NCBI GenBank assembly: GCA_026014485.1
Contig: JAOZIE010000002.1
Location: 233,081-297,080, forward strand
Direction: 5' to 3'
DNA length: 64,000 nt
DNA from: Candidatus Bathyarchaeota archaeon
GTDB lineage: Archaea > Thermoproteota > Bathyarchaeia > Bathyarchaeales > Bathycorpusculaceae
The notes beneath the pieces are model-generated. The model did no database searches and was not told the origin of the DNA. It was given only the letters and a program-made list of their open reading frames with translations. The translations under genes and the position numbers were made by a program. Shown here one piece after another: positions 1-64,000 of the stretch. The stretch's first letter is position 1. Each line of letters starts with the position of its first letter.

Positions 1-659
1 CTTCTTGAGGCGGTCAAGTAAAGAGACATTTTTGCCGTGTCTGCGTTTGCCTTGTTTAGGGTGTACTCGACGTTTACGCCCACCTTTTCAGCGTTAACCA
101 ACCCCGCGTCTTTTAGTTTATTCATTTGCCAGGTTATCGCTTGCGAAGAAAGCCCTAAACTGCAGGCTAAATCTCTGTGGAGCACCCCTTTGCCTTCTGA
201 TAGGGCTGCAAGAATTTTTCCCGCGGTTTCGTGTCTAAGCAGAGAAATTAATGCTACGTCGGCTGCTTCGTATACGTTGTTTTCAAAGTATCTTTTGTTT
301 TGCCCATCAATATGCGAAGTAAGCAAACCTGCGTGTTCAAGCACGCTTATATGGTACTGCACAACGCCCACCGACAAGTCTAATTCGTCGCAGATTCCCC
401 TAAAGTGGACGCCTGGGTTGCTTTTGACGTAGTTGTATATTTCCAGTCTTGTCGGCTGGTTTAGTGTGGTTGCGTTGCCATGTAGGTTTGTGCCTATTGA
501 TACGGCAACTGAAAAGGCGAGGTGCTGATGCCCTTCTGTGTCTGGCATTGTAGATAAGGCGGGGCTTGGGAAGTGGTTGTTTGCAGCGGCGCAGGTTACA
601 AACGAAACGGAAAAAACCATTACAACAAGCAAAATCGCTATAGCCGTTTTTTGTTGCAT
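1..659 (-). CDS. Membrane-linked protein with two winged-helix DNA-binding domains (3' end cut by window edge)
   Basis: Read on the minus strand from ATG at 659, with GAGG about 9 nt upstream; at least 219 codons run off the left edge. Residues 1-24 form a lysine-containing, hydrophobic signal-peptide or membrane segment (MQQKTAIAILLVVMVFSVSF). Residues about 67-130 look like an ArsR-type winged helix (NQPTRLEIYNYV, then VQYHISVLEHAGLL as recognition helix). Residues about 140-205 form a second winged helix (HRDLACSLGLSSQAITWQM, then KLKDAGLV). Two DNA-binding domains behind a secretion-type N-terminus is odd for a soluble repressor; a membrane-tethered regulator with the wHTH part inside would need a further membrane span, perhaps in the missing C-terminus. 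Ligand and targets are unknown. It is divergent from the zinc-ribbon gene at 795. Confidence 0.8.
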   Translation of the reverse strand, partial: MQQKTAIAILLVVMVFSVSFVTCAAANNHFPSPALSTMPDTEGHQHLAFSVAVSIGTNLHGNATTLNQPTRLEIYNYVKSNPGVHFRGICDELDLSVGVVQYHISVLEHAGLLTSHIDGQNKRYFENNVYEAADVALISLLRHETAGKILAALSEGKGVLHRDLACSLGLSSQAITWQMNKLKDAGLVNAEKVGVNVEYTLNKANADTAKMSLYLTASR

Positions 660-794
660 CCGTTTCGCCTCACGGAAGGTTCCCCTTTCAGGTATTTATC
701 ATATTCTGTAAACGGTTGTACTAAAGTAAAGCTTTGTACCAGAAAGGCTATGTTTAGGCTGCAGATTACTCACATGCAACGGAGCAAGTTGAAA

Positions 795-1157
795 ATGGCG
801 AACCCGCAAACAAAAAAGAAACGGAAAAAACAGCAGAGCGTCATCGTTTTAGAGGAGCAACTGGAGGCGGAAGTTCAAAACGCCGTTGAAGTCACCGAGG
901 CTTTAGAAGAGTTGAAAAAGCAGGGAAACCGCATAGACATTCAGGTTTGTCCCCGATGCAAAAGTCCTAAAGTTCGACGAGCCAAAAGCACAGGCGGGGA
1001 CATGTGGGCGCACATAGGGATGCTTCCGCCAAGCTATGAATGCCCCGACTGCGGTTGGCAGGAACGCATAGTTCTGAAGGCAACAAACAAACCGCTAAAT
1101 GTACGCGACGTCGAGTTGATTCGGGAAGCCATGGAAGTTGAAGATGAAAAACCTTAA
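795..1157 (+). CDS. Small zinc-ribbon protein, function unknown
   Basis: A 120-residue protein from ATG at 795, with GGAG at 780-783. The N-terminus is very lysine-rich (MANPQTKKKRKKQQ) and is followed by an acidic helix (EEQLEAEVQNAVEVTEALEE). The C-terminal half has a CPRCKSPKVRR and YECPDCGWQER pair, a four-cysteine zinc ribbon like those of transcription and RNA-associated archaeal proteins. In-frame starts exist further upstream (ATG at 774 and 750), but they would only add low-complexity sequence. Its stop overlaps the stop of the convergent DUF488 gene by 4 bp. I do not recognise a specific family; nucleic-acid or protein binding is inferred from the ribbon and the basic tail. Confidence 0.7.
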   Translation: MANPQTKKKRKKQQSVIVLEEQLEAEVQNAVEVTEALEELKKQGNRIDIQVCPRCKSPKVRRAKSTGGDMWAHIGMLPPSYECPDCGWQERIVLKATNKPLNVRDVELIREAMEVEDEKP

Positions 1158-1738
1158 GTAGCGACTGCGCCGAAGTCGGTGAGGGTTCTTTGCGTCTTCT
1201 CTTTTGCGAAGAGCGGGTATGTGACTTTTGTTCCTTCAACATGGGCTGACGGCGTTAATTCGTGGGTTATGCCGCTATTCTCCGTTAGAATGTGCTTTAC
1301 CGTTACGTGTCTTGCGACAAGAGCATCCGAGAGTAAGATGCGGTGGCAACGCCACGGAACCGCTTCAGCGCACATAATGGCCAGACAGTTCTCTCCAATC
1401 AGCGCCATAAGCCGCAGCAAGTTCTCGCTGAACTCTTTGGTCTGCATGTAATCTGCGTAGCCCCGAAAAGACTTGTTCTCCAAAGCCAAATTAGCTGAGT
1501 CTGGGCGGGGTCTGCGTAATCCTCCCAGCTCGGGCACATGCAGATATTTTATGCTTGCTGACTTGAGAGTTTCTGGCAACGCCTCTTTGTTAAACTGAGG
1601 ATTATGCCTTGAACGGGGAACACTACGCACATCAACTAACACGTTGACACCGTAGGACTTCAGAAGTGAAATGACCTCAGTCAGTGTACGCGTGGAGTGC
1701 CCAATCGTGTATGTCAAAAGTTCATTTGCGCGGCTCAT
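1154..1738 (-). CDS. DUF488 family protein
   Basis: A 194-residue protein that matches the DUF488 pattern: N-terminal YTIGHSTRTLTEVISLL, the VLVDVRSVPRSRHNPQFN motif, YLHVPELGGLRRPR, and C-terminal IMCAEAVPWRCHR with the conserved Cys and Cys-His. The family is widespread in archaea and bacteria, cytosolic and still without an agreed activity; the conserved Arg, Cys and His residues suggest a small enzyme. The start ATG at 1738 has AGGGG about 14 nt upstream. It is convergent with the zinc-ribbon gene, overlapping it by 4 bp at the stop codons. Nothing in the neighbourhood fixes its role. Confidence 0.88.
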   Translation of the reverse strand: MSRANELLTYTIGHSTRTLTEVISLLKSYGVNVLVDVRSVPRSRHNPQFNKEALPETLKSASIKYLHVPELGGLRRPRPDSANLALENKSFRGYADYMQTKEFSENLLRLMALIGENCLAIMCAEAVPWRCHRILLSDALVARHVTVKHILTENSGITHELTPSAHVEGTKVTYPLFAKEKTQRTLTDFGAVAT

Positions 1739-1861
1739 TTCGCGTTTGTATCCCCTGCTAAAATGGGTGATGGAAATATATTAAATCACAGTAACGGATG
1801 AACGGCGTTAAAGAATGCGGCTCTAAAAAAATGGGTAGGGTGGATGTATGGCGCTAACTGC

Positions 1862-3253
1862 TTATTTGAACTTGCTTTTGTTGACCAAGGAGGATAAGCT
1901 GTCGTGTTTTTTGAACAACACGAAGGCTCCAAAGCAAGCAAATAACGCAGCTAAACCGCCCCACAGGTATTCAGGAACCACGAACAGGTTGCCGCCGTTG
2001 CCGCTTTGACCTGTCGTTGCTGAAGATGCTTCGTAGTTACTGTCTCCTGCGAATTCTGCCTTCAAAGCGTATTGACCGTTTGCTAAGCTTTCTGGTACAT
2101 CCCAGCTGTATTGGTAGGCTCCGTCTGCCCCAGTTGAATTGGTGCCAATTTGGTTCCATGACACGCCGTCAAAGTAGCTGAGCGTGATTGTTTTCCCTTG
2201 TACCCCACTGCCAGAGCTAGTTAGGAAACCTGTTATGATGCCTGAGTCTGTTCCTGTTTTGTCCACAGTTTCTGGAATAACACTGATTGTCAAAGATGTA
2301 ACTGCAGGCGATGATGAAGAAACGTAGTTTGCTGTGACAACTGCATCCGAGCCAGGTACTGCATATGTTCCTGAAGTCCCAGATAATCCGTTGCCGTTTG
2401 TCCAGCTGGAAAACTCGTAAACTGTATCATCCCAGCCTGTGAGTGGCGTTGACACAACTATGTTGTGCATTGACCCAATCTGCCAAGTGAAATGAGTTGA
2501 AGGCAAATCCCAGTAGTCATATCCGACGCTGTCGATTGTGAGGACGACGCCGCCTGTGAAGGTGGACAGAGTACTTGTGGTAAATTGTATATCGACGGTG
2601 CCGATTGCATAGTTTGCTGTGACTGTAGTGTCTGTTTCAGGTGTGGTAAATGTTCCCGAGGCACCTGTCAGTCCGTTACCGTTTGTCCAATCGACAAATC
2701 CGTAAACTTTTGTGTCCCAGCCTGTGAGTGGTGTTTCAGCGGTTACGGTGTGGGTTGAGCTCTTTTCCCATTTGAAGCTGGGTATGCTCCAGTAGTTATA
2801 TCCTGTGCCGTCTATGGTGAGTATGTCATCGTTTACATTGCTTATACCCGAAGTCGCAAACGTCACTGTAACACTTGCTACCTCGTAGTGTGCGGTGACG
2901 GTTTTATCTTGGTTGGGCGTCGTGTAGGTGCCTGATGCCCCTGCTAATCCGTCTCCGTTTGTCCAGCTGGAAAATCGATAGATGTTGTTGTTTCCGTCTG
3001 TAAAGGGCGTGGTTGCTGCCACAGTGTGTGTAGATCCTTTTTCCCACACAAACGTTGTCCAAGGCAGCGTCCAAATGTCATATTCCGAACCGTCAATTGT
3101 TAAGACGACTCCATCATAGTTGCTAAAGCCGTCTGCTGCAAACTGAATCGAAACTGTAGCGGCTGCATTTACTTGAGATACGCTGAGGGGAAAAATGCTC
3201 ACCACTAACAAGACGGTGGCAATGACGATTGAAGATAAAGTTTTCTTTTGCAT
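1862..3253 (-). CDS. Secreted repeat protein with C-terminal membrane anchor
   Basis: A 463-residue exoprotein. ATG at 3253 is preceded by AAAGGGG (SD). A signal peptide covers residues 1-31. Three tandem repeats of about 90 residues follow, each holding a V-x-I/V-x-F-x-T/A core, LTIDG, a Tyr-x-x-W segment and WTNG-x-GL-x-G-x-SGT, ending in VTA-x-Y; this resembles Listeria-Bacteroides or InlB-type beta repeats. Residues about 315-410 look like an Ig or Big-type domain (GVQGKTITLSYFDGVSWNQ). The C-terminus is VPEYLWGGLAALFACFGAFV followed by FKKHD, a single helix with a basic stop-transfer tail. The P-E-Y just before the helix recalls archaeal PEF-CTERM-like sorting signals. Role in adhesion or the surface layer is inference. 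Confidence 0.85.
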   Translation of the reverse strand: MQKKTLSSIVIATVLLVVSIFPLSVSQVNAAATVSIQFAADGFSNYDGVVLTIDGSEYDIWTLPWTTFVWEKGSTHTVAATTPFTDGNNNIYRFSSWTNGDGLAGASGTYTTPNQDKTVTAHYEVASVTVTFATSGISNVNDDILTIDGTGYNYWSIPSFKWEKSSTHTVTAETPLTGWDTKVYGFVDWTNGNGLTGASGTFTTPETDTTVTANYAIGTVDIQFTTSTLSTFTGGVVLTIDSVGYDYWDLPSTHFTWQIGSMHNIVVSTPLTGWDDTVYEFSSWTNGNGLSGTSGTYAVPGSDAVVTANYVSSSSPAVTSLTISVIPETVDKTGTDSGIITGFLTSSGSGVQGKTITLSYFDGVSWNQIGTNSTGADGAYQYSWDVPESLANGQYALKAEFAGDSNYEASSATTGQSGNGGNLFVVPEYLWGGLAALFACFGAFVLFKKHDSLSSLVNKSKFK

Positions 3254-3729
3254 GATTCGTATCCCCTTTTATGAAGGCAAACCTGTCACTACACCCGATG
3301 GTTGAGCGCATAAAACTGAAGTTCTCAAACTCAGAATATTACCTGAGCTAGAATATGCGACGAACTCGCTGTTATGCCCCAACGAGGTGTAACAGAAAAA
3401 ACGTTTACTCGTTTTTTATCCCTTCTCTTCTCCTTAGATTTTTATCCGAATGTATCAAACACATAATAAACCTTTCGGCAAAAGACACATAGCCCAATCA
3501 TAGCTTTAAGCAAAAAATGAATATTCAAAAAATACTCCCTTTTCGAACAGAACTGACAAATCTTTACGCGGTTACCTTATGAGCGGAGACTCGAAAACGC
3601 CTTTTCGGGTTTAACGGTTCATGGAAAATGGGTGGCTTGTTCTCTGTGGGGTGTTCTTGTGGCGAAACATGTTGTTCTTTCGGCAGAGCTAAAAGGAACT
3701 GTCTTCATAGAAGATGATGTGAGTAATGG
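3254..3729. other. Intergenic region between divergent surface-protein genes
   Basis: This 476-bp AT-rich stretch separates two divergently read secreted-protein genes and must hold promoters for both. I see AT-rich TATA-like patches (around 3460 and 3510) but no clear operator, inverted repeat, RNA or coding frame. Short frames overlap it but lack SD and composition support. Confidence 0.5.
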
Positions 3730-5559
3730 ATGCGTCCAATCAAAAACTTGAGCAAAGCTTGGATTTCACTTGCCTTTTCAGTGTTGATATTAATTCAGGT
3801 TACTGCAGCGTTTTCCATGAGTGTTCAGCCTGCAATGGCAACCACGACCCTTGTGGTGCCCGATGACTACGCCAGCATCGGAGCTGCAGTCGGAAATGCC
3901 ACTCAAGGCGACACCATACTCGTCCGAGACGGCGTATACTACGAGAACCCTGTGGTTGACAAAGCGGTTAGGTTGGTGAGCGAAAACCTCGAAGGTGCAG
4001 TTGTAATAGGCGAAGGAGGCATAGCGCGGGGTGGACAGGGCGTGTTTACGCTTTTTGCTGATGGCATTACCGTCGAAGGCTTCACCATACAAAGCGTTGA
4101 CTACGCTAACAAACGGTACGCAACAGGGATTATGCTTTCAGGAAACAACTGTACCTTGTCAGGCAACCGTATTGTGGGCACATACTACGGTATTTATGGC
4201 TCTGCCCCTGTTTCCGCCACAATTATGGAAAACCAAATAATTAACGTAAGCAAAAACGGCATAAGAATCTGCGGCGGCTCCCAGAACATAATTTCCAATA
4301 ACCTCTGCACAGGAAGCGGGCAGTCAGGTGCAGCTATCGATGGCTTCTTAGATGTAATCTCTGGCAACGTCTTCACCGACAATGCGCTTCACGGCTTAGG
4401 GTTAGGTGCTTCCTACTCAGTGGTTTTCGGCAACAACTTTTCTGATAACGCGGAGGGTGCAGGCATCTATTTTGGCTCTTCAGACTGTGTTGTTGCAGCT
4501 AACACGTTTGCTCAAAATGTTTGGGGGATTTTCCTTGAGAACAGCTTCAAAGCGCCAACCAACAGCACCTTCTACGAAAATAACTTCTTAGATAATGGAG
4601 TTCATGTAGTTACGGCGTCAACTGGGTTTGGACAGTTTTGGGATAACGGCTCCGTGGGTAACTACTGGAGCGGCATATCCAGCGCTGAGCCCTACACGGT
4701 GTTTGCCGACAACGTAGACCACTACCCGCTTAACGCCCCCTTCACTTTAACAGCGGACACCCCGCAGCCTCCGATGCCCGCAACACCCGAAGTTCAAGAG
4801 GGAACCGTAGCCGCTTGGAGCTTTGATGAGGTTTCGCAGGACGGTGTCACCCCTGACTCAGTGGATGGCAATGACGTAATTCTGGGCGGCGGCGATACTC
4901 AATCTATGTTGGTTGCTGGATACGAAGGCAACGCGATAGCCTTCAGCGGAGTCGATTACGGGTTTGTAGCGCCCTCTTCCACGTTGGATATTGTGGAGGA
5001 AGTTACTGTTGATGCTTGGATTAACGTGCAGCAGTTGAAGAACGTCGAGTACAACGTCATCTTTGTTGAATGTGTACGCACCACAGAGTCGTATCCGATT
5101 CGAGGGTGGGGTCTTGCCCTAACTGGTGTATCGCCCCAGAGCAGCAGCCAACCTGGGTTGGGTACCTTGCGTGGTTTCATGTTGGGCAGCGATGGTGTCT
5201 TCAACGAAATTGACACAACCAATTCGGTTCCGCTGAATCAGTGGGTTCACGTTGTTTTTGTCCGCAGCACAACCAGCGGCATGCACATCTACATCGACGA
5301 TGTTGAACAAGAGGTAGTTGTTTTCTCGGGAGACCAGAACCCCGCAGGGCAGATTGCTCAGGGAACCGAATGCTACATTGGACATGACTCCTATACAATC
5401 ATAGACAACCTCTCCATAAGCAACGTTGCAGCGGAACCAAACGCGCAGTCTTCGTCAGTGGGGCTGGAATGGTGGTTCTGGGCGATAATTGCAGTTGCCG
5501 CGGTTGCTTTGGTGGCTGGCGCCTTTCTCTTTTCTAGGCGAAGCGGCAAACCGACTTAA
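3730..5559 (+). CDS. Secreted right-handed beta-helix protein with LamG-like domain and membrane anchor
   Basis: 609 residues. The signal peptide is about 1-37. PDDYASIGAAVGNATQGDTI and VRDGVYYENPVV at about 43-75 mark the start of a NosD/PbH1-type right-handed beta-helix, which continues with repeated N-x-I and GI/GL turns (for example SGNNCTLSGNRIVGTYYGIY) to about residue 330. From about 355, TVAAWSFDEVSQDG and the following beta-rich stretch resemble a LamG/concanavalin-like jelly roll (VTVDAWINVQQL, then MHIYIDDVEQEV). One C-terminal helix (WWFWAIIAVAAVALVAGAFL) followed by SRRSGK anchors it to the membrane. Such proteins bind or process polysaccharide; no catalytic residues can be assigned. 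The start ATG at 3730 has no strong SD. Confidence 0.85.
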   Translation: MRPIKNLSKAWISLAFSVLILIQVTAAFSMSVQPAMATTTLVVPDDYASIGAAVGNATQGDTILVRDGVYYENPVVDKAVRLVSENLEGAVVIGEGGIARGGQGVFTLFADGITVEGFTIQSVDYANKRYATGIMLSGNNCTLSGNRIVGTYYGIYGSAPVSATIMENQIINVSKNGIRICGGSQNIISNNLCTGSGQSGAAIDGFLDVISGNVFTDNALHGLGLGASYSVVFGNNFSDNAEGAGIYFGSSDCVVAANTFAQNVWGIFLENSFKAPTNSTFYENNFLDNGVHVVTASTGFGQFWDNGSVGNYWSGISSAEPYTVFADNVDHYPLNAPFTLTADTPQPPMPATPEVQEGTVAAWSFDEVSQDGVTPDSVDGNDVILGGGDTQSMLVAGYEGNAIAFSGVDYGFVAPSSTLDIVEEVTVDAWINVQQLKNVEYNVIFVECVRTTESYPIRGWGLALTGVSPQSSSQPGLGTLRGFMLGSDGVFNEIDTTNSVPLNQWVHVVFVRSTTSGMHIYIDDVEQEVVVFSGDQNPAGQIAQGTECYIGHDSYTIIDNLSISNVAAEPNAQSSSVGLEWWFWAIIAVAAVALVAGAFLFSRRSGKPT

Positions 5560-5629
5560 CCCGCCCCTCTTCTTTTTGTTGGGGTTTGGGGATGAACATT
5601 TTAAGCAGCAACGCCCTTTAGAGAGTTAG

Positions 5630-6007
5630 GTGGGAAAATTGGCTTACCTTCGCAAAGAAAAAGAAACAGTGGAAATGGATCACCCTATTAGCATGGTGTG
5701 GGCAGCCACCAACAAAGCAGTTGTCAGTTTGGAATGGAAAATTGAAGAAAAAAATCAAGCGACCCATCAGCTCAAAGTTAAAAGTAAAGCTAACTTCATG
5801 GCATATGCCTCAACCCTGACCATAGACGTTGTTGCTAAGGATGAAGAAACCACCCGCGTCTTGGTTTCAGCGGAAACCCCCGTTACCACAATCACAGGCA
5901 TCGTGGATTTTGGCAGAACAAGCGAACGCATCAGCTCCTTTCTTATGGCTTTGGCTAAGCAGCTGAACGGGGAAGGCTCCAAACTCAAGACTACAAACAC
6001 AGAATAG
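5630..6007 (+). CDS. Conserved small cytosolic protein, function unknown
   Basis: 125 residues starting at GTG 5630, with GAGAG a few nt upstream. There is no signal peptide or membrane helix. The alternating hydrophobic strands (KETVEMDHPISMVWAATNKA, then TLTIDVVAKDEETTRVLVSA) with an amphipathic C-terminal helix (SERISSFLMALAKQL) suggest a small alpha-beta fold, possibly a helix-grip or SRPBCC-like shape. I do not recognise a named family. It lies 70 bp downstream of the beta-helix gene on the same strand and could be transcribed with it, though its product looks unrelated. The C-terminal tail is Lys/Thr-rich and probably disordered. Confidence 0.6.
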   Translation: MGKLAYLRKEKETVEMDHPISMVWAATNKAVVSLEWKIEEKNQATHQLKVKSKANFMAYASTLTIDVVAKDEETTRVLVSAETPVTTITGIVDFGRTSERISSFLMALAKQLNGEGSKLKTTNTE

Positions 6008-6355
6008 ACCCCCGTAAATCTTACCTGCTTAACAGGCACCCAGTTGAAATCGAAAAGCGGCGCCCAAACCGCTGTTTGTTTGCTGGTTACAAAAATTTGT
6101 TCCCAGGCGGACTGACGAGGCAAGACGTGAACGGTGGAAAACGGGGTGTTGCTGTCCGCGTCTTGTTTAACGTTGTCCGCCAAGGGCAGGGGATTTTTCC
6201 ATTCCGCGTGTTCTTTTTTCGTATTTGTGGTATAAAAAATGTTGTGACTGTGCCGCTACAACCACAAAAGCGGTTGAGACGCCGCTGGACGGTTGCCTTA
6301 AACCCTGTGCTTTTAAATAATTCCTGTAACAAAAGGGCAGTTGGAAGCGGCACCA
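6008..6355. promoter_or_regulatory. Intergenic region with TATA box for the ParB-like gene
   Basis: This 348-bp stretch has no convincing gene. TTTTAAATAA at 6311-6320 is a good archaeal TATA box and would place transcription start near 6343, giving a leader of roughly a dozen nt before ATG 6356. The rest shows nothing I can name. Confidence 0.5.
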
Positions 6356-7126
6356 ATGAGTCTACGGATTAAACCTGAGTACGAGAAGATGCTTCCTAGG
6401 ATGACGCCTGAAGAGTTTGCGCAGCTTAAGAAATCCATCGAGGAAGAGGGGCAACATTACCCAATCGTCGCCAACGAGGATTTGGAGGTGCTGGATGGAC
6501 ACCACAGGTTCAGAGCCTGCACCGAACTTGGGTTAGAGCCTGATTTTGAAGTGCGCAAATTCGAAGACAAATTGCTGGAGAAAAAGTTTGTCATAGAAGC
6601 AAACCTGCGGCGCCGCCACCTCAACAACTTCCAGCTTGTAGAATTAGCTGTGCCCCTTCTAGAAATTGAGCGGGCGCTTGCCAAGAACCGAAAAATTCAA
6701 GGAGGCAAGACGGGGCGGGAGCTGCAGTTGGGGTTAGCGCCAAATGACGCTGAGCCCGTCCTGAAAGCCAAAGCCGCCGAAGTTGTCGCCAAAAAAGTGG
6801 GGCTCTCAACTAGGACGCTGGAGCGGGGCAAGAAAATCCTGCAGGAAGCCAGCGAAGAAGACAAGGAAAAGCTTCGAGAGGGAAAAGCAAGCATAGCCCG
6901 AATTTACCGCGAATTGGTCGCCCCCGAAGCAGAACCCGACACCGTGCAGGAAACCCCTACGGTTGCTGCTGCCGCTGAAGACCCCCGCTTAGCGGAGAAC
7001 AAGGCGGCACTTCTAGAACTGCTAAAAAGCTTGGGCGAGAAACAGCTGTTTTGCCCCTCATGCGGAAACGGCATGTTTGAATGCAGCAAATGCCACAAAA
7101 CGCTACGGGACCTGCTTGAACCCTGA
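6356..7126 (+). CDS. Solitary ParB/Srx-type protein with helix-turn-helix and C-terminal zinc ribbon
   Basis: 256 residues from ATG 6356 (an in-frame TTG lies at 6341). Residues about 5-90 hold the ParB N-terminal fold: MTPEEFAQLKKSIEEEGQHY, then the LDGHHRFRACTELG box typical of the CTP-binding ParB/Srx superfamily. Residues about 85-190 are the helical part with NLRRRHLNNFQLVELA and an HTH-like segment (VAKKVGLSTRTLERGKKILQ), followed by a charged helix (SEEDKEKLREGKASIARIY). A Glu/Pro/Ala-rich linker leads to a CPSCG and CSKC zinc ribbon at about 234-246. No parA or plasmid gene is nearby, so it is probably not a plasmid partition gene; chromosome organisation or regulation are possibilities. 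Confidence 0.82.
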   Translation: MSLRIKPEYEKMLPRMTPEEFAQLKKSIEEEGQHYPIVANEDLEVLDGHHRFRACTELGLEPDFEVRKFEDKLLEKKFVIEANLRRRHLNNFQLVELAVPLLEIERALAKNRKIQGGKTGRELQLGLAPNDAEPVLKAKAAEVVAKKVGLSTRTLERGKKILQEASEEDKEKLREGKASIARIYRELVAPEAEPDTVQETPTVAAAAEDPRLAENKAALLELLKSLGEKQLFCPSCGNGMFECSKCHKTLRDLLEP

Positions 7127-7266
7127 CCTCGCTGTTGAGGGTTTATTCATAATTTATCAATAATGGGGGCACTTAGTTTAAGCAATTGCAATTTTATTTC
7201 AGGTTTGTTGTATGGTTTGACCTCAAGATACAAATATTGCCGTAGGCTATTTCTTTGTTGGTTAGT

Positions 7267-8517
7267 ATGCGAAGGAATCGAGGGGTGCTTTCCCTTGTTC
7301 TTGTTGTCTTTTTGAGCTTAGTTTTTGTGCAATCTGTGGCTGCCCCTGGAGATTACTGGACAACAAAGACCCCTCCATTACAGGAAAAAGCAAACATCTC
7401 ACACGCATGCGTAGTAGACAACAAAATCTACACAGTCTCAGGCGGCGGATTAACGGGCACCGTCAAAGACACCGAAATGTATGACCCAGCAGCCGACAGC
7501 TGGACACAAAAAACGCCTATGCCCACCAACAGGGAAGAATTCGCCATGGCAGTCTGCGACGGCAAAATCTACTGCATCGGAGGCTCAACCAACGATACGA
7601 ATTTTCTAGGATTAAACGAGGTCTATGACCCCCAAACAGACAGTTGGACCACAAAAACAGCTATGCCTACGCCACGTGATGACCTGCAAGCTAACACGGT
7701 TAACGGGAAAATTTACTTGATTGGCGGTAAACTGCCGACAGCAAATAACCGATACGGTGAGCCCACAGGCATAAATGAGGTTTACGACCCAGAAACAGAC
7801 AGTTGGATAACAAAAACGCCTTTGCCCCAGCCCGCCTACTATTACGCATCGGCAGTTGTGAACAACAAAATCTACATCATAGGCGCAGGCTACACACAAA
7901 TATACGACACTGAAACGGACACTTGGACAAACGGCGCACCCTGCCCCCACGAAAACTGGCTTTCTGCAGCAACAGCGACAACAGGAGAAAAAGCGTCCGT
8001 TAGGATTTACGTTTTAGGTGGCGGTTTAGGTTACAAGTGGCTGTTTGCGATTAATGATAATTTCAATCGTATTTATGACCCCAAAAATGATTCATGGACT
8101 CTTGGCGAGCCACTGCCGCATGCAGTAGGCAGACTGGCTGCCGTAACCATAGATGACATAGTGTATGCGGTTGGAGGAATAGGCTCCACCGAAGCCACCT
8201 CAAACATAAATGAACAGTACATTCCTGCAGACTACGGCTCGATTAGTTCTGCTTCCCCCTCACCGAACACAACGCCAACACACGCATCAACCCCCCCACC
8301 TCATACGCCCACCCCAACCCCCACAGCCACGCCAACACCGCAACCCACCACAACATCGCCTTCAGATACCGTCTGGGCACAACCCACAGCTTCCCCATCA
8401 GGAGATGACTCAGGTGGGCAGGCAAACGGGTGCTGGCTGATAGCCGCTGTGGTCGTCGTTTGTGCTGTTGCGGTGGTTTTGGCGGTTCTGTCCTGCTCAA
8501 GAAAAAGAAGCGGCTAA
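7267..8517 (+). CDS. Secreted Kelch-repeat protein with membrane anchor
   Basis: A 416-residue protein from ATG 7267; two TTG codons lie just upstream in frame. Signal peptide: MRRNRGVLSLVLVVFLSLVF through about residue 27. At least five Kelch repeats follow, each with V-x-GKIY-x-x-GG, a YDP-x-TDSW turn and K-T-x-MP, forming a beta-propeller (about 30-325). A Pro/Thr/Ser-rich stalk (about 330-385) comes next, then a single membrane helix (WLIAAVVVVCAVAVVLAVL) and CSRKRSG. The layout propeller, glycosylatable stalk, anchor is that of an archaeal cell-surface protein; ligand unknown. The translated stalk is built from ACC/CCA-rich codons, a low-complexity region. Confidence 0.9.
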   Translation: MRRNRGVLSLVLVVFLSLVFVQSVAAPGDYWTTKTPPLQEKANISHACVVDNKIYTVSGGGLTGTVKDTEMYDPAADSWTQKTPMPTNREEFAMAVCDGKIYCIGGSTNDTNFLGLNEVYDPQTDSWTTKTAMPTPRDDLQANTVNGKIYLIGGKLPTANNRYGEPTGINEVYDPETDSWITKTPLPQPAYYYASAVVNNKIYIIGAGYTQIYDTETDTWTNGAPCPHENWLSAATATTGEKASVRIYVLGGGLGYKWLFAINDNFNRIYDPKNDSWTLGEPLPHAVGRLAAVTIDDIVYAVGGIGSTEATSNINEQYIPADYGSISSASPSPNTTPTHASTPPPHTPTPTPTATPTPQPTTTSPSDTVWAQPTASPSGDDSGGQANGCWLIAAVVVVCAVAVVLAVLSCSRKRSG

Positions 8518-8545
8518 CGCTGCTTTGATGTAGATGTTCCCTTTT

Positions 8546-8635
8546 GTGCCCGCTGCAGCAGGACAGTCACAGACCTATTTGGCGGCTAATATTGTTTCGA
8601 TGCAGAAATCTATAGAGGGGTAGGTCGCTATTGGC
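8546..8635 (+). repeat. Intergenic element, copy 1 (paired with 54531-54626)
   Basis: This stretch matches 54531-54626. Shared blocks in the same order are GTGCCCG, a GC-rich spacer with an AGCAGG/ACAGG box, TAATATTG, TGCA, AAATCTATAG, GGGTAGGTC and TATTGGC. Both copies sit on the same strand, 30-50 bp after the stop of an anchored surface-protein gene whose product ends in Arg/Lys-Ser-Gly, and before a plus-strand housekeeping gene. Nature unknown: a short mobile element, a 3'-UTR element or a small RNA. The rest of the 438-bp gap before dnaG shows no other feature except a 15-codon frame near its end. Confidence 0.6.
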
Positions 8636-8877
8636 GGTTTTTTGCGTCATTAGCATGTTGAAACATCGCAGAGGCGTAGGGCAAGTTAGAAACGCAGTTT
8701 CGCGGGCATCAGATGCGGTAGCGATATTTCTGCAGTTATAGTATAGGGGGCTTAGCTGGCGCCAAGTAACAGAAAGCAGTGTATCTGTCGTTGATGTATA
8801 ACAGTATGCTAATTTGGACACCACAAGTGTTATTAAATCCAGTCGCATACTTCAACCTGTAATTCAGTTAACAAAGC

Positions 8878-8925
8878 ATGAACCGCTGGAACAATGCGGC
8901 ACATGCAAAGAAACAAACTAACTAA
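8878..8925 (+). other. Possible 15-codon leader frame before dnaG
   Basis: ATG at 8878 opens a frame MNRWNNAAHAKKQTN that stops at TAA 8923-8925, 30 nt before the proposed dnaG start and in the same frame. No SD precedes it, so it may be chance; it is recorded because it is the only ATG near the dnaG start. Confidence 0.2.
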
Positions 8926-8941
8926 CAGAATTTACAAAATT

Positions 8942-8947
8942 GGAGGT
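8942..8947 (+). promoter_or_regulatory. Shine-Dalgarno site that fixes the dnaG start
   Basis: GGAGGT, ideal SD, with 8 nt to the ACG codon at 8956. No ATG, GTG or TTG occurs in the dnaG frame between the upstream stop (8923-8925) and 9361. Confidence 0.8.
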
Positions 8948-8955
8948 TAACACTT

Positions 8956-10143
8956 ACGGGAACATCCCAAACATTTACCATAAAGTATGTTATACACGCA
9001 AGATTCGAAATTGAAGGTGTAGTTGAAAAACCCGACGTAATCGGCGCAGTTTTTGGCCAAACCGAAGGATTATTCGGACCCGAACTAGACCTTAGAGAAC
9101 TACAAAAAACAGGACGCATCGGCAGAATCGAAATTGAACTGCACAGCAAAAACGACCGCACCGCAGGCGCCATCACCATACCTACAAGTCTTGACCGCGT
9201 AAGCACCGCACTCATAGCTGCAAGCGTCGAAAGCATAAACCGCGTTGGACCCTGCAGCGCAAAAGTCCTTCTAGACAAAATCGAAGACATACGCGAAGCC
9301 AGACGAAAAATAATCATCGACAGAGCCAAAGACATTCTCCACAGATGGAACATCGAATCCATGCCCAGCGTTGATGAAATCTACAAAGAAATCAGCGAAA
9401 CCATGAAAGTAGGCAAAGTCGAAAAATTCGGACCTGAAGACCTCCCAGCAGGACCAACCCTTGAAACAAGCAAAGAAATCTACGTGGTCGAAGGAAGAGC
9501 CGACATCATAAACCTCATGCGCTGTGGCATATCAAACACTGTCGCACTTGAAGGAGCAAAAGTTCCTGACTCCATAAAACGTCTCACAAAAGAAAAAGAA
9601 TCCACCGCACTTCTAGACGGTGACCGCGGCGGAGATTTAATCCTCAAAGAACTTCTCCAAGTAACCAACATCAAATACGTTGGACGAGCACCCCGAGGCA
9701 AAGAAATCGAAGAATGCAGCTGCAAAGAAATCGCAGAAGCCATAGCCTCTAAAGTCGCAGTAGCAGACCTCTACAAACCCAAAAAAGCCGAACGCCCAGA
9801 AAAACAAGAAAGACCCGAAAAGCGACCTGAAAAACCAAAGAAAGAGTTCCCCGAGCCGATGGTTAAAGCAGCCAAAGCGCTGGTTGGCTCATTGGAAGCT
9901 GTTCTTTTGAACGAGAAGCTGGAGCAAACCGAGAAGCTGCCCGTCAGCCAGTTAGCTGAGAGACTACAGCAAGCCTCCGGCGTGGACACAGTGATTTTCG
10001 ACGGCATCATCACCCAACGCATAGTCGACATCGCCAGCGAAAAAAACATCAAACGCATCATCGCATCCAGAGTCTCCGAAGCAGTAAAACCAACCCTCAA
10101 CGTCGAACTAGATACATTCCAAGACCTCATCACACCAAACTAA
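8956..10143 (+). CDS. dnaG: Archaeal DnaG-type primase, apparent ACG start
   Basis: About 395 residues. The archaeal DnaG N-terminal domain is intact (ARFEIEGVVEKPDVIGAVFG, GPELDLRELQKTGRIGRIE), followed by the TOPRIM domain: EIYVVEGRADIINLMRCGIS with the catalytic Glu, ALLDGDRGGDLILKEL with the Asp-x-Asp pair, then YVGRAPRGKEIEECSCKEI. A charged Glu/Lys/Pro linker (about 275-300) precedes the C-terminal exosome-associating region. The family makes short primers and also associates with the archaeal exosome. Coding similarity begins right after 8956, but the first canonical start codon in frame is 9361, inside the protein. GGAGGT sits 8 nt before ACG at 8956, so ACG is the likely start unless the base is a sequencing error. 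The gene stands alone, with a gap on both sides. Confidence 0.9.
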   Translation, partial: TGTSQTFTIKYVIHARFEIEGVVEKPDVIGAVFGQTEGLFGPELDLRELQKTGRIGRIEIELHSKNDRTAGAITIPTSLDRVSTALIAASVESINRVGPCSAKVLLDKIEDIREARRKIIIDRAKDILHRWNIESMPSVDEIYKEISETMKVGKVEKFGPEDLPAGPTLETSKEIYVVEGRADIINLMRCGISNTVALEGAKVPDSIKRLTKEKESTALLDGDRGGDLILKELLQVTNIKYVGRAPRGKEIEECSCKEIAEAIASKVAVADLYKPKKAERPEKQERPEKRPEKPKKEFPEPMVKAAKALVGSLEAVLLNEKLEQTEKLPVSQLAERLQQASGVDTVIFDGIITQRIVDIASEKNIKRIIASRVSEAVKPTLNVELDTFQDLITPN

Positions 10144-10231
10144 ACCCAACCCAACCACCTCTCTCCTCTTCCCTTTCTAACCAACAAAAAAACCAAGCCA
10201 ACTTAACCTTAATCTACAGTCAACTTCTCCA

Positions 10232-10383
10232 AAAAACAAAACCGCCTAGAAGGGCGAGCTCACAGCCTATTGGCCATCAGAGCCATCCGTTTATCGAGGA
10301 GAAAGGAGAAGGCTTCGAAAACGGAAAATCTTCTGCTGGCTAACCTGATGCGCCTTCAACCTCGCTCGCCCTTCCATGCTACG
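10232..10383 (-). ncRNA. Candidate structured small RNA with nested helices
   Basis: Seen directly: an 11-bp closing helix (10249-10259 with 10364-10374), CATCAG/CTGATG (10275-10280 with 10345-10350) extended by GGC/GCC (10272-10274 with 10352-10354) past one bulged base, AGCC/GGCT (10281-10284 with 10338-10341), CCGTTT/AAACGG (10287-10292 with 10319-10324) and TCGA/TCGA (10294-10297 with 10315-10318), all properly nested around a 17-nt loop at 10298-10314. On the minus strand a TATA box (10405-10414) lies about 25 nt before the proposed 5' end and a T-rich run (10231-10241) follows the closing helix, so minus is the favoured strand. There the loop is pyrimidine-rich (CTTCTCCTTTCTCC) and resembles an anti-SD sequence. 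It does not look like tRNA, 5S rRNA, SRP RNA or RNase P RNA. Strand and ends are inferred. Confidence 0.65.
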
Positions 10384-10404
10384 ACTCAAGACTTAAGATA
10401 AAGG

Positions 10405-10414
10405 CTTATAAAAG
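10405..10414 (-). promoter_or_regulatory. TATA box for the candidate small RNA
   Basis: Minus-strand CTTTTATAAG, a strong archaeal TATA box. Its expected start site about 25 nt downstream falls at 10380-10385, directly before the 11-bp closing helix. It is downstream of the stop of the gene at 10451-11017 and so does not serve that gene. Confidence 0.55.
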
Positions 10415-10450
10415 TTTTATGCATCCAGAATTCATGAGTGAAAATTAGTT

Positions 10451-11017
10451 TTAGGTTAGAGTTATGGTGCCTTCAAGGATTTGTTTTTCGGGTATGCCCA
10501 GTTGTTTGCTAAGATAAGTTTTCAAGAGCAGGGATAATTGTGGCATTTGCCCAGTGTAGGTTATAAGATGATTGTTCTTTAGGGCTTCTATAGTGATGTT
10601 CTGGTCTGTTTCTTTTGTAGTGAAAGCAGCTGTCTGCGCTTTAGCAGATAGTTCCCAGAAATCCTCCCACTGCGTGCATTGCATCCGCAACGGCAAACTA
10701 CACGGCAACGTGGGGGTCATGTTTTCAGATTCGGGCATGGCCAGCGTTGTTCCAGAGGATACCTGTGTTGCCGCGGTTTGCTGGGGGGTTGCTGTTAGTG
10801 TTTTGAACAGATTGCTGACTTCAGTTTGGACGCCGTTAATTTTATCCTCAATTTTCTTTACTCTGCAGTTCAGTTCGCTCGATTCACCCAGTTGACCTGC
10901 AACAGTGCCCAGCTCGTCTATGAGCCTATCTAAGTCTTTTTCATGTTCCTTGAGAACGTTAACGATGAAGTCTAATGCCTCTAACGCTTCATCTTTAGAT
11001 GGGGCTTTCTCTGACAT
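10451..11017 (-). CDS. Coiled-coil protein, function unknown
   Basis: 188 residues from ATG 11017, with AGAGGA directly upstream as SD; a longer reading from 11080 is possible but ignores that SD. The N-terminal half is a long helix or coiled coil (EALEALDFIVNVLKEHEKDL, LNCRVKKIEDKINGVQTEVS). A Thr/Gln/Ser-rich linker (about 85-120) follows, then a compact C-terminal domain (CTQWEDFWELSAKAQTAAF, TIEALKNNHLITYTGQMP). No membrane segment or catalytic motif is visible. It could be a scaffold or regulator; I do not recognise a family. The candidate small RNA lies just downstream on the same strand but appears to have its own promoter. Confidence 0.65.
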   Translation of the reverse strand: MSEKAPSKDEALEALDFIVNVLKEHEKDLDRLIDELGTVAGQLGESSELNCRVKKIEDKINGVQTEVSNLFKTLTATPQQTAATQVSSGTTLAMPESENMTPTLPCSLPLRMQCTQWEDFWELSAKAQTAAFTTKETDQNITIEALKNNHLITYTGQMPQLSLLLKTYLSKQLGIPEKQILEGTITLT

Positions 11018-11655
11018 ATTCCTCTGGACCTCACGCTGCCTATAATAATGCAAAGAACTAATAAGGCTAACGAATCCCAAAAATGTATCTCAGTGAAGAC
11101 ATACCCGTATTGATTAGTAATAATGCATATTTACCCAACCTTTGAAGTTTCTTCACAATACCCAAACCACCCGATTACGCATAAACACACAAAAAAGACC
11201 CTCACAAAGCCTGATTGTATTACTCTCCAACGGGCACACAACTCTACTCAATTACCCTTTGAAGTAGCCTTATGCCGTTTCCCATCAGCACAACTCCTGT
11301 TTTGAACAGACAATGGCTCCGCTTGTGAGCTTTTACTGGGTGAGCTTTCTATCCCCCTATGTTTCTGCAGGGCTTGTTTTAGGCTGATTTTTTGATTTAG
11401 CGTTTAAAACAAACGCATCACACTGCTAAAATGGTTGTTTTTGTCTGTTTTTGGTTCGGGCGACTATGGCTTGGTCTAGACTTAACTTGTTACCGTGTAT
11501 TGCTGTTTATCAAGTGTTTTGCCCTTTGTTTGGGTCTTTCTGCATGGGTACCCTTTGCAAAAAATGCCTCCAAAGGTTGCACGGCTTGTCTGGCTTGGCT
11601 GGTTTTGGGAAAAGGTTATTTGTTAATTTTCCTCAAGCTTACTGTGGTGTCTGTA
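11018..11655. other. Long intergenic region
   Basis: This 638-bp stretch lies between divergent genes. Open frames exist, including a hydrophobic extension in frame with the nitroreductase from 11431, but their residue make-up (many Phe, Leu, Trp, Cys) looks like untranslated AT/TG-rich sequence. A small direct repeat GTGAGCTTT occurs twice near 11325-11350. Nothing else recognised. Confidence 0.4.
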
Positions 11656-12168
11656 TTGGATGTCTTTGAAGCCGTGAAGACTCGGCGCAGCATTAGAAGC
11701 TACCAAGACAAGCCTGTTGAAGAGGAAAAGCTGCAGAACATTCTGGAGGCAGGTAGACTTTCCCCCAGTGCAGTTAACTTTCAGCCCTGCAGCGTTATAG
11801 TTGTCAAAGATCCCTTGGTTAAAGAGCGTTTGTCAGAAGCCTATAGTAAAGCGTGGTTTGTTAAGGCTCCCGTGATAATTGTTGTTTGTGCTGCTCCGGA
11901 TAAGGCTTGGCGAAGGAGTGACGGTGAAGAGTTCTGGAAAGTTGATGCTGCCATCGCCTTGCAGAGTATGGTGCTTGCCGCAACTGCTGAAGGTTTGGGA
12001 ACCTGCTGGATATGTGCGTTTGATGAGCAGAAAGCCAAAGAAGCACTTGGGATTCCTGCGTTTATGCGTGTGCTTGCGATGACTCCGCTGGGTTATGGCG
12101 CCGAAGTAAAAGGGCAAGTTACAGAACGAAAGCCTCTAACTGAAGTTGTGCACCGTGACCGCTGGTAG
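11656..12168 (+). CDS. Nitroreductase family FMN-dependent oxidoreductase
   Basis: 170 residues from TTG 11656, giving the standard family beginning M-D-V-F-E-A-V-K-T-R-R-S-I-R; GTG at 11647 or 11644 is an alternative. The FMN-binding RRSIR motif, the LEAGRLSPSAVNFQPCSVIV segment, the central AAIALQSMVLAATAEGLGTC helix with WICAFDE, and the C-terminal MTPLGYGAE all match the nitroreductase superfamily. These cytosolic homodimers bind FMN and reduce nitro-compounds, quinones or flavins with NAD(P)H; the physiological substrate here is unknown. It is monocistronic, with gaps on both sides and no strong SD, so it may be read from a nearly leaderless mRNA. Confidence 0.87.
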   Translation: MDVFEAVKTRRSIRSYQDKPVEEEKLQNILEAGRLSPSAVNFQPCSVIVVKDPLVKERLSEAYSKAWFVKAPVIIVVCAAPDKAWRRSDGEEFWKVDAAIALQSMVLAATAEGLGTCWICAFDEQKAKEALGIPAFMRVLAMTPLGYGAEVKGQVTERKPLTEVVHRDRW

Positions 12169-12389
12169 CCAACGTTTTGCTTTACTTTCTTGATATGATG
12201 CCTACGCAAATGGTGGTTCTCGAACGTTTTTGCTCTATGGTACGATGGTTGTGTGCGGTTCTGAAGCCTGCTTATGTTGAATTTTTAAGAATCCTGAAAG
12301 TACAATAGTTTTAAAAATTGAGCGCTATTTGCTATCAAATAACATCAAACTAAGCAAATGGTTATTATAGACCCGTGGCTCTAAGTTCC

Positions 12390-12400
12390 TTTAAATATAA
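12390..12400 (+). promoter_or_regulatory. TATA box of the first glycosyltransferase gene
   Basis: TTTAAATATAA, preceded by C, is a good archaeal TATA element. The expected start site is near 12420, giving a leader of about 25 nt before ATG 12447. Confidence 0.55.
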
Positions 12401-12446
12401 GTTCAAGCAGTAACTTAAGAAATATACGTTAGGGCGATTGCCTATA

Positions 12447-13145
12447 ATGGAGAAAGGAGAAGCAGGCAGACGTTTAACACAGGTTATAATACCCACGTTA
12501 AACGAGGAACAAGGTATTGGGCTAACTATAGCTGAGCTTAGGTCACATTTGAATGAGGCTCGAATTCTTGTCGTTGACGGCAGAAGCTCCGACCGAACAG
12601 TTGAGGTTGCAAAGAATACTGGCGCAGATATTCTTTTTCAAGACGGCTTAGGTAAAGGCGATGCCATAGCCAAGGCAATTGAATGCGCTGATTTGGCCGT
12701 TGATTACGTCGTTTTCACAGACGCCGACTACACGTATCCAGCGGAGACTCTACCGAGCATGGTTCAGATTCTCGAAGAAAACCCGCGTGTCGGTATGGTG
12801 CTTGGCAACAGATTTAACCGCTATCTGTCACAGAGTGAAGCGTTGCACAGCGTTTACCACTTTGGCAACAGACTAATAGCTTTCACTCATAACTTGCTCA
12901 ACGGCGTTCTGCTGAAAGACCCGTTAACTGGACTTCGTGTTATACGTGCCGAAATACTCAGAGACTGGGTAGTCAAATCCAAAAGTTTTGATGTGGAAGT
13001 TGAACTGAACCACCTTGTTGAGCGCAAAGGCTTTGGCATCGTAGAGGTTCCCATAAAGTATAGGCAACGCGTGGGGCAGAAGAAGCTGAAGATTGCAGAC
13101 GGCGCCACCATTTTTAAACGCATCATGCTTGAAACAACATACTAA
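12447..13145 (+). CDS. GT2 family glycosyltransferase, dolichol-phosphate-sugar synthase type
   Basis: 232 residues from ATG 12447 (TTG at 12438 is also in frame; AGGG lies at 12431-12434). GT-A fold motifs: VIIPTLNEEQGIGLTIAEL at the N-terminus, ILVVDGRSSDRTVEVA, then FTDADYTYPAETLPSMV with the metal-binding D-x-D, and DPLTGLRVIRAEIL plus a VEVELNHLVERKGFGIVEVP acceptor-side segment. It has no C-terminal membrane domain. This is the DPM1/AglJ-like group, which transfers the first sugar to dolichol phosphate for archaeal N-glycosylation. It stands about 3 kb ahead of the main glycan cluster. The first 14 nt after the start-codon A-T are perfectly complementary to the loop of the small RNA candidate at 10232-10383. 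Confidence 0.88.
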   Translation: MEKGEAGRRLTQVIIPTLNEEQGIGLTIAELRSHLNEARILVVDGRSSDRTVEVAKNTGADILFQDGLGKGDAIAKAIECADLAVDYVVFTDADYTYPAETLPSMVQILEENPRVGMVLGNRFNRYLSQSEALHSVYHFGNRLIAFTHNLLNGVLLKDPLTGLRVIRAEILRDWVVKSKSFDVEVELNHLVERKGFGIVEVPIKYRQRVGQKKLKIADGATIFKRIMLETTY

Positions 13146-13358
13146 GCCTGCTTCATTCCTTTTTCAAAGCGCATCTTTTTTCATTCGAAATTAAACAATT
13201 CTAAAAAGTGAAACTTTTTGCTGTTGAAGTGTAAAATTGTGTATAGTGCTAAAAGCTACGATGTTTTCTGTAGCTATATCTGCATGTTAGCGTAATGTAT
13301 ATATGCGTCTAGGGCTGCAGATTTGGTTGTTCGAGGAGACAAGGAGACAGGGAGCATA

Positions 13359-13829
13359 ATGCGGCTAAGGATGCAAGTATCTGTCTTGTTATGCATAGTT
13401 ATAATTGCAACCGCCTCGGGGTCAAGCTTAGTTTGCGCAGAAAATACGGCACAGTGGGGTTTCGCATGGCCATCTGCAGTACCAAACGGCGCGCCCACAG
13501 CAAACTGTTTGTTCCCAATTAATGTTCCACTATACATTAACTGGGCTGCAGGCGGAACAGTACGTGTTACCGTCACTGACCCTGACGGCATTGTGACTTT
13601 AATTGGAGATGAACTGCCCTCATCAGGATACTTAGCATTCACCCCCACAAAATATGGTACATACATTTTGTCCTGTACGGGAGCGCCATCTTCTTCCTTC
13701 TCAACGGGCGGCTGGTTCTTTGTTTTGCCAGAAGGCTCTTTGGGGACGTTAATAGCCGTCGTGGCGGGGTTTGCAGCAGTTGGTGCCTTCAAAATAGTGA
13801 GATGCACCCGTAAAAAAAGACAGCCTTAA
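13359..13829 (+). CDS. Small secreted protein with PE-type C-terminal anchor
   Basis: 156 residues from ATG 13359, with GGGAG about 6 nt upstream. Signal peptide about 1-29 (MRLRMQVSVLLCIVIIATAS). The middle is a single beta-sandwich-like domain (INWAAGGTVRVTVTDPDG, YLAFTPTKYGTYILSC) resembling an Ig or bacterial surface-domain fold. The C-terminus is LPEGSLGTLIAVVAGFAAVG followed by Arg/Lys-rich CTRKKRQ. The P-E directly before the helix is shared with the anchors of the proteins at 1862 and 50429. Probably a small surface-layer-associated protein; no function can be assigned. Confidence 0.75.
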   Translation: MRLRMQVSVLLCIVIIATASGSSLVCAENTAQWGFAWPSAVPNGAPTANCLFPINVPLYINWAAGGTVRVTVTDPDGIVTLIGDELPSSGYLAFTPTKYGTYILSCTGAPSSSFSTGGWFFVLPEGSLGTLIAVVAGFAAVGAFKIVRCTRKKRQP

Positions 13830-14291
13830 CCTGCCTTCTTTATGCACGAGTATTCTGTGGCTTCAATTCACGTTACGTTATCTATTATTAAGCACTGCGG
13901 GCGCACCAGATATCCAAATACCGATAACAGTCTCTCCAATATTTTTTCCTCTTTTCGTTTTTTCTATATTTTCACTTAGGATTTCTACACCTAATTCTTT
14001 ATTAAGGTACATTAGACAATGGAGAATAAGACGGGGGATGAAGGAAAAGGCAAAAATTGGGCTATAGAGACGCTTCTATGTTTCCTTTCCGCTCTCTTCA
14101 GAGGGGGATTTCATAGGTGATGCTATTAACCTTAGCTCTGTTATCTCAACTGATTTTACTCTTTTTATTCAAATCGTCAAACAGTTTACCTATACTCTGT
14201 CTTAGGAAGAACCAGTCACAGGCAAACAAGCATCGTTACACCAAAAGCAATTGCAATAAAATTTAATCAATAGGAGGTATGCCAACTAACT
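13830..14291. other. Intergenic region before the glycan locus
   Basis: 462 bp of AT-rich sequence with pyrimidine runs (about 13940-13980). The only clear element is GGAGGT at 14273-14278, the SD for the gene at 14292. No RNA or coding frame recognised. Confidence 0.45.
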
Positions 14292-14807
14292 TTGAAAAGC
14301 AAACCTTGCGGAAGTATTCTGCTATTTCTTATTACAGTTAGCTTATTCCTCTCCTTCAATTCAACGATGGTTTCTGCCCAAAATTCGGGAACAAGTCTCT
14401 GTTCAAAGTTGCAGGAGGCAAACACCGCAGTTACCACCGCCTTTGAGGTAGTTTTAGCCGCTGAAAAAGCAGGAGCCGATGTCACCAGCTTACTTAACCA
14501 GCTAAACGATGCCACGGAAATATTAGGGCAAGCGGAAACCGCATATGAAGCAGGTAACCTTACTTACGCACAAAATCTTGGGGGCCAAGTGGTTCTCATA
14601 GCTAACCAGGTTCTTAATTCCGCCTATGAAGTGGAACAAGCAGCATCAATCTCCTTTAGAAATACGCTATATGTGGTTGTTGCAGCTACCACGATATGTT
14701 TTGCTGTTTTCGTGACGGTGCTATTTGTTTTCTGGAGACGATTCAAGAAAAACTATACCCGGAACTTGGCTGACGCAAAACCGGAGGTTCCCGTTTATGA
14801 ATCTTAA
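14292..14807 (+). CDS. Small membrane-anchored secreted helical protein
   Basis: 171 residues from TTG 14292, with GGAGGT 13 nt upstream. Signal peptide about 1-30 (SILLFLITVSLFLSFNSTMV). The exterior part is an all-helical bundle (EANTAVTTAFEVVLAAEKAG, LLNQLNDATEILGQAETAYE), then one membrane helix (TLYVVVAATTICFAVFVTVL) and a basic cytosolic tail (WRRFKKNYTRN). The next gene starts inside its last codons with an 11-bp overlap, so the two are translationally coupled and probably interact. I do not recognise a family name, though helix-bundle proteins of this layout often accompany DUF1616 genes in archaeal glycan loci (recollection, unverified). Confidence 0.75.
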   Translation: MKSKPCGSILLFLITVSLFLSFNSTMVSAQNSGTSLCSKLQEANTAVTTAFEVVLAAEKAGADVTSLLNQLNDATEILGQAETAYEAGNLTYAQNLGGQVVLIANQVLNSAYEVEQAASISFRNTLYVVVAATTICFAVFVTVLFVFWRRFKKNYTRNLADAKPEVPVYES

Positions 14808-15417
14808 TGATTACAAATTGATTTTCATTGTAACCGGTTTAATCGGCATCCTACTCATATCTTCACCCGCCATAGGTATGGTTCTACATCTTCCTATGGA
14901 ACAACCCTTTTCCAGCATATTCCTGCTCGGTTCAACACAGAAGTTCTCCGACTACCCCTACAATGTCACTGAAGGAACAACTTATCCGCTTCACTTATGC
15001 GTCGAAAACCGCGAAGGGGAAGCCGCATACTACAAAGTGGAAATGGGCCTCAGAAATCGAACCGACCTGATAGGTAACGAAACCGACAACGTTCAAAATC
15101 CAACACAGCCCCTGCTTGAACACAAATTCTTATGCCAAAATGGTCAAATCGTGCAGAAACCCCTCAATTTCATGATTTCAAATGTCACTTACTCCTCAAA
15201 CCAATCAGTAATCAATAAAATAGCTGTAAACGGGGTCAAGTTCGAGGTGAATACGTTATCTATTTGGGATAGTGAGAAACAGGGATTCCCCTACGAAATC
15301 TTTTTTGATCTTTATATCTACAAAACTTCAGTTGGTTCATTTGAATCCCTGAATCAGTCCTTGAATCTTAAACTGAATTTGCAACCTATTTCACAATATA
15401 TAATCAACGCGACATGA
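14797..15417 (+). CDS. DUF1616-like membrane protein
   Basis: 206 residues from ATG 14797, with GGAGG at 14783-14787. One N-terminal membrane helix (LIFIVTGLIGILLISSPAIG) is followed by an exterior domain with FLLGSTQKFSDYPYNVTEGT, the sequence signature I associate with DUF1616 proteins (tyrosine/proline-rich, LLG then DYP-x-N-x-T). It holds several N-x-S/T sequons (NVT, NRT, NET, NAT). The fold is probably an Ig-like beta-sandwich. Overlap with the preceding gene and the tight link to the oxidoreductase at 15442 place it at the head of the main glycan operon. A role in exopolysaccharide or glycoprotein assembly is inference from context. Confidence 0.7.
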   Translation: MNLNDYKLIFIVTGLIGILLISSPAIGMVLHLPMEQPFSSIFLLGSTQKFSDYPYNVTEGTTYPLHLCVENREGEAAYYKVEMGLRNRTDLIGNETDNVQNPTQPLLEHKFLCQNGQIVQKPLNFMISNVTYSSNQSVINKIAVNGVKFEVNTLSIWDSEKQGFPYEIFFDLYIYKTSVGSFESLNQSLNLKLNLQPISQYIINAT

Positions 15418-15441
15418 ATTAAGAAAGGAGAATCAACAAAC

Positions 15442-16443
15442 TTGAATACGCAAGTTAAAAAACTAAGAGTAGCCGTAGTCGGTTTAGGCAAAATGGGCTT
15501 GCTTCACGCGTCGCTTCTGAACACTCTGCCTGAGGTTCAGCTTGCGGCGTTCTGTGAAAAAAACCCTTTTATGCGTAAATTGGCAAAACGCACCTTTAAA
15601 ACAACATTCGTTACTGACGAACTGCAAAATCTATCAATACAGAACCTTGACGTCGTTTATGTCACGACCCCAATTCCATCTCACTATCCAATCTTAAAAA
15701 CGATTCTTTCCGACGGCATCGCTTCAAACATTTTTGTAGAAAAAACACTTTCATCAAACTACGAAGACTCCAAAAAACTTAATTATATTTTCACCCAGAA
15801 AAGCGGAGTAAACATGGTCGGATACATGAAACGGTTCTCAGTTACCTTTAAAAAAGCCAAAGAACTTTTAGACAACCAAGCGCTGGGAACTTTGGTCTCT
15901 TTTGATGCATACGCATATTCTTCGGACTTCGCAGATGTACCGAAAGGCTCAAAGTTGTCAGGGGCCCGAGGTGGTGTCCTTGAAGATTTAGGTTCCCACG
16001 TAGTAGACTTGGCACTTTGGTTCTTCAAAGACCTAACAATTACCTCAGCCAGCGTCAAATCATTTTTGGCGCAGGGGTCCCCTGATTCAGCTACATTTCA
16101 AACGGAGGCGCCAGACGGCAACAAAGGCACCTTCAACATTTCATGGGTTAAGTCGGGATACCGCATGCCCGAATTCGGGCTTACAATAACCGGCACAAAA
16201 GGCACATTAGCAGTATGCGATACCGACGTGACCTTACAGTTAGGCACCAAGCCGCTCAAGAAGTGGTTTAGGCAAGACCTCAACGACAACGTAGGTTTCC
16301 TTTTGGGCGACCCCGAGTATTTCCGCGAAGACTCCCACTTTATCGATTGCATAATACACCACAGCACATCCGAGTCAAGCTTTGAATCCGCTTTAAAAGT
16401 TGACCGGCTACTTGATGAAGTAGCGCAAAAAGCAGGAGTGTAA
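15442..16443 (+). CDS. Gfo/Idh/MocA-type sugar oxidoreductase
   Basis: 333 residues from TTG 15442, with AAAGGAGAA as SD. N-terminal Rossmann motif VAVVGLGKMGLLHASLL binds NAD(P); VVYVTTPIPSHYPI and FVEKTLSSNYEDSKKL (normally EKP, here E-K-T) are the cofactor-side motifs; GGVLEDLGSHVVDLALWFF carries the Gly-Ser-His and Asp of the substrate site. The family oxidises or reduces sugars and nucleotide sugars; in glycan loci it often makes keto or amino sugars such as UDP-GlcNAc3NA. Followed after 8 nt by the unknown gene at 16452, likely its partner. Its SD region shares 11 nt with the complement of the small-RNA loop. Confidence 0.88.
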   Translation: MNTQVKKLRVAVVGLGKMGLLHASLLNTLPEVQLAAFCEKNPFMRKLAKRTFKTTFVTDELQNLSIQNLDVVYVTTPIPSHYPILKTILSDGIASNIFVEKTLSSNYEDSKKLNYIFTQKSGVNMVGYMKRFSVTFKKAKELLDNQALGTLVSFDAYAYSSDFADVPKGSKLSGARGGVLEDLGSHVVDLALWFFKDLTITSASVKSFLAQGSPDSATFQTEAPDGNKGTFNISWVKSGYRMPEFGLTITGTKGTLAVCDTDVTLQLGTKPLKKWFRQDLNDNVGFLLGDPEYFREDSHFIDCIIHHSTSESSFESALKVDRLLDEVAQKAGV

Positions 16444-16451
16444 ACAAACAG

Positions 16452-17354
16452 ATGCAGCTTTTGGTAGGTGACAACCCTTTCCACGACATAAGTCACCTCT
16501 CACAGGAAAGAGCACGAACACGTATAATCGAAGAATCAGACCTTCAAATAGCCGAGGCAGCAAACCTAGTGAAGGCTTCTTTGCAAACTGGCGCCACAGG
16601 ATTCATGTTTTCAGTCAGCGAAACCACCCTCTCAATCCTGAAGTCAGTTAGCCAAACCGAAAAACTCGAATTGTACGCTATTGTGCCCTACGCCTACGAA
16701 TATGTGCGGCTTGCCACAAAAACGGGCGGCATCTCAGGGCTCGCAAAAAAAGTCATCCGCGAAATAGCTTTCTCATCAAACATAATTGCAATCGCGCCAA
16801 ATACGCTTGGGGTCGTCAGGGCTGACCTCAACGTGCTTTTAAAGACTTACATAATTTACGAAATCTCCCGAGTTAAAGCTGTTTCTGGAAAAAACGCCAA
16901 ACTGAAATCCGTCTTACTCCACGAAATAATCACCGATATGGCGTTGGCTTTAGACCTTGACTGGCTTCTCAAATCCTACATAACGTTTCTCAAAAAACGC
17001 AGGATTCGCCCAGGATTTGAAACCCGCAATTTCACGTATCTGGTCGATAAATTCGAAGAATGGAACATAGATTTTAGCGAAATCACAATTACCGCCCCTT
17101 TCAATCGGGTCGGCTTCCAGATGAACCCCTCCAAAACCTCTTGCGAGAAAGCCCTGCAAAAGGTTGCGGGTGCAGAAGTTGTTGCCATGAGTGTGCTGGC
17201 AGCGGGCTACCTTAAGCCTGCTGAAGCGGCTGGATACTTAAAGATTCTTCCCAATGTCACTCATACCGTGGTTGGCGTATCAAAGATGCGGCACGCAACA
17301 GAAACCTTCAGGCTACTAGAGCAGGAATTCGCCAGAAGCACCTCACAAATGTAG
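16452..17354 (+). CDS. Uncharacterised protein paired with the oxidoreductase, probable TIM barrel
   Basis: 300 residues from ATG 16452, no signal peptide. Begins LLVGDNPFHDISHLSQERAR, a striking motif with no assignment I can make. Later segments alternate strand and helix (GATGFMFSVSETTLSILKSV, LELYAIVPYAYEYVRLA, EITITAPFNRVGFQMNPSKT, AEVVAMSVLAAGYLKPAEAA, THTVVGVSKMRHATETFRLL), and the last resembles the C-terminal phosphate-binding strand-loop-helix of a TIM-barrel enzyme. It sits 8 bp after the Gfo/Idh gene and before a GT4, so it probably acts on the same nucleotide sugar or a related intermediate. Aldolase, isomerase or dehydratase would all be possible. Confidence 0.7.
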   Translation: MQLLVGDNPFHDISHLSQERARTRIIEESDLQIAEAANLVKASLQTGATGFMFSVSETTLSILKSVSQTEKLELYAIVPYAYEYVRLATKTGGISGLAKKVIREIAFSSNIIAIAPNTLGVVRADLNVLLKTYIIYEISRVKAVSGKNAKLKSVLLHEIITDMALALDLDWLLKSYITFLKKRRIRPGFETRNFTYLVDKFEEWNIDFSEITITAPFNRVGFQMNPSKTSCEKALQKVAGAEVVAMSVLAAGYLKPAEAAGYLKILPNVTHTVVGVSKMRHATETFRLLEQEFARSTSQM

Positions 17355-17382
17355 TATCACGACAAATCAAACGGCGTTTTGC

Positions 17383-18570
17383 ATGAAAGTTCTTTTTGTA
17401 ACCCGGGAATACCCTCCCTTCGAGGTTGGCGGCATCGCAGTCCACACATTCAATTTGGTTAAACACCTCAAGAAGTTGAATGTTTGCTGTAGGGTTCTTT
17501 CTTTTGGAGACCCGAAATGCTCAAACAGCGAAGTCACGTTTATTGAGCCCTCAAGTTCGATTCTGTACAAGTCAAACGCTTCAGCCGCACTGGACGTGAA
17601 AATCCCTTTGGACATTCTCCGTTTGACTCATGTAGCTAACCGTCTCCTTAAGCAAGAGATGTTTGATGTTGTTCACGTTCAGGAACCTTATGTCGGTGCG
17701 TTTGTGAAACATAAATGCAAGCTTACAACTGTCCACGATACCAGTTACAGCGAAATCAGAACCATTATGCGTCAACCGCTGAGTTTTTCAAGCATTAAGC
17801 GAAGTGTTTTTTTTCTGTTTCTGGGTGTATTTTTTGAGATAAGCTGTATAGCGTCAAGCCGTACGGTTATCGTTCCTTCAGAACAAGTTAAACATGAACT
17901 GGCAAGCATTTATGCTACGCCAAAGAGAAAGCTGTCGGTACTCCTTAACGGAGTAGAAATTTCAGCGGCACAATTCCCTTCTGATAAAGCGTTGGCAAAG
18001 AAAAAGCTTGGATTGGACACAGGCAAACTGCTAATTTTTACAGCCGCACGGCAGGTTGAACGCAAGCGCATTAATACTTTGATATCCGCCATCAAGGTTA
18101 TGCAGAATGAGAACCTCCCTGAGTATTCGGTGATAGTTGCTGGAGACGGCCCCATTCGCCCTCAACTTATCAATCTTGCAGAAAAATCTGGGCTTTCGGG
18201 GACCATTGCTTTTCCAGGATGGGTTTCCCGCGAGAAACTTGACCTTTACTATCAGGCGGCTGACGTTTTCGTTTTGACCTCGGACTTTGAAACGGGTCCC
18301 ATTTCCCTTCTGGAGGCCATGGCTTATGGAGATGCGGTTGTAAGTACACGTATTCAGGTCTTTCCCAGTCTTATGCGTGACAGAGTCGACGGATTATTAT
18401 TCGAGGTTGCTGACTACCGCAAATTAAGTAAACATTTGATAACTCTACTAACTGACAAGTCATTGTTGAAGCGGCTTTCTTTTTCAGCAAGGAGTTTTGC
18501 AGAAAGATTTGACTGGGAAACAGTTGCCAAAAAAACTCTCCGTTACTATCAGAACCTTTGTACAAATTAG
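17383..18570 (+). CDS. GT4 family glycosyltransferase
   Basis: 395 residues. GT-B fold: N-terminal FVTREYPPFEVGGIAVHTFN, with HVQEPYVGA and LTTVHDTSY in the acceptor domain; C-terminal domain with LIFTAARQVERKRINTLI, VIVAGDGPIRPQLINLAEKS and the E-x7-E donor motif FETGPISLLEAMAYG (both glutamates present). A retaining enzyme that uses a nucleotide sugar and probably acts on a polyprenyl-linked glycan at the inner face of the membrane. Starts 28 bp after the unknown gene at 16452; the start ATG has no clear SD, so it may be coupled to upstream translation. Sugar specificity cannot be read from the sequence. Confidence 0.9.
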   Translation: MKVLFVTREYPPFEVGGIAVHTFNLVKHLKKLNVCCRVLSFGDPKCSNSEVTFIEPSSSILYKSNASAALDVKIPLDILRLTHVANRLLKQEMFDVVHVQEPYVGAFVKHKCKLTTVHDTSYSEIRTIMRQPLSFSSIKRSVFFLFLGVFFEISCIASSRTVIVPSEQVKHELASIYATPKRKLSVLLNGVEISAAQFPSDKALAKKKLGLDTGKLLIFTAARQVERKRINTLISAIKVMQNENLPEYSVIVAGDGPIRPQLINLAEKSGLSGTIAFPGWVSREKLDLYYQAADVFVLTSDFETGPISLLEAMAYGDAVVSTRIQVFPSLMRDRVDGLLFEVADYRKLSKHLITLLTDKSLLKRLSFSARSFAERFDWETVAKKTLRYYQNLCTN

Positions 18571-18609
18571 CTGGCTGTATACTACTATAACTGTTGTGAT
18601 TGCGGAACT

Positions 18610-19701
18610 ATGAAGATAGTACATACCTGCAACCGTTACTACCCCTATTTTGGGGGGCTCGAAACGCATGTTCAGCACATCAGCGAAAAAATGGTGCAGC
18701 TCGGTCATGACGTATCAGTGTACTCGGCTGACCCCAGCGGAGTTCTTCCTCCTTCTGAGATTCTTAACGGCGTTAAAGTGCGTCGTTTCAAATGCTTCGC
18801 TCCACAGGACTCATATTTCTTTTCCACTTACCTTTACAAAAGCCTCAAAACAGCGGACTGCGACCTTATTCATGGGCATGACCTGAACGGTTTTCCTCTA
18901 CTCGCTGGAGCCCTTGCAAAAGGGGCACGCCGATATTTTGCCTCTTTGCATGTGGGGGCGTTTTCTTCTTACTTCCGAAACCTCGCGAGGATTCCTTATG
19001 ATAGACTTGTGATGCACCGTTTTCTTGGGCGCGCCAGTAAAATAATCTGTGTATCAGAATATGAGAAAAGACTCTATCAGAGTATTCTTAGCCTTCCACA
19101 ATCCCAATTTATTGTTATCCCCAACGGATATGACCTTCCACTGAATGTTCCAAAGAACGTACTGAAAAACGGTCGAAGCATTCTTTCTGTGGGCAGGTTA
19201 GAGAAAGCCAAAGGTTTCCATTATCTGCTGAAAAGCTTCGCTAAGGTAGGTTGCCGCCCAGAATTCAACGATGTAACGTTAACGCTGGTGGGTAAGGGAC
19301 CATACGAAACGCAGCTCAGACGTCTCATCTCAGAATTAGGCTTGAATGGAACGGTAAAAATTAAGCAGAATGTTCCACGAGAGGAACTGCTTAACTTGTA
19401 TGCTCAGTGTGACCTGTTTGTTCTTTTGTCCAATTATGAATCTCAGGGGCTTGCCGTATGGGACGCTTTTGCCCTCCGAAAACCCACAATAACCTCGACA
19501 TCCGCTGTGCTAGGTGAGTATGCCAAACAGGGCTATTCTTTGGGCGTCGAGTTGCCCCCAAACACAGATGACCTCGCGGCAAAAATCGAGAAAATCCTCA
19601 GAAATCCTCAGCAATATACGCCGCGTCCGTTTAAGATGCCTTCATGGACCGAAGTTACAAAGCGAATAATTGCACTCTACAATGAAACGCTCAGCCAATA
19701 A
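18610..19701 (+). CDS. GT4 family glycosyltransferase with altered donor motif
   Basis: 363 residues. N-terminal CNRYYPYFGGLETHVQHISE and HGHDLNGFPLLAGALAKGAR; C-terminal SILSVGRLEKAKGFHYLLKS, VTLTLVGKGPYETQLRRL and YESQGLAVWDAFALRKP. In the E-x7-E motif the second Glu is an Asp (E-S-Q-G-L-A-V-W-D), an unusual change at a residue that contacts the donor sugar; activity may still be kept. Member of the same cluster as the GT4 at 17383, 40 bp downstream, with AT-rich spacing. Start ATG with GGAAC near it. Its role is presumably the next sugar addition. Confidence 0.88.
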   Translation: MKIVHTCNRYYPYFGGLETHVQHISEKMVQLGHDVSVYSADPSGVLPPSEILNGVKVRRFKCFAPQDSYFFSTYLYKSLKTADCDLIHGHDLNGFPLLAGALAKGARRYFASLHVGAFSSYFRNLARIPYDRLVMHRFLGRASKIICVSEYEKRLYQSILSLPQSQFIVIPNGYDLPLNVPKNVLKNGRSILSVGRLEKAKGFHYLLKSFAKVGCRPEFNDVTLTLVGKGPYETQLRRLISELGLNGTVKIKQNVPREELLNLYAQCDLFVLLSNYESQGLAVWDAFALRKPTITSTSAVLGEYAKQGYSLGVELPPNTDDLAAKIEKILRNPQQYTPRPFKMPSWTEVTKRIIALYNETLSQ

Positions 19702-19722
19702 GGAATCAAATGGAAGATAACT

Positions 19723-20433
19723 TTGTCTCCTTTCTTTGTTCATTTTTTTGGTCCTGACGGTTCAGGCAAATCCACCCAAGCGGACTTGTTGACCGCCTAC
19801 CTTAAAACTAAAAATGTTAAGACACGCAAATACTGGTTACGTAGCCCCCACACCCTCGCCTTTCTTTTGTGGGAGTTATCCATAAAAGTGGGCTTCTTGA
19901 GGGTGGTTTCAAACGCGTCTGGGGCATACATAAAAATTCCCGCCGTGAACCGAAGCCGTATAGTAAGCCAAGTTTGGGCGCTAATAGAGCTGATAAGCGT
20001 TGCGCCTTTGGTTGTGCGTGCGCAACTCTACTTGTTAAGCGGCTACACCTTAGTTGCAGAAAGATACCTTTTAGACACAATCGCATTTGTTGCCTTCTCA
20101 ATCGGCGACAAATCTTTTCCACACGGTCAAATCGCTAAGCTTTTCTTGGCGCTTATTCCCGCAGGGACCAAGTTTGTCTTCATTGACGCTGACTATGACA
20201 CAATAACCCAAAGACGTGCGCGTTTTCTGGAACAAAAACCCGTTTCTGAAAACACGGTGGAAGTGAAGGTGTCCTCCATAAAAACTGAATTGGAGCCCCG
20301 CGAATTCATTGACTTCCAAAGAGAAATATACCGAACCTTAGCTCAGGAAAAAAAAGCGTTGATAGTGGATACCTCAAGACACTCGCAGGAAGAGGCGTTC
20401 AACATGATATTGGCTTACCTTGACCCCCTTTAA
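19723..20433 (+). CDS. Thymidylate-kinase-like P-loop protein, tandem copy 1
   Basis: 236 residues from TTG 19723. Walker A is GPDGSGKSTQ, at residues about 9-18, and LVAERYLLDTIAFVAF carries the Asp-Arg-Tyr-like substrate motif (here E-R-Y, then L-L-D-T). FVFIDADYDTITQRRA and FIDFQREIYRTLAQ in the C-terminal half fit the LID and helical part. Between Walker A and the ERY motif is a hydrophobic, helix-rich insertion (TLAFLLWELSIKVGFLRVV) not usual in dTMP kinases. The neighbour at 20494 is a paralog. In glycan loci such kinases may act on a sugar, lipid or nucleotide; the substrate is unknown. Walker A DNA is identical to the second copy over 46 bp. Confidence 0.78.
   Translation: MSPFFVHFFGPDGSGKSTQADLLTAYLKTKNVKTRKYWLRSPHTLAFLLWELSIKVGFLRVVSNASGAYIKIPAVNRSRIVSQVWALIELISVAPLVVRAQLYLLSGYTLVAERYLLDTIAFVAFSIGDKSFPHGQIAKLFLALIPAGTKFVFIDADYDTITQRRARFLEQKPVSENTVEVKVSSIKTELEPREFIDFQREIYRTLAQEKKALIVDTSRHSQEEAFNMILAYLDPL
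19735..19780 (+). repeat. 46-bp segment identical to 20506-20551
   Basis: The DNA encoding residues around the Walker A box (FVHFFGPDGSGKSTQ) is identical in the two tandem kinase-like genes, including all third codon positions, while flanking DNA has diverged widely. See the paired repeat. Confidence 0.85.
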
Positions 20434-20493
20434 CGCATTCAGACAAGAATCAAACGGCTAAATTACTGCTGTATACTCTATAGAGGTACTGAT

Positions 20494-21225
20494 TTGCCCG
20501 CTCGGTTTGTTCATTTTTTTGGTCCTGACGGTTCAGGCAAATCCACCCAAGTGCGTTTGATGGTAGAATGCTATCAAAATCAGGGTATAAAAAGCAGGCA
20601 ATTCTGGGTGCGTTCACCTCACACGTTTGCTTTCGTGCTTTGGCAGTTGTTTATCAAAATCGGTTTCTACCGTACCGTAGAGAACGCCTTTGGGATTCCC
20701 GTAAAAATTCCTGCTGTTCAAAATAGTCGTGTCCTTAAGGGCTTCTGGGCAATAGTTGAGTACACAAGCGTTCTTCCTTTGGTCGCAAAAGCAAAAATCT
20801 GCCTCAGACGCGGTTACTCCCTTATTGCTGAACGTTACCTTATTGACACCGTAACAACAGTTGCTTTCTTTCTTGATGACCCCAGTTTCCCCCGCAGTTT
20901 TCTTTCACGCGCACTGTTATGCTTCATAGAACCTGAAACGTCTTTCATATTTCTAGACGCTGACTACGAAACCATCTATGCACGACGCGAAAAATTCTAT
21001 AACAAACCCCGCTCTACAACCTTAACTTTGTTTAATTACTCCAAACCTCCAGCAGAAAACTTGGAGCCGCAAACCTTTATTGACTTCCAAAGAAAAGCCT
21101 ACAGCGAATTTGCCACAAAATTTCCTTCCCTACGAATAAATACCGCACAATTTAACGTAAAAGAAACCTTCACCAAAGTTCAAACCTACGTTGAAGCTGA
21201 CCGCAAAAACTGTGAGCCAAATTAA
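20494..21225 (+). CDS. Thymidylate-kinase-like P-loop protein, tandem copy 2
   Basis: 243 residues from TTG 20494, with GAGGT 7 nt upstream. Shares the layout of the gene at 19723: Walker A GPDGSGKSTQ, insertion (TFAFVLWQLFIKIGFYRTVE), LIAERYLIDTVTTVAFF, FIFLDADYETIYARREK, and TFIDFQRKAYSEFATKF. Overall similarity of the two proteins is moderate. They are probably a pair of sequential or co-operating kinases, or subunits of a hetero-oligomer; both retain the P-loop. The downstream nucleotidyltransferase-like gene starts 13 bp after its stop. Confidence 0.78.
   Translation: MPARFVHFFGPDGSGKSTQVRLMVECYQNQGIKSRQFWVRSPHTFAFVLWQLFIKIGFYRTVENAFGIPVKIPAVQNSRVLKGFWAIVEYTSVLPLVAKAKICLRRGYSLIAERYLIDTVTTVAFFLDDPSFPRSFLSRALLCFIEPETSFIFLDADYETIYARREKFYNKPRSTTLTLFNYSKPPAENLEPQTFIDFQRKAYSEFATKFPSLRINTAQFNVKETFTKVQTYVEADRKNCEPN
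20506..20551 (+). repeat. 46-bp segment identical to 19735-19780
   Basis: Second copy of the Walker-A-coding segment. Perfect identity limited to 46 bp between paralogs otherwise divergent at the DNA level is best explained by short-tract gene conversion or very recent copying of this patch. Confidence 0.85.
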
Positions 21226-21238
21226 CGAGGAAAACCAA

Positions 21239-22237
21239 ATGAGTCAGGCAGCCCTTCAAGTTATGAAAACCATCGGCATTCCTTCAATATGCAGAGGCAA
21301 CCCCCCCATTGATTCTTCACCCCAGACCCTCCATTCAGCTTCACTAAACAAAGTTGTACTTCTATATCTGGAATCGTTGGTAAAATGCGGAAAAATAGAC
21401 CCGCAAGACACCGAATTGAAAGCTTTGCGGGAACGGCAGCAGAAAATTCTTCAGCTTGCCGCTTTTCTGGGTGACTTGTTTGAGCGGAAAAGCATTTCTT
21501 ACGTGGTTATGAAAACGCTAAGACCCTTTCCGTACACGGGCGCCGATGTAGATGTGATAGTTGGAAATCCGAAGGGTTTCTCTGCAGCGGTCAGGATTCT
21601 TCAAGAAAACGGGTTCCTGCTTTTAGGCAATGACTTGTACAGCGCAACACTTTTCCGAGAAGATTTCGACGCAAACGTTGACCTCCAACTAGAAGTTTCA
21701 GTTTCAGGACTGCCCTACTTGGACAAAAAAGCGCTTTTGCTGCATTCCTACACTTATGAATTCAATGGAGTATCCATCAAGACTTTGAAGCCATACGCCG
21801 AAGTCACTGTAATTGCATCTCACGCCTTCTACAAAGAACACATGTATACACTAGCCGACTTTTACACAACTGCCCTATCAATAAACCAAGACAACTACGT
21901 TGACCTATGCAAACTCGCCCAGAAAACCAACAGCACAACTCCCCTTAGCGTGCTACTCTCATGGACCCAAAACGTATCAACACAAATTCTCCACACGCAT
22001 TTGTCTGCGGTTGATGATGCACTGAAAATTCTTGGCGGCCACGCACTTGCACATTTACTTCCCCAAGAAATGATGTTTCCTTTAAAATTTCCTAAATCTT
22101 TTGTTCTTTTAACGTTGGCGCACAAGATTTCAACTGACAGCAATGTCCGATCCAGTTTGCCTGCCGCTTTATCCTCAAGTTTTTCACAGAAGCAACTTCG
22201 CGCTCTACTTTTCCACTTCACCCGTGAAAGCTATTAA
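21239..22237 (+). CDS. Nucleotidyltransferase-fold protein of the glycan locus
   Basis: 332 residues from ATG 21239, with GAGG at about 21227. An in-frame TTG at 21191 would overlap the upstream gene by 35 bp and is less likely. The central segment YVVMKTLRPFPYTGADVDVI resembles the D-x-D core of the nucleotidyltransferase fold, with FSAAVRILQENGF and NVDLQLEVSVSGLPYLDKKA following; this fits the NTP_transf_5-like family found in polysaccharide clusters. The C-terminal helical part (HVDD-rich, LLPQEMMFPLKFPKSFVLL) has no clear motif. Role: perhaps a sugar or lipid modifier that uses a nucleotide; not fixed by the sequence. The next GT4 begins 10 bp after its stop. Confidence 0.7.
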   Translation: MSQAALQVMKTIGIPSICRGNPPIDSSPQTLHSASLNKVVLLYLESLVKCGKIDPQDTELKALRERQQKILQLAAFLGDLFERKSISYVVMKTLRPFPYTGADVDVIVGNPKGFSAAVRILQENGFLLLGNDLYSATLFREDFDANVDLQLEVSVSGLPYLDKKALLLHSYTYEFNGVSIKTLKPYAEVTVIASHAFYKEHMYTLADFYTTALSINQDNYVDLCKLAQKTNSTTPLSVLLSWTQNVSTQILHTHLSAVDDALKILGGHALAHLLPQEMMFPLKFPKSFVLLTLAHKISTDSNVRSSLPAALSSSFSQKQLRALLFHFTRESY

Positions 22238-22247
22238 ACAACTTCGC

Positions 22248-23477
22248 GTGAAATCATTGAATATTCTGGTTTTAACTGAAACCTTTTTTCCACATGGCGG
22301 AGGTGCAGAATATTCCACGTACAGGTTCGCTCAGCTGCTAAGCGAAAAAGGCCTAAACGTTACCGTTATCACAAACAAATTTCCCAAAGAGCCAAGTTTC
22401 TCCCAAAATGGCAAACTCGCAATATACCGATTGCCTTTACTAAAGGAAAGCAGCAACGTAAAATATCGGATGCTGTTCAACTTCAAGTTCGCGTTCTCAA
22501 GTTTTTTCCAAAAAATGTTCACCTGGGCAGACATTGTTTACATCCCGCGTTACTGGTTTTCGGCGATACCCGTAGCCAAAAGGTTCGGAAAACCTGTCAT
22601 CGTACATCTTCACGACAACATACTACTTTGCCCAATATCAGGAAAGTACGACTTCTCTAAACAGCAAGTCTGCCACTCACACAATTGCTCCACAAAATGC
22701 ATACTCACCTTTGAACAGATGTTTGGGCGAAACTCAAAAACCGTTTTTGCATCAACCCTCTTGAACTCAACGGTAGGTTTACAGCTGCCTCGGTTAATCG
22801 CGCTTAGCGACCGCATAATCTGCGTTTCCAACACACAAAAAAACGATATACTTGAAAAGTTCCCCACTTTACAAAACAAAATCCGGTCAGTATATAACCT
22901 GCTCCCAGAAGTTTCTCCTTTAAAGATACATGGTGACGACTACGGCTTCTTTGGCGGACCCAACCCCATAAAAGGCTCGGACATACTATTCAAGGCCCTT
23001 GCCGAAATCACCGGCAACACCCCTGTGAGAGTTCATGCGACAAACTTTGAGAAACTACCAAAAAAGCAGCCTACCCCCATGGGTAACGCAGAAGTTTTCT
23101 TCTACAAAAAACTCGTCGGAGCGCCTCTTGATGAGTTATACCGGAAAATCCGCGCGGTAATTGTTCCTTCGGTGTGTCTTGAAACATTCTCCTATGTAAT
23201 GAGTGAAGCTATCCTAAAAGGACGAATCGTCATCGCCTCAAACGTAGGAAGCCTGCCAGAAGTGGCAGAGGGCTGCAGAAGTGTTTTCTTTTTTGAATCA
23301 GGAAACCCCCAAGACTTAGCTGAGAAAATAAAGTACGTCAACAGCCTAAACAAAGAAACCGTAACTGACCTTATCACTCAAAGTAGAGAACTCTTCCTCA
23401 AAAAATTCAACAACGAACAATCCTTAACAAATTTCATTGGCATCTGCACAGAAATCGCCAACAACCCCTCCTCTTAA
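22248..23477 (+). CDS. GT4 family glycosyltransferase
   Basis: 409 residues from GTG 22248 (TTG 22257 is possible). N-terminal NILVLTETFFPHGGGAEYST is a GT-B start; VIVHLHDNILLCPIS and a run of four Cys (LCPIS, VCHSHNCSTKC) between about 125 and 150 suggest a bound metal or disulfide-like knot, as in some GT4 of this group. C-terminal domain: YGFFGGPNPIKGSDILFKAL, VIVPSVCLETFSYVMSEAIL (E-x7-E intact) and VGSLPEVAEG. Upstream in-frame codons overlap the preceding gene and are unlikely to be used. The gene is part of the 15.4-25.4 kb run on the plus strand with mostly short gaps, probably one long operon. Confidence 0.88.
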   Translation: MKSLNILVLTETFFPHGGGAEYSTYRFAQLLSEKGLNVTVITNKFPKEPSFSQNGKLAIYRLPLLKESSNVKYRMLFNFKFAFSSFFQKMFTWADIVYIPRYWFSAIPVAKRFGKPVIVHLHDNILLCPISGKYDFSKQQVCHSHNCSTKCILTFEQMFGRNSKTVFASTLLNSTVGLQLPRLIALSDRIICVSNTQKNDILEKFPTLQNKIRSVYNLLPEVSPLKIHGDDYGFFGGPNPIKGSDILFKALAEITGNTPVRVHATNFEKLPKKQPTPMGNAEVFFYKKLVGAPLDELYRKIRAVIVPSVCLETFSYVMSEAILKGRIVIASNVGSLPEVAEGCRSVFFFESGNPQDLAEKIKYVNSLNKETVTDLITQSRELFLKKFNNEQSLTNFIGICTEIANNPSS

Positions 23478-23533
23478 CTCTAAACGACAAAAAACAAACG
23501 GCGACAACACAACCCTAGACAGGATGCACACGC

Positions 23534-25384
23534 ATGGTCAGCTTGCCAACCTTAGACTTCCAAACCCTGCTTGTCGTTTTCTCAGTGCTAATTTTCGCCC
23601 TTACTCTCCTTCTAATCTTTCTTTCAGAGAAAAACGCACAAAAAACCCAAGCCAAAAAACTTTTGCTACTGGACTCTCCTGTTTTTTCCAAGCTTCTGTA
23701 CCGCATCCATTTTGGCTTACTTTTTGTCTTCATAGCGGTCACAGCGTATTCCATCTGGTTTAGCATACGCCCTTCGCTGTACTATGCCCTTTTCGCTTCC
23801 CTTTTTGTTACCCTACTCCTTCTGATCTTGACCAGTGCACCAGAAAAACGTGTTCTCCTAAAACGCACGGTGCTTGTAACTGTTATTATTTTAGCATTCA
23901 CGCAGTCCATGCTTCCAACCTTCCAAAACCGGCTTATAGCTTTCGGACCCGACCAATGGCCCGGTGTGACTACGGCTAAACAGATAGCTGATCAAGGATA
24001 CTTCGTTCCAGTCACCACTGGCTCTTACTACTACACTATTCCGTTGTGTAACCTTCTTAACACAGCAATCTACTTGTTCACCGGAAACGCATTTATTTCA
24101 ATAGCTATCTCTCTGGGAACCTTAATCTTAGCAATAACCTTAGCAATCTACTTTGTTTTGTTAAAGCTCACCAAAAGCCAACTCGCCTCAATCATAGCCG
24201 TTTTCGTTTTTCTGTCCACACCCCGATTGGCAATAGTGGAAACTATTCCTTCAATTTTTAGTCTAGTCCTCGCAGCAGTTCTCGTTATGCTTTTAATAAA
24301 CTGCATCCTTAACCCCCTTCGCGCTACGGTGGTCGCCTTAGCAATAATCAGTTTTGCCGCCATTGTAATTCACCCCGTCGGAATTTCTGTTCTAATCGCG
24401 ATTTGTGGTGGGTTGCTCGTATTACACCATATTGGTCTAGTGCGACAGGAGCACTCTGAATCCAAAATGGTGCTAAATCTATTTGGTTTATTCAGTATAA
24501 TGACCTTGGCGTATTGGTCTTTCAATCAGCCAATATTCAATTCGATAGTTAACCCCCTTACAACCCTGTTGACTACTGTATCCGCTCCTTCTTCTGGACC
24601 CTCCGTCTACACTCCCAACTACTTCGTTAGTACATCTACAAGCTTTTCGCTAGTTTGGGCTTTACCCGTCGGCATCTCAGGTGCATTCGTAATCTCGTAT
24701 TTTTACAAGATACTCAAAAATCGAAAAAAAATCTCACGCCTAAGCAAAAAAACAACCTTGATCTTACCATTTGTTGCTGGCGCAGTAGGGCTCTTCTTTA
24801 TCCTTGTTGCATTCGCAAGCATAATTAACGCTCCCGGAGCCGCTGTAGAACGTTATGTTAACACCGCTGCGTATTTACTCCTTATTTTTTCCTCAGCGGT
24901 AGCTGCCTTTCAAATAATAAAGTCTAAACAAAGCTTCGCAATTATCACTATGATTTGCCTTTTAGCTGTGTCTATCTTTGTGGGTGTAGGTTCACCTGAC
25001 TGGGCTGTTTTCGAGAACCCCGGCTTTACCGCAGTCCATTCTACCTACACAGGATATGTTGAATCTACGACAATGCTTAAATTTCTGCCAAATGGAACAA
25101 CCGTTTACACCGACAATGATTTACCTGATTTCCTTTGGATGCCTGAACTTGTTAATGTTGATTTGTATGAACCTATATCTTATCAGACAACAAGAAATGT
25201 TCTTGATTCGGTGAAAAATGGGTTTTTCAATCTTACGAATCCTGAATACTCTCAGATAAACATTAACGCAACATACATAATCAAACTCTCAGAAATAAGT
25301 AACCTGACAGTTGTAAACAAGTATATGAATGCCCTTTACAACAGTGGTTCCCATGTAGTTTTTAAAACAGCTACAAATGGGTAA
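23534..25384 (+). CDS. Multi-pass membrane protein, candidate GT-C glycosyltransferase
   Basis: 616 residues with about a dozen predicted membrane helices (for example LLVVFSVLIFALTLLLIFL, FVTLLLLILTSAPE, SIAISLGTLILAITLAIYFV, ATVVALAIISFAAIVI). Between helices 4 and 5 is FGPDQWPGVTTAKQIADQGY, where the Asp-x-x-x-Pro and His-free loop sits at the position of the catalytic acidic loop in GT-C enzymes that use polyprenyl-phosphate sugars. A C-terminal exterior domain (ESTTMLKFLPNGTTVYTDND, PEYSQININATYIIKL) follows. It could transfer a sugar from a lipid carrier on the outside of the membrane or polymerise the glycan; assignment is structural guesswork. It is not a typical AglB (no WWDYG seen). 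Confidence 0.6.
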   Translation: MVSLPTLDFQTLLVVFSVLIFALTLLLIFLSEKNAQKTQAKKLLLLDSPVFSKLLYRIHFGLLFVFIAVTAYSIWFSIRPSLYYALFASLFVTLLLLILTSAPEKRVLLKRTVLVTVIILAFTQSMLPTFQNRLIAFGPDQWPGVTTAKQIADQGYFVPVTTGSYYYTIPLCNLLNTAIYLFTGNAFISIAISLGTLILAITLAIYFVLLKLTKSQLASIIAVFVFLSTPRLAIVETIPSIFSLVLAAVLVMLLINCILNPLRATVVALAIISFAAIVIHPVGISVLIAICGGLLVLHHIGLVRQEHSESKMVLNLFGLFSIMTLAYWSFNQPIFNSIVNPLTTLLTTVSAPSSGPSVYTPNYFVSTSTSFSLVWALPVGISGAFVISYFYKILKNRKKISRLSKKTTLILPFVAGAVGLFFILVAFASIINAPGAAVERYVNTAAYLLLIFSSAVAAFQIIKSKQSFAIITMICLLAVSIFVGVGSPDWAVFENPGFTAVHSTYTGYVESTTMLKFLPNGTTVYTDNDLPDFLWMPELVNVDLYEPISYQTTRNVLDSVKNGFFNLTNPEYSQININATYIIKLSEISNLTVVNKYMNALYNSGSHVVFKTATNG

Positions 25385-25531
25385 ACGGGCGATGCCTCTA
25401 ATTTCTGACGATAAGTTTTATGTAGAGCACAAAAATGTCTAACTCTTTATTTATATGCGTGAAATATGCTAATTACATTTCTAAATATGCAAAATTTATA
25501 GGTAAATGAATCAAAACTTGGAATGATGTAA

Positions 25532-26158
25532 ATGACCTCCCAAAAAAACTTTCCAGACCGTCAATACACCTACGTTTTTCACAGTCCGGGAATAGAACCT
25601 TGGATATGTGGTTTACTCAAGAACAGAAATATAAAAAACGTGTTAGATTTAGGCTGTGGGGTCGGTTCGTTTGGTTTCTTAATCAAGAATTATGTTGCTC
25701 CACAAGCAGAGCTCGTTGGTATAGAAATTTCTCCTGAAAAAATCGAAAAATTAAAAAATTTCAACATCTACAATGAACTCATCGTAGCAGATGTCACTGC
25801 CGTAAACTTTTCTCGAGAGTTTGATGCTATATTACTGATTGAAGTCTTTCATAGCTTGGCTAATTTAGATGCTTTTCTTTTAACAGTAGAAAAAAAACTT
25901 TCTAAAAGCGGTATTATCATAATAAGTGGACCCGCTAATCATGCTATTTTGAGGTTGTTTAAGGAACGAAATTATGAAGTGTACGAATATTTTTTGAGGG
26001 GTCTTTTTTTAAGAAACGTTAAAAGCGGAGAAATAGTGGTTATGTGGCGAGAATCTATACACCTAAAAATATTGGGGTATTTTATTAGTGCAGTTCGCAG
26101 AGTTACAGGGAAAGATTCTGCCTACATAATAGCTTTCAAGTCTTCAGACCAGAAATGA
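25532..26158 (+). CDS. Class I SAM-dependent methyltransferase
   Basis: 208 residues from ATG 25532. Motif I is VLDLGCGVGSFGFLI (residues about 36-50), followed by VGIEISPEKIEKLKNF, ADVTAVNFSREFDAILLIE (motif post II/III) and IIISGPANHAILRL. The rest is a helical cap with KERNYEVYEYFLRG. Rossmann-type methyltransferase in a glycan cluster; probably methylates a sugar or lipid. Base composition from here to about 32.6 kb is visibly more AT-rich than in the left part of the window, a possible sign of recent acquisition. Confidence 0.85.
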   Translation: MTSQKNFPDRQYTYVFHSPGIEPWICGLLKNRNIKNVLDLGCGVGSFGFLIKNYVAPQAELVGIEISPEKIEKLKNFNIYNELIVADVTAVNFSREFDAILLIEVFHSLANLDAFLLTVEKKLSKSGIIIISGPANHAILRLFKERNYEVYEYFLRGLFLRNVKSGEIVVMWRESIHLKILGYFISAVRRVTGKDSAYIIAFKSSDQK

Positions 26159-26232
26159 CTCATTTCTTGCTCTAATCTGATTAACTAGCGTGTTTTTGTA
26201 GTGAGTACGGTTGTTATGAAGGTTGACTTAAT

Positions 26233-27237
26233 TTGCTGTCAATTAATGTGCTTGCACTGAGTGTGCTAGAAGCCGAAAAAACACTCGTTTTACTGAGAAA
26301 AGGAAACAAACTTGCGCTTGTCAGATTTTCCAACGACTTTTCCATTCAAACAGAACTCGCTGTTTTTGAGGGAACAGACGGCCGATTACTCTTTGCAGAA
26401 GATGATACAATCCTTCTTGCAATCGCAGAACATCTTATTCTGTTTAAAAACAACGTTTCTCAAACTGTATTAACTGCCTGTGCACCAAAGAATTTTTTCT
26501 GGCATGCTTGCTCCTTTCATGATCTTGTAGTAGTCCAAGAATACGGCTCATCACCTACCTTTCTTTATACTTCTAAGGATTTACTTAATTGGACTGGAAA
26601 CATTTCTAGTTTGAATGTGGATAAAAATTCTACTCATTTTCATAACGTTGTTTATGATGCTTACCGAGACCAATTGATCGCCACATTAGGCGATGCCAAC
26701 TTAGTTAGAGTAATTTGCTCCGATGATTGCCTGAAATGGCGTCCAATGTATGTCGGAGCATGGCAATTCTTGCCTATTGTACCCCTTAATGATCAACTAG
26801 TTTTCGGTATGGATTCTGCTTTAGCTAAAGGTGGAATCGGTCGTTATTTTCCAAGTGAGAATAAGTGGCAGTTTACTTTTCTTAAATGGGTAACTAAAAC
26901 AAAATCTCCAGTTCAAATGTGCGATCTAAAAAAGCTGACTAACGGTTATTGGGTAGCTGCACTTTTTTATCCCCCCTCTATAATTTTTTCCAAAGATCTC
27001 AAAACATGGTTTCCTTTATATGTAGATTATTCGGCAAAATTATACAATTTTAATATGTATATAGCTGAAGGGAAAGAATCTGTAATCTGCAGTACCGGAA
27101 AGAATTTGATAGTAATTAAAAAAAATGAGTTGAGCAGAATAATTTTACATGCTGAACCAATAGTCTCAGATCATCAATTCCGAGCGAGCAAGTTTGTTGG
27201 GTTGGCTTGGAATATGAAAAAGAAAATGGGCTTTTAA
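26233..27237 (+). CDS. Cytosolic beta-propeller-like protein with degenerate Asp-boxes
   Basis: 334 residues from TTG 26233, GAAGG upstream. No signal peptide. Repeated short strands with Asp-box-like turns: TSKDLLNWT, CSDDCLKWR and FSKDLKTWF, spaced about 60-100 residues, indicate a sialidase- or BNR-type beta-propeller. Tyr/Trp-rich strands such as ATLGDANLVRVI and YWVAALFYPPSIIF fit that fold. No catalytic sialidase residues (Arg triad or Tyr) can be assigned. Sits between a methyltransferase and a GT4; may bind the glycan or act on a sugar intermediate inside the cell. Family not recognised. Confidence 0.6.
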   Translation: MLSINVLALSVLEAEKTLVLLRKGNKLALVRFSNDFSIQTELAVFEGTDGRLLFAEDDTILLAIAEHLILFKNNVSQTVLTACAPKNFFWHACSFHDLVVVQEYGSSPTFLYTSKDLLNWTGNISSLNVDKNSTHFHNVVYDAYRDQLIATLGDANLVRVICSDDCLKWRPMYVGAWQFLPIVPLNDQLVFGMDSALAKGGIGRYFPSENKWQFTFLKWVTKTKSPVQMCDLKKLTNGYWVAALFYPPSIIFSKDLKTWFPLYVDYSAKLYNFNMYIAEGKESVICSTGKNLIVIKKNELSRIILHAEPIVSDHQFRASKFVGLAWNMKKKMGF

Positions 27238-27270
27238 AGTAAAATCAAAATATTCTGGAGGAAAACTTCC

Positions 27271-28413
27271 GTGAAAATATTCTTTCAAGATGTTGGTGAC
27301 CTAGAAGAATACACTTTCGGGTTAACACATAATATTCTCAGTGATTCGTGTTTCTCAATTACAATTGGGGCATCAACCGCACGCAATTTCATTGGTGCAC
27401 TACAGTTTAAATCCTACCTGAAGAAAAAGAATAACCGCTTTCACGTTAAGTTGATGAATCCTCCGCTAATTACTCTTGCCAAAAAAGGTACAGCCAAATT
27501 TTTTAGTTCTCAGTACCGTAGATTCTTTTCCTCATACGATGTTCTACACATAAATGAACTGGGACGAGCATATCTCAAAGCAGCCTTTAAAACTGATGTT
27601 CCCAAAATCCTTACCTACCATGACCATATGCTTGCACAAGAGACCGATAAACAAACATTGGATACTCTCAACAGCACAATATCCAAAATGCGTTTTGTTG
27701 TAACACCAAACCAGTTTATGTATAACGTTTTTAAAGAAAAACTAAATTATGAACCATTGATAATACCCCACGGTATTAACACTAACTTATTTAACGATTC
27801 TATTTCTAGATCTGTTGCTAGAAAACATCTTGGTATTTCGCAGTCACGAAAAGTCATTTTTTGGAATGCACGACTTGATCAGGAAAAAAATCTGGAAACG
27901 TTGATAAATGCTATGCCGAAAGTAGTGCAGGAAGTGCCTGAAGCGCTTTTTCTAATACATGGTCGAAGTGGCAAAAGCAGCTATAAAAAATACGTCTTAC
28001 AGTATGCGAAAAGAAAAATTGAAGATGCCCAAATCTCAACGAACGTTATTTTAAGTCTTAGACGTTTGCCGCATGAACAAATTCCTTACTTTTATCGATC
28101 TGCCGACGTCTTTGTTCACACATCATATCTGGAGGCATTCGGTTTAGTGTTGGCGGAAGCGATGGCTTGTAAGGTGCCGGTAATAGCTACTCGAAGCATG
28201 TATTCCACAGATGTATTGGGCAATTTTGGAGTATTTTTCAATCAGGGAGATTCCCAAGACCTTGCTGAAAAAATTACAGATCTTTTGACTAGCGAAAAAA
28301 AGCAAAATAGTTTACGTGAAGCAGCCTTCAAAAGAGTTCTTAGCAATTTCACCTTTGAGAAAGCAGCTGAAAAGTATCTTCACCTTTATGACAAAATGCA
28401 CGTCGTCAGCTAA
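27271..28413 (+). CDS. GT4 family glycosyltransferase
   Basis: 380 residues from GTG 27271, with GGAGG about 10 nt upstream. VLHINELGRAYLKAAFK and KILTYHDHMLAQETDK lie in the N-terminal GT-B domain; the C-terminal domain has VIFWNARLDQEKNLETLINA, LFLIHGRSGKSSYKKYV and the intact E-x7-E YLEAFGLVLAEAMACKVP. A standard retaining glycosyltransferase of the GT4 family acting at the inner membrane face. Its neighbours are the beta-propeller and a GT2. Sugar not predictable. Confidence 0.9.
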   Translation: MKIFFQDVGDLEEYTFGLTHNILSDSCFSITIGASTARNFIGALQFKSYLKKKNNRFHVKLMNPPLITLAKKGTAKFFSSQYRRFFSSYDVLHINELGRAYLKAAFKTDVPKILTYHDHMLAQETDKQTLDTLNSTISKMRFVVTPNQFMYNVFKEKLNYEPLIIPHGINTNLFNDSISRSVARKHLGISQSRKVIFWNARLDQEKNLETLINAMPKVVQEVPEALFLIHGRSGKSSYKKYVLQYAKRKIEDAQISTNVILSLRRLPHEQIPYFYRSADVFVHTSYLEAFGLVLAEAMACKVPVIATRSMYSTDVLGNFGVFFNQGDSQDLAEKITDLLTSEKKQNSLREAAFKRVLSNFTFEKAAEKYLHLYDKMHVVS

Positions 28414-28466
28414 CTTGGAGCATTGACTTCCTATTTTGCGAAGTCGGTTGTCAAGGAGAATTGTTA

Positions 28467-29555
28467 GTGGATAGGGTTACCTTGTCAAATAAGCCTTTAG
28501 TGTCCATTATAATCCTGAATTTTAATGGGCAGAACTATTTGTATAACTGCATTTCTTCTGTTCTGGAGAGCAATTATTCAAATTTTGAAGTTATTCTTGT
28601 TGATAATGCTTCAACCGATCAGAGTGTTGCTCTATTAGAGAATGCATTTGGAAAGAATCAGCGGCTCAAAATAGTAAGGAATTCTGAAAATTTAGGCTTT
28701 AGCGCTGGAAATAACGTTGGTTTTAGGTTTGCTTCCGGAGACTATGTTGTTTTTTTGAATAATGACACCGTAGTTGACTCCCAGTGGTTGACTAATGTCA
28801 TTGATGTTTTGGAGAACGACGTAACTATTGGTCTTGCACAAAGTATGTTGCTTGAAATCGCTGGTAGCGCTGTACAAAGTGCCGGTGTTCTCTACGCGGA
28901 CTACCTTTTACGCGGCTTTTCTATTGGCGTCGGCGTTGCAGCCACCACGGAGTTCCCTGAGGTTTTTGAGGTATCTTTTGCTGTTGGCGCCGCAATGATA
29001 ATCAAACGTACACTTATAGAGCAAATTGGGTTATTTGAGCCAATAGTACCGTTCTACTATGATGATACTCTTCTTTCTTTTAAGGTGTGGCTGGCTGGTA
29101 AACGTGTGGTTACCGTTTCCACGTCCAAGGTATACCATAAAGGGGGTGACGCGACAAAGAGCGTTAGGTCTCCTTTTAAAGTTCTTAATGAACTCAAAGC
29201 AAACGTTTGTCTTCTTTTTGATTGTTACTACAGCAAAGTTGATTTAGGAAAAGCGCTTTTCGTTTTTTCCGTTGCTTCGTCACAGCAGTTTCTTTCCTAC
29301 CTGTCACGAAAACAACCCGACTGTATTCTAGCTCAAGTCAAAGGCGTGATGTGGTCGCTGCGAAATATTGGTGCTATTTGGCGAAATAGAGTAAAGCATT
29401 GGAATAACCCAAAAATTTCTGATGCCGAGTTATTTCCTAAATTCATCAGAATTAGCTTACCCCGTTTTGGTTTAAATTTGGCACCGCACCTCTATCGCAA
29501 ACGATTTTACGAAGCCTCTGTAAAACGTTATGAACGTACCCTTGGTCTGAACTGA
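28467..29555 (+). CDS. GT2 family glycosyltransferase
   Basis: 362 residues. I choose GTG 28467 because AAGGAG at 28453-28458 lies 8 nt away; TTG 28461 would be too close. GT-A motifs: VSIIILNFNGQNYLYNCISS, VDNASTDQSVALLE, GFSAGNNVGFRFASGDYVVF, then NNDTVVDSQWL (N-N-D in place of the D-x-D). FYYDDTLLSFKVWLAGKR and VYHKGGDATK form the acceptor side. Rhamnosyl- or mannosyl-type GT2 of capsule and glycoprotein loci are similar. There is no membrane segment, apart from a weak hydrophobic patch near residue 270. Confidence 0.9.
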   Translation: MDRVTLSNKPLVSIIILNFNGQNYLYNCISSVLESNYSNFEVILVDNASTDQSVALLENAFGKNQRLKIVRNSENLGFSAGNNVGFRFASGDYVVFLNNDTVVDSQWLTNVIDVLENDVTIGLAQSMLLEIAGSAVQSAGVLYADYLLRGFSIGVGVAATTEFPEVFEVSFAVGAAMIIKRTLIEQIGLFEPIVPFYYDDTLLSFKVWLAGKRVVTVSTSKVYHKGGDATKSVRSPFKVLNELKANVCLLFDCYYSKVDLGKALFVFSVASSQQFLSYLSRKQPDCILAQVKGVMWSLRNIGAIWRNRVKHWNNPKISDAELFPKFIRISLPRFGLNLAPHLYRKRFYEASVKRYERTLGLN

Positions 29556-29660
29556 TTTCTTGCACTCAAACTCTATTTGTTAAAAAAGCAACGAAGAATA
29601 TATCTAATAAACAGTAATCAACCGTATCTTTACAATGAATAAATAGGTGAGAGTAACCCG

Positions 29661-30407
29661 ATGTCCGAAGATGCTTTATCAAATATCAATGAACGAATAC
29701 AGCCTTTAAACGAAAACATAAAAGTGAAGAAAGCTAAAAAAATCCTGCCGAGTATTAAAGATCGCATCCAACTGTCAAACAAAAACACGAAAACAATTGT
29801 TAATGAATTTAACAAAATATACTATGACTCCAAGGTTTGGACTAGAACATACTGGTTTGGAGTTCCTATACTCAAGTGCCCCACTGATTTATGGGTCTAT
29901 CAGGAAATCCTTTTTGAGCAAAAACCCGACTTAATAATTGAATGCGGAACTGCAAATGGCGGAAGTGCCCTGTTTTTTGCTTCTTTATTTGATTTAATTG
30001 GGAATGGGGAAATAGTGACAATCGATATCGAAGATAAAAGGGATCGCCCCCAACATAAAAGGATCAAATACTTGCTGGGCTCAACAACCTCTGAATGCAT
30101 CCTTTCAGAAGTGACAGCATTAGCAAAAAACAAAAAGAAAATACTGGTCATTTTAGATTCGGATCACAGTAAAGAACATGTTCTTAACGAATTGAGGTTA
30201 TACAATTCGTTTGTCACTAAAGGTAGTTATTTGGTCGTTGAAGACACAAATATTAACGGTCATCCCGTTTGCCTCGATTTTGGTGCTGGTCCCATGGAAG
30301 CTGTTGACGAATTTCTGAAGGAGCACCGTGACTTCATTGTAGATACCTCTAAAGAAAAATTTTTCGTCACATTTAATCCTAGTGGGTACTTGAAAAAAAT
30401 TACCTGA
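29661..30407 (+). CDS. CmcI-type (cephalosporin hydroxylase family) SAM-dependent methyltransferase
   Basis: 248 residues from ATG 29661, with GGTGAG upstream. Characteristic family motifs: TYWFGVPILKCPTDLWVYQE, LIIECGTANGGSALFFASL (SAM binding), IVTIDIEDKRDRPQHKRI, VILDSDHSKEHVLNELRLY (metal or acceptor Asp-His) and LVVEDTNINGHPVCLDFGAG. Despite its name this family includes sugar O-methyltransferases such as the rhamnosyl O-methyltransferases of glycolipids. Together with the methyltransferases at 25532 and 31898 it suggests a methylated glycan. Basic N-terminus of 40 residues precedes the domain. Confidence 0.85.
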   Translation: MSEDALSNINERIQPLNENIKVKKAKKILPSIKDRIQLSNKNTKTIVNEFNKIYYDSKVWTRTYWFGVPILKCPTDLWVYQEILFEQKPDLIIECGTANGGSALFFASLFDLIGNGEIVTIDIEDKRDRPQHKRIKYLLGSTTSECILSEVTALAKNKKKILVILDSDHSKEHVLNELRLYNSFVTKGSYLVVEDTNINGHPVCLDFGAGPMEAVDEFLKEHRDFIVDTSKEKFFVTFNPSGYLKKIT

Positions 30408-30539
30408 CCCCTTTATTCTTTGGGTCAACTTGAGGCTGTCAAAGCTTAATCTAAGGCAGATCTCCTCAAATTGTATGTTCATCTTAGAATCTAATTGTGC
30501 GGGTCCTGTTTAACATTTCAGTTTTAGTGAGGTTAGCGT

Positions 30540-31832
30540 TTGATTTCAGTTGTATGTGTATTTAATGATAAACGAACTTTAGAGTGCAATTTGATAGCAT
30601 CCCTGCGCCAACAAAGTACCGAATATACGCTTCTTGCTGTCGACAACACAACAAATCAGTATACTTCTCTTCCGAAAGCGCTTAATAATGCAGCCAAAGA
30701 AGCAACGACCGAGTACCTAATGTTTTCACATCAAGATGTCTATTTAATTGGCAAATCTTGGCTTACCCGCGCAGAGGCATTCTGCAAAACTCTTGGCAAC
30801 ACCGGCGCAATAGGTGTCGCAGGCGTAAACGATAAAGGTGAAAGTGTCGGGTTCATTGTCGATCGTGGACGTTTTTGGGGTACTCCAATTGAAATGCCCG
30901 TTGCTGCTGCTACTTTAGACGAGTGTCTTGTTTTGATTCCGCGAGAGCTTTTTATGAAGAATCAATTCGATGAAGGCTTCCGTTTTCATTCATATGTATC
31001 AGATTTATGTCTTAGGTTTAAGAGGCAAAACTTAGATTTGCATGTGATTCCTTGCCCAGTATATCACAATTCCTCAACAACTCCGATATTCAAAGCTGGA
31101 AACATAGAAAAAGATGATTCACGACTTTATCTTAAACACGGAGAAATGTTTTCAACAATCTATAAAACAACGGGTACCCTTGTCGCTGACCCGTCAACCT
31201 CCAATGTACCGAACTCACTTTTATCTGTTATTCCTGTACCGATGGCGCTATCGGTCCACCAGTTTGATGTGGATAAACGCGTTTTTGCTGAACTATCTTC
31301 AGGGTGTTCTTTTCTTGATTTAGGGGTTATACCTTTTGAGCAGTTATGGATTCTGCGTGCCAAAAAGGGGCTATACTCTGTAGGTGTTTCTTCAAGCAAG
31401 CCCTATTTAATTTCCAGTAAACGACTTAAAATTCACGATGAATACATTTTAGCTTCCACAGATTACTTGCCTTTTCAGAAGGGCTCTTTCAGTTCAGTGT
31501 TGATAAAAGGTTTGCTTGAATACAACAGCAAACCAAACGGCGTTAGTACAATCCAGAGTGCTATTTACACAGCTGACAGAAAGGTGGTTATTGTGGTTCA
31601 GAACAATGGCTATCCTTTTGAGAGTCACGGCGAATTTTTTGCCTCCGTTTGGACTGCAAAAGAATTGCGCCTTTTAGGTTTTAAAACAAGCGGTCTGCAT
31701 CTTAGAAGAGACATTCAACGCTTAATAAAAGTCATTGAGCTGTTGCCTTTCATGAAGCTGATTCTAGCACGGTTTTTCCCAAATCAACTGTCTAAAGACT
31801 TGCTTTGTGTTAAAACCCTTCCTGAAAAATGA
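30540..31832 (+). CDS. Glycosyltransferase fused to a degenerate methyltransferase-like domain
   Basis: 430 residues from TTG 30540, with GAGGT 6-7 nt upstream. Residues about 1-225 resemble a GT2-type GT-A domain lacking the classic D-x-D: ISVVCVFNDKRTLECNLIAS, SLPKALNNAAKEATTEYLMF, FSHQDVYLIG and CPVYHNSSTT. From about residue 255 a second domain follows: CSFLDLGVIPFEQLWILRAK, then VSSSKPYLI, ASTDYLPFQKGSFSSVLIKG and VIVVQNNGYPFESHGEFFAS. It has the order of a class I methyltransferase, but motif I is changed (DLG-V-I-P where G-x-G-x-G is expected). It may be an inactive or altered methyltransferase, or a different Rossmann partner. Confidence 0.7.
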   Translation: MISVVCVFNDKRTLECNLIASLRQQSTEYTLLAVDNTTNQYTSLPKALNNAAKEATTEYLMFSHQDVYLIGKSWLTRAEAFCKTLGNTGAIGVAGVNDKGESVGFIVDRGRFWGTPIEMPVAAATLDECLVLIPRELFMKNQFDEGFRFHSYVSDLCLRFKRQNLDLHVIPCPVYHNSSTTPIFKAGNIEKDDSRLYLKHGEMFSTIYKTTGTLVADPSTSNVPNSLLSVIPVPMALSVHQFDVDKRVFAELSSGCSFLDLGVIPFEQLWILRAKKGLYSVGVSSSKPYLISSKRLKIHDEYILASTDYLPFQKGSFSSVLIKGLLEYNSKPNGVSTIQSAIYTADRKVVIVVQNNGYPFESHGEFFASVWTAKELRLLGFKTSGLHLRRDIQRLIKVIELLPFMKLILARFFPNQLSKDLLCVKTLPEK

Positions 31833-31897
31833 TTGAGACTTTCTTCTTTAAGAAATGGGAACAATCCTTAAGAATTGATTACCTAACTTAGTGATGA

Positions 31898-32650
31898 GTG
31901 AAAATGAAGCGACCTACCCCATCAGTCATTGTAGATTTAGTTTGCCGCGGTCTATCTTTGAATAGTTTTAGAGGCCGATTAATTGCTTCAGTGATACAGA
32001 AGAAAGCAAAAAACTGCGTCAATGTTGAAGAGTACGTTGACCTCTGCTTTGATGTTTTCCATCATAAGCCCTCCAAATATTTTGGTTGGTCAATAGAGCC
32101 GATACAGGTAAAGCAGGAAATCGAAAAACTACTGAGTATACTTAAAGTAAAGAACATAAAGACAATGCTGGAAATTGGAACAGCCAACGGAGGAACCCTG
32201 TTTCTTTTCACCAGAATAATAAATCCTGATGCTCTGATTATCAGCTTAGACCTCCCAGACGGCAAATTCGGGGGCGGTTACGAAAATTCGAAGATAACTT
32301 TCTTCAAAAACTTAGCCAAAGAAACACAGCAAATATTCTTAATCAGAGCTGACTCACATGCCGCATCAAGTTTGCAGACAGTCAAAACAACCCTGAAAAA
32401 TTACCCACTTGATTTCCTCTTTATAGACGGCGACCATTCATATGAGGGGGTAGCAAAGGATTTTGCAATGTATAGTCCTCTTGTTCGTAAAGGTGGAGTA
32501 ATTGCTTTTCACGATATATGCAAAGGTCCTCCTGAATTGGCTGGCGGTGTGCATGATTTTTGGAACGAAATCAAGCATTCATACAATTATGAAGAAATAA
32601 TCTACAATCCTAAACAACAAGGTTTAGGAATTGGTATCCTCTACTTTTAG
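31898..32650 (+). CDS. Class I SAM-dependent methyltransferase
   Basis: 250 residues from GTG 31898. SAM site TMLEIGTANGGTLFLFTRI, then SLDLPDGKFGGGYENSKITF, and LDFLFIDGDHSYEGVAKDFA, the metal-binding Asp-Gly-Asp-His of the Methyltransf_24 group; GGVIAFHDICKGPPELAG follows. Typical of sugar O-methyltransferases in glycan loci. It ends the plus-strand run of the glycan cluster; the next gene is read from the other strand with 16 bp between stops. Confidence 0.85.
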   Translation: MKMKRPTPSVIVDLVCRGLSLNSFRGRLIASVIQKKAKNCVNVEEYVDLCFDVFHHKPSKYFGWSIEPIQVKQEIEKLLSILKVKNIKTMLEIGTANGGTLFLFTRIINPDALIISLDLPDGKFGGGYENSKITFFKNLAKETQQIFLIRADSHAASSLQTVKTTLKNYPLDFLFIDGDHSYEGVAKDFAMYSPLVRKGGVIAFHDICKGPPELAGGVHDFWNEIKHSYNYEEIIYNPKQQGLGIGILYF

Positions 32651-32666
32651 TATTTATATCCTGTTT

Positions 32667-34262
32667 TTATGGCAAAAAGGTCCAGTTGTTGCTTGGGCAT
32701 TGAGTGAAAACTTGGTCTTCTGCAGTTTCTTTCTGTGAACTAATCACGTTGCCTTGCAAACTTACGAATGACTGAGGCTTGTTATCATCGTATATGCCAT
32801 AAGTGCCGTAATCGCGTATGATGTTCTCTTGGATTGTTATTTGGCTGCTTCCCCCCAATTGCCACCCGCCGAAATTGATTCCATAACTATCTGCATTTAA
32901 GATTGTGTTTTTTAGAATTAGTCCATTTTCCCAAAAGGCCGCCATTATTCCTGCTTGGGTTGTATTGTAAATGGGCTGTTGCATTTCGACAATGTTGTTT
33001 ATGGCGGAGGAATTATAGGCTCCTAAGAATTCTATGCCTCCTTCAAGATTAGAAATTACGTGGTTCTCTATTACCGTAACATTTATAGGTGGACCTTGAC
33101 CTCCGTCAATGCTAACTCTTCCATGTATGGTGTTTCCAATTACCTGAACGTTAATTGCATTTGTAACTCTTAGGCTACCGTCTTCGATTATGTTGTTTCG
33201 TATAATTGTGTTCTTGTGTGTCAGCGGGGCTTTGCATTCGATGTCTATTGCGGTGTCACCAATGCTTTTCAGATAGTTATTCTCAATTGTCACGTTATTT
33301 GATTGGAATTCAGGGTAAATTCCATCCCCCACAGTGTTAGTGACTGAATTGCCTCTAATTATCGCGTTAGAGCCCTGCAGAACTACAATCCCTGTCCATG
33401 TTCTGTCTATTTTGCAGTTTTCGATTAGAACGTTATCGTAGTTAAAAACTGAAATGGCTGAACTTGTGCTGTCTGTTATTTTCATGTTCTTTATTATGAT
33501 GTTTTTATTTGAAGCTCCGCTGAGAACTAAACTACCATGATTATTTAACGCCTCAAAATTTTGGGTTAAAGTGAAGTTTTCAACCGTAAAATCTGATATG
33601 TGTTCTTCACTCATAATGGCGTTGAAGCAACTTGCTTGATCTGAATGCTTGGTTGGATATAGCCTTACTATGGTTCTGTCGACTCCATCTCCCAGCAAGT
33701 TCAAGTTACTTCGCACGATTAAAGATTGACCGTTTAAGTCGTAAACTCCACTTCTGATGTAAACTGTTCCCCCCGTAATTGGTAACGAATCTATTGCTGC
33801 TTGGATGCTTGTCGCATCTTCTTCGCCGTTAAGGTTTACAAATCGATCTGCAACTATTTGCGTGAATAGACTTGTTTGGGCATTATGGATAGCACGTACA
33901 CTATACTTACCGCTTGTTGGAAAAACGAATTGTGTCTCAAATGATCCATCTGAATTGGGCGTAACAGTTGAAATTTGCTTCCATGCTGTTTTGTCCTGGC
34001 TATACTCGATAACCACAGACAAACTCAGGGGTTCGTTGGTTATCTTTCCGGAAATTAAAATCGGGACGCCCGTTTTCGATGGGTTAACTGAAGAGTACGC
34101 CGTCAATGTATTGGTGTGCGGAATTATTGTTCCACCTGACGAAATGGTGTATTGCGTGTTGAGTGCCGCTTCTGTTTGAGGAATCATTGCCGTTACCGTT
34201 AGCATAGATGCTATTATTGCAGAAACAAGAACTGCTGAAGTAACGATTTTTGTTCTTGACAT
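32667..34262 (-). CDS. Secreted right-handed beta-helix protein
   Basis: 531 residues from ATG 34262 (an upstream TTG at 34292 is possible). Signal peptide about 1-33 (MSRTKIVTSAVLVSAIIASM). Residues about 45-130 form an Ig-like or CARDB-type beta domain (TAYSSVNPSKTGVPILISG, PLSLSVVIEYSQDKTAWKQI). From about 140: EEDATSIQAAIDSLPITGG, VYIRSGVYDLNGQSLIVRSN, GDGVDRTIVRLYPT, then repeated N-x-I-I/V-x-N turns (DNVLIENCKIDRTWTGIVVL, GNSVTNTVGDGIYPEFQSNN) of a pectate-lyase-3 or NosD-like helix to the C-terminus. No anchor is visible, so it is probably released or bound non-covalently. Upstream TTTATTAATA is a plausible TATA box. Confidence 0.85.
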   Translation of the reverse strand: MSRTKIVTSAVLVSAIIASMLTVTAMIPQTEAALNTQYTISSGGTIIPHTNTLTAYSSVNPSKTGVPILISGKITNEPLSLSVVIEYSQDKTAWKQISTVTPNSDGSFETQFVFPTSGKYSVRAIHNAQTSLFTQIVADRFVNLNGEEDATSIQAAIDSLPITGGTVYIRSGVYDLNGQSLIVRSNLNLLGDGVDRTIVRLYPTKHSDQASCFNAIMSEEHISDFTVENFTLTQNFEALNNHGSLVLSGASNKNIIIKNMKITDSTSSAISVFNYDNVLIENCKIDRTWTGIVVLQGSNAIIRGNSVTNTVGDGIYPEFQSNNVTIENNYLKSIGDTAIDIECKAPLTHKNTIIRNNIIEDGSLRVTNAINVQVIGNTIHGRVSIDGGQGPPINVTVIENHVISNLEGGIEFLGAYNSSAINNIVEMQQPIYNTTQAGIMAAFWENGLILKNTILNADSYGINFGGWQLGGSSQITIQENIIRDYGTYGIYDDNKPQSFVSLQGNVISSQKETAEDQVFTQCPSNNWTFLP

Positions 34263-34531
34263 CGGGGCTACTACAATCGAGTTTTGTAGCAAGTATTAAT
34301 AAACGTTATTTGCTATATGAGCTACACAAATACAACAATAGCATAAACGAAAATGTTTTTCAATAAATTGCACCAATCAACCATAAGTCTGTTAAAACGC
34401 TTAATCGATAACTCTAAATCGGCGAAAAAACTGTCAAAGACTACAGTCGCAGGGAATAAGCTTTTAAAACATCCCCTTGATATAGAAAATCAGTTTTACT
34501 GATATCTCAGGGCAAAGGAGGAAGGGGAAAA

Positions 34532-36814
34532 ATCAACTACTGGAAAACAGCCACTTTCATTCTCATATTAATGTGTATTTGCAGCATAATGGTTGGTATG
34601 TGGCGCTTTTCGTCAGTTTCTGCTGATCCAGCCTTTTTGGAAGTAACGATTGAGCCTTCAAGGCCTCAGCCAGTGAAGCTGTCTGTTGGGGAGCCCTGTA
34701 TTTTTACTGCCAAAGTTGATGTTCCTGCCCATAATGTTACCTTTTGGAATTGGGGTAAATTTGCCTTTGTTACCCAAACGTTTCCAGATTTCGATACTGG
34801 ACCTCTCATGTACACATGGACTGATTCTGCAGGTAAGATTTTAGGGAACCACCAAACCTTAAATTTTAGTTTTTCCGTTCCATGCAACGGTACCTTTCTT
34901 CATCTAACAGTAGTAGGAAATAAAACTGGTTATGGCGAAGCAATCCCGATGTGGGTAGCTGACCCGTATTCACAGCCATCATACTACTTGACTGGTCAAA
35001 ATGCTCCCTACACAACATTAGTGGAAGCTGACGGAAAAGGGTGGTATCAAGGCGTTAACGGTCTAACAGGCGAAATCAGAGTTGCAAGTATGAACGCTTC
35101 ATTGGTTATTCAGAATGCCGCAACTTTTGGTGGAATTATCCATGTTGGCTCTGGAAATTATCAATGGAGTGGAACAATCAGGTTACTTACTCCAAACACA
35201 ATCTTGACAGGTGCTGGTAATTCGACAACAATTGAAGCACCTATTGGTTCACGGGCAAATCTTGTGAGTGTCGAAGCCTCGGGTTGCCAAGTTACCGATA
35301 TCCACTTTTTAGGGCACCACTGGAGCAGCACAGGGCAGGATGGCTGGATAATCGGTGACGGAACCACAAGATGGGACAGTTGTGCTGCTTGTATTTGGAT
35401 AGGTGCAACACAACCCATATCCGGAGTCAGGGTTGAAAACTGTTATGCCAATAATTACGGGTGGTTCATAAACGCTGCTGGTGCGGGCAATACTGCAACC
35501 CTCTACGATACCTGGATTGTTAATAATTATGTACAGGATATGGGCGATGGGATGATGTTCAATGGAGCTAACAACGATAGACTACACATAGAAGGTAACA
35601 CAATTATAAACACCTACGATGACGCAATCAACGTGAACGGCGCCCCTGGTGGTATACAATTTCCTGATGACTATTTTGGACAGAACATTATAATTTCAGG
35701 CAACACTGTACTTCATAATAATATTAATGGTGGCGGAATAAAAATTGACGCAAACGGTGCAATCCTCAGGAAAATCACTGTTACAAGCAATATCGTTCAA
35801 AATAGCAGCACAGGAATTTACATTCAGAATTGGTGGTCAAGTGACACTGTTCATGTTCCAACTGAGCTTACAGTTTCAAATAATGTTGTATCGGTGCAGA
35901 TGAACCCGGGTCAGACGGGAACCGCTGTGGGTATACGGTATGATAGCAACGGCAATACTCCGCTTGAGGTAAATTCCGAAATCAGCAACAATATCGTGAC
36001 CTCCCCTCGCAATTGGGGAATCAAGTTAAAAGGAATAAGCAACTGCCGTCTTTCTGGTAATATAATCGATGAGTCATCAATTGGTATAAACTTATTTGAC
36101 ACTTGTGCTTTCATCGATATTGATTCTAATACTATTAGTGGCTATAAAAAGGGTTGGTCTACTGGAATTTATGTTTCTAACTCAGCACAAGTCGATATTC
36201 ATAATAATCATATTGAACAAACGGTTTATAATAACTTGGGTATTCAAATTATCAATTCTGACTATGTTACAGTGACGAAAAATGTTATTGATGGCGGTTT
36301 AAGCGATACCCGAATAGTGCCTTTGTTTATGAGTGGTACAAGTGATTTTGCTATCATAACCGATAATGTCTTTAAGGTAAATCGTGAATCAGCATTCTCG
36401 TTTGTTGGGAATCAAACTTATATTAGAGGAAATAGACTGCAGACAACTGATACTCCTCAGGAAACGATTCGGATGAACGATTATTCTGGCACAATGACGG
36501 GTGTTACTGGCGAGAGTTTTACGTATGAGAAACAACTTGGTACTGTTCTGATATCAGTGGCTGCAGAAGGCGTTCAGTCCGCAACCGTTAACTACACATA
36601 TCAATATCCCACTGGCGGTGCCACGAATGGTGGTCCTCCTGTCCCTATTTATTCACTTATTAACCCCACGAACATTGATTTCACGGCAACTCTGACTATT
36701 GATAACATAAGCGCCGCGGGCTTCCGAATAAGCGTAAATGTTGAAAATGCTTCGGTCAATAGCACTGCAAAAGTTGAAGTTGCTTGGGTCACTGAGTTAC
36801 CTGAGAGTTGGTGA
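34532..36814 (+). CDS. Secreted right-handed beta-helix protein, apparent ATC start
   Basis: About 760 residues. A full signal peptide (N-Y-W-K-T-A-T-F-I-L-I-L-M-C-I-C) requires starting near ATC 34532, 10 nt after GGAGG (34517-34521). The first in-frame canonical start, ATG 34571, has no SD and would remove the basic N-region. The mature protein begins about ADPAFLEVTIEPSRPQPVKL with an Ig-like domain (to about 110), then EADGKGWYQGVNGLTGEIRV and the beta-helix: GGIIHVGSGNYQWSGTIRLL, TILTGAGNSTTIEAPIGS, followed by many N-x-I/V-x-N rungs. The C-terminal region (about 690-760) is a separate beta-sandwich. The stop overlaps the start of the next gene as GTGA. Confidence 0.85.
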   Translation: MNYWKTATFILILMCICSIMVGMWRFSSVSADPAFLEVTIEPSRPQPVKLSVGEPCIFTAKVDVPAHNVTFWNWGKFAFVTQTFPDFDTGPLMYTWTDSAGKILGNHQTLNFSFSVPCNGTFLHLTVVGNKTGYGEAIPMWVADPYSQPSYYLTGQNAPYTTLVEADGKGWYQGVNGLTGEIRVASMNASLVIQNAATFGGIIHVGSGNYQWSGTIRLLTPNTILTGAGNSTTIEAPIGSRANLVSVEASGCQVTDIHFLGHHWSSTGQDGWIIGDGTTRWDSCAACIWIGATQPISGVRVENCYANNYGWFINAAGAGNTATLYDTWIVNNYVQDMGDGMMFNGANNDRLHIEGNTIINTYDDAINVNGAPGGIQFPDDYFGQNIIISGNTVLHNNINGGGIKIDANGAILRKITVTSNIVQNSSTGIYIQNWWSSDTVHVPTELTVSNNVVSVQMNPGQTGTAVGIRYDSNGNTPLEVNSEISNNIVTSPRNWGIKLKGISNCRLSGNIIDESSIGINLFDTCAFIDIDSNTISGYKKGWSTGIYVSNSAQVDIHNNHIEQTVYNNLGIQIINSDYVTVTKNVIDGGLSDTRIVPLFMSGTSDFAIITDNVFKVNRESAFSFVGNQTYIRGNRLQTTDTPQETIRMNDYSGTMTGVTGESFTYEKQLGTVLISVAAEGVQSATVNYTYQYPTGGATNGGPPVPIYSLINPTNIDFTATLTIDNISAAGFRISVNVENASVNSTAKVEVAWVTELPESW

Positions 36815-37782
36815 GGTATATCAAACTCAAAGACTGCGTCCTGTTGAAACGAAACAAATGTATCTTGCCCATTGTTTTAACATTCATAGTAGTATTGTCG
36901 GTTTTTCCTCAAGTGACTGCAACAGAAGTTCATATCTCCGATGAACAGTACTTCGTTATGCCTGATTACGGGACATATCTATCCTTCGCTCAGAAATGTA
37001 CCGTGGATGCTTCAAGTTATCGTGCTGGGGGATCAACATGGCATTTTGTCAACTTAACTTTAAATGGCGTAATCTTTAACTTCACTGTACGCACAATCAA
37101 CACAAATATCCAAGTTTCTTCTGTAGATTTTAATGGTTGGTTAAACTTCACGACAAGTGGCGCTGGAACACAATTTGTCGAATCTGCGTATCAACCTTTA
37201 CGCGTCTTGATAGATGGAACAGAACACAATGCGGCTGATGGCTGGTCTTATGAGAACGGTTGGTTAACCTTTTTCGGTGCTCAAACTTCCGTAGCTGTTG
37301 AATACCTATCTTCTTTACCCACGCCCAGTTCGTCCATCTCACAAAGCCCCACACCATATCCTGCCATATCTGCTACACCTACACAAACCCCCATCCTGAC
37401 ACCCTCGCCATCCCCCTCATTAACGCCGAACGTTACCGCAGCCCCAACCCCAACTCCAAGTGATTCCATAGTTGTTACCCCTTCACCATCCACTACAGCA
37501 TCTCCTTCTTCTGTTCCGACATCATCTGTACCCACTCAAACACCTACTCCCGCTCAGACACCGTCATTGACAGGGTCTCCCAGTTCTAGTCATTCCTTTA
37601 GCGCAGAGCCAACTTTTACCGTAACACCCTTTTTTACTGGAAAACAAACTTCTCCTAGCACATCACCGAACGAACCCGATTTCCTTTCGGAAAATTGGGT
37701 TATTCTAACAATTGGGATTTTGGCTTTCATTTCACTAGGTCTTTTAACAGCGATTACGTTACGTTCTAGAAACAAGACATAG
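36811..37782 (+). CDS. Secreted protein with Ser/Thr/Pro stalk and membrane anchor
   Basis: 323 residues from GTG 36811, which overlaps the TGA of the upstream gene (GTGA), so the two are translationally coupled. Signal peptide about 10-33 (CILPIVLTFIVVLSVFPQVT). The N-terminal domain of about 130 residues (HISDEQYFVMPDYGTYLSFA, INTNIQVSSVDFNGWLNFTT) has several sequons. A long Pro/Thr/Ser-rich stalk (about 170-290) with PTPTPS-like repeats follows, then a membrane helix (WVILTIGILAFISLGLLTAI) and SRNK. Probably the wall-anchored partner of the beta-helix exoprotein. Confidence 0.82.
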   Translation: MRYIKLKDCVLLKRNKCILPIVLTFIVVLSVFPQVTATEVHISDEQYFVMPDYGTYLSFAQKCTVDASSYRAGGSTWHFVNLTLNGVIFNFTVRTINTNIQVSSVDFNGWLNFTTSGAGTQFVESAYQPLRVLIDGTEHNAADGWSYENGWLTFFGAQTSVAVEYLSSLPTPSSSISQSPTPYPAISATPTQTPILTPSPSPSLTPNVTAAPTPTPSDSIVVTPSPSTTASPSSVPTSSVPTQTPTPAQTPSLTGSPSSSHSFSAEPTFTVTPFFTGKQTSPSTSPNEPDFLSENWVILTIGILAFISLGLLTAITLRSRNKT

Positions 37783-37877
37783 ATACATCTCAAAGCTTAA
37801 TGAAACAGTTACCGAAAAGATTAAAGCTAAATCGTCTACACTGTAGGCTGAATATACACTCCATGGATGTGTTATCT

Positions 37878-39533
37878 ATGAAGGCACCAACTAGACTTGC
37901 ATTTGTTTTCCTATGTTTGTCACTGTTGATGCTGTGCTTTTTTCCAACAGAACGATTTGTTAGCGCTCAAGGTAGCGGTTCTATTACTTATGACTCAGGC
38001 AGCAACACAATATCCGTAGCGGATTTTTCTGCTTCGAATCCTGCTACTTTTGAAGATTTGTATGTTGCAAGTCAAGCTGGTAACTGGGGTGTTGTTTCAA
38101 AGCCCCGCTCTAACGAGTACACTTTTGCTGCTCATATAATCATAAACGCTGACTCTTACCTAAACGATACCAACACGCAAGTAACCATGGATAGCAGAGT
38201 AATTACGCATAATGCTGATTTTTTTATTTCAGGCGCTGGCTTCCTAACTTTGGGCACTGTTTATAATGCCGCCGTCAAGATGAGCAGTAACGGTTGCAGC
38301 TTTTACGCGGAGTCAACAATCCATTATTTCAACTGGATCTACATGACAGGCGGCTCTTACCTCTACAGTAGTTCCTTTAATGCATCGGGCATTGACCATG
38401 CCATAGTTTATGTAAACACCCTCTGGAACGCCTTTGCTACTGGTCTGGGTTTCAGCGGTTTTCGTCCAGCTAGCAACGCAGACTTCTACAACGTAACCTG
38501 CGTAGGCACTTACTATGGTATCTACCTTTATGCCGATAAAAATGTTGGAAAAGAGGACCAAGTTACTCTTATCGGGAATGTTTATGGAATCAGAAACTGG
38601 GCTAACGGCGATGGCGTAATTTTATCTAACGTTTATGCTAGAAATAACACTTATTTATTCTGTAATCAGGCTGTCACTACCCCGATTAGCCAATATTTGG
38701 TTAATATTGATTCTGATAACTGGAGATTCAGCTGGCAATCAAATGATAACACTGTTTATCGACAATACACCTACGACATAACAGTAACAGATGATACTGG
38801 GCATAGTATTTCAAGAGCTAATCTCACTTTGGTAGATAATTCTGGGCGCAGAGTTTTTTCAACGTTAACGAACAGTACTGGTCAAGTACCTACCCAAGTG
38901 GTTTCACGGGGTTTCTACAATAACACGGGCGGCAACACCTTATACGATTTAGGTCCATTTACCTTAACAGCAACAGCCGCTGGGTACTCCAACTATACTA
39001 CGCAATTAACTTTCACCCGACCTGCTGTTTCGCAAATCACTCTTGTACCAACGGGTCTTCCATCTCCCTCACCCAGAGACTCCGAACCTTACACAAAGGC
39101 TAGGTTCACTTTTTCGCCTTCTAATCCCGCCGTGGACTTTACGGTTACGTTGAATGGTGCATCAAGTGACAGTTCCAGCTTCATTGAAACTTACTTTTGG
39201 AGTTTTGGCGATGGAACCAACGCAACCGACTTGGTAACTGCGACTCATGTATATTCTGCGGCGGGTAACTACACGGTTACCCTCACGGTGACGAGTGCTG
39301 ACGGGACGGATTCATGGTCGCAAGTCATTACCGTAGGTAGTGACGTTCAAGCCACCGTTATGGTTTTTCCGTGGTGGTGGATAGTTGTTGCTGTTCTCCT
39401 CCTTCTGCTGTTATTGTTGCTCTTTTTGTTGTTGCGGCGTCGTCGCGTAGTAGTAATTCAAACTCGAAGAACGGGCAACCCTAAGTGTAGCGGCGAAGGA
39501 AAATGTGATGATTGCGAGTTAAAACCTTGCTGA
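37878..39533 (+). CDS. Surface protein with beta-helix-like part, PKD domain and Cys-rich cytosolic tail
   Basis: 551 residues from ATG 37878; earlier in-frame ATGs (37800, 37863) are possible. Signal peptide MKAPTRLAFVFLCLSLLMLC. The first 280 residues have beta-helix-like features (YAAV, VYNAAVKMSSNGCSFYAEST, YNVTCVGTYYGIYLYADKNV). A carboxypeptidase-regulatory-like domain (YDITVTDDTGHSISRANLTL) follows, then a PKD domain (ETYFWSFGDGTNATDLVTAT, HVYSAAGNYTVTLTV). The membrane helix (WWWIVVAVLLLLLLLLLFLL) is followed by RRRR and a tail ending CSGEGKCDDCELKPC. Four Cys in C-x5-C-x2-C-x4-C on the inner side are unusual for an anchored exoprotein and could bind metal. Confidence 0.82.
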   Translation: MKAPTRLAFVFLCLSLLMLCFFPTERFVSAQGSGSITYDSGSNTISVADFSASNPATFEDLYVASQAGNWGVVSKPRSNEYTFAAHIIINADSYLNDTNTQVTMDSRVITHNADFFISGAGFLTLGTVYNAAVKMSSNGCSFYAESTIHYFNWIYMTGGSYLYSSSFNASGIDHAIVYVNTLWNAFATGLGFSGFRPASNADFYNVTCVGTYYGIYLYADKNVGKEDQVTLIGNVYGIRNWANGDGVILSNVYARNNTYLFCNQAVTTPISQYLVNIDSDNWRFSWQSNDNTVYRQYTYDITVTDDTGHSISRANLTLVDNSGRRVFSTLTNSTGQVPTQVVSRGFYNNTGGNTLYDLGPFTLTATAAGYSNYTTQLTFTRPAVSQITLVPTGLPSPSPRDSEPYTKARFTFSPSNPAVDFTVTLNGASSDSSSFIETYFWSFGDGTNATDLVTATHVYSAAGNYTVTLTVTSADGTDSWSQVITVGSDVQATVMVFPWWWIVVAVLLLLLLLLLFLLLRRRRVVVIQTRRTGNPKCSGEGKCDDCELKPC

Positions 39534-39660
39534 ACAAGCGTCGTATCGCCTTTTCCGTTTTTCTTTGGCGTCGCCATTTTTTGTTATCATAATGGATAAA
39601 GCCTTCCGTGTTTACCTTCTGATAACTTGAAGTATAATTGAACTGTTGGGGAGAGGTCTG

Positions 39661-41241
39661 ATGAGCAAGCCTGCGGAAATAGCTCAAACGTCGACAAAAG
39701 GAGGTTTTCATCTCCTTTGGGGTCTAGTGTTATCGTCAATCATCACTTCTGTGGGCGCCATTTTTATTGCTAGGTTACTGGGTTCAGAACTTTATGGCTT
39801 GTATGTTATTGTTTTGACTGTTCCTAACCTCATTACTTTGTTCAAGGATTGGGGTATCAACTCCGCAATGATTCGGTTCATTGCTCAGTACACAGCTGAA
39901 GGCCGAACCTCCGAGGTTAAAAGCATAATTCTTGCGGGGACAATCTTTGAGATAGGTTCTGGCTTTTTGCTTTCGTTGGGGACCTTTTTTGCTTCAGGTC
40001 TTTTGGCAAGTATTTTTAATCGCCCAGAAATTGCCCCTTTGATTCAGATTGCCTCTTTTTCAATTCTTGCGAGTGCATTGATTACCGCCACTACCGCTGT
40101 CTTCACAGGCTTGGAACGAATGGAGTATAACAGTATTCTGCTTATTTGTCAAGCCATCGTCAGAACCGGAGTTATCATCGGTCTTGTTGTTTTGGGTTTT
40201 GGTACCCTGGGGGCGGTTATTGGTTACTCGGTTTCCTTTGTAGTCGGGGGACTTGTAGGCGTTTTATTTGTATGGCATCTGTACAAGAAACTGCCTAAAA
40301 TCCAAGCGCCTAGCTTACAAATACGCGCTTATACGAAAGAGATGCTCAAGTACGGGCTACCTCTTTCTCTTTCCACTATATTGTCTGGTGTTCAAACTCA
40401 ATTTTTCGCTTTTTTGCTGCCGATTTACTATGTCACCGATAACACTGCTATTGGCAACTACGGAATTGCCATAAACTTTGTTGTCTTGATAAGCTTTTTT
40501 GCTACACCAATAACGACCATGCTTTTTCCAGCATTTTCAAAACTTGATTACCGAAAAGAGCCAATGGCACTAAAGAAGGTCTTCCATTATTCAGTTAAGT
40601 ACTCTGCCCTCTTAGTAGTACCTGTTACTGCGATTGTGATTTGTCTATCACAACCTGCTGTTTCGACTTTGTTTGGCTTAACATATACGTTGGCGCCCTT
40701 GTTCTTGTCTTTGCTTGCCATTAACTATCTCTTTGCTGCTTTTGGAAACTTGAGCGTGAGTAATCTCATCAATGGTCAGGGTCAAACCACGTTTAATTTG
40801 TACATGGAAATTTTAACAATGTCCATAGGCATCCCCATGGGTTTGCTGTTGATTTTGAATTTTGGTGTTTTAGGGTTAATAGTGACGACTCTTACTGCGG
40901 GGTGGCCCAGTTTCATAATTTCTTTAATTTGGATAAAGAAGCGTTACGGCGTGGGTGTTGAATGGGTTTCTTCCTCGAAGATTTTCTTTTCTTCCGCTTT
41001 AGCGGCGGCATTAACCTATGTGCTTGTTGTTGAATCAAGTTTTGCTGACTGGATTGAACTGATACTCGGTTTGGTTTTCTTCGTGGTGGTTTTTGTATTG
41101 ATGGCTGTATTTACTCATACCATTGACAGGTCAGACTTAGATAATCTTCGGGATATGACTAGTACGCTGGGTCCGCTGCGAAAGATAATAGCCTTTTTCT
41201 TGGCTCTTATTGGAAAGCTTATGGATCTTGCTCGGATTTAA
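39661..41241 (+). CDS. Polysaccharide/lipid-linked oligosaccharide flippase (Wzx/MVF superfamily)
   Basis: 526 residues from ATG 39661, with GAGAGGT upstream. About 14 membrane helices (LLWGLVLSSIITSVGAIFIA, LYGLYVIVLTVPNLITLF, VIGYSVSFVVGGLVGVLF and others) and the family motif FIARLLGSELYGLYVI, with ARLLG-x-x-x-YG typical of the Polysacc_synt family. It moves polyprenyl-linked sugar units across the membrane in capsule and glycoprotein pathways. The position at the end of the glycan locus fits that role. No associated Wzy-like polymerase was recognised, though the GT-C candidate at 23534 could substitute. Confidence 0.9.
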   Translation: MSKPAEIAQTSTKGGFHLLWGLVLSSIITSVGAIFIARLLGSELYGLYVIVLTVPNLITLFKDWGINSAMIRFIAQYTAEGRTSEVKSIILAGTIFEIGSGFLLSLGTFFASGLLASIFNRPEIAPLIQIASFSILASALITATTAVFTGLERMEYNSILLICQAIVRTGVIIGLVVLGFGTLGAVIGYSVSFVVGGLVGVLFVWHLYKKLPKIQAPSLQIRAYTKEMLKYGLPLSLSTILSGVQTQFFAFLLPIYYVTDNTAIGNYGIAINFVVLISFFATPITTMLFPAFSKLDYRKEPMALKKVFHYSVKYSALLVVPVTAIVICLSQPAVSTLFGLTYTLAPLFLSLLAINYLFAAFGNLSVSNLINGQGQTTFNLYMEILTMSIGIPMGLLLILNFGVLGLIVTTLTAGWPSFIISLIWIKKRYGVGVEWVSSSKIFFSSALAAALTYVLVVESSFADWIELILGLVFFVVVFVLMAVFTHTIDRSDLDNLRDMTSTLGPLRKIIAFFLALIGKLMDLARI

Positions 41242-41393
41242 ACTGCTTTTGCGGCTTAGTTTGAATATTATTCTATTCTGAGTTTATTCTCATGAAGGAT
41301 ACTTTTGGGTAAATAGGCATGAATGGATAAGTTAAAATGGGTTTACTCGTAAAGTTCAGAATCAAGCACTAGACAATCATGGAGAAACATTTG

Positions 41394-42272
41394 ATGAAGA
41401 TAATTCTTGGTCCCGCAAGCAAGGCGCTCGGCGAAAGGATTTCGGAGCTAACCGGTTACTCAAAGATTCCTGTAGCCAGCAGAATTTTCCCTGACGGCGA
41501 AAGCTACGTGCGGCTGGAAGGCAGCGTAGAGGCTGAGGACGTGGCGATTGTTCAGACTACTTGTCCCCCACAGGATGCGCGGTTGATGCAGTTGGCTTTC
41601 ATGGTTGCTGCGGCGAAGCGTAATGGCGCCAAAAAAGCTCTCGCTGTGGTGCCTTACCTTGGATATGCAAGGCAAGACAAGGTTTTTCTTTCGGGTGAAA
41701 ACGTGAGTGTCGAAACCGTTGCTGTGATGCTTGAAGCTGCAGGGATAGACCAGCTTGTTGTGGTTAACGTTCACTCGGAGGCAGCGTTGGAACGTTTTCC
41801 TTTTCCTGCAAAAAGTGTTTCTGCTATTCCGATGTTAGCGGAGTATTTTGTCCAGAAAGGTGTTAAGGGTGCGTTTGCGCTTTCTCCTGATAAAGGTGCC
41901 ATGAATATATCATTGCAAGCGCAGAAGGTTTTAGGCGGCGGTGTTGGGCATTTGGAGAAGCAACGTGACCGATACACGGGGCAGACCACTCAGTCCGCTT
42001 CTCATCTTGATGTACAAGGTAAATCGGTCATAATTTTTGATGACATAATAAGCACTGGCGGAACAATTGTGGGCGCAGCTAAAATCCTGCGTGACCAAGG
42101 TGCAACGCATGTTTACACGGCTTGTGTGCACGGTTTATTCATAGGCGACGCTGAAAAACGCATCTTAGATGCAGGTGTGGAGGAAATCGTAACCACAGAC
42201 AGCGTTCCAAGTCACCTAAGCAAGGTTTCGCTGGCTCCGCTCATAAGCCAAGAACTCAAGGCGCAAACATAG
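41394..42272 (+). CDS. prs: Ribose-phosphate pyrophosphokinase
   Basis: 292 residues. ATG 41394 gives MKIILGPASKALGERISELT, the normal beginning of the short archaeal PRPP synthetases; ATG 41379 adds five residues. Motifs: RIFPDGESYVRLEGSV, TTCPPQDARLMQLAFMVAAA, LGYARQDKVFLSGENVS and VVNVHSEAALERF at the ATP and ribose-5-phosphate sites; VIIFDDIISTGGTIVGAAKI is the PRPP-binding loop. It makes PRPP from ribose-5-phosphate and ATP, feeding nucleotide, His and Trp synthesis and the pyrE gene at 55481. The next gene's GTG overlaps the last base of the stop (TAGTG), so they are coupled. Confidence 0.95.
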   Translation: MKIILGPASKALGERISELTGYSKIPVASRIFPDGESYVRLEGSVEAEDVAIVQTTCPPQDARLMQLAFMVAAAKRNGAKKALAVVPYLGYARQDKVFLSGENVSVETVAVMLEAAGIDQLVVVNVHSEAALERFPFPAKSVSAIPMLAEYFVQKGVKGAFALSPDKGAMNISLQAQKVLGGGVGHLEKQRDRYTGQTTQSASHLDVQGKSVIIFDDIISTGGTIVGAAKILRDQGATHVYTACVHGLFIGDAEKRILDAGVEEIVTTDSVPSHLSKVSLAPLISQELKAQT

Positions 42273-43309
42273 TGGCTAACCTATTTTTTTTAGTCAGCGG
42301 AGAATTCGAGTCTCTTTCTTTTTCCGAGTTAAAAGCAATCTTAGCGGCTGAAGGTTTCACCTACGCGGTCACGGAGTTTCTGGATCAAACAGTGAGGCTT
42401 CAGGCTGATGCCCAAAGCGTGCGGGAAGTTTTGCGTCGAAGTGGCTACACCCGAGTTTGCGCTCAAGAACTGTTTGTCTGTGAAGCAAATGACGAAGCCA
42501 TCGTCAAAGCTGCAAGCGGTGCTGATTTTGAGGCGGTTCTATGTGATGGGGAAACGTTTGAGGTTAGAATTCGCCGAATCAAGGAGTACGCTACCAAAGA
42601 AGCAACCATGAAGTATGAGCGTTTATTGGGAAAGCTGATTCTTCAGAACGCGCCAAAAGCAAAAGTTGACCTTAAAAAGCCCCAGAAAACCTTTTTTGGA
42701 GTTCTTACAAATGGCAAGCTGCTTTTCGGTGTAAAAATGGGTGAAGTTGTTCCTAAACCTTTTGTTGAGCGTAGGGCAAGAAAAAAACCGTTTTTCCATC
42801 CTTCTGCCATGAATGCTAAACTTGCGCGCTGCATGGTTAACCTTGCGCACGCCCAGTCTGGCTCATACGTTTTGGATCCGTTTAGCGGTACAGGAAGCAC
42901 CCTGATTGAAGCATCGCTAATCGGTTGCAAGGCAGTGGGGATAGATGTTCAGCGACACATGGCGAAAGGTACCCTCAAAAACATACGTCACTTCGGCTTA
43001 GAACCTGAAGGTGTAATCGCGGCTGACTCCCGCAAACTTCCCCTTTCACGTGTTGACTGTGTTGTAACTGACCCGCCGTACGGGAGGTCTTCAACAACTA
43101 TGAAGAGCAGCACCAAAGCCATCGTAGAAGGCATATTTTCTTCGGTGTACCCGTTTTTGGGCAGGGGACAACGGATTTGTATCGCCTCGCCCAAGACATT
43201 GAACGTCAAGCGGATAGGCGAGCAATACGGATATAGGCATCTGGAGTCGCATTTTGCATATGTGCATAGGTCGCTGACGCGTGAAGTTGCAGTCTTTGAG
43301 AAGGTGTAG
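42272..43309 (+). CDS. THUMP-containing tRNA N2-guanosine methyltransferase (Trm11/TrmG10 type)
   Basis: 345 residues from GTG 42272, overlapping prs by one base. The N-terminal region (FFLVSGEFESLSFSELKAIL, TFEVRIRRIKEY) resembles the ferredoxin-like plus THUMP part that grips tRNA. The C-terminal methyltransferase has YVLDPFSGTGSTLIEASLIG (SAM motif I), GIDVQRHMAKGTLKNIRH and TDPPYGRSSTT, the N6/N2-amine DPPY motif. RARKKPFFHPSAMNAKLARC is the linker helix of Trm11-type enzymes. Expected product: N2-methylguanosine at G10 of tRNA. It precedes RNase Z, another tRNA-processing gene; the two probably share an mRNA. Confidence 0.85.
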   Translation: MANLFFLVSGEFESLSFSELKAILAAEGFTYAVTEFLDQTVRLQADAQSVREVLRRSGYTRVCAQELFVCEANDEAIVKAASGADFEAVLCDGETFEVRIRRIKEYATKEATMKYERLLGKLILQNAPKAKVDLKKPQKTFFGVLTNGKLLFGVKMGEVVPKPFVERRARKKPFFHPSAMNAKLARCMVNLAHAQSGSYVLDPFSGTGSTLIEASLIGCKAVGIDVQRHMAKGTLKNIRHFGLEPEGVIAADSRKLPLSRVDCVVTDPPYGRSSTTMKSSTKAIVEGIFSSVYPFLGRGQRICIASPKTLNVKRIGEQYGYRHLESHFAYVHRSLTREVAVFEKV

Positions 43310-44234
43310 CGAACTGAGTGTAAAACTGGTTTTTTTGGGCACTGGCGCTGCGGTTCCAACTGCGCAGAGGAGTTTACCCTCGGTGGTGTTGCTGTTTGGC
43401 AACGAGCAAATAATGTTTGACTGTGGAGAAGCTGTACAGAGACAGATGATTCTGGCAAAGATAAGCTTGCATAAAAAACTGCACGTTTTCATAACGCACA
43501 TGCACGGCGATCATGTGCTTGGCTTGCCTGGTCTTTTGCAGACGATGGCTTTGATGGACCGAAAGAAACCCGTTGACGTTTATGGTCCAGCTGGTTTGGG
43601 TCATTTTTTGGAGTGCCTTCAAGAGACCCTGCAGTTTCAGCTTACCTTCCAAGTGAATGTCCACGAAGTTGCGGCGTCAGGTTTAGTTTGTGACGAGCAA
43701 GAATACGCCGTTTCTGCGGTGCCTTCAAATCACGCGGTTACAAGCTTCAGCTTCGCTTTTGAGGAGAAGCCTCGTCCTGGCAGGTTTCACCCCGAAAAAG
43801 CGGCGGCTCTGGGGGTTCCTAAAGGTGAAGCATGGAGTAGGCTTCAGCACGGTAACGCGGTCCCTTTGTCTAGCGGTCGCGTTGTTAAGCCTGAGGATGT
43901 TGCTGACCCACCTCGGAAAGGCAGAAAAATCGTTTACAGCGGTGATACCCGACCTTTTGATGGCTTTTCAGTTTTCGCAGAAAACGCTGATGTGGTTATT
44001 CATGAAGCCACATTTGATGATGCGTTAGTTGAGAAAGCCGAGGTAGATGGGCATTCCACTCCGAGTCAGGCTGCCTTGGAAGCTAAGGCGGCAAACGCCA
44101 AACGCCTCGTGTTGACGCATATAAGCGCAAGGTACTCTGATGTTGCCCTTATTTTGGAGCAGGCGCAAAAAGTTTTTCCAAATACTCTTGTTGCGCACGA
44201 TTTTTTGGAGTTAGAGTTGCCTTTAAGCGAATAG
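43281..44234 (+). CDS. rnz: Ribonuclease Z (tRNA 3'-processing endonuclease)
   Basis: 317 residues as drawn from GTG 43281. Homology begins at V-K-L-V-F-L-G-T-G at 43320, where the codon is GTA; no SD fits 43281 cleanly and 29 bp overlap the upstream gene, so the true start may be CTG 43314 or GTA 43320, giving about 304 residues, usual for the family. Motifs: FLGTGAAVPTAQRSLPS, VFITHMHGDHVLGLPGLLQT (H-x-H-x-D-H zinc site), PSNHAVTSFSFAFEEKPRPG, KIVYSGDTRP, IHEATFDDALVEKAEVDGHS (His for second zinc) and RLVLTHISARY. It cuts the 3' trailer of tRNA precursors. Convergent with the isomerase at 44223, with a 12-bp stop overlap. Confidence 0.92.
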   Translation: MKLQSLRRCSELSVKLVFLGTGAAVPTAQRSLPSVVLLFGNEQIMFDCGEAVQRQMILAKISLHKKLHVFITHMHGDHVLGLPGLLQTMALMDRKKPVDVYGPAGLGHFLECLQETLQFQLTFQVNVHEVAASGLVCDEQEYAVSAVPSNHAVTSFSFAFEEKPRPGRFHPEKAAALGVPKGEAWSRLQHGNAVPLSSGRVVKPEDVADPPRKGRKIVYSGDTRPFDGFSVFAENADVVIHEATFDDALVEKAEVDGHSTPSQAALEAKAANAKRLVLTHISARYSDVALILEQAQKVFPNTLVAHDFLELELPLSE

Positions 44235-45008
44235 CTGCCGTAGCCTTTGCAGTGTTTCCTCCACGTTGAAGACTGCCTCGGCAAGTAAGGTTCCGGAGAA
44301 GCCGCTTTCCTTTATTGTCTTGGCGAATTTTTGCCAGTTTATTGCTCCAAAGCCAAGCCCCAAGTGCTCGTCGAATTCCCCGTGATTGTCGCTTATGTGT
44401 ACGTGAGCTATTTTTTTGGGGATTTTCTGCAGAAACGGCTCGATTTGCCCTTCAAGGTTTGCATGTCCCGTGTCGAGGACTATGCCGATGTCCTCTAAGC
44501 CTGTTTCTTTGTAGAATCGGTTGAAGTCCTCGGGTTTTTTCATTAGGAAATTGTATTTTTCTGGCAGGTTTTCTATGGCGATTTTTAAGTCGTAGCCTTC
44601 AGCTGTCGCGTGGAGTTCTTTTATGCTTTTTTGGTTTTGTCTCCAGTCAGCTTCGGGGTAAAATGAGGATATGCCCGATTTGCATCCGGGGTGGAAAACC
44701 CACAGATAAGCGTCTAAGTCATGCGCGTACTGCATGCTTTGTTTTAGCCGCTTCATTGAAGCTTTAAGCAGAGGTTTGCTTGGTGAAGCGGGGTTTATGT
44801 CGGCGAAGGGCGCGTGCACGCTGTATTTGAGTTCTTTTTTTTCTGCAATTTTTTTGAGGATAGCAACGCGTCTGCTGTTTAGGGTGTGGGTGCCTTCGTC
44901 AACAATCTCCACATAAGTTTCGTTGACTGCGTCTAACTGTTTTATCATTTTGTTAAAGGGCTCGCTTAGAGTGTATAGCATAGAACGCCCGATTCTGGGT
45001 TTAGTCAT
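44223..45008 (-). CDS. Sugar phosphate isomerase/epimerase, TIM barrel (AP endonuclease 2 family)
   Basis: 261 residues. TIM-barrel strands ending in metal ligands: YVEIVDEG, LKYSVHAPFADINP, LDAYLWVFHPGCKSG, YDLKIAIENLPEKYNFL (Glu), IGIVLDTGHANLEGQIEPF (Asp, His), IAHVHISDNHGEFDEHLGLG (His, Asp, His) and GTLLAEAVF (Glu). This is the AP_endonuc_2 fold shared by sugar isomerases and endonuclease IV; the missing DNA-recognition loops make a sugar or inositol enzyme more likely. Its start lies before the minus-strand gene at 45122; they are not coupled (113-bp gap). Confidence 0.82.
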   Translation of the reverse strand: MTKPRIGRSMLYTLSEPFNKMIKQLDAVNETYVEIVDEGTHTLNSRRVAILKKIAEKKELKYSVHAPFADINPASPSKPLLKASMKRLKQSMQYAHDLDAYLWVFHPGCKSGISSFYPEADWRQNQKSIKELHATAEGYDLKIAIENLPEKYNFLMKKPEDFNRFYKETGLEDIGIVLDTGHANLEGQIEPFLQKIPKKIAHVHISDNHGEFDEHLGLGFGAINWQKFAKTIKESGFSGTLLAEAVFNVEETLQRLRQLFA

Positions 45009-45121
45009 TCCAGTTTCGCCTGCTCGGTCTGGTTTTGGGTTTACTCTCTGATTCGCGCTTTATATCTCCATCTGAAAACAAGCTTCAAAATGTATGGGCG
45101 CTTCAAATTACGGCGATTCTG

Positions 45122-45616
45122 CTATAATGGTCCTTTGTCAACCCATTTTTTTGTTTTGAGGTTAAATTCCCAGATTCTGATGCCTCTTTTGCAGTGTCTC
45201 ATGATTTGCTTTTCGATGTATTTCTCCAGTTTATTGCTTGCCTTTACTTGGCTGTCCATTGTGTAGGGTTCTTGGTAGGTGACGCCGGGTTTTCTGTAGC
45301 TGAACATTCTGCAGCGGTTTGAGATGGCTCCTGCGACGATGGGGAATGATCTGCACATTAAAGGGCGTTTAGCGTAAATTTTACATTGGTTTTGCTGGTT
45401 CAGGTGAGGACAGCAGTTGACGTTTAACTGGTAGAGAATCACTTTGTCGGGGCCAGTTATGCCGACGCCCAGTTTAGGTGCCACAATCTCTGCTGGATAA
45501 AGCTGTGTTTCTGCTTCGGTTAGCGGTAATCCTCTGAGCATTTTGCCGCTGTCTTCAAGCAGGTTTCTGCAGCATGTGGCGCATCGGGAGCATTCAAAGT
45601 CTGCAGGGTCGTTCAT
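45122..45616 (-). CDS. YkgJ-type cysteine-cluster protein
   Basis: 164 residues. FECSRCATCCRNLLEDSG carries C-x2-C-x2-CC, with CCPHLNQQNQCKIYAKRPLM and CRSFPI downstream; this is the CxxCxxCC plus C-x5-YxxRPxxCRxFP pattern of the YkgJ (CxxCxxCC) family, thought to bind Zn or Fe-S. No membrane segment. The C-terminal part (ASNKLEKYIEKQIMRHCKRG) is basic. Cellular role unknown. Confidence 0.87.
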   Translation of the reverse strand: MNDPADFECSRCATCCRNLLEDSGKMLRGLPLTEAETQLYPAEIVAPKLGVGITGPDKVILYQLNVNCCPHLNQQNQCKIYAKRPLMCRSFPIVAGAISNRCRMFSYRKPGVTYQEPYTMDSQVKASNKLEKYIEKQIMRHCKRGIRIWEFNLKTKKWVDKGPL

Positions 45617-45732
45617 AGTTCGTGTTAGTACGTTTGGGTTTTTAAACGCTTTTGGGTTCTTGTGTTTGAATATTGATTTAGGATTCGCACATGTTAAATC
45701 GGGTAAGCTAGAAGTAAGGTTGGAGACAAGGA

Positions 45733-46179
45733 ATGAAACCTCAAAGTCGAATCCTCATTATAGATGACGATGAAAACATACGGAAGGTTGTTGCTGCCAT
45801 CCTGCAAGACCAAGGCTACAAGGTGGACACAGCGGAGTCGGGCAGCGAGGCTATCGACAAAACCGGCAAAAGCCACTTTGACCTCATGCTTGTAGACATC
45901 AGACTGCCAGACATGGAGGGCACCGAACTCCTCAACAAGGTACATGATACGTCGCCGCGGATTAGGAAAATCATTGTGACAGGGTACCCAACTCTTCGGA
46001 ACGCCGTGACTGCTGTCAACAAGGGCGCCGACGCTTACATAATGAAGCCGTTTGATGTTGATAAGATGCTTGAAATCGTCAAAGATCAACTGGAGAAGCA
46101 AGCTCAAGAGCGGAAGTTCAGCGAAGAACGAGTTGCCGAGTTCATTCAGACCCGCGTGAAAGAGTTAAACACCGAGTAG
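45733..46179 (+). CDS. Single-domain response regulator
   Basis: 148 residues from ATG 45733, with GGAGACAAGGA upstream. A complete receiver domain: IDDDEN (acidic pocket, about 10-13), LMLVDIRLPDMEGTELLNKV (phospho-acceptor Asp about 56), KIIVTGYPTLRNAV (Thr/Ser about 85) and GADAYIMKPFDVDKMLEIVK (Lys about 105, followed by Pro). After residue 115 only a charged helix (QLEKQAQERKFSEERVAEF) remains, with no output domain. Its kinase is not in the window, so it is an orphan that may act through protein-protein contact. Tail helix may dimerise. Confidence 0.92.
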   Translation: MKPQSRILIIDDDENIRKVVAAILQDQGYKVDTAESGSEAIDKTGKSHFDLMLVDIRLPDMEGTELLNKVHDTSPRIRKIIVTGYPTLRNAVTAVNKGADAYIMKPFDVDKMLEIVKDQLEKQAQERKFSEERVAEFIQTRVKELNTE

Positions 46180-46190
46180 CCGCTTTCACA

Positions 46191-46667
46191 CTATTCCTTT
46201 TTGTATAAGTAAATGGTGTGTGACGGATACCCCACGGCGGGGTTCTCCACAAAGTTCTCAACCTTCACGGGTTTCCAGCCGACCACCTCATAGTCGTGGC
46301 TGACTATACGCACGCCCTTTTTTAGTTCCGCCTCCATTTTCGGCTTGACTTTCTCGTTTGCGCTGGTGGTCAAGTACAAGTAGATAACATCTGCAGAGGA
46401 CAAATCGACTTTGAACATATCTCCGTTCACGATGGTTACGCGGTCGCTTAATCCGTTATCGTGTATGACGTTCACGGCGCGCTTTGATAGATCCTCTCGC
46501 ATTTCGATGCCGACTGCTCGGGCTCCAAACGTTTTTGCCGCCATGATTACGGCGCGTCCGTCTCCTGAGCCTAAATCAAAAAGTACTTCGCCCGGTTTTA
46601 ATTCGGCTAGCTCTATCATGCGGTGAACGACCGGCATTGGGCTTGGAACAAACGGCGCTATGAACAG
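46191..46667 (-). CDS. Class I SAM-dependent methyltransferase, apparent CTG start
   Basis: 158 residues if begun at CTG 46667. AAGGAGG (46677-46683, minus) lies 9 nt upstream of that CTG, and TAG is the codon directly before it. The conserved N-terminal PFVPSPMPVVHRMIELAELK is lost if the first ATG (46637) is used. Motif I: VLFDLGSGDGRAVIMAAK; then VGIEMREDLSKRAVNVI, VTIVNGDMFKVDLSSADVIY, LYLTTSANEKVKPKMEAELK and RIVSHDYEVVGWKPVKV. This is the small archaeal methyltransferase group with F-V/P-P-x-VV at the N-terminus; the substrate is unknown and protein lysine or small-molecule methylation are possible. Convergent with the response regulator. Confidence 0.82.
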   Translation of the reverse strand: MFIAPFVPSPMPVVHRMIELAELKPGEVLFDLGSGDGRAVIMAAKTFGARAVGIEMREDLSKRAVNVIHDNGLSDRVTIVNGDMFKVDLSSADVIYLYLTTSANEKVKPKMEAELKKGVRIVSHDYEVVGWKPVKVENFVENPAVGYPSHTIYLYKKE

Positions 46668-46732
46668 CTACATTTGCCTCCTTCTATAGCGAGAGGGTAA
46701 GATTGTAGTCTTTAAAGCTTTTCCATTGAGCT

Positions 46733-47059
46733 TTAGGTCACGTAGGCGTCTTTTTTTGAGGAGGGTCTTCGGGCTTCGCCGCATTTTATGCAGCTTTGAG
46801 CGCACAACTCCAAGTACTTCTTCTCGTCGCCTGACCCTACGGCTTGGGCGGCTTTTTGGCATAGCTGGCTTGGTTCGCTGCAGCCTTCCTCCTTGCAGAG
46901 TCCAGCGATGTATTTGCAGATGTCCTGTACATCTTTTGGTTCAAGTACGGCGCGGTTGGTTCTTACCAGAAGGCACAGTTCACGTGCCATGACGCAGGTT
47001 TTGACGTATTTGACGCGGTCAAGAACTTCTTCGCGTAGTTTCTTTCGGCTTATCTCCAC
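46733..47059 (-). CDS. Small cysteine-rich protein, function unknown
   Basis: 108 residues from GTG 47059 with AAAGGGGA upstream. All-helical with eight cysteines in a loose pattern (TCVMARELCLLV, DICKYIAGLCKEEGCSE, LCQKAAQAV, LELCAQSCIKCGEARR); the last group C-x3-C-x2-C resembles a metal-binding end. Lys/Arg-rich N- and C-termini suggest nucleic-acid contact or a cytosolic metal-binding helix bundle. I do not recognise a family. Gap to the Lhr gene is 235 bp and holds only promoter-like AT-rich sequence. Confidence 0.6.
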   Translation of the reverse strand: MEISRKKLREEVLDRVKYVKTCVMARELCLLVRTNRAVLEPKDVQDICKYIAGLCKEEGCSEPSQLCQKAAQAVGSGDEKKYLELCAQSCIKCGEARRPSSKKDAYVT

Positions 47060-47294
47060 TTCTGTACGAATCCCCTTTTTTAGCGCTCAGCATAAACAGT
47101 ATGTTTTTGCCCTTAAAAGTTTGTTGTATGTATGTTCACCGTTGACGATTTGATGTATAAACTCGGTTTTTTTCAAAGACATTTTTTCACTTATTCTTTG
47201 TAGTCACCAGTTGGCAAAGGTTAACTGCGGATTACTCCAAAATGCTTTTACCTCAGATTTTCCGCTTACATGATGAATCCGTTGAGGTTAAATT

Positions 47295-50174
47295 GTGTTG
47301 CAGGATGCTTCTGAAAACGCTTTTGAATTACTTGTGAAGCCCGTGCGTAGGCTCGTGGAGCAGAGAGGGTTCCCTAAACCTACTGCGCCCCAGCAGAAAA
47401 CCATACCGAAGGTTCTAGAGGGCAAAAACGTCCTGCTGATATCTCCGACGGCGACGGGTAAAACGGAAGCGGCCTTTCTTCCTGTGTTAAGTATGCTTCT
47501 TCAGGCGCCCAAGTCTCCGGGAATCAAAGTGCTCTACATCACGCCGTTGCGTGCGTTGAATCGGGACATGATGGAGAGGCTTCAGTGGTGGTGTAATAAC
47601 CTTGACATTCGGCTGGCGGTTCGGCATGGAGACACTGAAACTAAAGAGCGTACCCGTCAGAGCAGGAGCCCGCCTGACATACTGATTACTACTCCTGAAA
47701 CGTTGCAGTCTATTTTGTCGGGGTGGCTGCTTAGGCAGTCGCTGCAGAGCCTTAGATGGGTCATAATCGATGAGGTTCATGAACTTGCCGACAGTAAACG
47801 CGGAAGCCAGTTGTCTTTGGCTTTAGAGCGTGTCCGCAGCCTAATAGGTAAAGAATTCCAGATGGTGGGGTTATCCGCAACAATCGGCACACCCGATAAA
47901 GTGGCTCAATTTCTCGTTGGTACTCAGCGCCCCGTTGAAATTATCCGTGTGCCTGTTGCGAAGATGGTTAAGCTGCAGATTCTCTACCCAAAACCCACTG
48001 AGGAAGATGCACGGCTGGCGGGGAAGTTGTATACGCATCCTGAGGTGGCGGCTCGTCTGAGGATAATTCGTGACCGTATGACTCAGCATAAGTCGGTTTT
48101 GTTGTTTACTAACACGCGAAGTATATCTGAGGTTTTGGCTAGTAGGCTTAAAGTTTGGGATATGGATTTCCCTGTGAGTATTCATCATGGTAGTCTTGCT
48201 AAGCCGTCTCGTATCGCGGCTGAAACGGGGCTGAAAAGCGGCGAACTCAAAGGGTTAATCGCCACCAGCAGCCTTGAGTTGGGTATTGATGTGGGGCGCA
48301 TTGACCTTGTCATCCAGTATATGAGTCCAAGGCAGGTTACTCGTCTTATCCAGCGGGTTGGACGTGCGGGGCACACGTACGGGCATGTAGCGCAGGGCTT
48401 AATCATCGGTATGGACAGCGATGACACCCTTGAAGCGTTAGTTATCGCCCGTCGAGCGTTAAAGGAGGAATTGGAGCCCGTTACCATCCCGCCCAAACCC
48501 TACGACGCGCTAACCCATCAAATTGCGGGGTTGCTTCTTAAAACCCGACGCTTAGACTTTAGTGAAATTCTGTTTCATGCTAAAAACGCCTACCCCTACG
48601 CTGACCTGACAATGGAGGACGTTGAGAAGGTACTCAAGTACATGCATGGACGTTTTCCGCGGTTAGCGTGGGTCAGCTTTGAAGATAAAGTGGTTCTGAA
48701 GCCTTCGCGGAGCAAGGCGCTTTTCGAGTACTACTTTGACCATCTGAGCATGATTCCCGAAGAAAAACAGTTTCTTGTCATAGACCAAACCGCCGACAGC
48801 AGCATAGGCGTCTTGGATGAGGCGTTTATGGCTGAGTACGGCAAAGTCGGCACCAAATTCATCATCCGCGGCAGCCCATGGCAAATCGTCCACGTCACCG
48901 AAGACAAGGTTTATGTTCGCCCAGTTGAAGACCCCAGCGGCTCCATACCCAGCTGGATAGGCGAAGAAATCCCTGTACCCTACGAGGTCGCACAGGAAAT
49001 GGCAAAACTCCGCGGCTTCGTTGAAGAGAAACTTGGAAGCGGGCTTTCCGTGGCGGAAACCAGCCGTTTGCTTGCGGAGCAGTATCCCGCTGACCCCGAA
49101 ACCATAATGCGCGCCCTCACCGAAACCGCCGAGCAAATCAACGCAGGAATTCCTGTCCCTACCCCCAGCCGAATCATCTTTGAGGACTGGGGCGAATTCG
49201 TCATCATCCACAGCAACTTCGGCTCGCTTACGAATCGTGCGTTGGCGCAACTGTTGGGGCAGGTTCTCAGCGACAAGCTGGGCTTTGGCATCGTAGTGCA
49301 GCATGACCCCTACAGGATTTTTGTGCAGACCATGGGACGCGCCGACGCAATCCGCCTTGTCGACGTATTTGACGAACTCAAAGCCATGCCCGAAGAGGTA
49401 ATCAAAGAGACCCTGAAAAAATCCACCATCAAAACGGGGTTGTTTAAGCGCCGCGTTATTCACGTTGCTCGCCGTTTTGGGGCTTTGAAGAAGTGGGCTG
49501 ACTTCAGTAACGTGAGCTTGCAGAAGCTGATTCAGAGCTTTGAGGGCACACCCATCTATGAGGAGGGCTTAAAGGAGGTTTTCACTAAAGACCTTGACCA
49601 AGACGGGTTGGTTCGCGTTTTGGAGCAGATGGGCAGCGGCGAAATCGAGCTTTTAGCAGTAGACAACCAAGGCAACGCGACCCCCGTGGCGCGAACAGGC
49701 ATCGAGCGAGTCAGCATGAAAACCGACCTTATCCCCCCTGAACGCATGCACGCCGTACTCGTAGAATCCGCCAAGGCGCGGCTGCTCAACGAAACAGGCA
49801 ACTTCATCTGCACAAACTGCTGGAACTACTCCGAAATGATACGGGTAGCTGACCTGCCCGATAAACCGCAGTGCCCAAGATGCGGCAGCCAAGCGTTGGG
49901 GTTGCTGAAGGTTTCCGAGGAGAAAGCAGACCCGCTTATCGAAAAGAGAGCCCAAAAACTAACCAAGGACGAGGAATGGCTAAAACGCATAGCCGACGAA
50001 ACCGCCACCCTAATCAACAAATACGGCAAACCCGCCGCCGTGGCTTTGAGCGCCAGAAAAGTCAAGGTATCCGACATAGCAAACGTTCTGGAAAAAGAAC
50101 CCGCGCTATCCGACGCATTTTACGAGTTAGTTCTGGAGGCAGAACGCAAGGCACTAAGCAAAAGATTCGGATAG
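47295..50174 (+). CDS. lhr: Lhr-type DEAD/DEAH-box superfamily 2 helicase
   Basis: 959 residues from GTG 47295, with GAGGT 6 nt upstream. RecA1: LISPTATGKTEAAFLPVLSM (Walker A), LYITPLRALNRDMMERLQWW, TTPETLQSILSG, IIDEVHELADSKRGSQLSLA (DEVH Walker B) and VGLSATIGTPD (motif III). RecA2: LFTNTRSISEVLASRLKVWD, ATSSLELGIDVGRIDLVIQY, LIQRVGRAGHTYG (motif VI). Then a winged helix and the Lhr-core C-terminal domain (DWGEFVIIHSNFGSLTNRAL, FGIVVQHDPYRIFVQTMGRA), and a CTNCWNYSE with CPRCGSQALG zinc ribbon at about 835-870. Archaeal Lhr proteins unwind DNA and RNA duplexes in repair and RNA turnover. The zinc ribbon inside the C-terminus is a variant worth noting. Confidence 0.95.
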   Translation: MLQDASENAFELLVKPVRRLVEQRGFPKPTAPQQKTIPKVLEGKNVLLISPTATGKTEAAFLPVLSMLLQAPKSPGIKVLYITPLRALNRDMMERLQWWCNNLDIRLAVRHGDTETKERTRQSRSPPDILITTPETLQSILSGWLLRQSLQSLRWVIIDEVHELADSKRGSQLSLALERVRSLIGKEFQMVGLSATIGTPDKVAQFLVGTQRPVEIIRVPVAKMVKLQILYPKPTEEDARLAGKLYTHPEVAARLRIIRDRMTQHKSVLLFTNTRSISEVLASRLKVWDMDFPVSIHHGSLAKPSRIAAETGLKSGELKGLIATSSLELGIDVGRIDLVIQYMSPRQVTRLIQRVGRAGHTYGHVAQGLIIGMDSDDTLEALVIARRALKEELEPVTIPPKPYDALTHQIAGLLLKTRRLDFSEILFHAKNAYPYADLTMEDVEKVLKYMHGRFPRLAWVSFEDKVVLKPSRSKALFEYYFDHLSMIPEEKQFLVIDQTADSSIGVLDEAFMAEYGKVGTKFIIRGSPWQIVHVTEDKVYVRPVEDPSGSIPSWIGEEIPVPYEVAQEMAKLRGFVEEKLGSGLSVAETSRLLAEQYPADPETIMRALTETAEQINAGIPVPTPSRIIFEDWGEFVIIHSNFGSLTNRALAQLLGQVLSDKLGFGIVVQHDPYRIFVQTMGRADAIRLVDVFDELKAMPEEVIKETLKKSTIKTGLFKRRVIHVARRFGALKKWADFSNVSLQKLIQSFEGTPIYEEGLKEVFTKDLDQDGLVRVLEQMGSGEIELLAVDNQGNATPVARTGIERVSMKTDLIPPERMHAVLVESAKARLLNETGNFICTNCWNYSEMIRVADLPDKPQCPRCGSQALGLLKVSEEKADPLIEKRAQKLTKDEEWLKRIADETATLINKYGKPAAVALSARKVKVSDIANVLEKEPALSDAFYELVLEAERKALSKRFG

Positions 50175-50428
50175 AGGACTCTGGCCCCAGCGAAGCCCCA
50201 CGTATGACCGACATCTTGAAAAGTTAAGTGACGACGAAAAGAACCGACGGGTGCGTTTTTCGGTAGATGCAAAGACGAGCCACTCTTACCAAAGGGGCCC
50301 ACTCCAGCACCAAAGAAAACACGATAAGCTTAAACCTTTTCAAAACCGCAGATAATAATTATAATACCTTGCAGAAAGTTCATAGCGTCATCAGCAGAAA
50401 CATAAAAAAGGGGTTGATTTTTGAGTGG

Positions 50429-51643
50429 TTATTTTCGTCTTCTTTTTGTTATTTCCCATGCCGCTGTAAGCACTGCTATTGACAAAACTGCTGATACGAG
50501 AGCAAAGATGCCATCTGGAAATTCTGGAATCTCGTTGGACGAGACTTGATTTTGATCTGGATTGTCACTATTGTCTTGGCTTCCGAGATGACCATAAGTA
50601 GTCACATATGCAATTTCCTTAGTGTCGCCCCAAATTCCCACCTGTACGCCTGCAATATTGTTGATTGGTTTAGAGAAATAAACAGTTGCTGCCCAAAATG
50701 GGTAAAGCCCAAGTGGGTTTCTGTTTTTGTTTCCTGAGTTCACAGCACCGATATCGTTGTTTAGTTGGGTGTTAAATATTTCTCCGGGTATCATGTTAAG
50801 ACTGATTTCTACGGTTGTGTTTGACCAATCGGGGTGTAAAATGAACGTCGAACTGTTCTCGTTTATCAAGGTAATGTTGTAGTTTTTAGCTGTCTTCAAA
50901 GCCATTACAGTGGCCTCTTCCTCAGTAATGGCGCTGCCACAAGCGACGGTATAGAGACCCCATGTATCTGCAAAAGTGAAGTGATTATTTCCAAAACCGA
51001 TTCCGAGCCCTCTATTAGGTAGATGTATCTCTTTGAAGACGTACCCAAATCCTATACTCGAATCCGATGTAGCTACCCTCATGTCGCCAGAAATTTCTTC
51101 ATATTGCACAAAATTGCATATGCTATTGAGATTCTGGGTTTTTTCAGTTACAGGACTGTCTGAGACTTTATTGAGCATAGTTAACGCTGAAGTCACATGT
51201 GCATTGTATATCCCGTATTTTTCAGAATACGCAACGTATCTTTCAAGAATGTTTCTTGTTTCAGTAACTGCGCTTTTCGATGGTTGCTGAATATAAATAA
51301 TAGAGCCTCGAACAACACGCAAGATGATGCCGTCAATGTAGCCGTTCAGAAAAACGCCTGTCACAGATATTTGGCTATCTGTCGAATTAAACATCATGCC
51401 TATCGTTTCTTGCTTAACGGAACCCCCAAATTCGGTGGGATATTGGACTCCGCAACCTTTGGCAACAATGGTGTACTTTGTGAGGTCCATCGCCAAGACA
51501 TCGTTCAAGAACGCGGGTAACTTCTCTTCTGCTGTAGCGTCTGTAGCACTTGAATCGGTCGCAAATGTGGGATACGTAGATAGAAAAGAAATGACTATTA
51601 TTGAGAGCATTACCGTGCAGATTTTGACTTTTTTTGTTTTCAT
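50429..51643 (-). CDS. Secreted protein with PEF-type C-terminal anchor, paralog of 53195
   Basis: 404 residues from ATG 51643, with GGAGAG 10 nt upstream. Signal peptide about 1-29 (VMLSIIVISFLSTYPTFATD). The exterior domain has DVLAMDLTKYTIVAKGCGVQ, YPTEFGGSVKQETIGMMFNS and, near residue 340, VQVGIWGDTKEIAYVTTYGH, all shared with the protein at 53195 (FDFITEVMGIDTAKYEV, GVWGDTKEIAYCGTYGF). The C-terminus is IPEFPDGIFALVSAVLSIAV, then AAWEITKRRRK: P-E-F, a hydrophobic helix and a basic tail as in archaeosortase-type signals. The family is not recognised; a two-gene cluster with 51662 on the same strand is likely. Confidence 0.8.
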   Translation of the reverse strand: MKTKKVKICTVMLSIIVISFLSTYPTFATDSSATDATAEEKLPAFLNDVLAMDLTKYTIVAKGCGVQYPTEFGGSVKQETIGMMFNSTDSQISVTGVFLNGYIDGIILRVVRGSIIYIQQPSKSAVTETRNILERYVAYSEKYGIYNAHVTSALTMLNKVSDSPVTEKTQNLNSICNFVQYEEISGDMRVATSDSSIGFGYVFKEIHLPNRGLGIGFGNNHFTFADTWGLYTVACGSAITEEEATVMALKTAKNYNITLINENSSTFILHPDWSNTTVEISLNMIPGEIFNTQLNNDIGAVNSGNKNRNPLGLYPFWAATVYFSKPINNIAGVQVGIWGDTKEIAYVTTYGHLGSQDNSDNPDQNQVSSNEIPEFPDGIFALVSAVLSIAVLTAAWEITKRRRK

Positions 51644-51661
51644 TATTGTACTACTCTCCGT

Positions 51662-52678
51662 TTAGGCATATGGCAAATAAATGTCGCTATTGCCAAATAC
51701 TTGCATCTTCCAGTACCACCAACCTTCCATTCCTTCCAAGTCGGTATAGAACCAGTATCCGTGGTTTAGTATCGAATTTGCGAAGTAGTAAGGATTATTA
51801 TATTGATCATGACCAAATGTGGCGTATGCTGCGTAATCAAGAGAGTCCATTATAGTTCCATGATACCCATAGAAGTCTATTCCAAGAGCGAATGCATAGA
51901 AGTAATATGGAAAATAGCCATACTCGTAATTCGTGCTGGTCCATCCGGCTGGAGGTATATTTTCGAGAAAGGGTGAAGTGGTTTCAAAACCCACGTAACA
52001 GTAGTCATTGTCCATTGTAGGGGTGTAATCTGTAAATGCATAAGGCATGCCTACCGCCCCCGTTATGTTCTCGGAGTCATAATAGCCGTAATATGTATGA
52101 GTATTCTCCGGTGGTGCACCTGGAAAATCGTCTGGGTAGTCGATTCCTTCAATCCAGGTATGGTCACCATATTGGTTGTCCCAATACTTACCTCCGTTTA
52201 CGCATGTCCATATGAAATTAAAGTATTGTTTGCTATCACTGTAGCTGTTAATGGCGCTCCACACACGGAAGTCCCAAATATTGTCGCCTCCATAGCCGTT
52301 GAATCCATAATGTCTTGTAGTGCCATAGCCAGGGGAATAGAAAGTATCAGATAAATAGTCGCCGACCCACCATGTTGTAGCCCAATCAATACTGCTGCTA
52401 TCATTTTGCATCCAATAAAGCGAATCCACCACGTTGCTTTGGGTTGTTAAGTTCCAGTAAGCATCCAAATTGTCCCAACTAGCATAATTGAAGTCATAAC
52501 AAATATAGTCGGTCACAGTATATTCCCAAACATATTCATCGGGCGAGTAAGGAGAGGATAGGTGGCCCCACCCTACTCCAGCATATGATGCTTTGGCTGA
52601 CTGAATTTCCATGAGCAAGGGATTGGCAATTAAAGCAAATATCAGAATGCTGAGAACCAGCGTTATTTTTCTTTCCAT
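51662..52678 (-). CDS. Secreted Tyr/Trp-rich protein, function unknown
   Basis: 338 residues from ATG 52678, with AAAGGGAG upstream. Signal peptide about 1-30 (ITLVLSILIFALIANPLLME). The mature part is packed with Tyr, Trp, Asp and Asn (YFPYYFYAFALGIDFYGYHG, NYEYGYFPYYFYAF, YDFNYASWDNLDAYWN) and has few Lys/Arg, typical of an exported beta-rich or glycan-binding surface protein. No anchor helix at the C-terminus. It lies 18 bp upstream of the gene at 50429 on the same strand, so the pair is probably co-expressed. No family recognised. Confidence 0.75.
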   Translation of the reverse strand: MERKITLVLSILIFALIANPLLMEIQSAKASYAGVGWGHLSSPYSPDEYVWEYTVTDYICYDFNYASWDNLDAYWNLTTQSNVVDSLYWMQNDSSSIDWATTWWVGDYLSDTFYSPGYGTTRHYGFNGYGGDNIWDFRVWSAINSYSDSKQYFNFIWTCVNGGKYWDNQYGDHTWIEGIDYPDDFPGAPPENTHTYYGYYDSENITGAVGMPYAFTDYTPTMDNDYCYVGFETTSPFLENIPPAGWTSTNYEYGYFPYYFYAFALGIDFYGYHGTIMDSLDYAAYATFGHDQYNNPYYFANSILNHGYWFYTDLEGMEGWWYWKMQVFGNSDIYLPYA

Positions 52679-53194
52679 TTCTTTTTTCTCCCTTTTTAAG
52701 AACTTTCAGTTCTAATAGAAAGTAGAACTATTCTTGTTAATAAAAGTTATACTTGAACCTTTAACCATACGCATCTGAAGTACACATAAACATACTGCTT
52801 AAAATATGTTGAACTTGCATGACCGATCTGTTAAGTTATAAAAAATATGAGAATTTTGGTGACCATTCGCCCGCGAGAATATAACCATGTGCGGAGTGAC
52901 GAACTGCTCTATAAAAGGATAGACCCCCTTGGGTAGAGCATCTTCTGTCAAAAATGGGGGAATGCAAGAGTTCAAATTTCTTTTGAAAACAGAAAACGTG
53001 CGCTTGAAGAATGATTAAAGAAAATGAAAAATATAAAAAGCAAATTTGTTAGTTAGATAAAGCAAGGACAAAAAAACTATCCGACGGACGGTAACGCTTT
53101 TAGACATCCGAAAAAGGTACTAGAACCTACCGACCTAGTGGTCCATGGTCTCTGGGGCACCTTCAGTATATAATCTGCCACACAGTGATACAGA
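52679..53194. other. Intergenic region with a tRNA-like fragment
   Basis: 516 bp between divergent secreted-protein genes. TATATAAT at 53167-53174 is a TATA box for the gene at 53195. Near 52933-52980 are a D-arm-like GGGTAGAGCATC, CTGTCA and a T-arm-like AAGAG-TTCAAAT-TTCTT, in the right order, but the 5' D-stem strand and acceptor pairing are missing. No other feature recognised. Confidence 0.4.
53167..53174 (+). promoter_or_regulatory. TATA box of the gene at 53195
   Basis: TATATAAT, with centre about 25 nt before 53195; the mRNA would begin at or next to the ATG, so translation is probably leaderless. Confidence 0.6.
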
Positions 53195-54499
53195 ATGGTA
53201 GGAAGAATTAGGGTGAATGTGTCTCGTAAGGTGTGTGTAGTTGCCCTTATTGTGTTATTGGTGATTGTTCTGGTTTGCGTGGTTGCGAAAGCGCAAACAT
53301 TAGACAACAAGGTCGAGGATAATGTCTTTGATTTTATTACAGAGGTCATGGGCATTGATACGGCAAAATATGAGGTTACCCATAACTCTTATAGCGCTAA
53401 TTATCCCTCAAATTTTGGGGGGTCCGTTAAAGAAGAGCTTACAACGCTTACGCTCAGTTCAAGCGATGGAAGCTTAATTGAAGCGGACGTACAATTTAAC
53501 AACGGATATATGGCGGCTTTCTTTTACTTGTATGGTCCGGTTGTAGAAGAGCAACAATACAATGTTAGCTCATTGGAAAAAGCGCAAGGTATACTTTCGC
53601 GTTATCAAAATTTCTCCTCTCAATTAGGCACGTCCAGCGATGAAGTGCCGTCGGCACTGATGATGCTTTCTTCCGTCAAAGAGCTATCCCCATCAAGTAT
53701 AACAAACGGCAACATGAAGATGCAGATAACCACTTCCGAGCCCAGTATCAACCCTCCCGTAGATTACGATACGCGAATTGCATTCTATTATACAGCTAAC
53801 GGAATAGATAGTACTCGTAAATGCTTGGTTCTGGAATTTTGTCGTTCCTACGGAGTCACTCAAATTTTATTTGTAGATACATGGGGACTCTTTTCGATCT
53901 ATTCTGCAGATTTGCCTTGTCTTTCTGAAAGTGAGGCCAGGGTTGTAGCTTGGGACGCAGCCAAAAACTACCAGATTAAGCTGCTAAATACTGAGGATAA
54001 TTCCACAATTTCTGTTACGCCCACATGGCCTGAAAAAACAACGGTTGAGTCCGACATGGATATGGTAACTGGCCAATTGTATAATGATAGTCGACTGCTT
54101 GGCTTAAGTATGGGAAACACTTCGAGGGATGGTTTAACTCTTTATCCGCTTTGGAAATTCCTATTCTACTTTGATAAACCAATTGGAGATATGCAGGGTA
54201 TCCAAGTGGGGGTGTGGGGCGACACCAAGGAGATAGCATACTGCGGTACCTACGGATTCTATGGTACACCTAACAATAGTTCATCTCCCCCGCTAACTAC
54301 GCCTTCACCTATGCCATCATCGGGGTCGGTTTCGTCACAGCAGCCGTCTATGACAACAAATGCGCCATCGCCTGAGCCAGGTACGTCAACGTCGCCTATT
54401 ACATCAAGTACTGCCCTGATTGTTGCCTCGGTGTTTGCCATTTCAGCTGTCGCAGCAACGGCGGTGCTTATTCTAAAGAAGAGACGAAGAAGTGGATAA
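53195..54499 (+). CDS. Secreted membrane-anchored protein, paralog of 50429
   Basis: 434 residues from ATG 53195; GTG 53213 is an alternative, but the TATA box at 53167-53174 places the 5' end at about 53195. Signal peptide about 10-35 (VCVVALIVLLVIVLVCVVAK). Exterior domain FDFITEVMGIDTAKYEVTHN, YPSNFGGSVKEELTTLTLSS, ILFVDTWGLFSIYSADLPCL and GVWGDTKEIAYCGTYGFYGT parallels 50429. A Pro/Ser/Thr-rich stalk (about 360-405) and a membrane helix (ALIVASVFAISAVAATAVLI) with KKRRRSG follow. Unlike its paralog it has a stalk but no P-E-F before the helix. Substrate unknown; surface protein family. Confidence 0.82.
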   Translation: MVGRIRVNVSRKVCVVALIVLLVIVLVCVVAKAQTLDNKVEDNVFDFITEVMGIDTAKYEVTHNSYSANYPSNFGGSVKEELTTLTLSSSDGSLIEADVQFNNGYMAAFFYLYGPVVEEQQYNVSSLEKAQGILSRYQNFSSQLGTSSDEVPSALMMLSSVKELSPSSITNGNMKMQITTSEPSINPPVDYDTRIAFYYTANGIDSTRKCLVLEFCRSYGVTQILFVDTWGLFSIYSADLPCLSESEARVVAWDAAKNYQIKLLNTEDNSTISVTPTWPEKTTVESDMDMVTGQLYNDSRLLGLSMGNTSRDGLTLYPLWKFLFYFDKPIGDMQGIQVGVWGDTKEIAYCGTYGFYGTPNNSSSPPLTTPSPMPSSGSVSSQQPSMTTNAPSPEPGTSTSPITSSTALIVASVFAISAVAATAVLILKKRRRSG

Positions 54500-54530
54500 G
54501 CGCTGTACTCACATTGGCTATTCAGAGAAA

Positions 54531-54626
54531 GTGCCCGACAAAACAGGTAAACCGCGGTCACGCGGGCATATTTTGCTTTTAATATTGACTGTTGCACAAA
54601 TCTATAGGAGGGTAGGTCCGTATTGG
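54531..54626 (+). repeat. Intergenic element, copy 2 (paired with 8546-8635)
   Basis: Shares GTGCCCG, ACAGG, TAATATTG, TGCA, AAATCTATAG, GGGTAGGTC and TATTGGC with 8546-8635, in order and at nearly the same spacing. Here the spacer contains CCGCG-GTCA-CGCGG (54552-54565), a short hairpin followed by a T-rich run that could also end transcription of the gene at 53195. The two copies differ in the spacer, so the element is old or evolves by structure. Confidence 0.6.
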
Positions 54627-54785
54627 CTGGAAAACTAGCCAAACTGACATGGAAACAGCACAGCAGAAAAACCGCTTTGGGTCTAAATAGCGGGGCTATA
54701 GACAAAAATTCGCAGCTATTCTTTTGCCTGCAGCAATTTCTTTAAAACGCAGCAAACAATAATACTATCTTTGAGGAAAAGTATT

Positions 54786-55484
54786 ATGACCGTAGACAAG
54801 GTTCCCGGAAAGAACAGCGTTATCTTTGTTTGCCTTAACAATTATGCGGGAGTTCTGTTAAAGACGCCCACAAAAACCCTGCTCATTGACCCTGTGGATG
54901 TGAAACCCAAAAGTTTTCCTCAGCTTGACGCCGTTTTAATCACCCACGAACACTACGACCACCTAGACCAACGGTTAATTGCAGAACTCCAAAAAAACAC
55001 CGACTGCAAAGTCATAGCCGACCAAACCTCCGCCAAAAAACTTAGCCTGCTCCTTCCACCTGACAAACTGTTCGAAACACGCGTTGGCGACGAAACCGAC
55101 CTTGGCGAGGTCAAAATCAAAACCGAAAACTGCAAACACCAAGCCTCAACACCCGTCACCTACATCATAACAAGCGAAGACGGCATGAAAATCTGGCACA
55201 CCGCAGACAGCTTGCCCTTCCCAGAAATGGCGCAAATCGGCAAAACCGAAGAACTAGACGTAGTTTTCTGCACAGTCGGGATAGCCCCGGGAACTTCACC
55301 TGAAACAGGCAGCCAAATTGCTTGGCTCACCAAACCCAAAGTGGCAGTTCCCTACCACAGCAACTCAGTGGAGCCCCAAAAGAAATTCGCTCAAATCCTA
55401 AAAGCGGAACTGCCCAAAACAACATGTGTCATACCTGAAATAAACAAGGTCTATCAGGTTTCAAAGGGGGAAAAGAAAACGTGA
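54786..55484 (+). CDS. UlaG-like metallo-beta-lactamase-fold hydrolase
   Basis: 232 residues from ATG 54786; TTG 54771 is in frame but GAGG at 54773-54776 fits ATG 54786 as SD. VFVCLNNYAGVLLKTPTKTL and VLITHEHYDHLDQRLIAELQ (H-x-E-H-x-D-H variant), IWHTADSLPFPEMAQIG and VFCTVGIAPGTSPETGSQIA with VAVPYHSNSVEPQKKF are typical of the UlaG/L-ascorbate-6-phosphate lactonase-like metal hydrolases. The catalytic metal site looks intact. The last codons overlap the GTG of pyrE (GTGA), so they are coupled. Substrate unknown; possibly a phospho-lactone or nucleotide-derived compound. Confidence 0.82.
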   Translation: MTVDKVPGKNSVIFVCLNNYAGVLLKTPTKTLLIDPVDVKPKSFPQLDAVLITHEHYDHLDQRLIAELQKNTDCKVIADQTSAKKLSLLLPPDKLFETRVGDETDLGEVKIKTENCKHQASTPVTYIITSEDGMKIWHTADSLPFPEMAQIGKTEELDVVFCTVGIAPGTSPETGSQIAWLTKPKVAVPYHSNSVEPQKKFAQILKAELPKTTCVIPEINKVYQVSKGEKKT

Positions 55485-56101
55485 GTACCCACGAACAGAA
55501 AAAAGTGGAAATGGCAAAAATCCTCACAAACATAGACGCCGTTAAATTCGGCATATTCAAACTCTCCAACGGCAAAATCAGCCCCTACTACATTGACCTA
55601 AGAGTAATTCCCAGCTTTCCAGACGCCTACAGAGACATCTGCGACTTCTACGCCCAAACCATAACCCAACAGATCGGAACCAAAACATTCGACCGAGTTG
55701 CAGCCGTCCCGATCGCAGGTATACCGTTTGCCAGCCAAATCGCCTACAACCTCAAAAAACCCTTCCTCTACGTGCGCAAAGACGCTAAACTTCACGGCAG
55801 AGAAAGACGCGTAGAAGGCATCCTCGTATCCGGCGACAAAGTCCTTCTCCTTGACGACTTAGTGACCACGGGTATATCGCTTAAAGAAGCTGCCCAAGCA
55901 GTCAGAGCCGAAGGCGGAGTAACCACGGAAGCGATAACGTTTTTGGACAGAGAAGAAGGCGGAAAAGAACTGCTAGACAAAAGCGGCATTAAGCTCCATG
56001 CCCTGCTACGCATAAGCGAGGTCGCCCAAACACTCTACGAGATGGGAACACTTGACGAAGAAAGCCTAAAAACCATCCTGAAACAAGTCAAAAAGAAATA
56101 A
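55481..56101 (+). CDS. pyrE: Orotate phosphoribosyltransferase
   Basis: 206 residues from GTG 55481. AVKFGIFKLSNGKISPYYID at the N-terminus, AVPIAGIPFASQIAYNLKKP and VRKDAKLHGRERRVEG (flexible loop with Lys and His-Gly), then the PRPP loop LLLDDLVTTGISLKEAAQAV, all match pyrE. Converts orotate and PRPP to OMP in pyrimidine synthesis. The length is normal. Convergent with tbp with 9 bp between the stops. Confidence 0.93.
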   Translation: MSTHEQKKVEMAKILTNIDAVKFGIFKLSNGKISPYYIDLRVIPSFPDAYRDICDFYAQTITQQIGTKTFDRVAAVPIAGIPFASQIAYNLKKPFLYVRKDAKLHGRERRVEGILVSGDKVLLLDDLVTTGISLKEAAQAVRAEGGVTTEAITFLDREEGGKELLDKSGIKLHALLRISEVAQTLYEMGTLDEESLKTILKQVKKK

Positions 56102-56110
56102 CCGACTACT

Positions 56111-56671
56111 CTACTCGTAAAAAATCAAAGCTTTAGCTTCCAATAACACATGAAGCTGCTCCACCGCAACAAAAACATCTTCCTCTTTCTTTGCGCCCGT
56201 GCAAACGAGTTTGCCGCTTGCAAACAGCAAAATGACCACTTTCGGCTCCTGCATACGGTAAATTAACCCGGGAAACTGCTCAGGCTCATACATGCTTCTG
56301 CCCAGCGTATACGCAGCCTTTTCAAGGTCAATCATGCCGCCAAGACTAGCTGAGGCTACGATGTTTTGGATTTTCAACTCTGGCTTACTGATGATTATTA
56401 TGCCCCCCTTCTTGAGCTCCTTAACCACCTTCATGACTGCACGGCGGGCTTCTTTTTCGCTTTTCGCGCCCGTGCAAACCATTTTCCCAGAATTAAAAAT
56501 CAACGTTGCCGTTTTGGGTCTTTTAAGCCTAAAAACCAAGCCTGGAAACTGTTCAGGTCGATACTCTACGCCTGGATAACCCTTAACCACCGCGTTCAGG
56601 TCAACTTTCTGGTTTAGCGTGGCTGAAGCAACAACGTTTTCGATGCTAATTACAGCTTTGTTCTTAGGCAT
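56111..56671 (-). CDS. tbp: TATA-binding protein
   Basis: 186 residues from ATG 56671 (MPKNKAVISIENVVASATLN); GTG 56680 is also possible. Two imperfect direct repeats of about 90 residues: GVEYRPEQFPGLVFRLKRPK, LIFNSGKMVCTGAKSEKEAR in the first and YEPEQFPGLIYRMQEPKVVI, LLFASGKLVCTGAKKEEDV in the second. This saddle-shaped protein recognises TATA boxes for RNA polymerase in archaea and eukaryotes, and its presence shows the window is archaeal. Full length with an acidic end (LLEAKALIFYE). No TFB gene is in this window. Confidence 0.97.
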   Translation of the reverse strand: MPKNKAVISIENVVASATLNQKVDLNAVVKGYPGVEYRPEQFPGLVFRLKRPKTATLIFNSGKMVCTGAKSEKEARRAVMKVVKELKKGGIIIISKPELKIQNIVASASLGGMIDLEKAAYTLGRSMYEPEQFPGLIYRMQEPKVVILLFASGKLVCTGAKKEEDVFVAVEQLHVLLEAKALIFYE

Positions 56672-56727
56672 GACACGCACTTCAGTTAGGTACCCTTCTA
56701 TTTGATAGACACAGTTTATAAATACAT

Positions 56728-57435
56728 CTACACTGCGTGCACAGAGGTTTTCTGTTCAACAGATGACCGTCTACGTCTAAGCAAAGGCTCCACTAACTCT
56801 ACTGCTAAGAGCATAATGATGAGGATAACAATCACGGGCACAGCAAGAAACTGGTTGTTGACCCCCAAAACTTCATGCATAAAAATCGCGACATGCCCAA
56901 GCCAAGGTACACGCAAAACAACCTTGCCCACAACCAAATCTTCGCTGACTGCTCCCCGAGGAATACTAGCATTTCCCGAATACCAGGGGTCATACTGATA
57001 CGGCTCAGGAACTATTGGCCACGTATCAGGCGGATTGTTTCCGTCGCCCTTAGTGTAAAAGTAGAGTTTGCCATCTATAGTTGTAGTTGCCACAATACGG
57101 TGAACAATAAGCTCATCATGATTGTCTGGTCTGTGGAATACTATGATGTCGCTGTTGGGGTAGTTGGTGTTTAGGGTTTGGGGGTTTACGCCTTGTATGA
57201 TGATGAGGTCGCCTATGTGTAGGGTTTGGTCGAAGGGGTGAGTCCATCCGTCGCATGCGCCGTCGTAGGGTATGCACATGCTGCCGCTGATTACTGCGAG
57301 TGCAGGCGGAATCTCCGTGTTCAAAACAACCTGAGAACCATACCAGAAACCGAAAACTACCGCAACGATGAGAACTACAACCATTACAGTTTGAACGTAC
57401 TCGTTTTTCAGGATTCTCTTGGTCTTTGATGTCAC
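56728..57435 (-). CDS. Archaeal (Sec11-like) type I signal peptidase, copy A
   Basis: 235 residues from GTG 57435, with GGAAGA upstream. N-terminal membrane helix (VMVVVLIVAVVFGFWYGSQV), then AVISGSMCIPYDGACDGWTH with the nucleophile Ser-Met, NSDIIVFHRPDNHDELIVHR with His in place of bacterial Lys, and YTKGDGNNPPDTWPIV with the acidic residue: the Ser-His-Asp set of archaeal and ER signal peptidases. A second membrane helix (FLAVPVIVILIIMLLAVELV) ends the protein with RRRRSS. It cleaves signal peptides of the many exoproteins in this window. Its middle 221 bp are identical to the copy at 57592. Confidence 0.93.
   Translation of the reverse strand: MTSKTKRILKNEYVQTVMVVVLIVAVVFGFWYGSQVVLNTEIPPALAVISGSMCIPYDGACDGWTHPFDQTLHIGDLIIIQGVNPQTLNTNYPNSDIIVFHRPDNHDELIVHRIVATTTIDGKLYFYTKGDGNNPPDTWPIVPEPYQYDPWYSGNASIPRGAVSEDLVVGKVVLRVPWLGHVAIFMHEVLGVNNQFLAVPVIVILIIMLLAVELVEPLLRRRRSSVEQKTSVHAV
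57125..57345 (-). repeat. 221-bp identical tract shared with 58007-58227
   Basis: This coding tract (through WYGSQVVLNTEIPPAL, the Ser active site and NYPNSDIIVFHRPD) is base-for-base identical to 58007-58227, while the DNA before and after it has diverged markedly. It marks a recent gene conversion or partial duplication between the tandem signal peptidase genes. Confidence 0.9.
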
Positions 57436-57591
57436 GTTTTTTCTTCCGTTAACGGTGAAGTGATTTTCAGTTCCTGACTCATTGGGTTTTTGTGGCTATA
57501 ATACTTACCGCTTACAGCAGGGTTTTGAGAAAAAAAGAAAAAGCCACCAGCTGCTTTAACACGCAGGCTATTGTACTCTGCGCTTTCAGGA

Positions 57592-58314
57592 TTATGTTTG
57601 ATTATTCTTTTGGTATGTTCCTTTTTTTGTGTCCTTTGTGTTTCTTGTTTGAAGTAGCGGTATAACAAACTCGATTATGATTATCAGTATGATAAGGAGT
57701 ACAAGTAGCGGAACCAGTATTGAATTGCCTGTTACACCAACCTCGTACATTTTGATAATTACTAACCCAATCCACGGGATACGCATGATTACTTTGCCGT
57801 AGATGTAGTCTTGTGAAATGGCGCCGTTGTATGTGCTGGTGAGGTCTGTTGAGTCAGGACGCCAATAATCCGTCGATTCAGGAGGGTCTGGCCACTTGTA
57901 AACGGAGTTTCCATCACCTTTAGTATAGAAGTAGAGCTTACCGTTCACCTCTATTTTAGACACTATCCGATGCACAATTTTCGAATTCTCGTCATCTGCA
58001 GGCAAATCTGGTCTGTGGAATACTATGATGTCGCTGTTGGGGTAGTTGGTGTTTAGGGTTTGGGGGTTTACGCCTTGTATGATGATGAGGTCGCCTATGT
58101 GTAGGGTTTGGTCGAAGGGGTGAGTCCATCCGTCGCATGCGCCGTCGTAGGGTATGCACATGCTGCCGCTGATTACTGCGAGTGCAGGCGGAATCTCCGT
58201 GTTCAAAACAACCTGAGAACCATACCAAAGACTGAGACCTGCGGTGACTACAAGAATAATTGTGATGAAGGTTTGAAAGGTCTCGTTTTTCCAGATTCTT
58301 CTAAGGTTTGATAT
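57592..58314 (-). CDS. Archaeal (Sec11-like) type I signal peptidase, copy B, apparent ATA start
   Basis: About 240 residues if begun at ATA 58314. No ATG, GTG or TTG lies between the upstream stop (TGA about 58365) and TTG 58206, yet the codons between encode a membrane helix similar to copy A (RRIWKNETFQTFITIILVVT beside KRILKNEYVQTVMVVVL). AAGG sits about 10 nt upstream of ATA, which aligns to one codon after the GTG start of copy A. The catalytic Ser, His and Asp region follows (AVISGSM, KIVHRIVSKIEVNGKLYFYT, KGDGN). C-terminal helix LLVLLIILIIIIEFVIPLL. If the start cannot be used, it would be a dead copy; the intact body makes that less likely. Confidence 0.8.
   Translation of the reverse strand: MSNLRRIWKNETFQTFITIILVVTAGLSLWYGSQVVLNTEIPPALAVISGSMCIPYDGACDGWTHPFDQTLHIGDLIIIQGVNPQTLNTNYPNSDIIVFHRPDLPADDENSKIVHRIVSKIEVNGKLYFYTKGDGNSVYKWPDPPESTDYWRPDSTDLTSTYNGAISQDYIYGKVIMRIPWIGLVIIKMYEVGVTGNSILVPLLVLLIILIIIIEFVIPLLQTRNTKDTKKGTYQKNNQT
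58007..58227 (-). repeat. 221-bp identical tract shared with 57125-57345
   Basis: Second copy of the identical tract within signal peptidase B; offset 882 bp from the first. See the paired entry. Confidence 0.9.
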
Positions 58315-58454
58315 TTGTTTTCCGCCTTCTTCCCAATGTAGCTTTATGTTTCTTTCTTTTCAGTAGAAACAATCTTTTAAAATTTGTTAGATAATTAAAA
58401 AAACAAAAAAAGGGTTTGGGTTTTAAGGGTTGTAAGCTTGAATCTGCGCTCTGT

Positions 58455-58625
58455 TTAGATTTTCTTTTTGCTTAAGACTTCTCGGAATGTGGCACTACAT
58501 TTGGGGCATTGGTAAAGCCCTATTTCGAGTTGCATGCGTTTACCTGCTTTATCGGGTCTTCCCGCCATCTTCCAGGTTTTCTTTGGCTGAGCGACTTCTG
58601 CTCCACACTTCGGACATTTTGCCAT
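58455..58625 (-). CDS. Small zinc-ribbon protein of 56 residues
   Basis: A gene of 57 codons from ATG 58625 (MAKCPKCGAEVAQPKKTWKM) to TAA at 58455. Two Cys pairs (CPKCG at 4-8 and CPKCS at 40-44) with 31 residues between them form a rubredoxin-like or zinc-ribbon site; the basic stretch KKTWKMAGRPDKAGKRMQ lies between, and it ends in SKKKI. It has no SD but a reasonable context (AAAATTGAATGG). Zinc ribbons of this size with a basic middle occur as nucleic-acid-binding proteins in archaea. Function unknown; length and code use support it as real. Confidence 0.8.
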   Translation of the reverse strand: MAKCPKCGAEVAQPKKTWKMAGRPDKAGKRMQLEIGLYQCPKCSATFREVLSKKKI

Positions 58626-58749
58626 TCAATTTTCCTCTCACAATTATATTGTTATCATGGTCTCTTGCGTTTAAAGATAAAAAACTTGCTCAGATATTCC
58701 CATAGAAAACCTGTTTTTTAACAACCTTATTTTGCTGTTTTCCTGTCAA

Positions 58750-58983
58750 CTACTGTTGTAAACTTCTAAAAATGGTTGTGCATTGCATAAACATAATGCC
58801 CGCAAAAGGTTTCTTTTCATGGTGCATACTTTCTCTTACTTGGGTGTATGAAGCTGTTCTTAACTTTCTTTGCAGAACGGCGTTTCCCAACAGGACTAGG
58901 TATCCCCAATATGCCCCAAGGGTAGCCACAAACAATATAGCCGAACAGACAAAAAGTATTAACCAAACCCCTTGAGGAATCAC
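58750..58983 (-). CDS. Doubtful small membrane protein in a gap before the GTPase
   Basis: A 77-codon frame from GTG 58983 reads VIPQGVWLILFVCSAILFVA, with a single membrane helix, then VLQRKLRTASYTQVRESMHH. It could be a genuine small membrane protein, but it has no SD (GAGG in this region serves the divergent GTPase) and the GTG would abut the GTPase's ATG. The 359-bp gap from 58626 to 58984 shows no other feature. Confidence 0.3.
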   Translation of the reverse strand: MIPQGVWLILFVCSAILFVATLGAYWGYLVLLGNAVLQRKLRTASYTQVRESMHHEKKPFAGIMFMQCTTIFRSLQQ

Positions 58984-58984
58984 G

Positions 58985-60208
58985 ATGCCGCCATCATATT
59001 CGCGTTTACTGGGTGTAATTGGTAAACCAAACACGGGAAAATCCACTTTTTTTAGTGCCGCTACGTTAGCTACAACAGACATTGCTAACTACCCGTTTAC
59101 TACGATTAAGCCAAATCGCGGGGTCGGATACGTACGTACCCCCTGTGTGCACACCGAATTTGATGTCCAAGACAACCCAAACAATAGCCTTTGCCTTGAC
59201 GGCGTACGATTGGTCCCCGTAGAACTAATTGATGTTGCAGGCTTAGTTCCAGGCGCTTGGGAGGGACGTGGTTTAGGTAACCAGTTTCTTGACGAGATAC
59301 GCCGCGCAGACGCTCTAATTCACATTGTTGATGCATCTGGCGGAACTGATTGCGAGGGGCGCGCTTGTAAACCTGGGGAACATGACCCCCTCGAAGACGT
59401 AAAGTTTCTAGAAACCGAAATCACCATGTGGATAGCCTCAATCCTCAAGAAAGACTGGGCTAAAATTGCCCGAACAGCCGAGACTGAGAAGAAGGGGATT
59501 CTTGCACCCTTGGAGGAGCGGTTAAGCGGCTTAGGCATAAAACGTAGTCACATCTTTGAAGCCATTCGAAACGCAGCCTTAAACGCTGACCGACCAGCAG
59601 GCTGGAGCGAGGAGGACTTCTTGCGGTTTGTGGATACGTTAAGGCGAATCAGCAAGCCCATGCTTATTGTAGCTAACAAAATTGACTTGCCCACCGCTGA
59701 AGAAAACGTCAAGCGCCTCAAGGAACTGGATTACACTGTTATTCCCGCAAGCGCAGAAGCTGAACTAGCCCTGAGACGAGCCGCAGAAAAGAAACTGATT
59801 GATTATCGACCAGGCGATTCAGATTTTAAGGTTGCTCATCCTGAGCAACTTTCATCAGGACAAACCAGAGCCTTAGAGGCGATACGTGAAAAAATTCTGT
59901 TGCCAAATGGCTCCACGGGGGTTCAGGATGCGGTTAATGCGGCTTACTTTACGCTGCTCAACATGATAACGGTTTATCCAGTTGAAGATGTTGAGCACTT
60001 AAGCAACCACAACGGCAAAGTTCTGCCTGATACCTACTTGATTCCGAAGGGGACAACAGCCCGCCAGTTCGCTTACATAATTCATACCGAGCTGGGTGAA
60101 AGTTTCCTGTACGCTTTGGATGCGCGCAACAAAACTCGAATCGGCGAAGATGCCCAACTGAAAGACCGCGACATAATAAGTATAGTGAGCACGAGAAGGC
60201 GTGCTTAA
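58985..60208 (+). CDS. Obg/YchF-type GTPase with TGS domain
   Basis: 407 residues from ATG 58985, with GAGG 8 nt upstream. G1 GVIGKPNTGKSTFFSAATLA, G2/G3 region with IKPNRGVGYVRTPCVH and VPVELIDVAGLVPGAWEGRG, G4 ANKIDLPTAEENVKR. The coiled-coil arm (FLETEITMWIASILKKDWAK) and C-terminal TGS domain (ARQFAYIIHTELGESFLYAL, KTRIGEDAQLKDRDIISIVS) complete the archaeal YchF-like Obg family. They bind ribosomes and probably monitor translation; G-motif changes favour ATP over GTP in YchF. Conserved residues look intact. Convergent with the cis-prenyltransferase, 7 bp between stops. Confidence 0.93.
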   Translation: MPPSYSRLLGVIGKPNTGKSTFFSAATLATTDIANYPFTTIKPNRGVGYVRTPCVHTEFDVQDNPNNSLCLDGVRLVPVELIDVAGLVPGAWEGRGLGNQFLDEIRRADALIHIVDASGGTDCEGRACKPGEHDPLEDVKFLETEITMWIASILKKDWAKIARTAETEKKGILAPLEERLSGLGIKRSHIFEAIRNAALNADRPAGWSEEDFLRFVDTLRRISKPMLIVANKIDLPTAEENVKRLKELDYTVIPASAEAELALRRAAEKKLIDYRPGDSDFKVAHPEQLSSGQTRALEAIREKILLPNGSTGVQDAVNAAYFTLLNMITVYPVEDVEHLSNHNGKVLPDTYLIPKGTTARQFAYIIHTELGESFLYALDARNKTRIGEDAQLKDRDIISIVSTRRRA

Positions 60209-60215
60209 CTCTATC

Positions 60216-61001
60216 TTACGTTCCAAAGCGTCGCTTGCGGTTTTGGAAAGTTCGAATTGCCCTAAGTAAATCAATGAAGCGGAAGTCAGGCCAATAAACA
60301 TCCAAGAACAGCAGTTCACTGTACGCAGACTGCCACAACAGAAAACCGCTTAACCGTTCTTCACCTGAAGTACGTATAATCATGTCAGGGTCCTGCTTGG
60401 GCATATGCGACGTGTAAAGGTGCTGCTCAAAAATGTTTTCATCCACATCATCAACCTCCAATTCGCCGTCTTTAACTTTCTGAGCGATGGTCTTGGTAGC
60501 ATCCACTATTTCCGCTCTGCCTCCGTATGCAAAAGCGAAATTCAAAAACTGCGTATCATAATTTGCTGTGGCTTTCTCTACATCTGCAATAAGCTTCTGC
60601 AACCCCTCGGGCAAAAGATTTGCCCTTCCGATGACTTTCACATGGACTTTGTTACGGTGAATCCGCTCGTCAGTCAGCAGCTTACGAAACTTTTCCTCAG
60701 CGATATGCATGATTTCCTCAATCTCACCTGAAGGGCGATTGAAGTTTTCAGTCGAGAACGTGTAGAGAGTCACAAATTTCACGCCAAGCATCTGAAGCCA
60801 ATCTAACAACTGCTCTACTGTTTCGGCACCTTGCTTGTGACCAAGCCACGGATTGATTTCCTGCTCGCTAGCCCAACGCCTATTCCCATCTAATATAATA
60901 GCTATGTGTTCCGGTTTTATTCCGTTTTTTGTTTGCCACCACAGCCATTTCTCGTATGATTTGTAGGCGCCAATTACTCTGAGAAACCTTTGCAGGACCA
61001 C
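60216..61001 (-). CDS. uppS: Cis-prenyltransferase (undecaprenyl/dolichyl diphosphate synthase)
   Basis: 261 residues from GTG 61001, with GAGGT upstream. HIAIILDGNRRWASEQEIN (D-G-N-R-R-W active site), YTFSTENFNRPSGEIEEIM, LNFAFAYGGRAEIVDATKTI and IIRTSGEERLSGFLLWQSAY (R-x-S-G-E-x-R-x-S-x-F-L-x-W-Q). Chain-elongates isopentenyl diphosphate to polyprenyl diphosphate, the source of the dolichyl carrier for N-glycosylation. This fits the large glycan locus in the same window, though unlinked by 19 kb. The C-terminus is normal length and basic. Confidence 0.95.
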   Translation of the reverse strand: MVLQRFLRVIGAYKSYEKWLWWQTKNGIKPEHIAIILDGNRRWASEQEINPWLGHKQGAETVEQLLDWLQMLGVKFVTLYTFSTENFNRPSGEIEEIMHIAEEKFRKLLTDERIHRNKVHVKVIGRANLLPEGLQKLIADVEKATANYDTQFLNFAFAYGGRAEIVDATKTIAQKVKDGELEVDDVDENIFEQHLYTSHMPKQDPDMIIRTSGEERLSGFLLWQSAYSELLFLDVYWPDFRFIDLLRAIRTFQNRKRRFGT

Positions 61002-61142
61002 TAATGAACCTCACTTTTACTGCTTACTAATTCTCTCGTTGCAAGCATGTGCTATACTCTAAAAACTTTGAGCGTCAATTAAAGCTTGCTATGTTCTTGG
61101 GGAAAACCAATGGAAACGTTACTTTTCTGCTTTTGCGTCTTT

Positions 61143-62333
61143 TTAATCTTCTTCAAATTCGTCGGCGCCTTCCTCTTTAGGTTTAGCAAAGAAGCCTTTG
61201 TATGAACGGTGGACGATGAGCATAACCAGAACTGAGGCTATGGCAATCAATATGCCGATTATGATGAAGAAAATTAGGTTTGACAATCCCGCGCTTGGGT
61301 TTATTATTACCTCTGCGGCGCCGTTGAAAATAACGCTGGACCACGCTATAGAAACTATCAGGGTTGCATTTCGCAGCATCCTAACGTCATGGACAAAATA
61401 CATTCGTACTGCTCGCCCAATCAGAATGGTGCATAAACCTACAATAATTAGGTATATAGAGCCTTGAAGATAGTACGCGGCGAGCTTAGGTAAACTGCTT
61501 AACCACCCGCCCATGTCTACAGGAAGCGGAACATTTTCTACCGCACTTACATAACCTGAATAGACACTCACTGCAATACACAAGATACCTGCTATAGTGG
61601 AGTAATTGCCGATTTGAACAGGCAACGGGGGCGGCGAATATTCTTTAGCCCAACTGTAGAAGTGCCTAGCGGATCGGTCTATTCCAAAACCCTTGATAAG
61701 CATAGCAGTACTCAGAACCAGTAGCAACGTTAACGCATAGTAGTAGACCCCTACATCAAACAAGGCAAGGACAATCCAAATAAGAATCAGCGTTCCTGGA
61801 AGCCCAAGCGCTATGCGGGAGTACTTGGGGTTTTGTACGAGCATTTTCATGTATTTTCCAAATAACTGAGCACTTTCCTCAATTGACTCGCTGTGTTTAA
61901 CCACAATTCGCCTCACTGAGGTCACGGGAACCCTTGATTCCACAAGGGGCAAAACGGCTTCATCGCCATAGCCGTCGGTGACCAAAATTACCTCATCAGC
62001 GACAAACGACTCCAGAATTGTAATCAGTTCAGAAACCAGTTTTCTGTCCGCGCCCACACCGCCCAATTCGGTGCCGCAGATAGTGGCGATTTCAAAGGTC
62101 TCATCGGGTTTTTTATCTTTCATAAGGCGGTCGTGTAAACTGACCGCTTCAAACATGGCGTTTGCATCGGCTTCTTCGGGGTCTTTTAGCGCAAGTGCCA
62201 CAGCGCCATCTAAGTTGTCAGTTCTCCCGATAAGCGGCGTTTTTATGCCTGCTTTTGCCCCTAAGTCGCCGTCTCTGTCCACACACAGGATTAGGATCCT
62301 TTTTTGATTTGGGTCCCCAGTTTGCTCAGTCAT
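61143..62333 (-). CDS. DUF373 membrane protein
   Basis: 396 residues from ATG 62333. Cytosolic N-terminal half with ILILCVDRDGDLGAKAGIKT, RLMKDKKPDETFEIATICGT and VILVTDGYGDEAVLPLVESR; then about six membrane helices (LPGTLILIWIVLALFDVGVY, LLLVLSTAMLIKGFGI, IAGILCIAVSVYSGYVSAV, YLIIVGLCTILIGRAVRMY, LIFFIIIGILIAIASVLVML). The C-terminus is acidic (EEGADEFEED). DUF373 is an archaeal family of unknown role; the Asp-rich N-terminal domain may bind a nucleotide. It lies before the coiled-coil gene, with 37 bp between. Confidence 0.88.
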   Translation of the reverse strand: MTEQTGDPNQKRILILCVDRDGDLGAKAGIKTPLIGRTDNLDGAVALALKDPEEADANAMFEAVSLHDRLMKDKKPDETFEIATICGTELGGVGADRKLVSELITILESFVADEVILVTDGYGDEAVLPLVESRVPVTSVRRIVVKHSESIEESAQLFGKYMKMLVQNPKYSRIALGLPGTLILIWIVLALFDVGVYYYALTLLLVLSTAMLIKGFGIDRSARHFYSWAKEYSPPPLPVQIGNYSTIAGILCIAVSVYSGYVSAVENVPLPVDMGGWLSSLPKLAAYYLQGSIYLIIVGLCTILIGRAVRMYFVHDVRMLRNATLIVSIAWSSVIFNGAAEVIINPSAGLSNLIFFIIIGILIAIASVLVMLIVHRSYKGFFAKPKEEGADEFEED

Positions 62334-62370
62334 TCAGTCTCTAACTCATTGCTATAGGCGACGTTAAAGT

Positions 62371-63327
62371 TTAATCTTCCGTTTCAGTTTCGTCGCCTGC
62401 AAGAAGCTGGAACTCTCTCCAATCCAGTTTCTCTCCCCGTTGAAGCTTCTCTCGGACCGCAGAACCCAGTTTCTCTTTTATCTCCTGCTCCTTTGCCTTC
62501 TTGACTTTTTCGTTTTCTATCTTGGTTGCTTCCATCTGCTTTTGTCTTTCTGCGTATTGGCCTTGTCTGACGCCGAAAAGCTTGTTTCTCTGCTCTAAAC
62601 ATCTGCCGATTTCTTCATGCATCGGCTTGATTTTCTCTTTTGCCATGAGAAACTTGAGATGTAGGTTGGTGGCTTCTTCGCGGATTTTATTCATTTCCTC
62701 GAACTTTGAAAGCATCATGGCGTGGAGTTCTTGGCTTTTCTTAGCGTTCTCGGTGAGGGCATTGTGGAATACATCCGCCTTGTCTTGGAAAACTTTGAGC
62801 TCGGTTTTGATTGCGCTGATTTTTTTGCTATGCTGATCCATCTTTTTGTAAATGCTAAGGTGGGTTTCAATTTCTTTTACTTGGTCAATGAGCCTCTTTT
62901 CGTCTTGCAAATCCATAGATGTAGTGGCGATTTTGAATTCTAAGGCTTCAAAAGCTTTCTGCAGTTCCTGACGGTTCCCGCCTGAACGCTTCTCTTTGAG
63001 GTCCCTTATTCTTTGGCTGTGGGTTTTTATCTCTTCAATGAACGGTGCCATTTGCTTACGTACTTCGTCCCGTTGAACCTTCAGGTTTTTCACGTTTACG
63101 TTTAGCTGGTCTCGTTCCTTTTTGATTTCACCGATTTCTTGCCTGAGAGCCTGCGCTTTAGTGTTTAGCTGGTCTCTCTGCTCAATGAATGTCTTTATGT
63201 CTTCGTGTGTCTTGTTAAGGTCTTCCTTTAGGGTTCCGATTCGCTTGTTGATTGCCTCGATTTGCTGGTTGACTGCGGCGATTTCGATTGTTTTTTGTTC
63301 AGTCAAACGTTTTCCTCTTCGCGCCAA
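62371..63327 (-). CDS. COG1340-like archaeal coiled-coil protein
   Basis: 318 residues from TTG 63327, no SD. Almost the entire protein is a long coiled coil of Glu/Lys/Gln heptads (ETIEIAAVNQQIEAINKRIG, DQLNTKAQALRQEIGEIKKE, VRKQMAPFIEEIKTHSQRIR, and more), with a break near SGGNRQELQKAFEALEFKIA and a conserved MARRGKRLTEQKT at the N-terminus. C-terminal acid tail (GDETETED). This conserved archaeal family lacks a known function; scaffold for chromosome or ribosome-related tasks is suggested by neighbours (aIF2-beta is divergent on its 5' side). Confidence 0.9.
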   Translation of the reverse strand: MARRGKRLTEQKTIEIAAVNQQIEAINKRIGTLKEDLNKTHEDIKTFIEQRDQLNTKAQALRQEIGEIKKERDQLNVNVKNLKVQRDEVRKQMAPFIEEIKTHSQRIRDLKEKRSGGNRQELQKAFEALEFKIATTSMDLQDEKRLIDQVKEIETHLSIYKKMDQHSKKISAIKTELKVFQDKADVFHNALTENAKKSQELHAMMLSKFEEMNKIREEATNLHLKFLMAKEKIKPMHEEIGRCLEQRNKLFGVRQGQYAERQKQMEATKIENEKVKKAKEQEIKEKLGSAVREKLQRGEKLDWREFQLLAGDETETED

Positions 63328-63429
63328 TTTTAATGTAATGAATGTGGCTTTCGAATTAATATGGGTTTCAGATGATGCTTTTATGTTTAGTGGAGGGATA
63401 CGCCTTTTCTGGCTTTTTATATTATAAGT

Positions 63430-63438
63430 TTTAAATAC
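63430..63438 (+). promoter_or_regulatory. TATA box of the aIF2-beta gene
   Basis: TTTTAAATA in the sense direction lies about 20-25 nt before ATG 63455, so transcription would start at or next to the ATG, giving a leaderless mRNA. No SD is present. Confidence 0.6.
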
Positions 63439-63454
63439 TTTGTTGCGCCCTTCA

Positions 63455-63880
63455 ATGTCGGGAAGCCCCTTGGACTACAATTATGATGAACTGTTAAAGC
63501 GCGCGCGCTCTGAAGTTCCAGAAGTTAGGTTAAAGAAGGAACGTTTAGAGATGCCCCGCTTGTTTGTTTCAATGGTTGGTATGCGAACCACCATTTCCAA
63601 CTTCAAAGAAGTCGCTGACACACTAGACCGTGACCCACAACACATACTCAAGTTTCTCACTCGGGAAATGGCGACCGCTGCAACATACCATGATGGTCGA
63701 GCAATTTTCCAAGGAAAATTTCCCCGTGACACTTTTGAACGACTACTGCAGAGGTACATGGAGAACTATGTGGTTTGCCCCGTTTGCAAGCGTCCCGATA
63801 CAACAATCCTCAAGGAAAAACGCTTGTCCTTTGTTGTATGCAACGCCTGCGGAGCAAAATCATCCATCAAACAGCTTTAG
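63455..63880 (+). CDS. Translation initiation factor aIF2 subunit beta
   Basis: 141 residues from ATG 63455 (in-frame TTG at 63440 is less likely). NYDELLKRARSEVPEVRLKK at the N-terminus, MVGMRTTISNFKEVADTLDR, LKFLTREMATAATYHDGRAI and the C-terminal zinc ribbon VVCPVCKRPDTTILKEKRLS ... VCNACGAKSSIKQL. It forms part of the heterotrimer that brings Met-tRNAi to the small ribosomal subunit. Given the several non-AUG starts in this window, initiation-factor variants are of interest. Leaderless on its TATA position. Next gene begins 4 bp after its stop. Confidence 0.95.
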   Translation: MSGSPLDYNYDELLKRARSEVPEVRLKKERLEMPRLFVSMVGMRTTISNFKEVADTLDRDPQHILKFLTREMATAATYHDGRAIFQGKFPRDTFERLLQRYMENYVVCPVCKRPDTTILKEKRLSFVVCNACGAKSSIKQL

Positions 63881-63884
63881 ATAG

Positions 63885-64000
63885 ATGAGGCAGCGTGAAA
63901 AAGTGGATGTCTACGTTAATCTCAAGAAAGTAGGCAGAAACGTGATGCTGGCTATTTGCGACAGCGAATTGTTGGGCAAAACCCTACGAGAAGGCAAAAT
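63885..64000 (+). CDS. DUF424-like protein (3' end cut by window edge)
   Basis: Partial, at least 38 codons from ATG 63885. VDVYVNLKKVGRNVMLAICD and SELLGKTLREGKI match the start of the archaeal DUF424 family, commonly found next to aIF2-beta. The role is unknown; translation or RNA biology is suggested by that neighbour. Confidence 0.75.
   Translation, partial: MRQREKVDVYVNLKKVGRNVMLAICDSELLGKTLREGK

Follow-up and report, generated by a model that had tools for sequence, protein, structure and literature searches.

A structured RNA gene, RNA1, lies on the minus strand next to dnaG in the window (the whole stretch of DNA that was analysed, 64,000 nt from a Candidatus Bathyarchaeota genome), and it very likely represents a new RNA family. 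Judging by its sequence signals and conservation, RNA1 is most likely a structured RNA, about 150 nt long and transcribed on its own, that is characteristic of one order of Bathyarchaeia. It is inherited together with the gene of a probable RNA-binding protein, and thus looks like a new archaeal RNA-protein regulator. Below, f, g, G and L denote families, genera, genomes and loci, respectively, and G000 is the genome of the window. The locus contains the following features:

About 10390-10231, minus strand: RNA1, structured RNA gene of about 150-160 nt, defined by conservation and covariation, with no Rfam match
10413-10406, minus strand: TATA box TTTTATAA, with a TATA-like box in the same place in f1 loci and in the divergent families
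10376-10400, minus strand: predicted start region with the conserved block TATCTTAAGTCTTGAGTCG, the start being placed by its distance from the TATA box
10249-10374, minus strand: rod closed by helix P1, with compensatory changes
10374-10364 and 10259-10249, minus strand: P1, GAAGGGCGAGC paired with GCUCGCCCUUC, 11 bp
10354-10352 and 10274-10272, minus strand: helix GGC/GCC, 3 bp
10350-10345 and 10280-10275, minus strand: helix CAUCAG/CUGAUG, 6 bp
10341-10337 and 10285-10281, minus strand: helix AGCCA/UGGCU, 5 bp
10325-10319 and 10292-10286, minus strand: helix UCCGUUU/AAACGGA, 7 bp
10318-10315 and 10297-10294, minus strand: helix UCGA/UCGA, 4 bp
10314-10298, minus strand: apical loop AGCCUUCUCCUUUCUCC, 17 nt, pyrimidine-rich, complementary to RNA2 (see below), identical in 30 of 30 f1 loci
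10355-10363, minus strand: 5' strand of the internal loop, GAGGUUGAA, near-invariant, putative protein-docking site
10260-10271, minus strand: 3' strand of the internal loop, AAUAGGCUGUGA, near-invariant AACAAACRAUGA in relatives
About 10243-10229, minus strand: U-rich end GGTTTTGTTTTTTGG, likely terminator
10451-11017, minus strand: gene of a 188-aa protein upstream of RNA1, linked to it in the same five families

The initial annotation placed a candidate RNA at 10232-10414. The locus is right and the limits are slightly generous. All six helices and the 17-nt loop described there were found on the minus strand, with all lengths within one base pair: those of 11, 3, 6 and 4 bp stand as given, whereas AGCCA is extended from 4 to 5 bp and UCCGUUU from 6 to 7 bp. 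The minus-strand TATA box and T-rich end are both present, and thus, as far as the sequence tells, RNA1 has a promoter and a terminator of its own: the TATA box is conserved, and the T-rich end is seen in the window. The locus is indeed GC-rich compared to its surroundings (G+C of 51% in RNA1, 27% immediately upstream and 44% in the window). The position downstream of dnaG holds in the window; it is a local accident, as the two genes are convergent and RNA1 has another neighbour in most relatives. As for dnaG itself (about 8930-10143, plus strand), its frame is open far upstream of the first ATG (9361), and thus the gene exceeds the listed 260-aa ORF. It apparently begins at a non-ATG codon; relatives, for instance L002, have ATG at that place.

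The minimum free energy of the fragment 10375-10249 is -53.5 kcal/mol, compared with -41.1 +/- 3.6 for dinucleotide shuffles (z -3.4, none of 300 as low). However, the minus-strand fold with other limits has z of only -0.4. The z value depends on the chosen limits, and thus RNA1 is not settled by energy alone. The plus strand folds well too; the conserved promoter sits on the minus strand. Energy is weak evidence here, and the decisive evidence is comparative.

A blastn search with the 196-nt RNA1 region found a match in 34 of 61 related genomes, at a single locus in each except G010, where two RNA1 pieces were found, both at contig ends. The core TCGA-AGCCTTCTCCTTTCTCC-TCGA is identical in all 30 f1 loci considered (L001-L030). 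An exact scan for this core over 84,980 species gave 55 stretches; the records are named Bathyarchaeota, Bathyarchaeia, Bathycorpusculum or, in older entries, MCG, the sole exception bearing just the title 'Crenarchaeota archaeon'. The RNA1 covariance model has hits in 89 of the 257 genomes available for the class and, in a draw of 300 genomes from the phylum, in 24; the matches are confined to f1, f2, f4, f6 and f7, families of the window's order. The search of the window against Rfam 15 gave no match at the gathering threshold and chance hits only up to E 10, in agreement with the earlier statement that the RNA matches no known family. No second copy of RNA1 was found in its own genome; thus it is neither a repeat nor a mobile element. 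Two or three RNA1 loci per genome were observed in G133, G134 and G135, the additional copies (L121, L123, L125, L126) having no adjoining protein gene.

Covariation was analysed in an alignment of 45 homologs, where 90.4% of cells are in standard pairs, although fitting the homologs to the model biases the alignment towards pairing. Both sides are altered in 21 of 39 pairs, and there are 135 doubly changed cells compared to 42.0 +/- 6.5 in shuffles (0 of 500 as high). Sliding one strand by 1-3 columns decreases the pairing to 25-56%. All nine modelled pairs of P1 are altered on both sides; its sequence varies freely across lineages while the pairing is retained. The RNA1 structure is under selection. 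Homologs without compensatory changes had been named beforehand as the finding that would count against the candidate, and the changes were found. The conserved promoter and loop, the compensatory changes and the lack of an Rfam 15 match support the claim that the minus strand encodes a new structured small RNA.

The block over the predicted start is TATCTTAAGTCTTGAGTCG in the window and ATCTTAAGTCTTACGA in most relatives, and it is present across all five families; it may belong to the RNA itself or act as a promoter or operator. The pyrimidine tract, in one form or another, and the internal loop GAGGUUGAA / CCAACAAACRAUGA likewise occur in every one of these families, and f4, f6 and f7 have variants of these elements. 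In single-sequence folds of f7 the tract is next to a separate hairpin, outside the apical loop. A changed loop, CCCTCTCATATCTCC, was observed in g12 genomes lacking the protein (L130 in G126 and L159 in G129), and the same loop occurs in G149 and G155.

The constant neighbour of RNA1 is the upstream gene on its own strand, found in 30 of 30 f1 loci and likewise in f2, f4 and f6 loci. RNA1 follows this gene directly in these four families and, in many f1 genomes, precedes same-strand genes such as cysS, as would be expected of a cis element that serves the upstream gene as a structured 3'UTR or the downstream one as a leader. However, the conserved TATA box separates the stop codon from RNA1, and the downstream gene varies, being convergent in the window. 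Besides, several f7 genomes carry the protein gene near RNA1 but on the opposite strand or downstream. The linkage survives this rearrangement, and thus RNA1 need not be the 3'UTR of the protein gene. A cis role is very unlikely: given that RNA1 has a promoter of its own and that the f7 loci are rearranged, neither a terminator nor a 3'UTR or leader was retained as the main reading.

Strong hits to the protein are limited to the five families with RNA1; other families and orders gave weak, partial hits only. The protein is present in 83 of 89 genomes with RNA1, and the remaining six all belong to g12 and have a weak, partial or altered RNA1; where this genus lost the protein, RNA1 has changed or disappeared. 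As the genomes are related, the tiny Fisher value obtained for the co-occurrence is not a probability. There are 20 genomes with the protein and no RNA1 model hit; in nine of them (eight from f6, one from f7) RNA1 is visible by eye. In the f6 genomes G048, G054, G057, G099, G102, G104 and G106, inspection by eye found no RNA1 adjoining the protein gene. On the whole, RNA1 and the neighbour protein probably form a ribonucleoprotein.

The 188-aa protein belongs to no Pfam or NCBIfam family above the cut-off. Predicted models and fold matches suggest a coiled coil (residues 8-75) joined by a disordered linker to an SRP9/14-eL38-like domain at the C-terminus (about 108-180). The AlphaFold model (pLDDT 80; 86 for the domain alone) shows a long helix and, beyond the disordered linker, a domain of beta-alpha-beta-beta-beta-alpha order; the alpha-beta-beta-beta-alpha fold of SRP9/14 is seen in this predicted model. 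The best Foldseek matches of the C-terminal domain are SRP9/SRP14 and ribosomal eL38 (E about 0.01 with two models), and comparison with 1e8o_A gave prob 1.00 and TM 0.55-0.58, by target length. Sequence homology to SRP9/14 or eL38 was not found with sequence profiles, Pfam or PDB, and hhalign with human SRP9 gave a probability of 15%. The C-terminal domain is predicted to have an SRP9/14-eL38-like RNA-binding fold, and the protein may be an analogue or a remote relative of SRP9/14. Should it really bind RNA in the manner of SRP9/14, it would be relevant to how the eukaryotic Alu-domain proteins arose. According to a 2010 review, homologs of SRP9/14 were not found in archaea (PMC2905702).

The predicted C-terminal fold is what the protein shares with SRP9/14 and eL38, binders of SRP RNA or rRNA, and SRP9/14 and the Alu-domain RNA resemble RNA1 and its neighbour also in that the RNA and the protein are encoded or inherited together. 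The pair could thus be a derived, split-off Alu-domain-like particle of SRP that touches the ribosome. However, the two-hairpin Alu 5' domain is missing from RNA1, which is a simple rod, Rfam gave no SRP match at its locus, and the protein lacks sequence homology and has an extra coiled coil. Such an origin is highly improbable. The Alu domain of SRP (7S) RNA itself was rejected, as RNA1 is a single rod having no two-hairpin 5' domain with UGUNR and no Rfam SRP match.

A candidate RNA partner of RNA1, named RNA2, was found in the same genome:

G000:C2:121592-121660, plus strand: own-genome copy of RNA2, identified by a sequence model and by the loop complement

RNA2 is a second short predicted transcription unit at another place in the genome, and it has a TATA box and a T-run of its own. 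It carries a 12-20-nt complement of the RNA1 loop (GGGAGAAAGGAGAAGGCUUC and variants). A search for loop complements in 61 family genomes gave about 75 non-self hits, compared to six for the reversed pattern, and a large part of this enrichment is RNA2 itself. The common layout consists of TTTTATAA, about 33 nt, GGGAGAAAGGAGAAGGCTTC or its variant, usually CATCAC, and a T-run. The first RNA2 set was picked by complementarity alone; nonetheless, nearly all its members have the TATA box. Among 38 inspected copies, all have a TATA-like box in a fixed place (36 by pattern, two by eye). A gene encoding a CBS-domain-like product converges on the own-genome copy at a distance of 40-odd nt, so RNA2 is probably short. 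The sequence model found RNA2 in 44 of 257 genomes, nearly always at a single locus; the hits are in f1 (excluding g27, and with only one genome from g12), in f2 and in one f7 genome. RNA1 is also detected by its model in 41 of these 44 genomes, the others being G164 and G170, which are incomplete assemblies, and G192, which has the protein. Rfam 15 gave no match at three RNA2 or target loci.

The predicted duplex between the loop and RNA2 in the own genome has an energy of -31.3 kcal/mol, compared to -12.0 +/- 3.1 for shuffled RNA2. Within the paired core of RNA2, A-to-G changes, which keep the pairing, occur in 17 of 228 cells, whereas G-to-A changes, which break it, occur in one of 190 (p 4e-4, for cells that are not independent and with no neutral baseline). 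When changes are counted once per position and genus, the numbers are 12 and 1, respectively. RNA2 itself folds into a clear hairpin in most own-genus genomes, and this hairpin is conserved in few lineages; a conserved hairpin was rejected as a description of RNA2, since the minimum free energy fold shows it in just eight of 38 copies. The reverse strand of RNA2 contains GUGAUG and sometimes CUGA, absent from the own genus. For RNA1, inspection of the alignment found no consistent boxes of box C/D or H/ACA guide RNAs.

These observations suggest the following model. Firstly, the internal loop GAGGUUGAA / CCAACAAACRAUGA would dock the neighbouring protein. Secondly, the invariant pyrimidine tract, which the 17-nt loop keeps open, would serve as the working part of RNA1 and pair in trans with purine-rich RNA. 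Finally, the dedicated partner would be RNA2, a short RNA transcribed from a promoter of its own and carrying the complement GGGAGAAAGGAGAAGGCUUC or its variants; RNA2 could act as the principal target or, alternatively, as a sponge holding RNA1 off other purine-rich leaders. Judging from the conserved complementarity, pairing of RNA1 with RNA2 is somewhat favoured as the function. Chances appear evenly balanced that RNA1 is the RNA of a small base-pairing ribonucleoprotein with RNA2 as its dedicated target or sponge. The complete scheme, a lineage-specific archaeal ribonucleoprotein in which an SRP9/14-eL38-type protein and a long loop-target duplex with a dedicated second RNA regulate expression, is tentative. 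To our knowledge, no counterpart of such a two-RNA, one-protein regulatory machine has been described in archaea, and a literature search, mostly outside subscription journals, found no described regulatory RNA of Bathyarchaeia. Since this covariation-supported family has a clear working part and candidate RNA and protein partners, its function is directly testable.

Several observations count against the model as a whole: loops of g12 and g27 without RNA2, altered loops without a compensated RNA2, an RNA2 fold conserved in few lineages, a protein fold match with E of only about 0.01 and no backing from sequence, and several f6 protein genes without a visible adjoining RNA1. The sequence model did not detect RNA2 in most of g12 and in g27, although the loop is kept there, and thus RNA2 is disfavoured as the sole partner of RNA1. 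No compensated RNA2 matching the altered loop was found for G126, G129, G149 and G155; hence coordinated change of the loop and its partner was not seen there. One possibility is that the pyrimidine tract is a protein-binding site, and one protein binds both the RNA1 loop and its equivalent at RNA2, in RNA or DNA, the complementarity being a by-product of one motif on opposite strands. The g12 loops retained without detectable RNA2 would fit this, as would the recurrence of the f6 tract in further intergenic elements resembling other RNAs. However, the conserved TATA box and T-run of RNA2 agree with the purine strand, and the A-to-G bias is a prediction of an RNA duplex. A shared protein site is rather improbable, and RNA1-RNA2 pairing is preferred. 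The loop complements in f6 were mostly elements with the pyrimidine tract on the opposite strand and were not accepted as clear RNA2. The intergenic elements with the CUUCUCCUUUCUCU tract, observed on the reverse strands of L327, L331, L339, L334 and L348, have inverted-repeat stems around the tract and TATA-like boxes upstream. They are possibly further RNAs sharing the RNA1 loop.

The loop looks like an anti-Shine-Dalgarno sequence, and RNA1 could be a general repressor that uses its CUCC-rich loop to bind the ribosome-binding sites of numerous mRNAs by base-pairing, RNA2 being one target or a sponge. The parallel is the alpha-r14 ('cuckoo') RNAs of Alphaproteobacteria, such as NfeR1, with three hairpins each carrying an unpaired CCUCCUCCC (PMC10746234). 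Like RNA1, these RNAs, which act in trans, have an ultraconserved unpaired pyrimidine-rich motif and freely varying stems (PMC10746234). The enrichment of non-self complements, some of which, scattered in other genomes, overlap Shine-Dalgarno sequences or start codons, is consistent with general repression. However, much of this enrichment is RNA2, the invariant 17-nt loop exceeds the needs of anti-Shine-Dalgarno pairing, and pairing with 55 start regions of the window is no better for the loop than for the reversed loop (mean of -8.5 compared with -8.4 kcal/mol). General repression is doubtful, and a dedicated partner is still preferred. Unlike the cuckoo RNAs, RNA1 is archaeal and forms one rod with a single 17-nt tract; a protein gene is linked to it, and RNA2 is its predicted dedicated complement.

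A dedicated second RNA complementary to the working motif, as in a sponge pair, is what RNA2 would be for RNA1. A similar relation exists between SisA-D and CrfA of Caulobacter, where the second small RNA complements the conserved working motif of the first (PMC12559287). That bacterial system is Hfq-dependent and shown experimentally, whereas the RNA1-RNA2 pair is deduced from sequence. In archaea, sRNA162 of Methanosarcina is described as a trans-acting small RNA pairing with mRNAs (PMC3510493); it differs from RNA1 in lineage.

Other possible targets of the loop were also noted. One was found in the window:

12448-12463 (within one base), plus strand: ATGGAGAAAGGAGAAGC, a 14-nt perfect complement of the loop and possibly a minor target, located where a glycosyltransferase family 2 gene has its start codon

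This is one site and may be a chance match. At L282 (G039, f4) a complement of about 40 nt to the locally changed RNA1 loop and helix arm sits in the apparent leader of a glycosyltransferase-like gene. Either a recent inverted duplication or a genuine target could account for it, and it was left out of the counts. At L291 (G131) and L245 (G169) the loop complement ends right at the ATG (GGCTTYATG). The open frames there start with MNLFRK and MRLFRR, respectively, and possibly represent a shared mRNA target.
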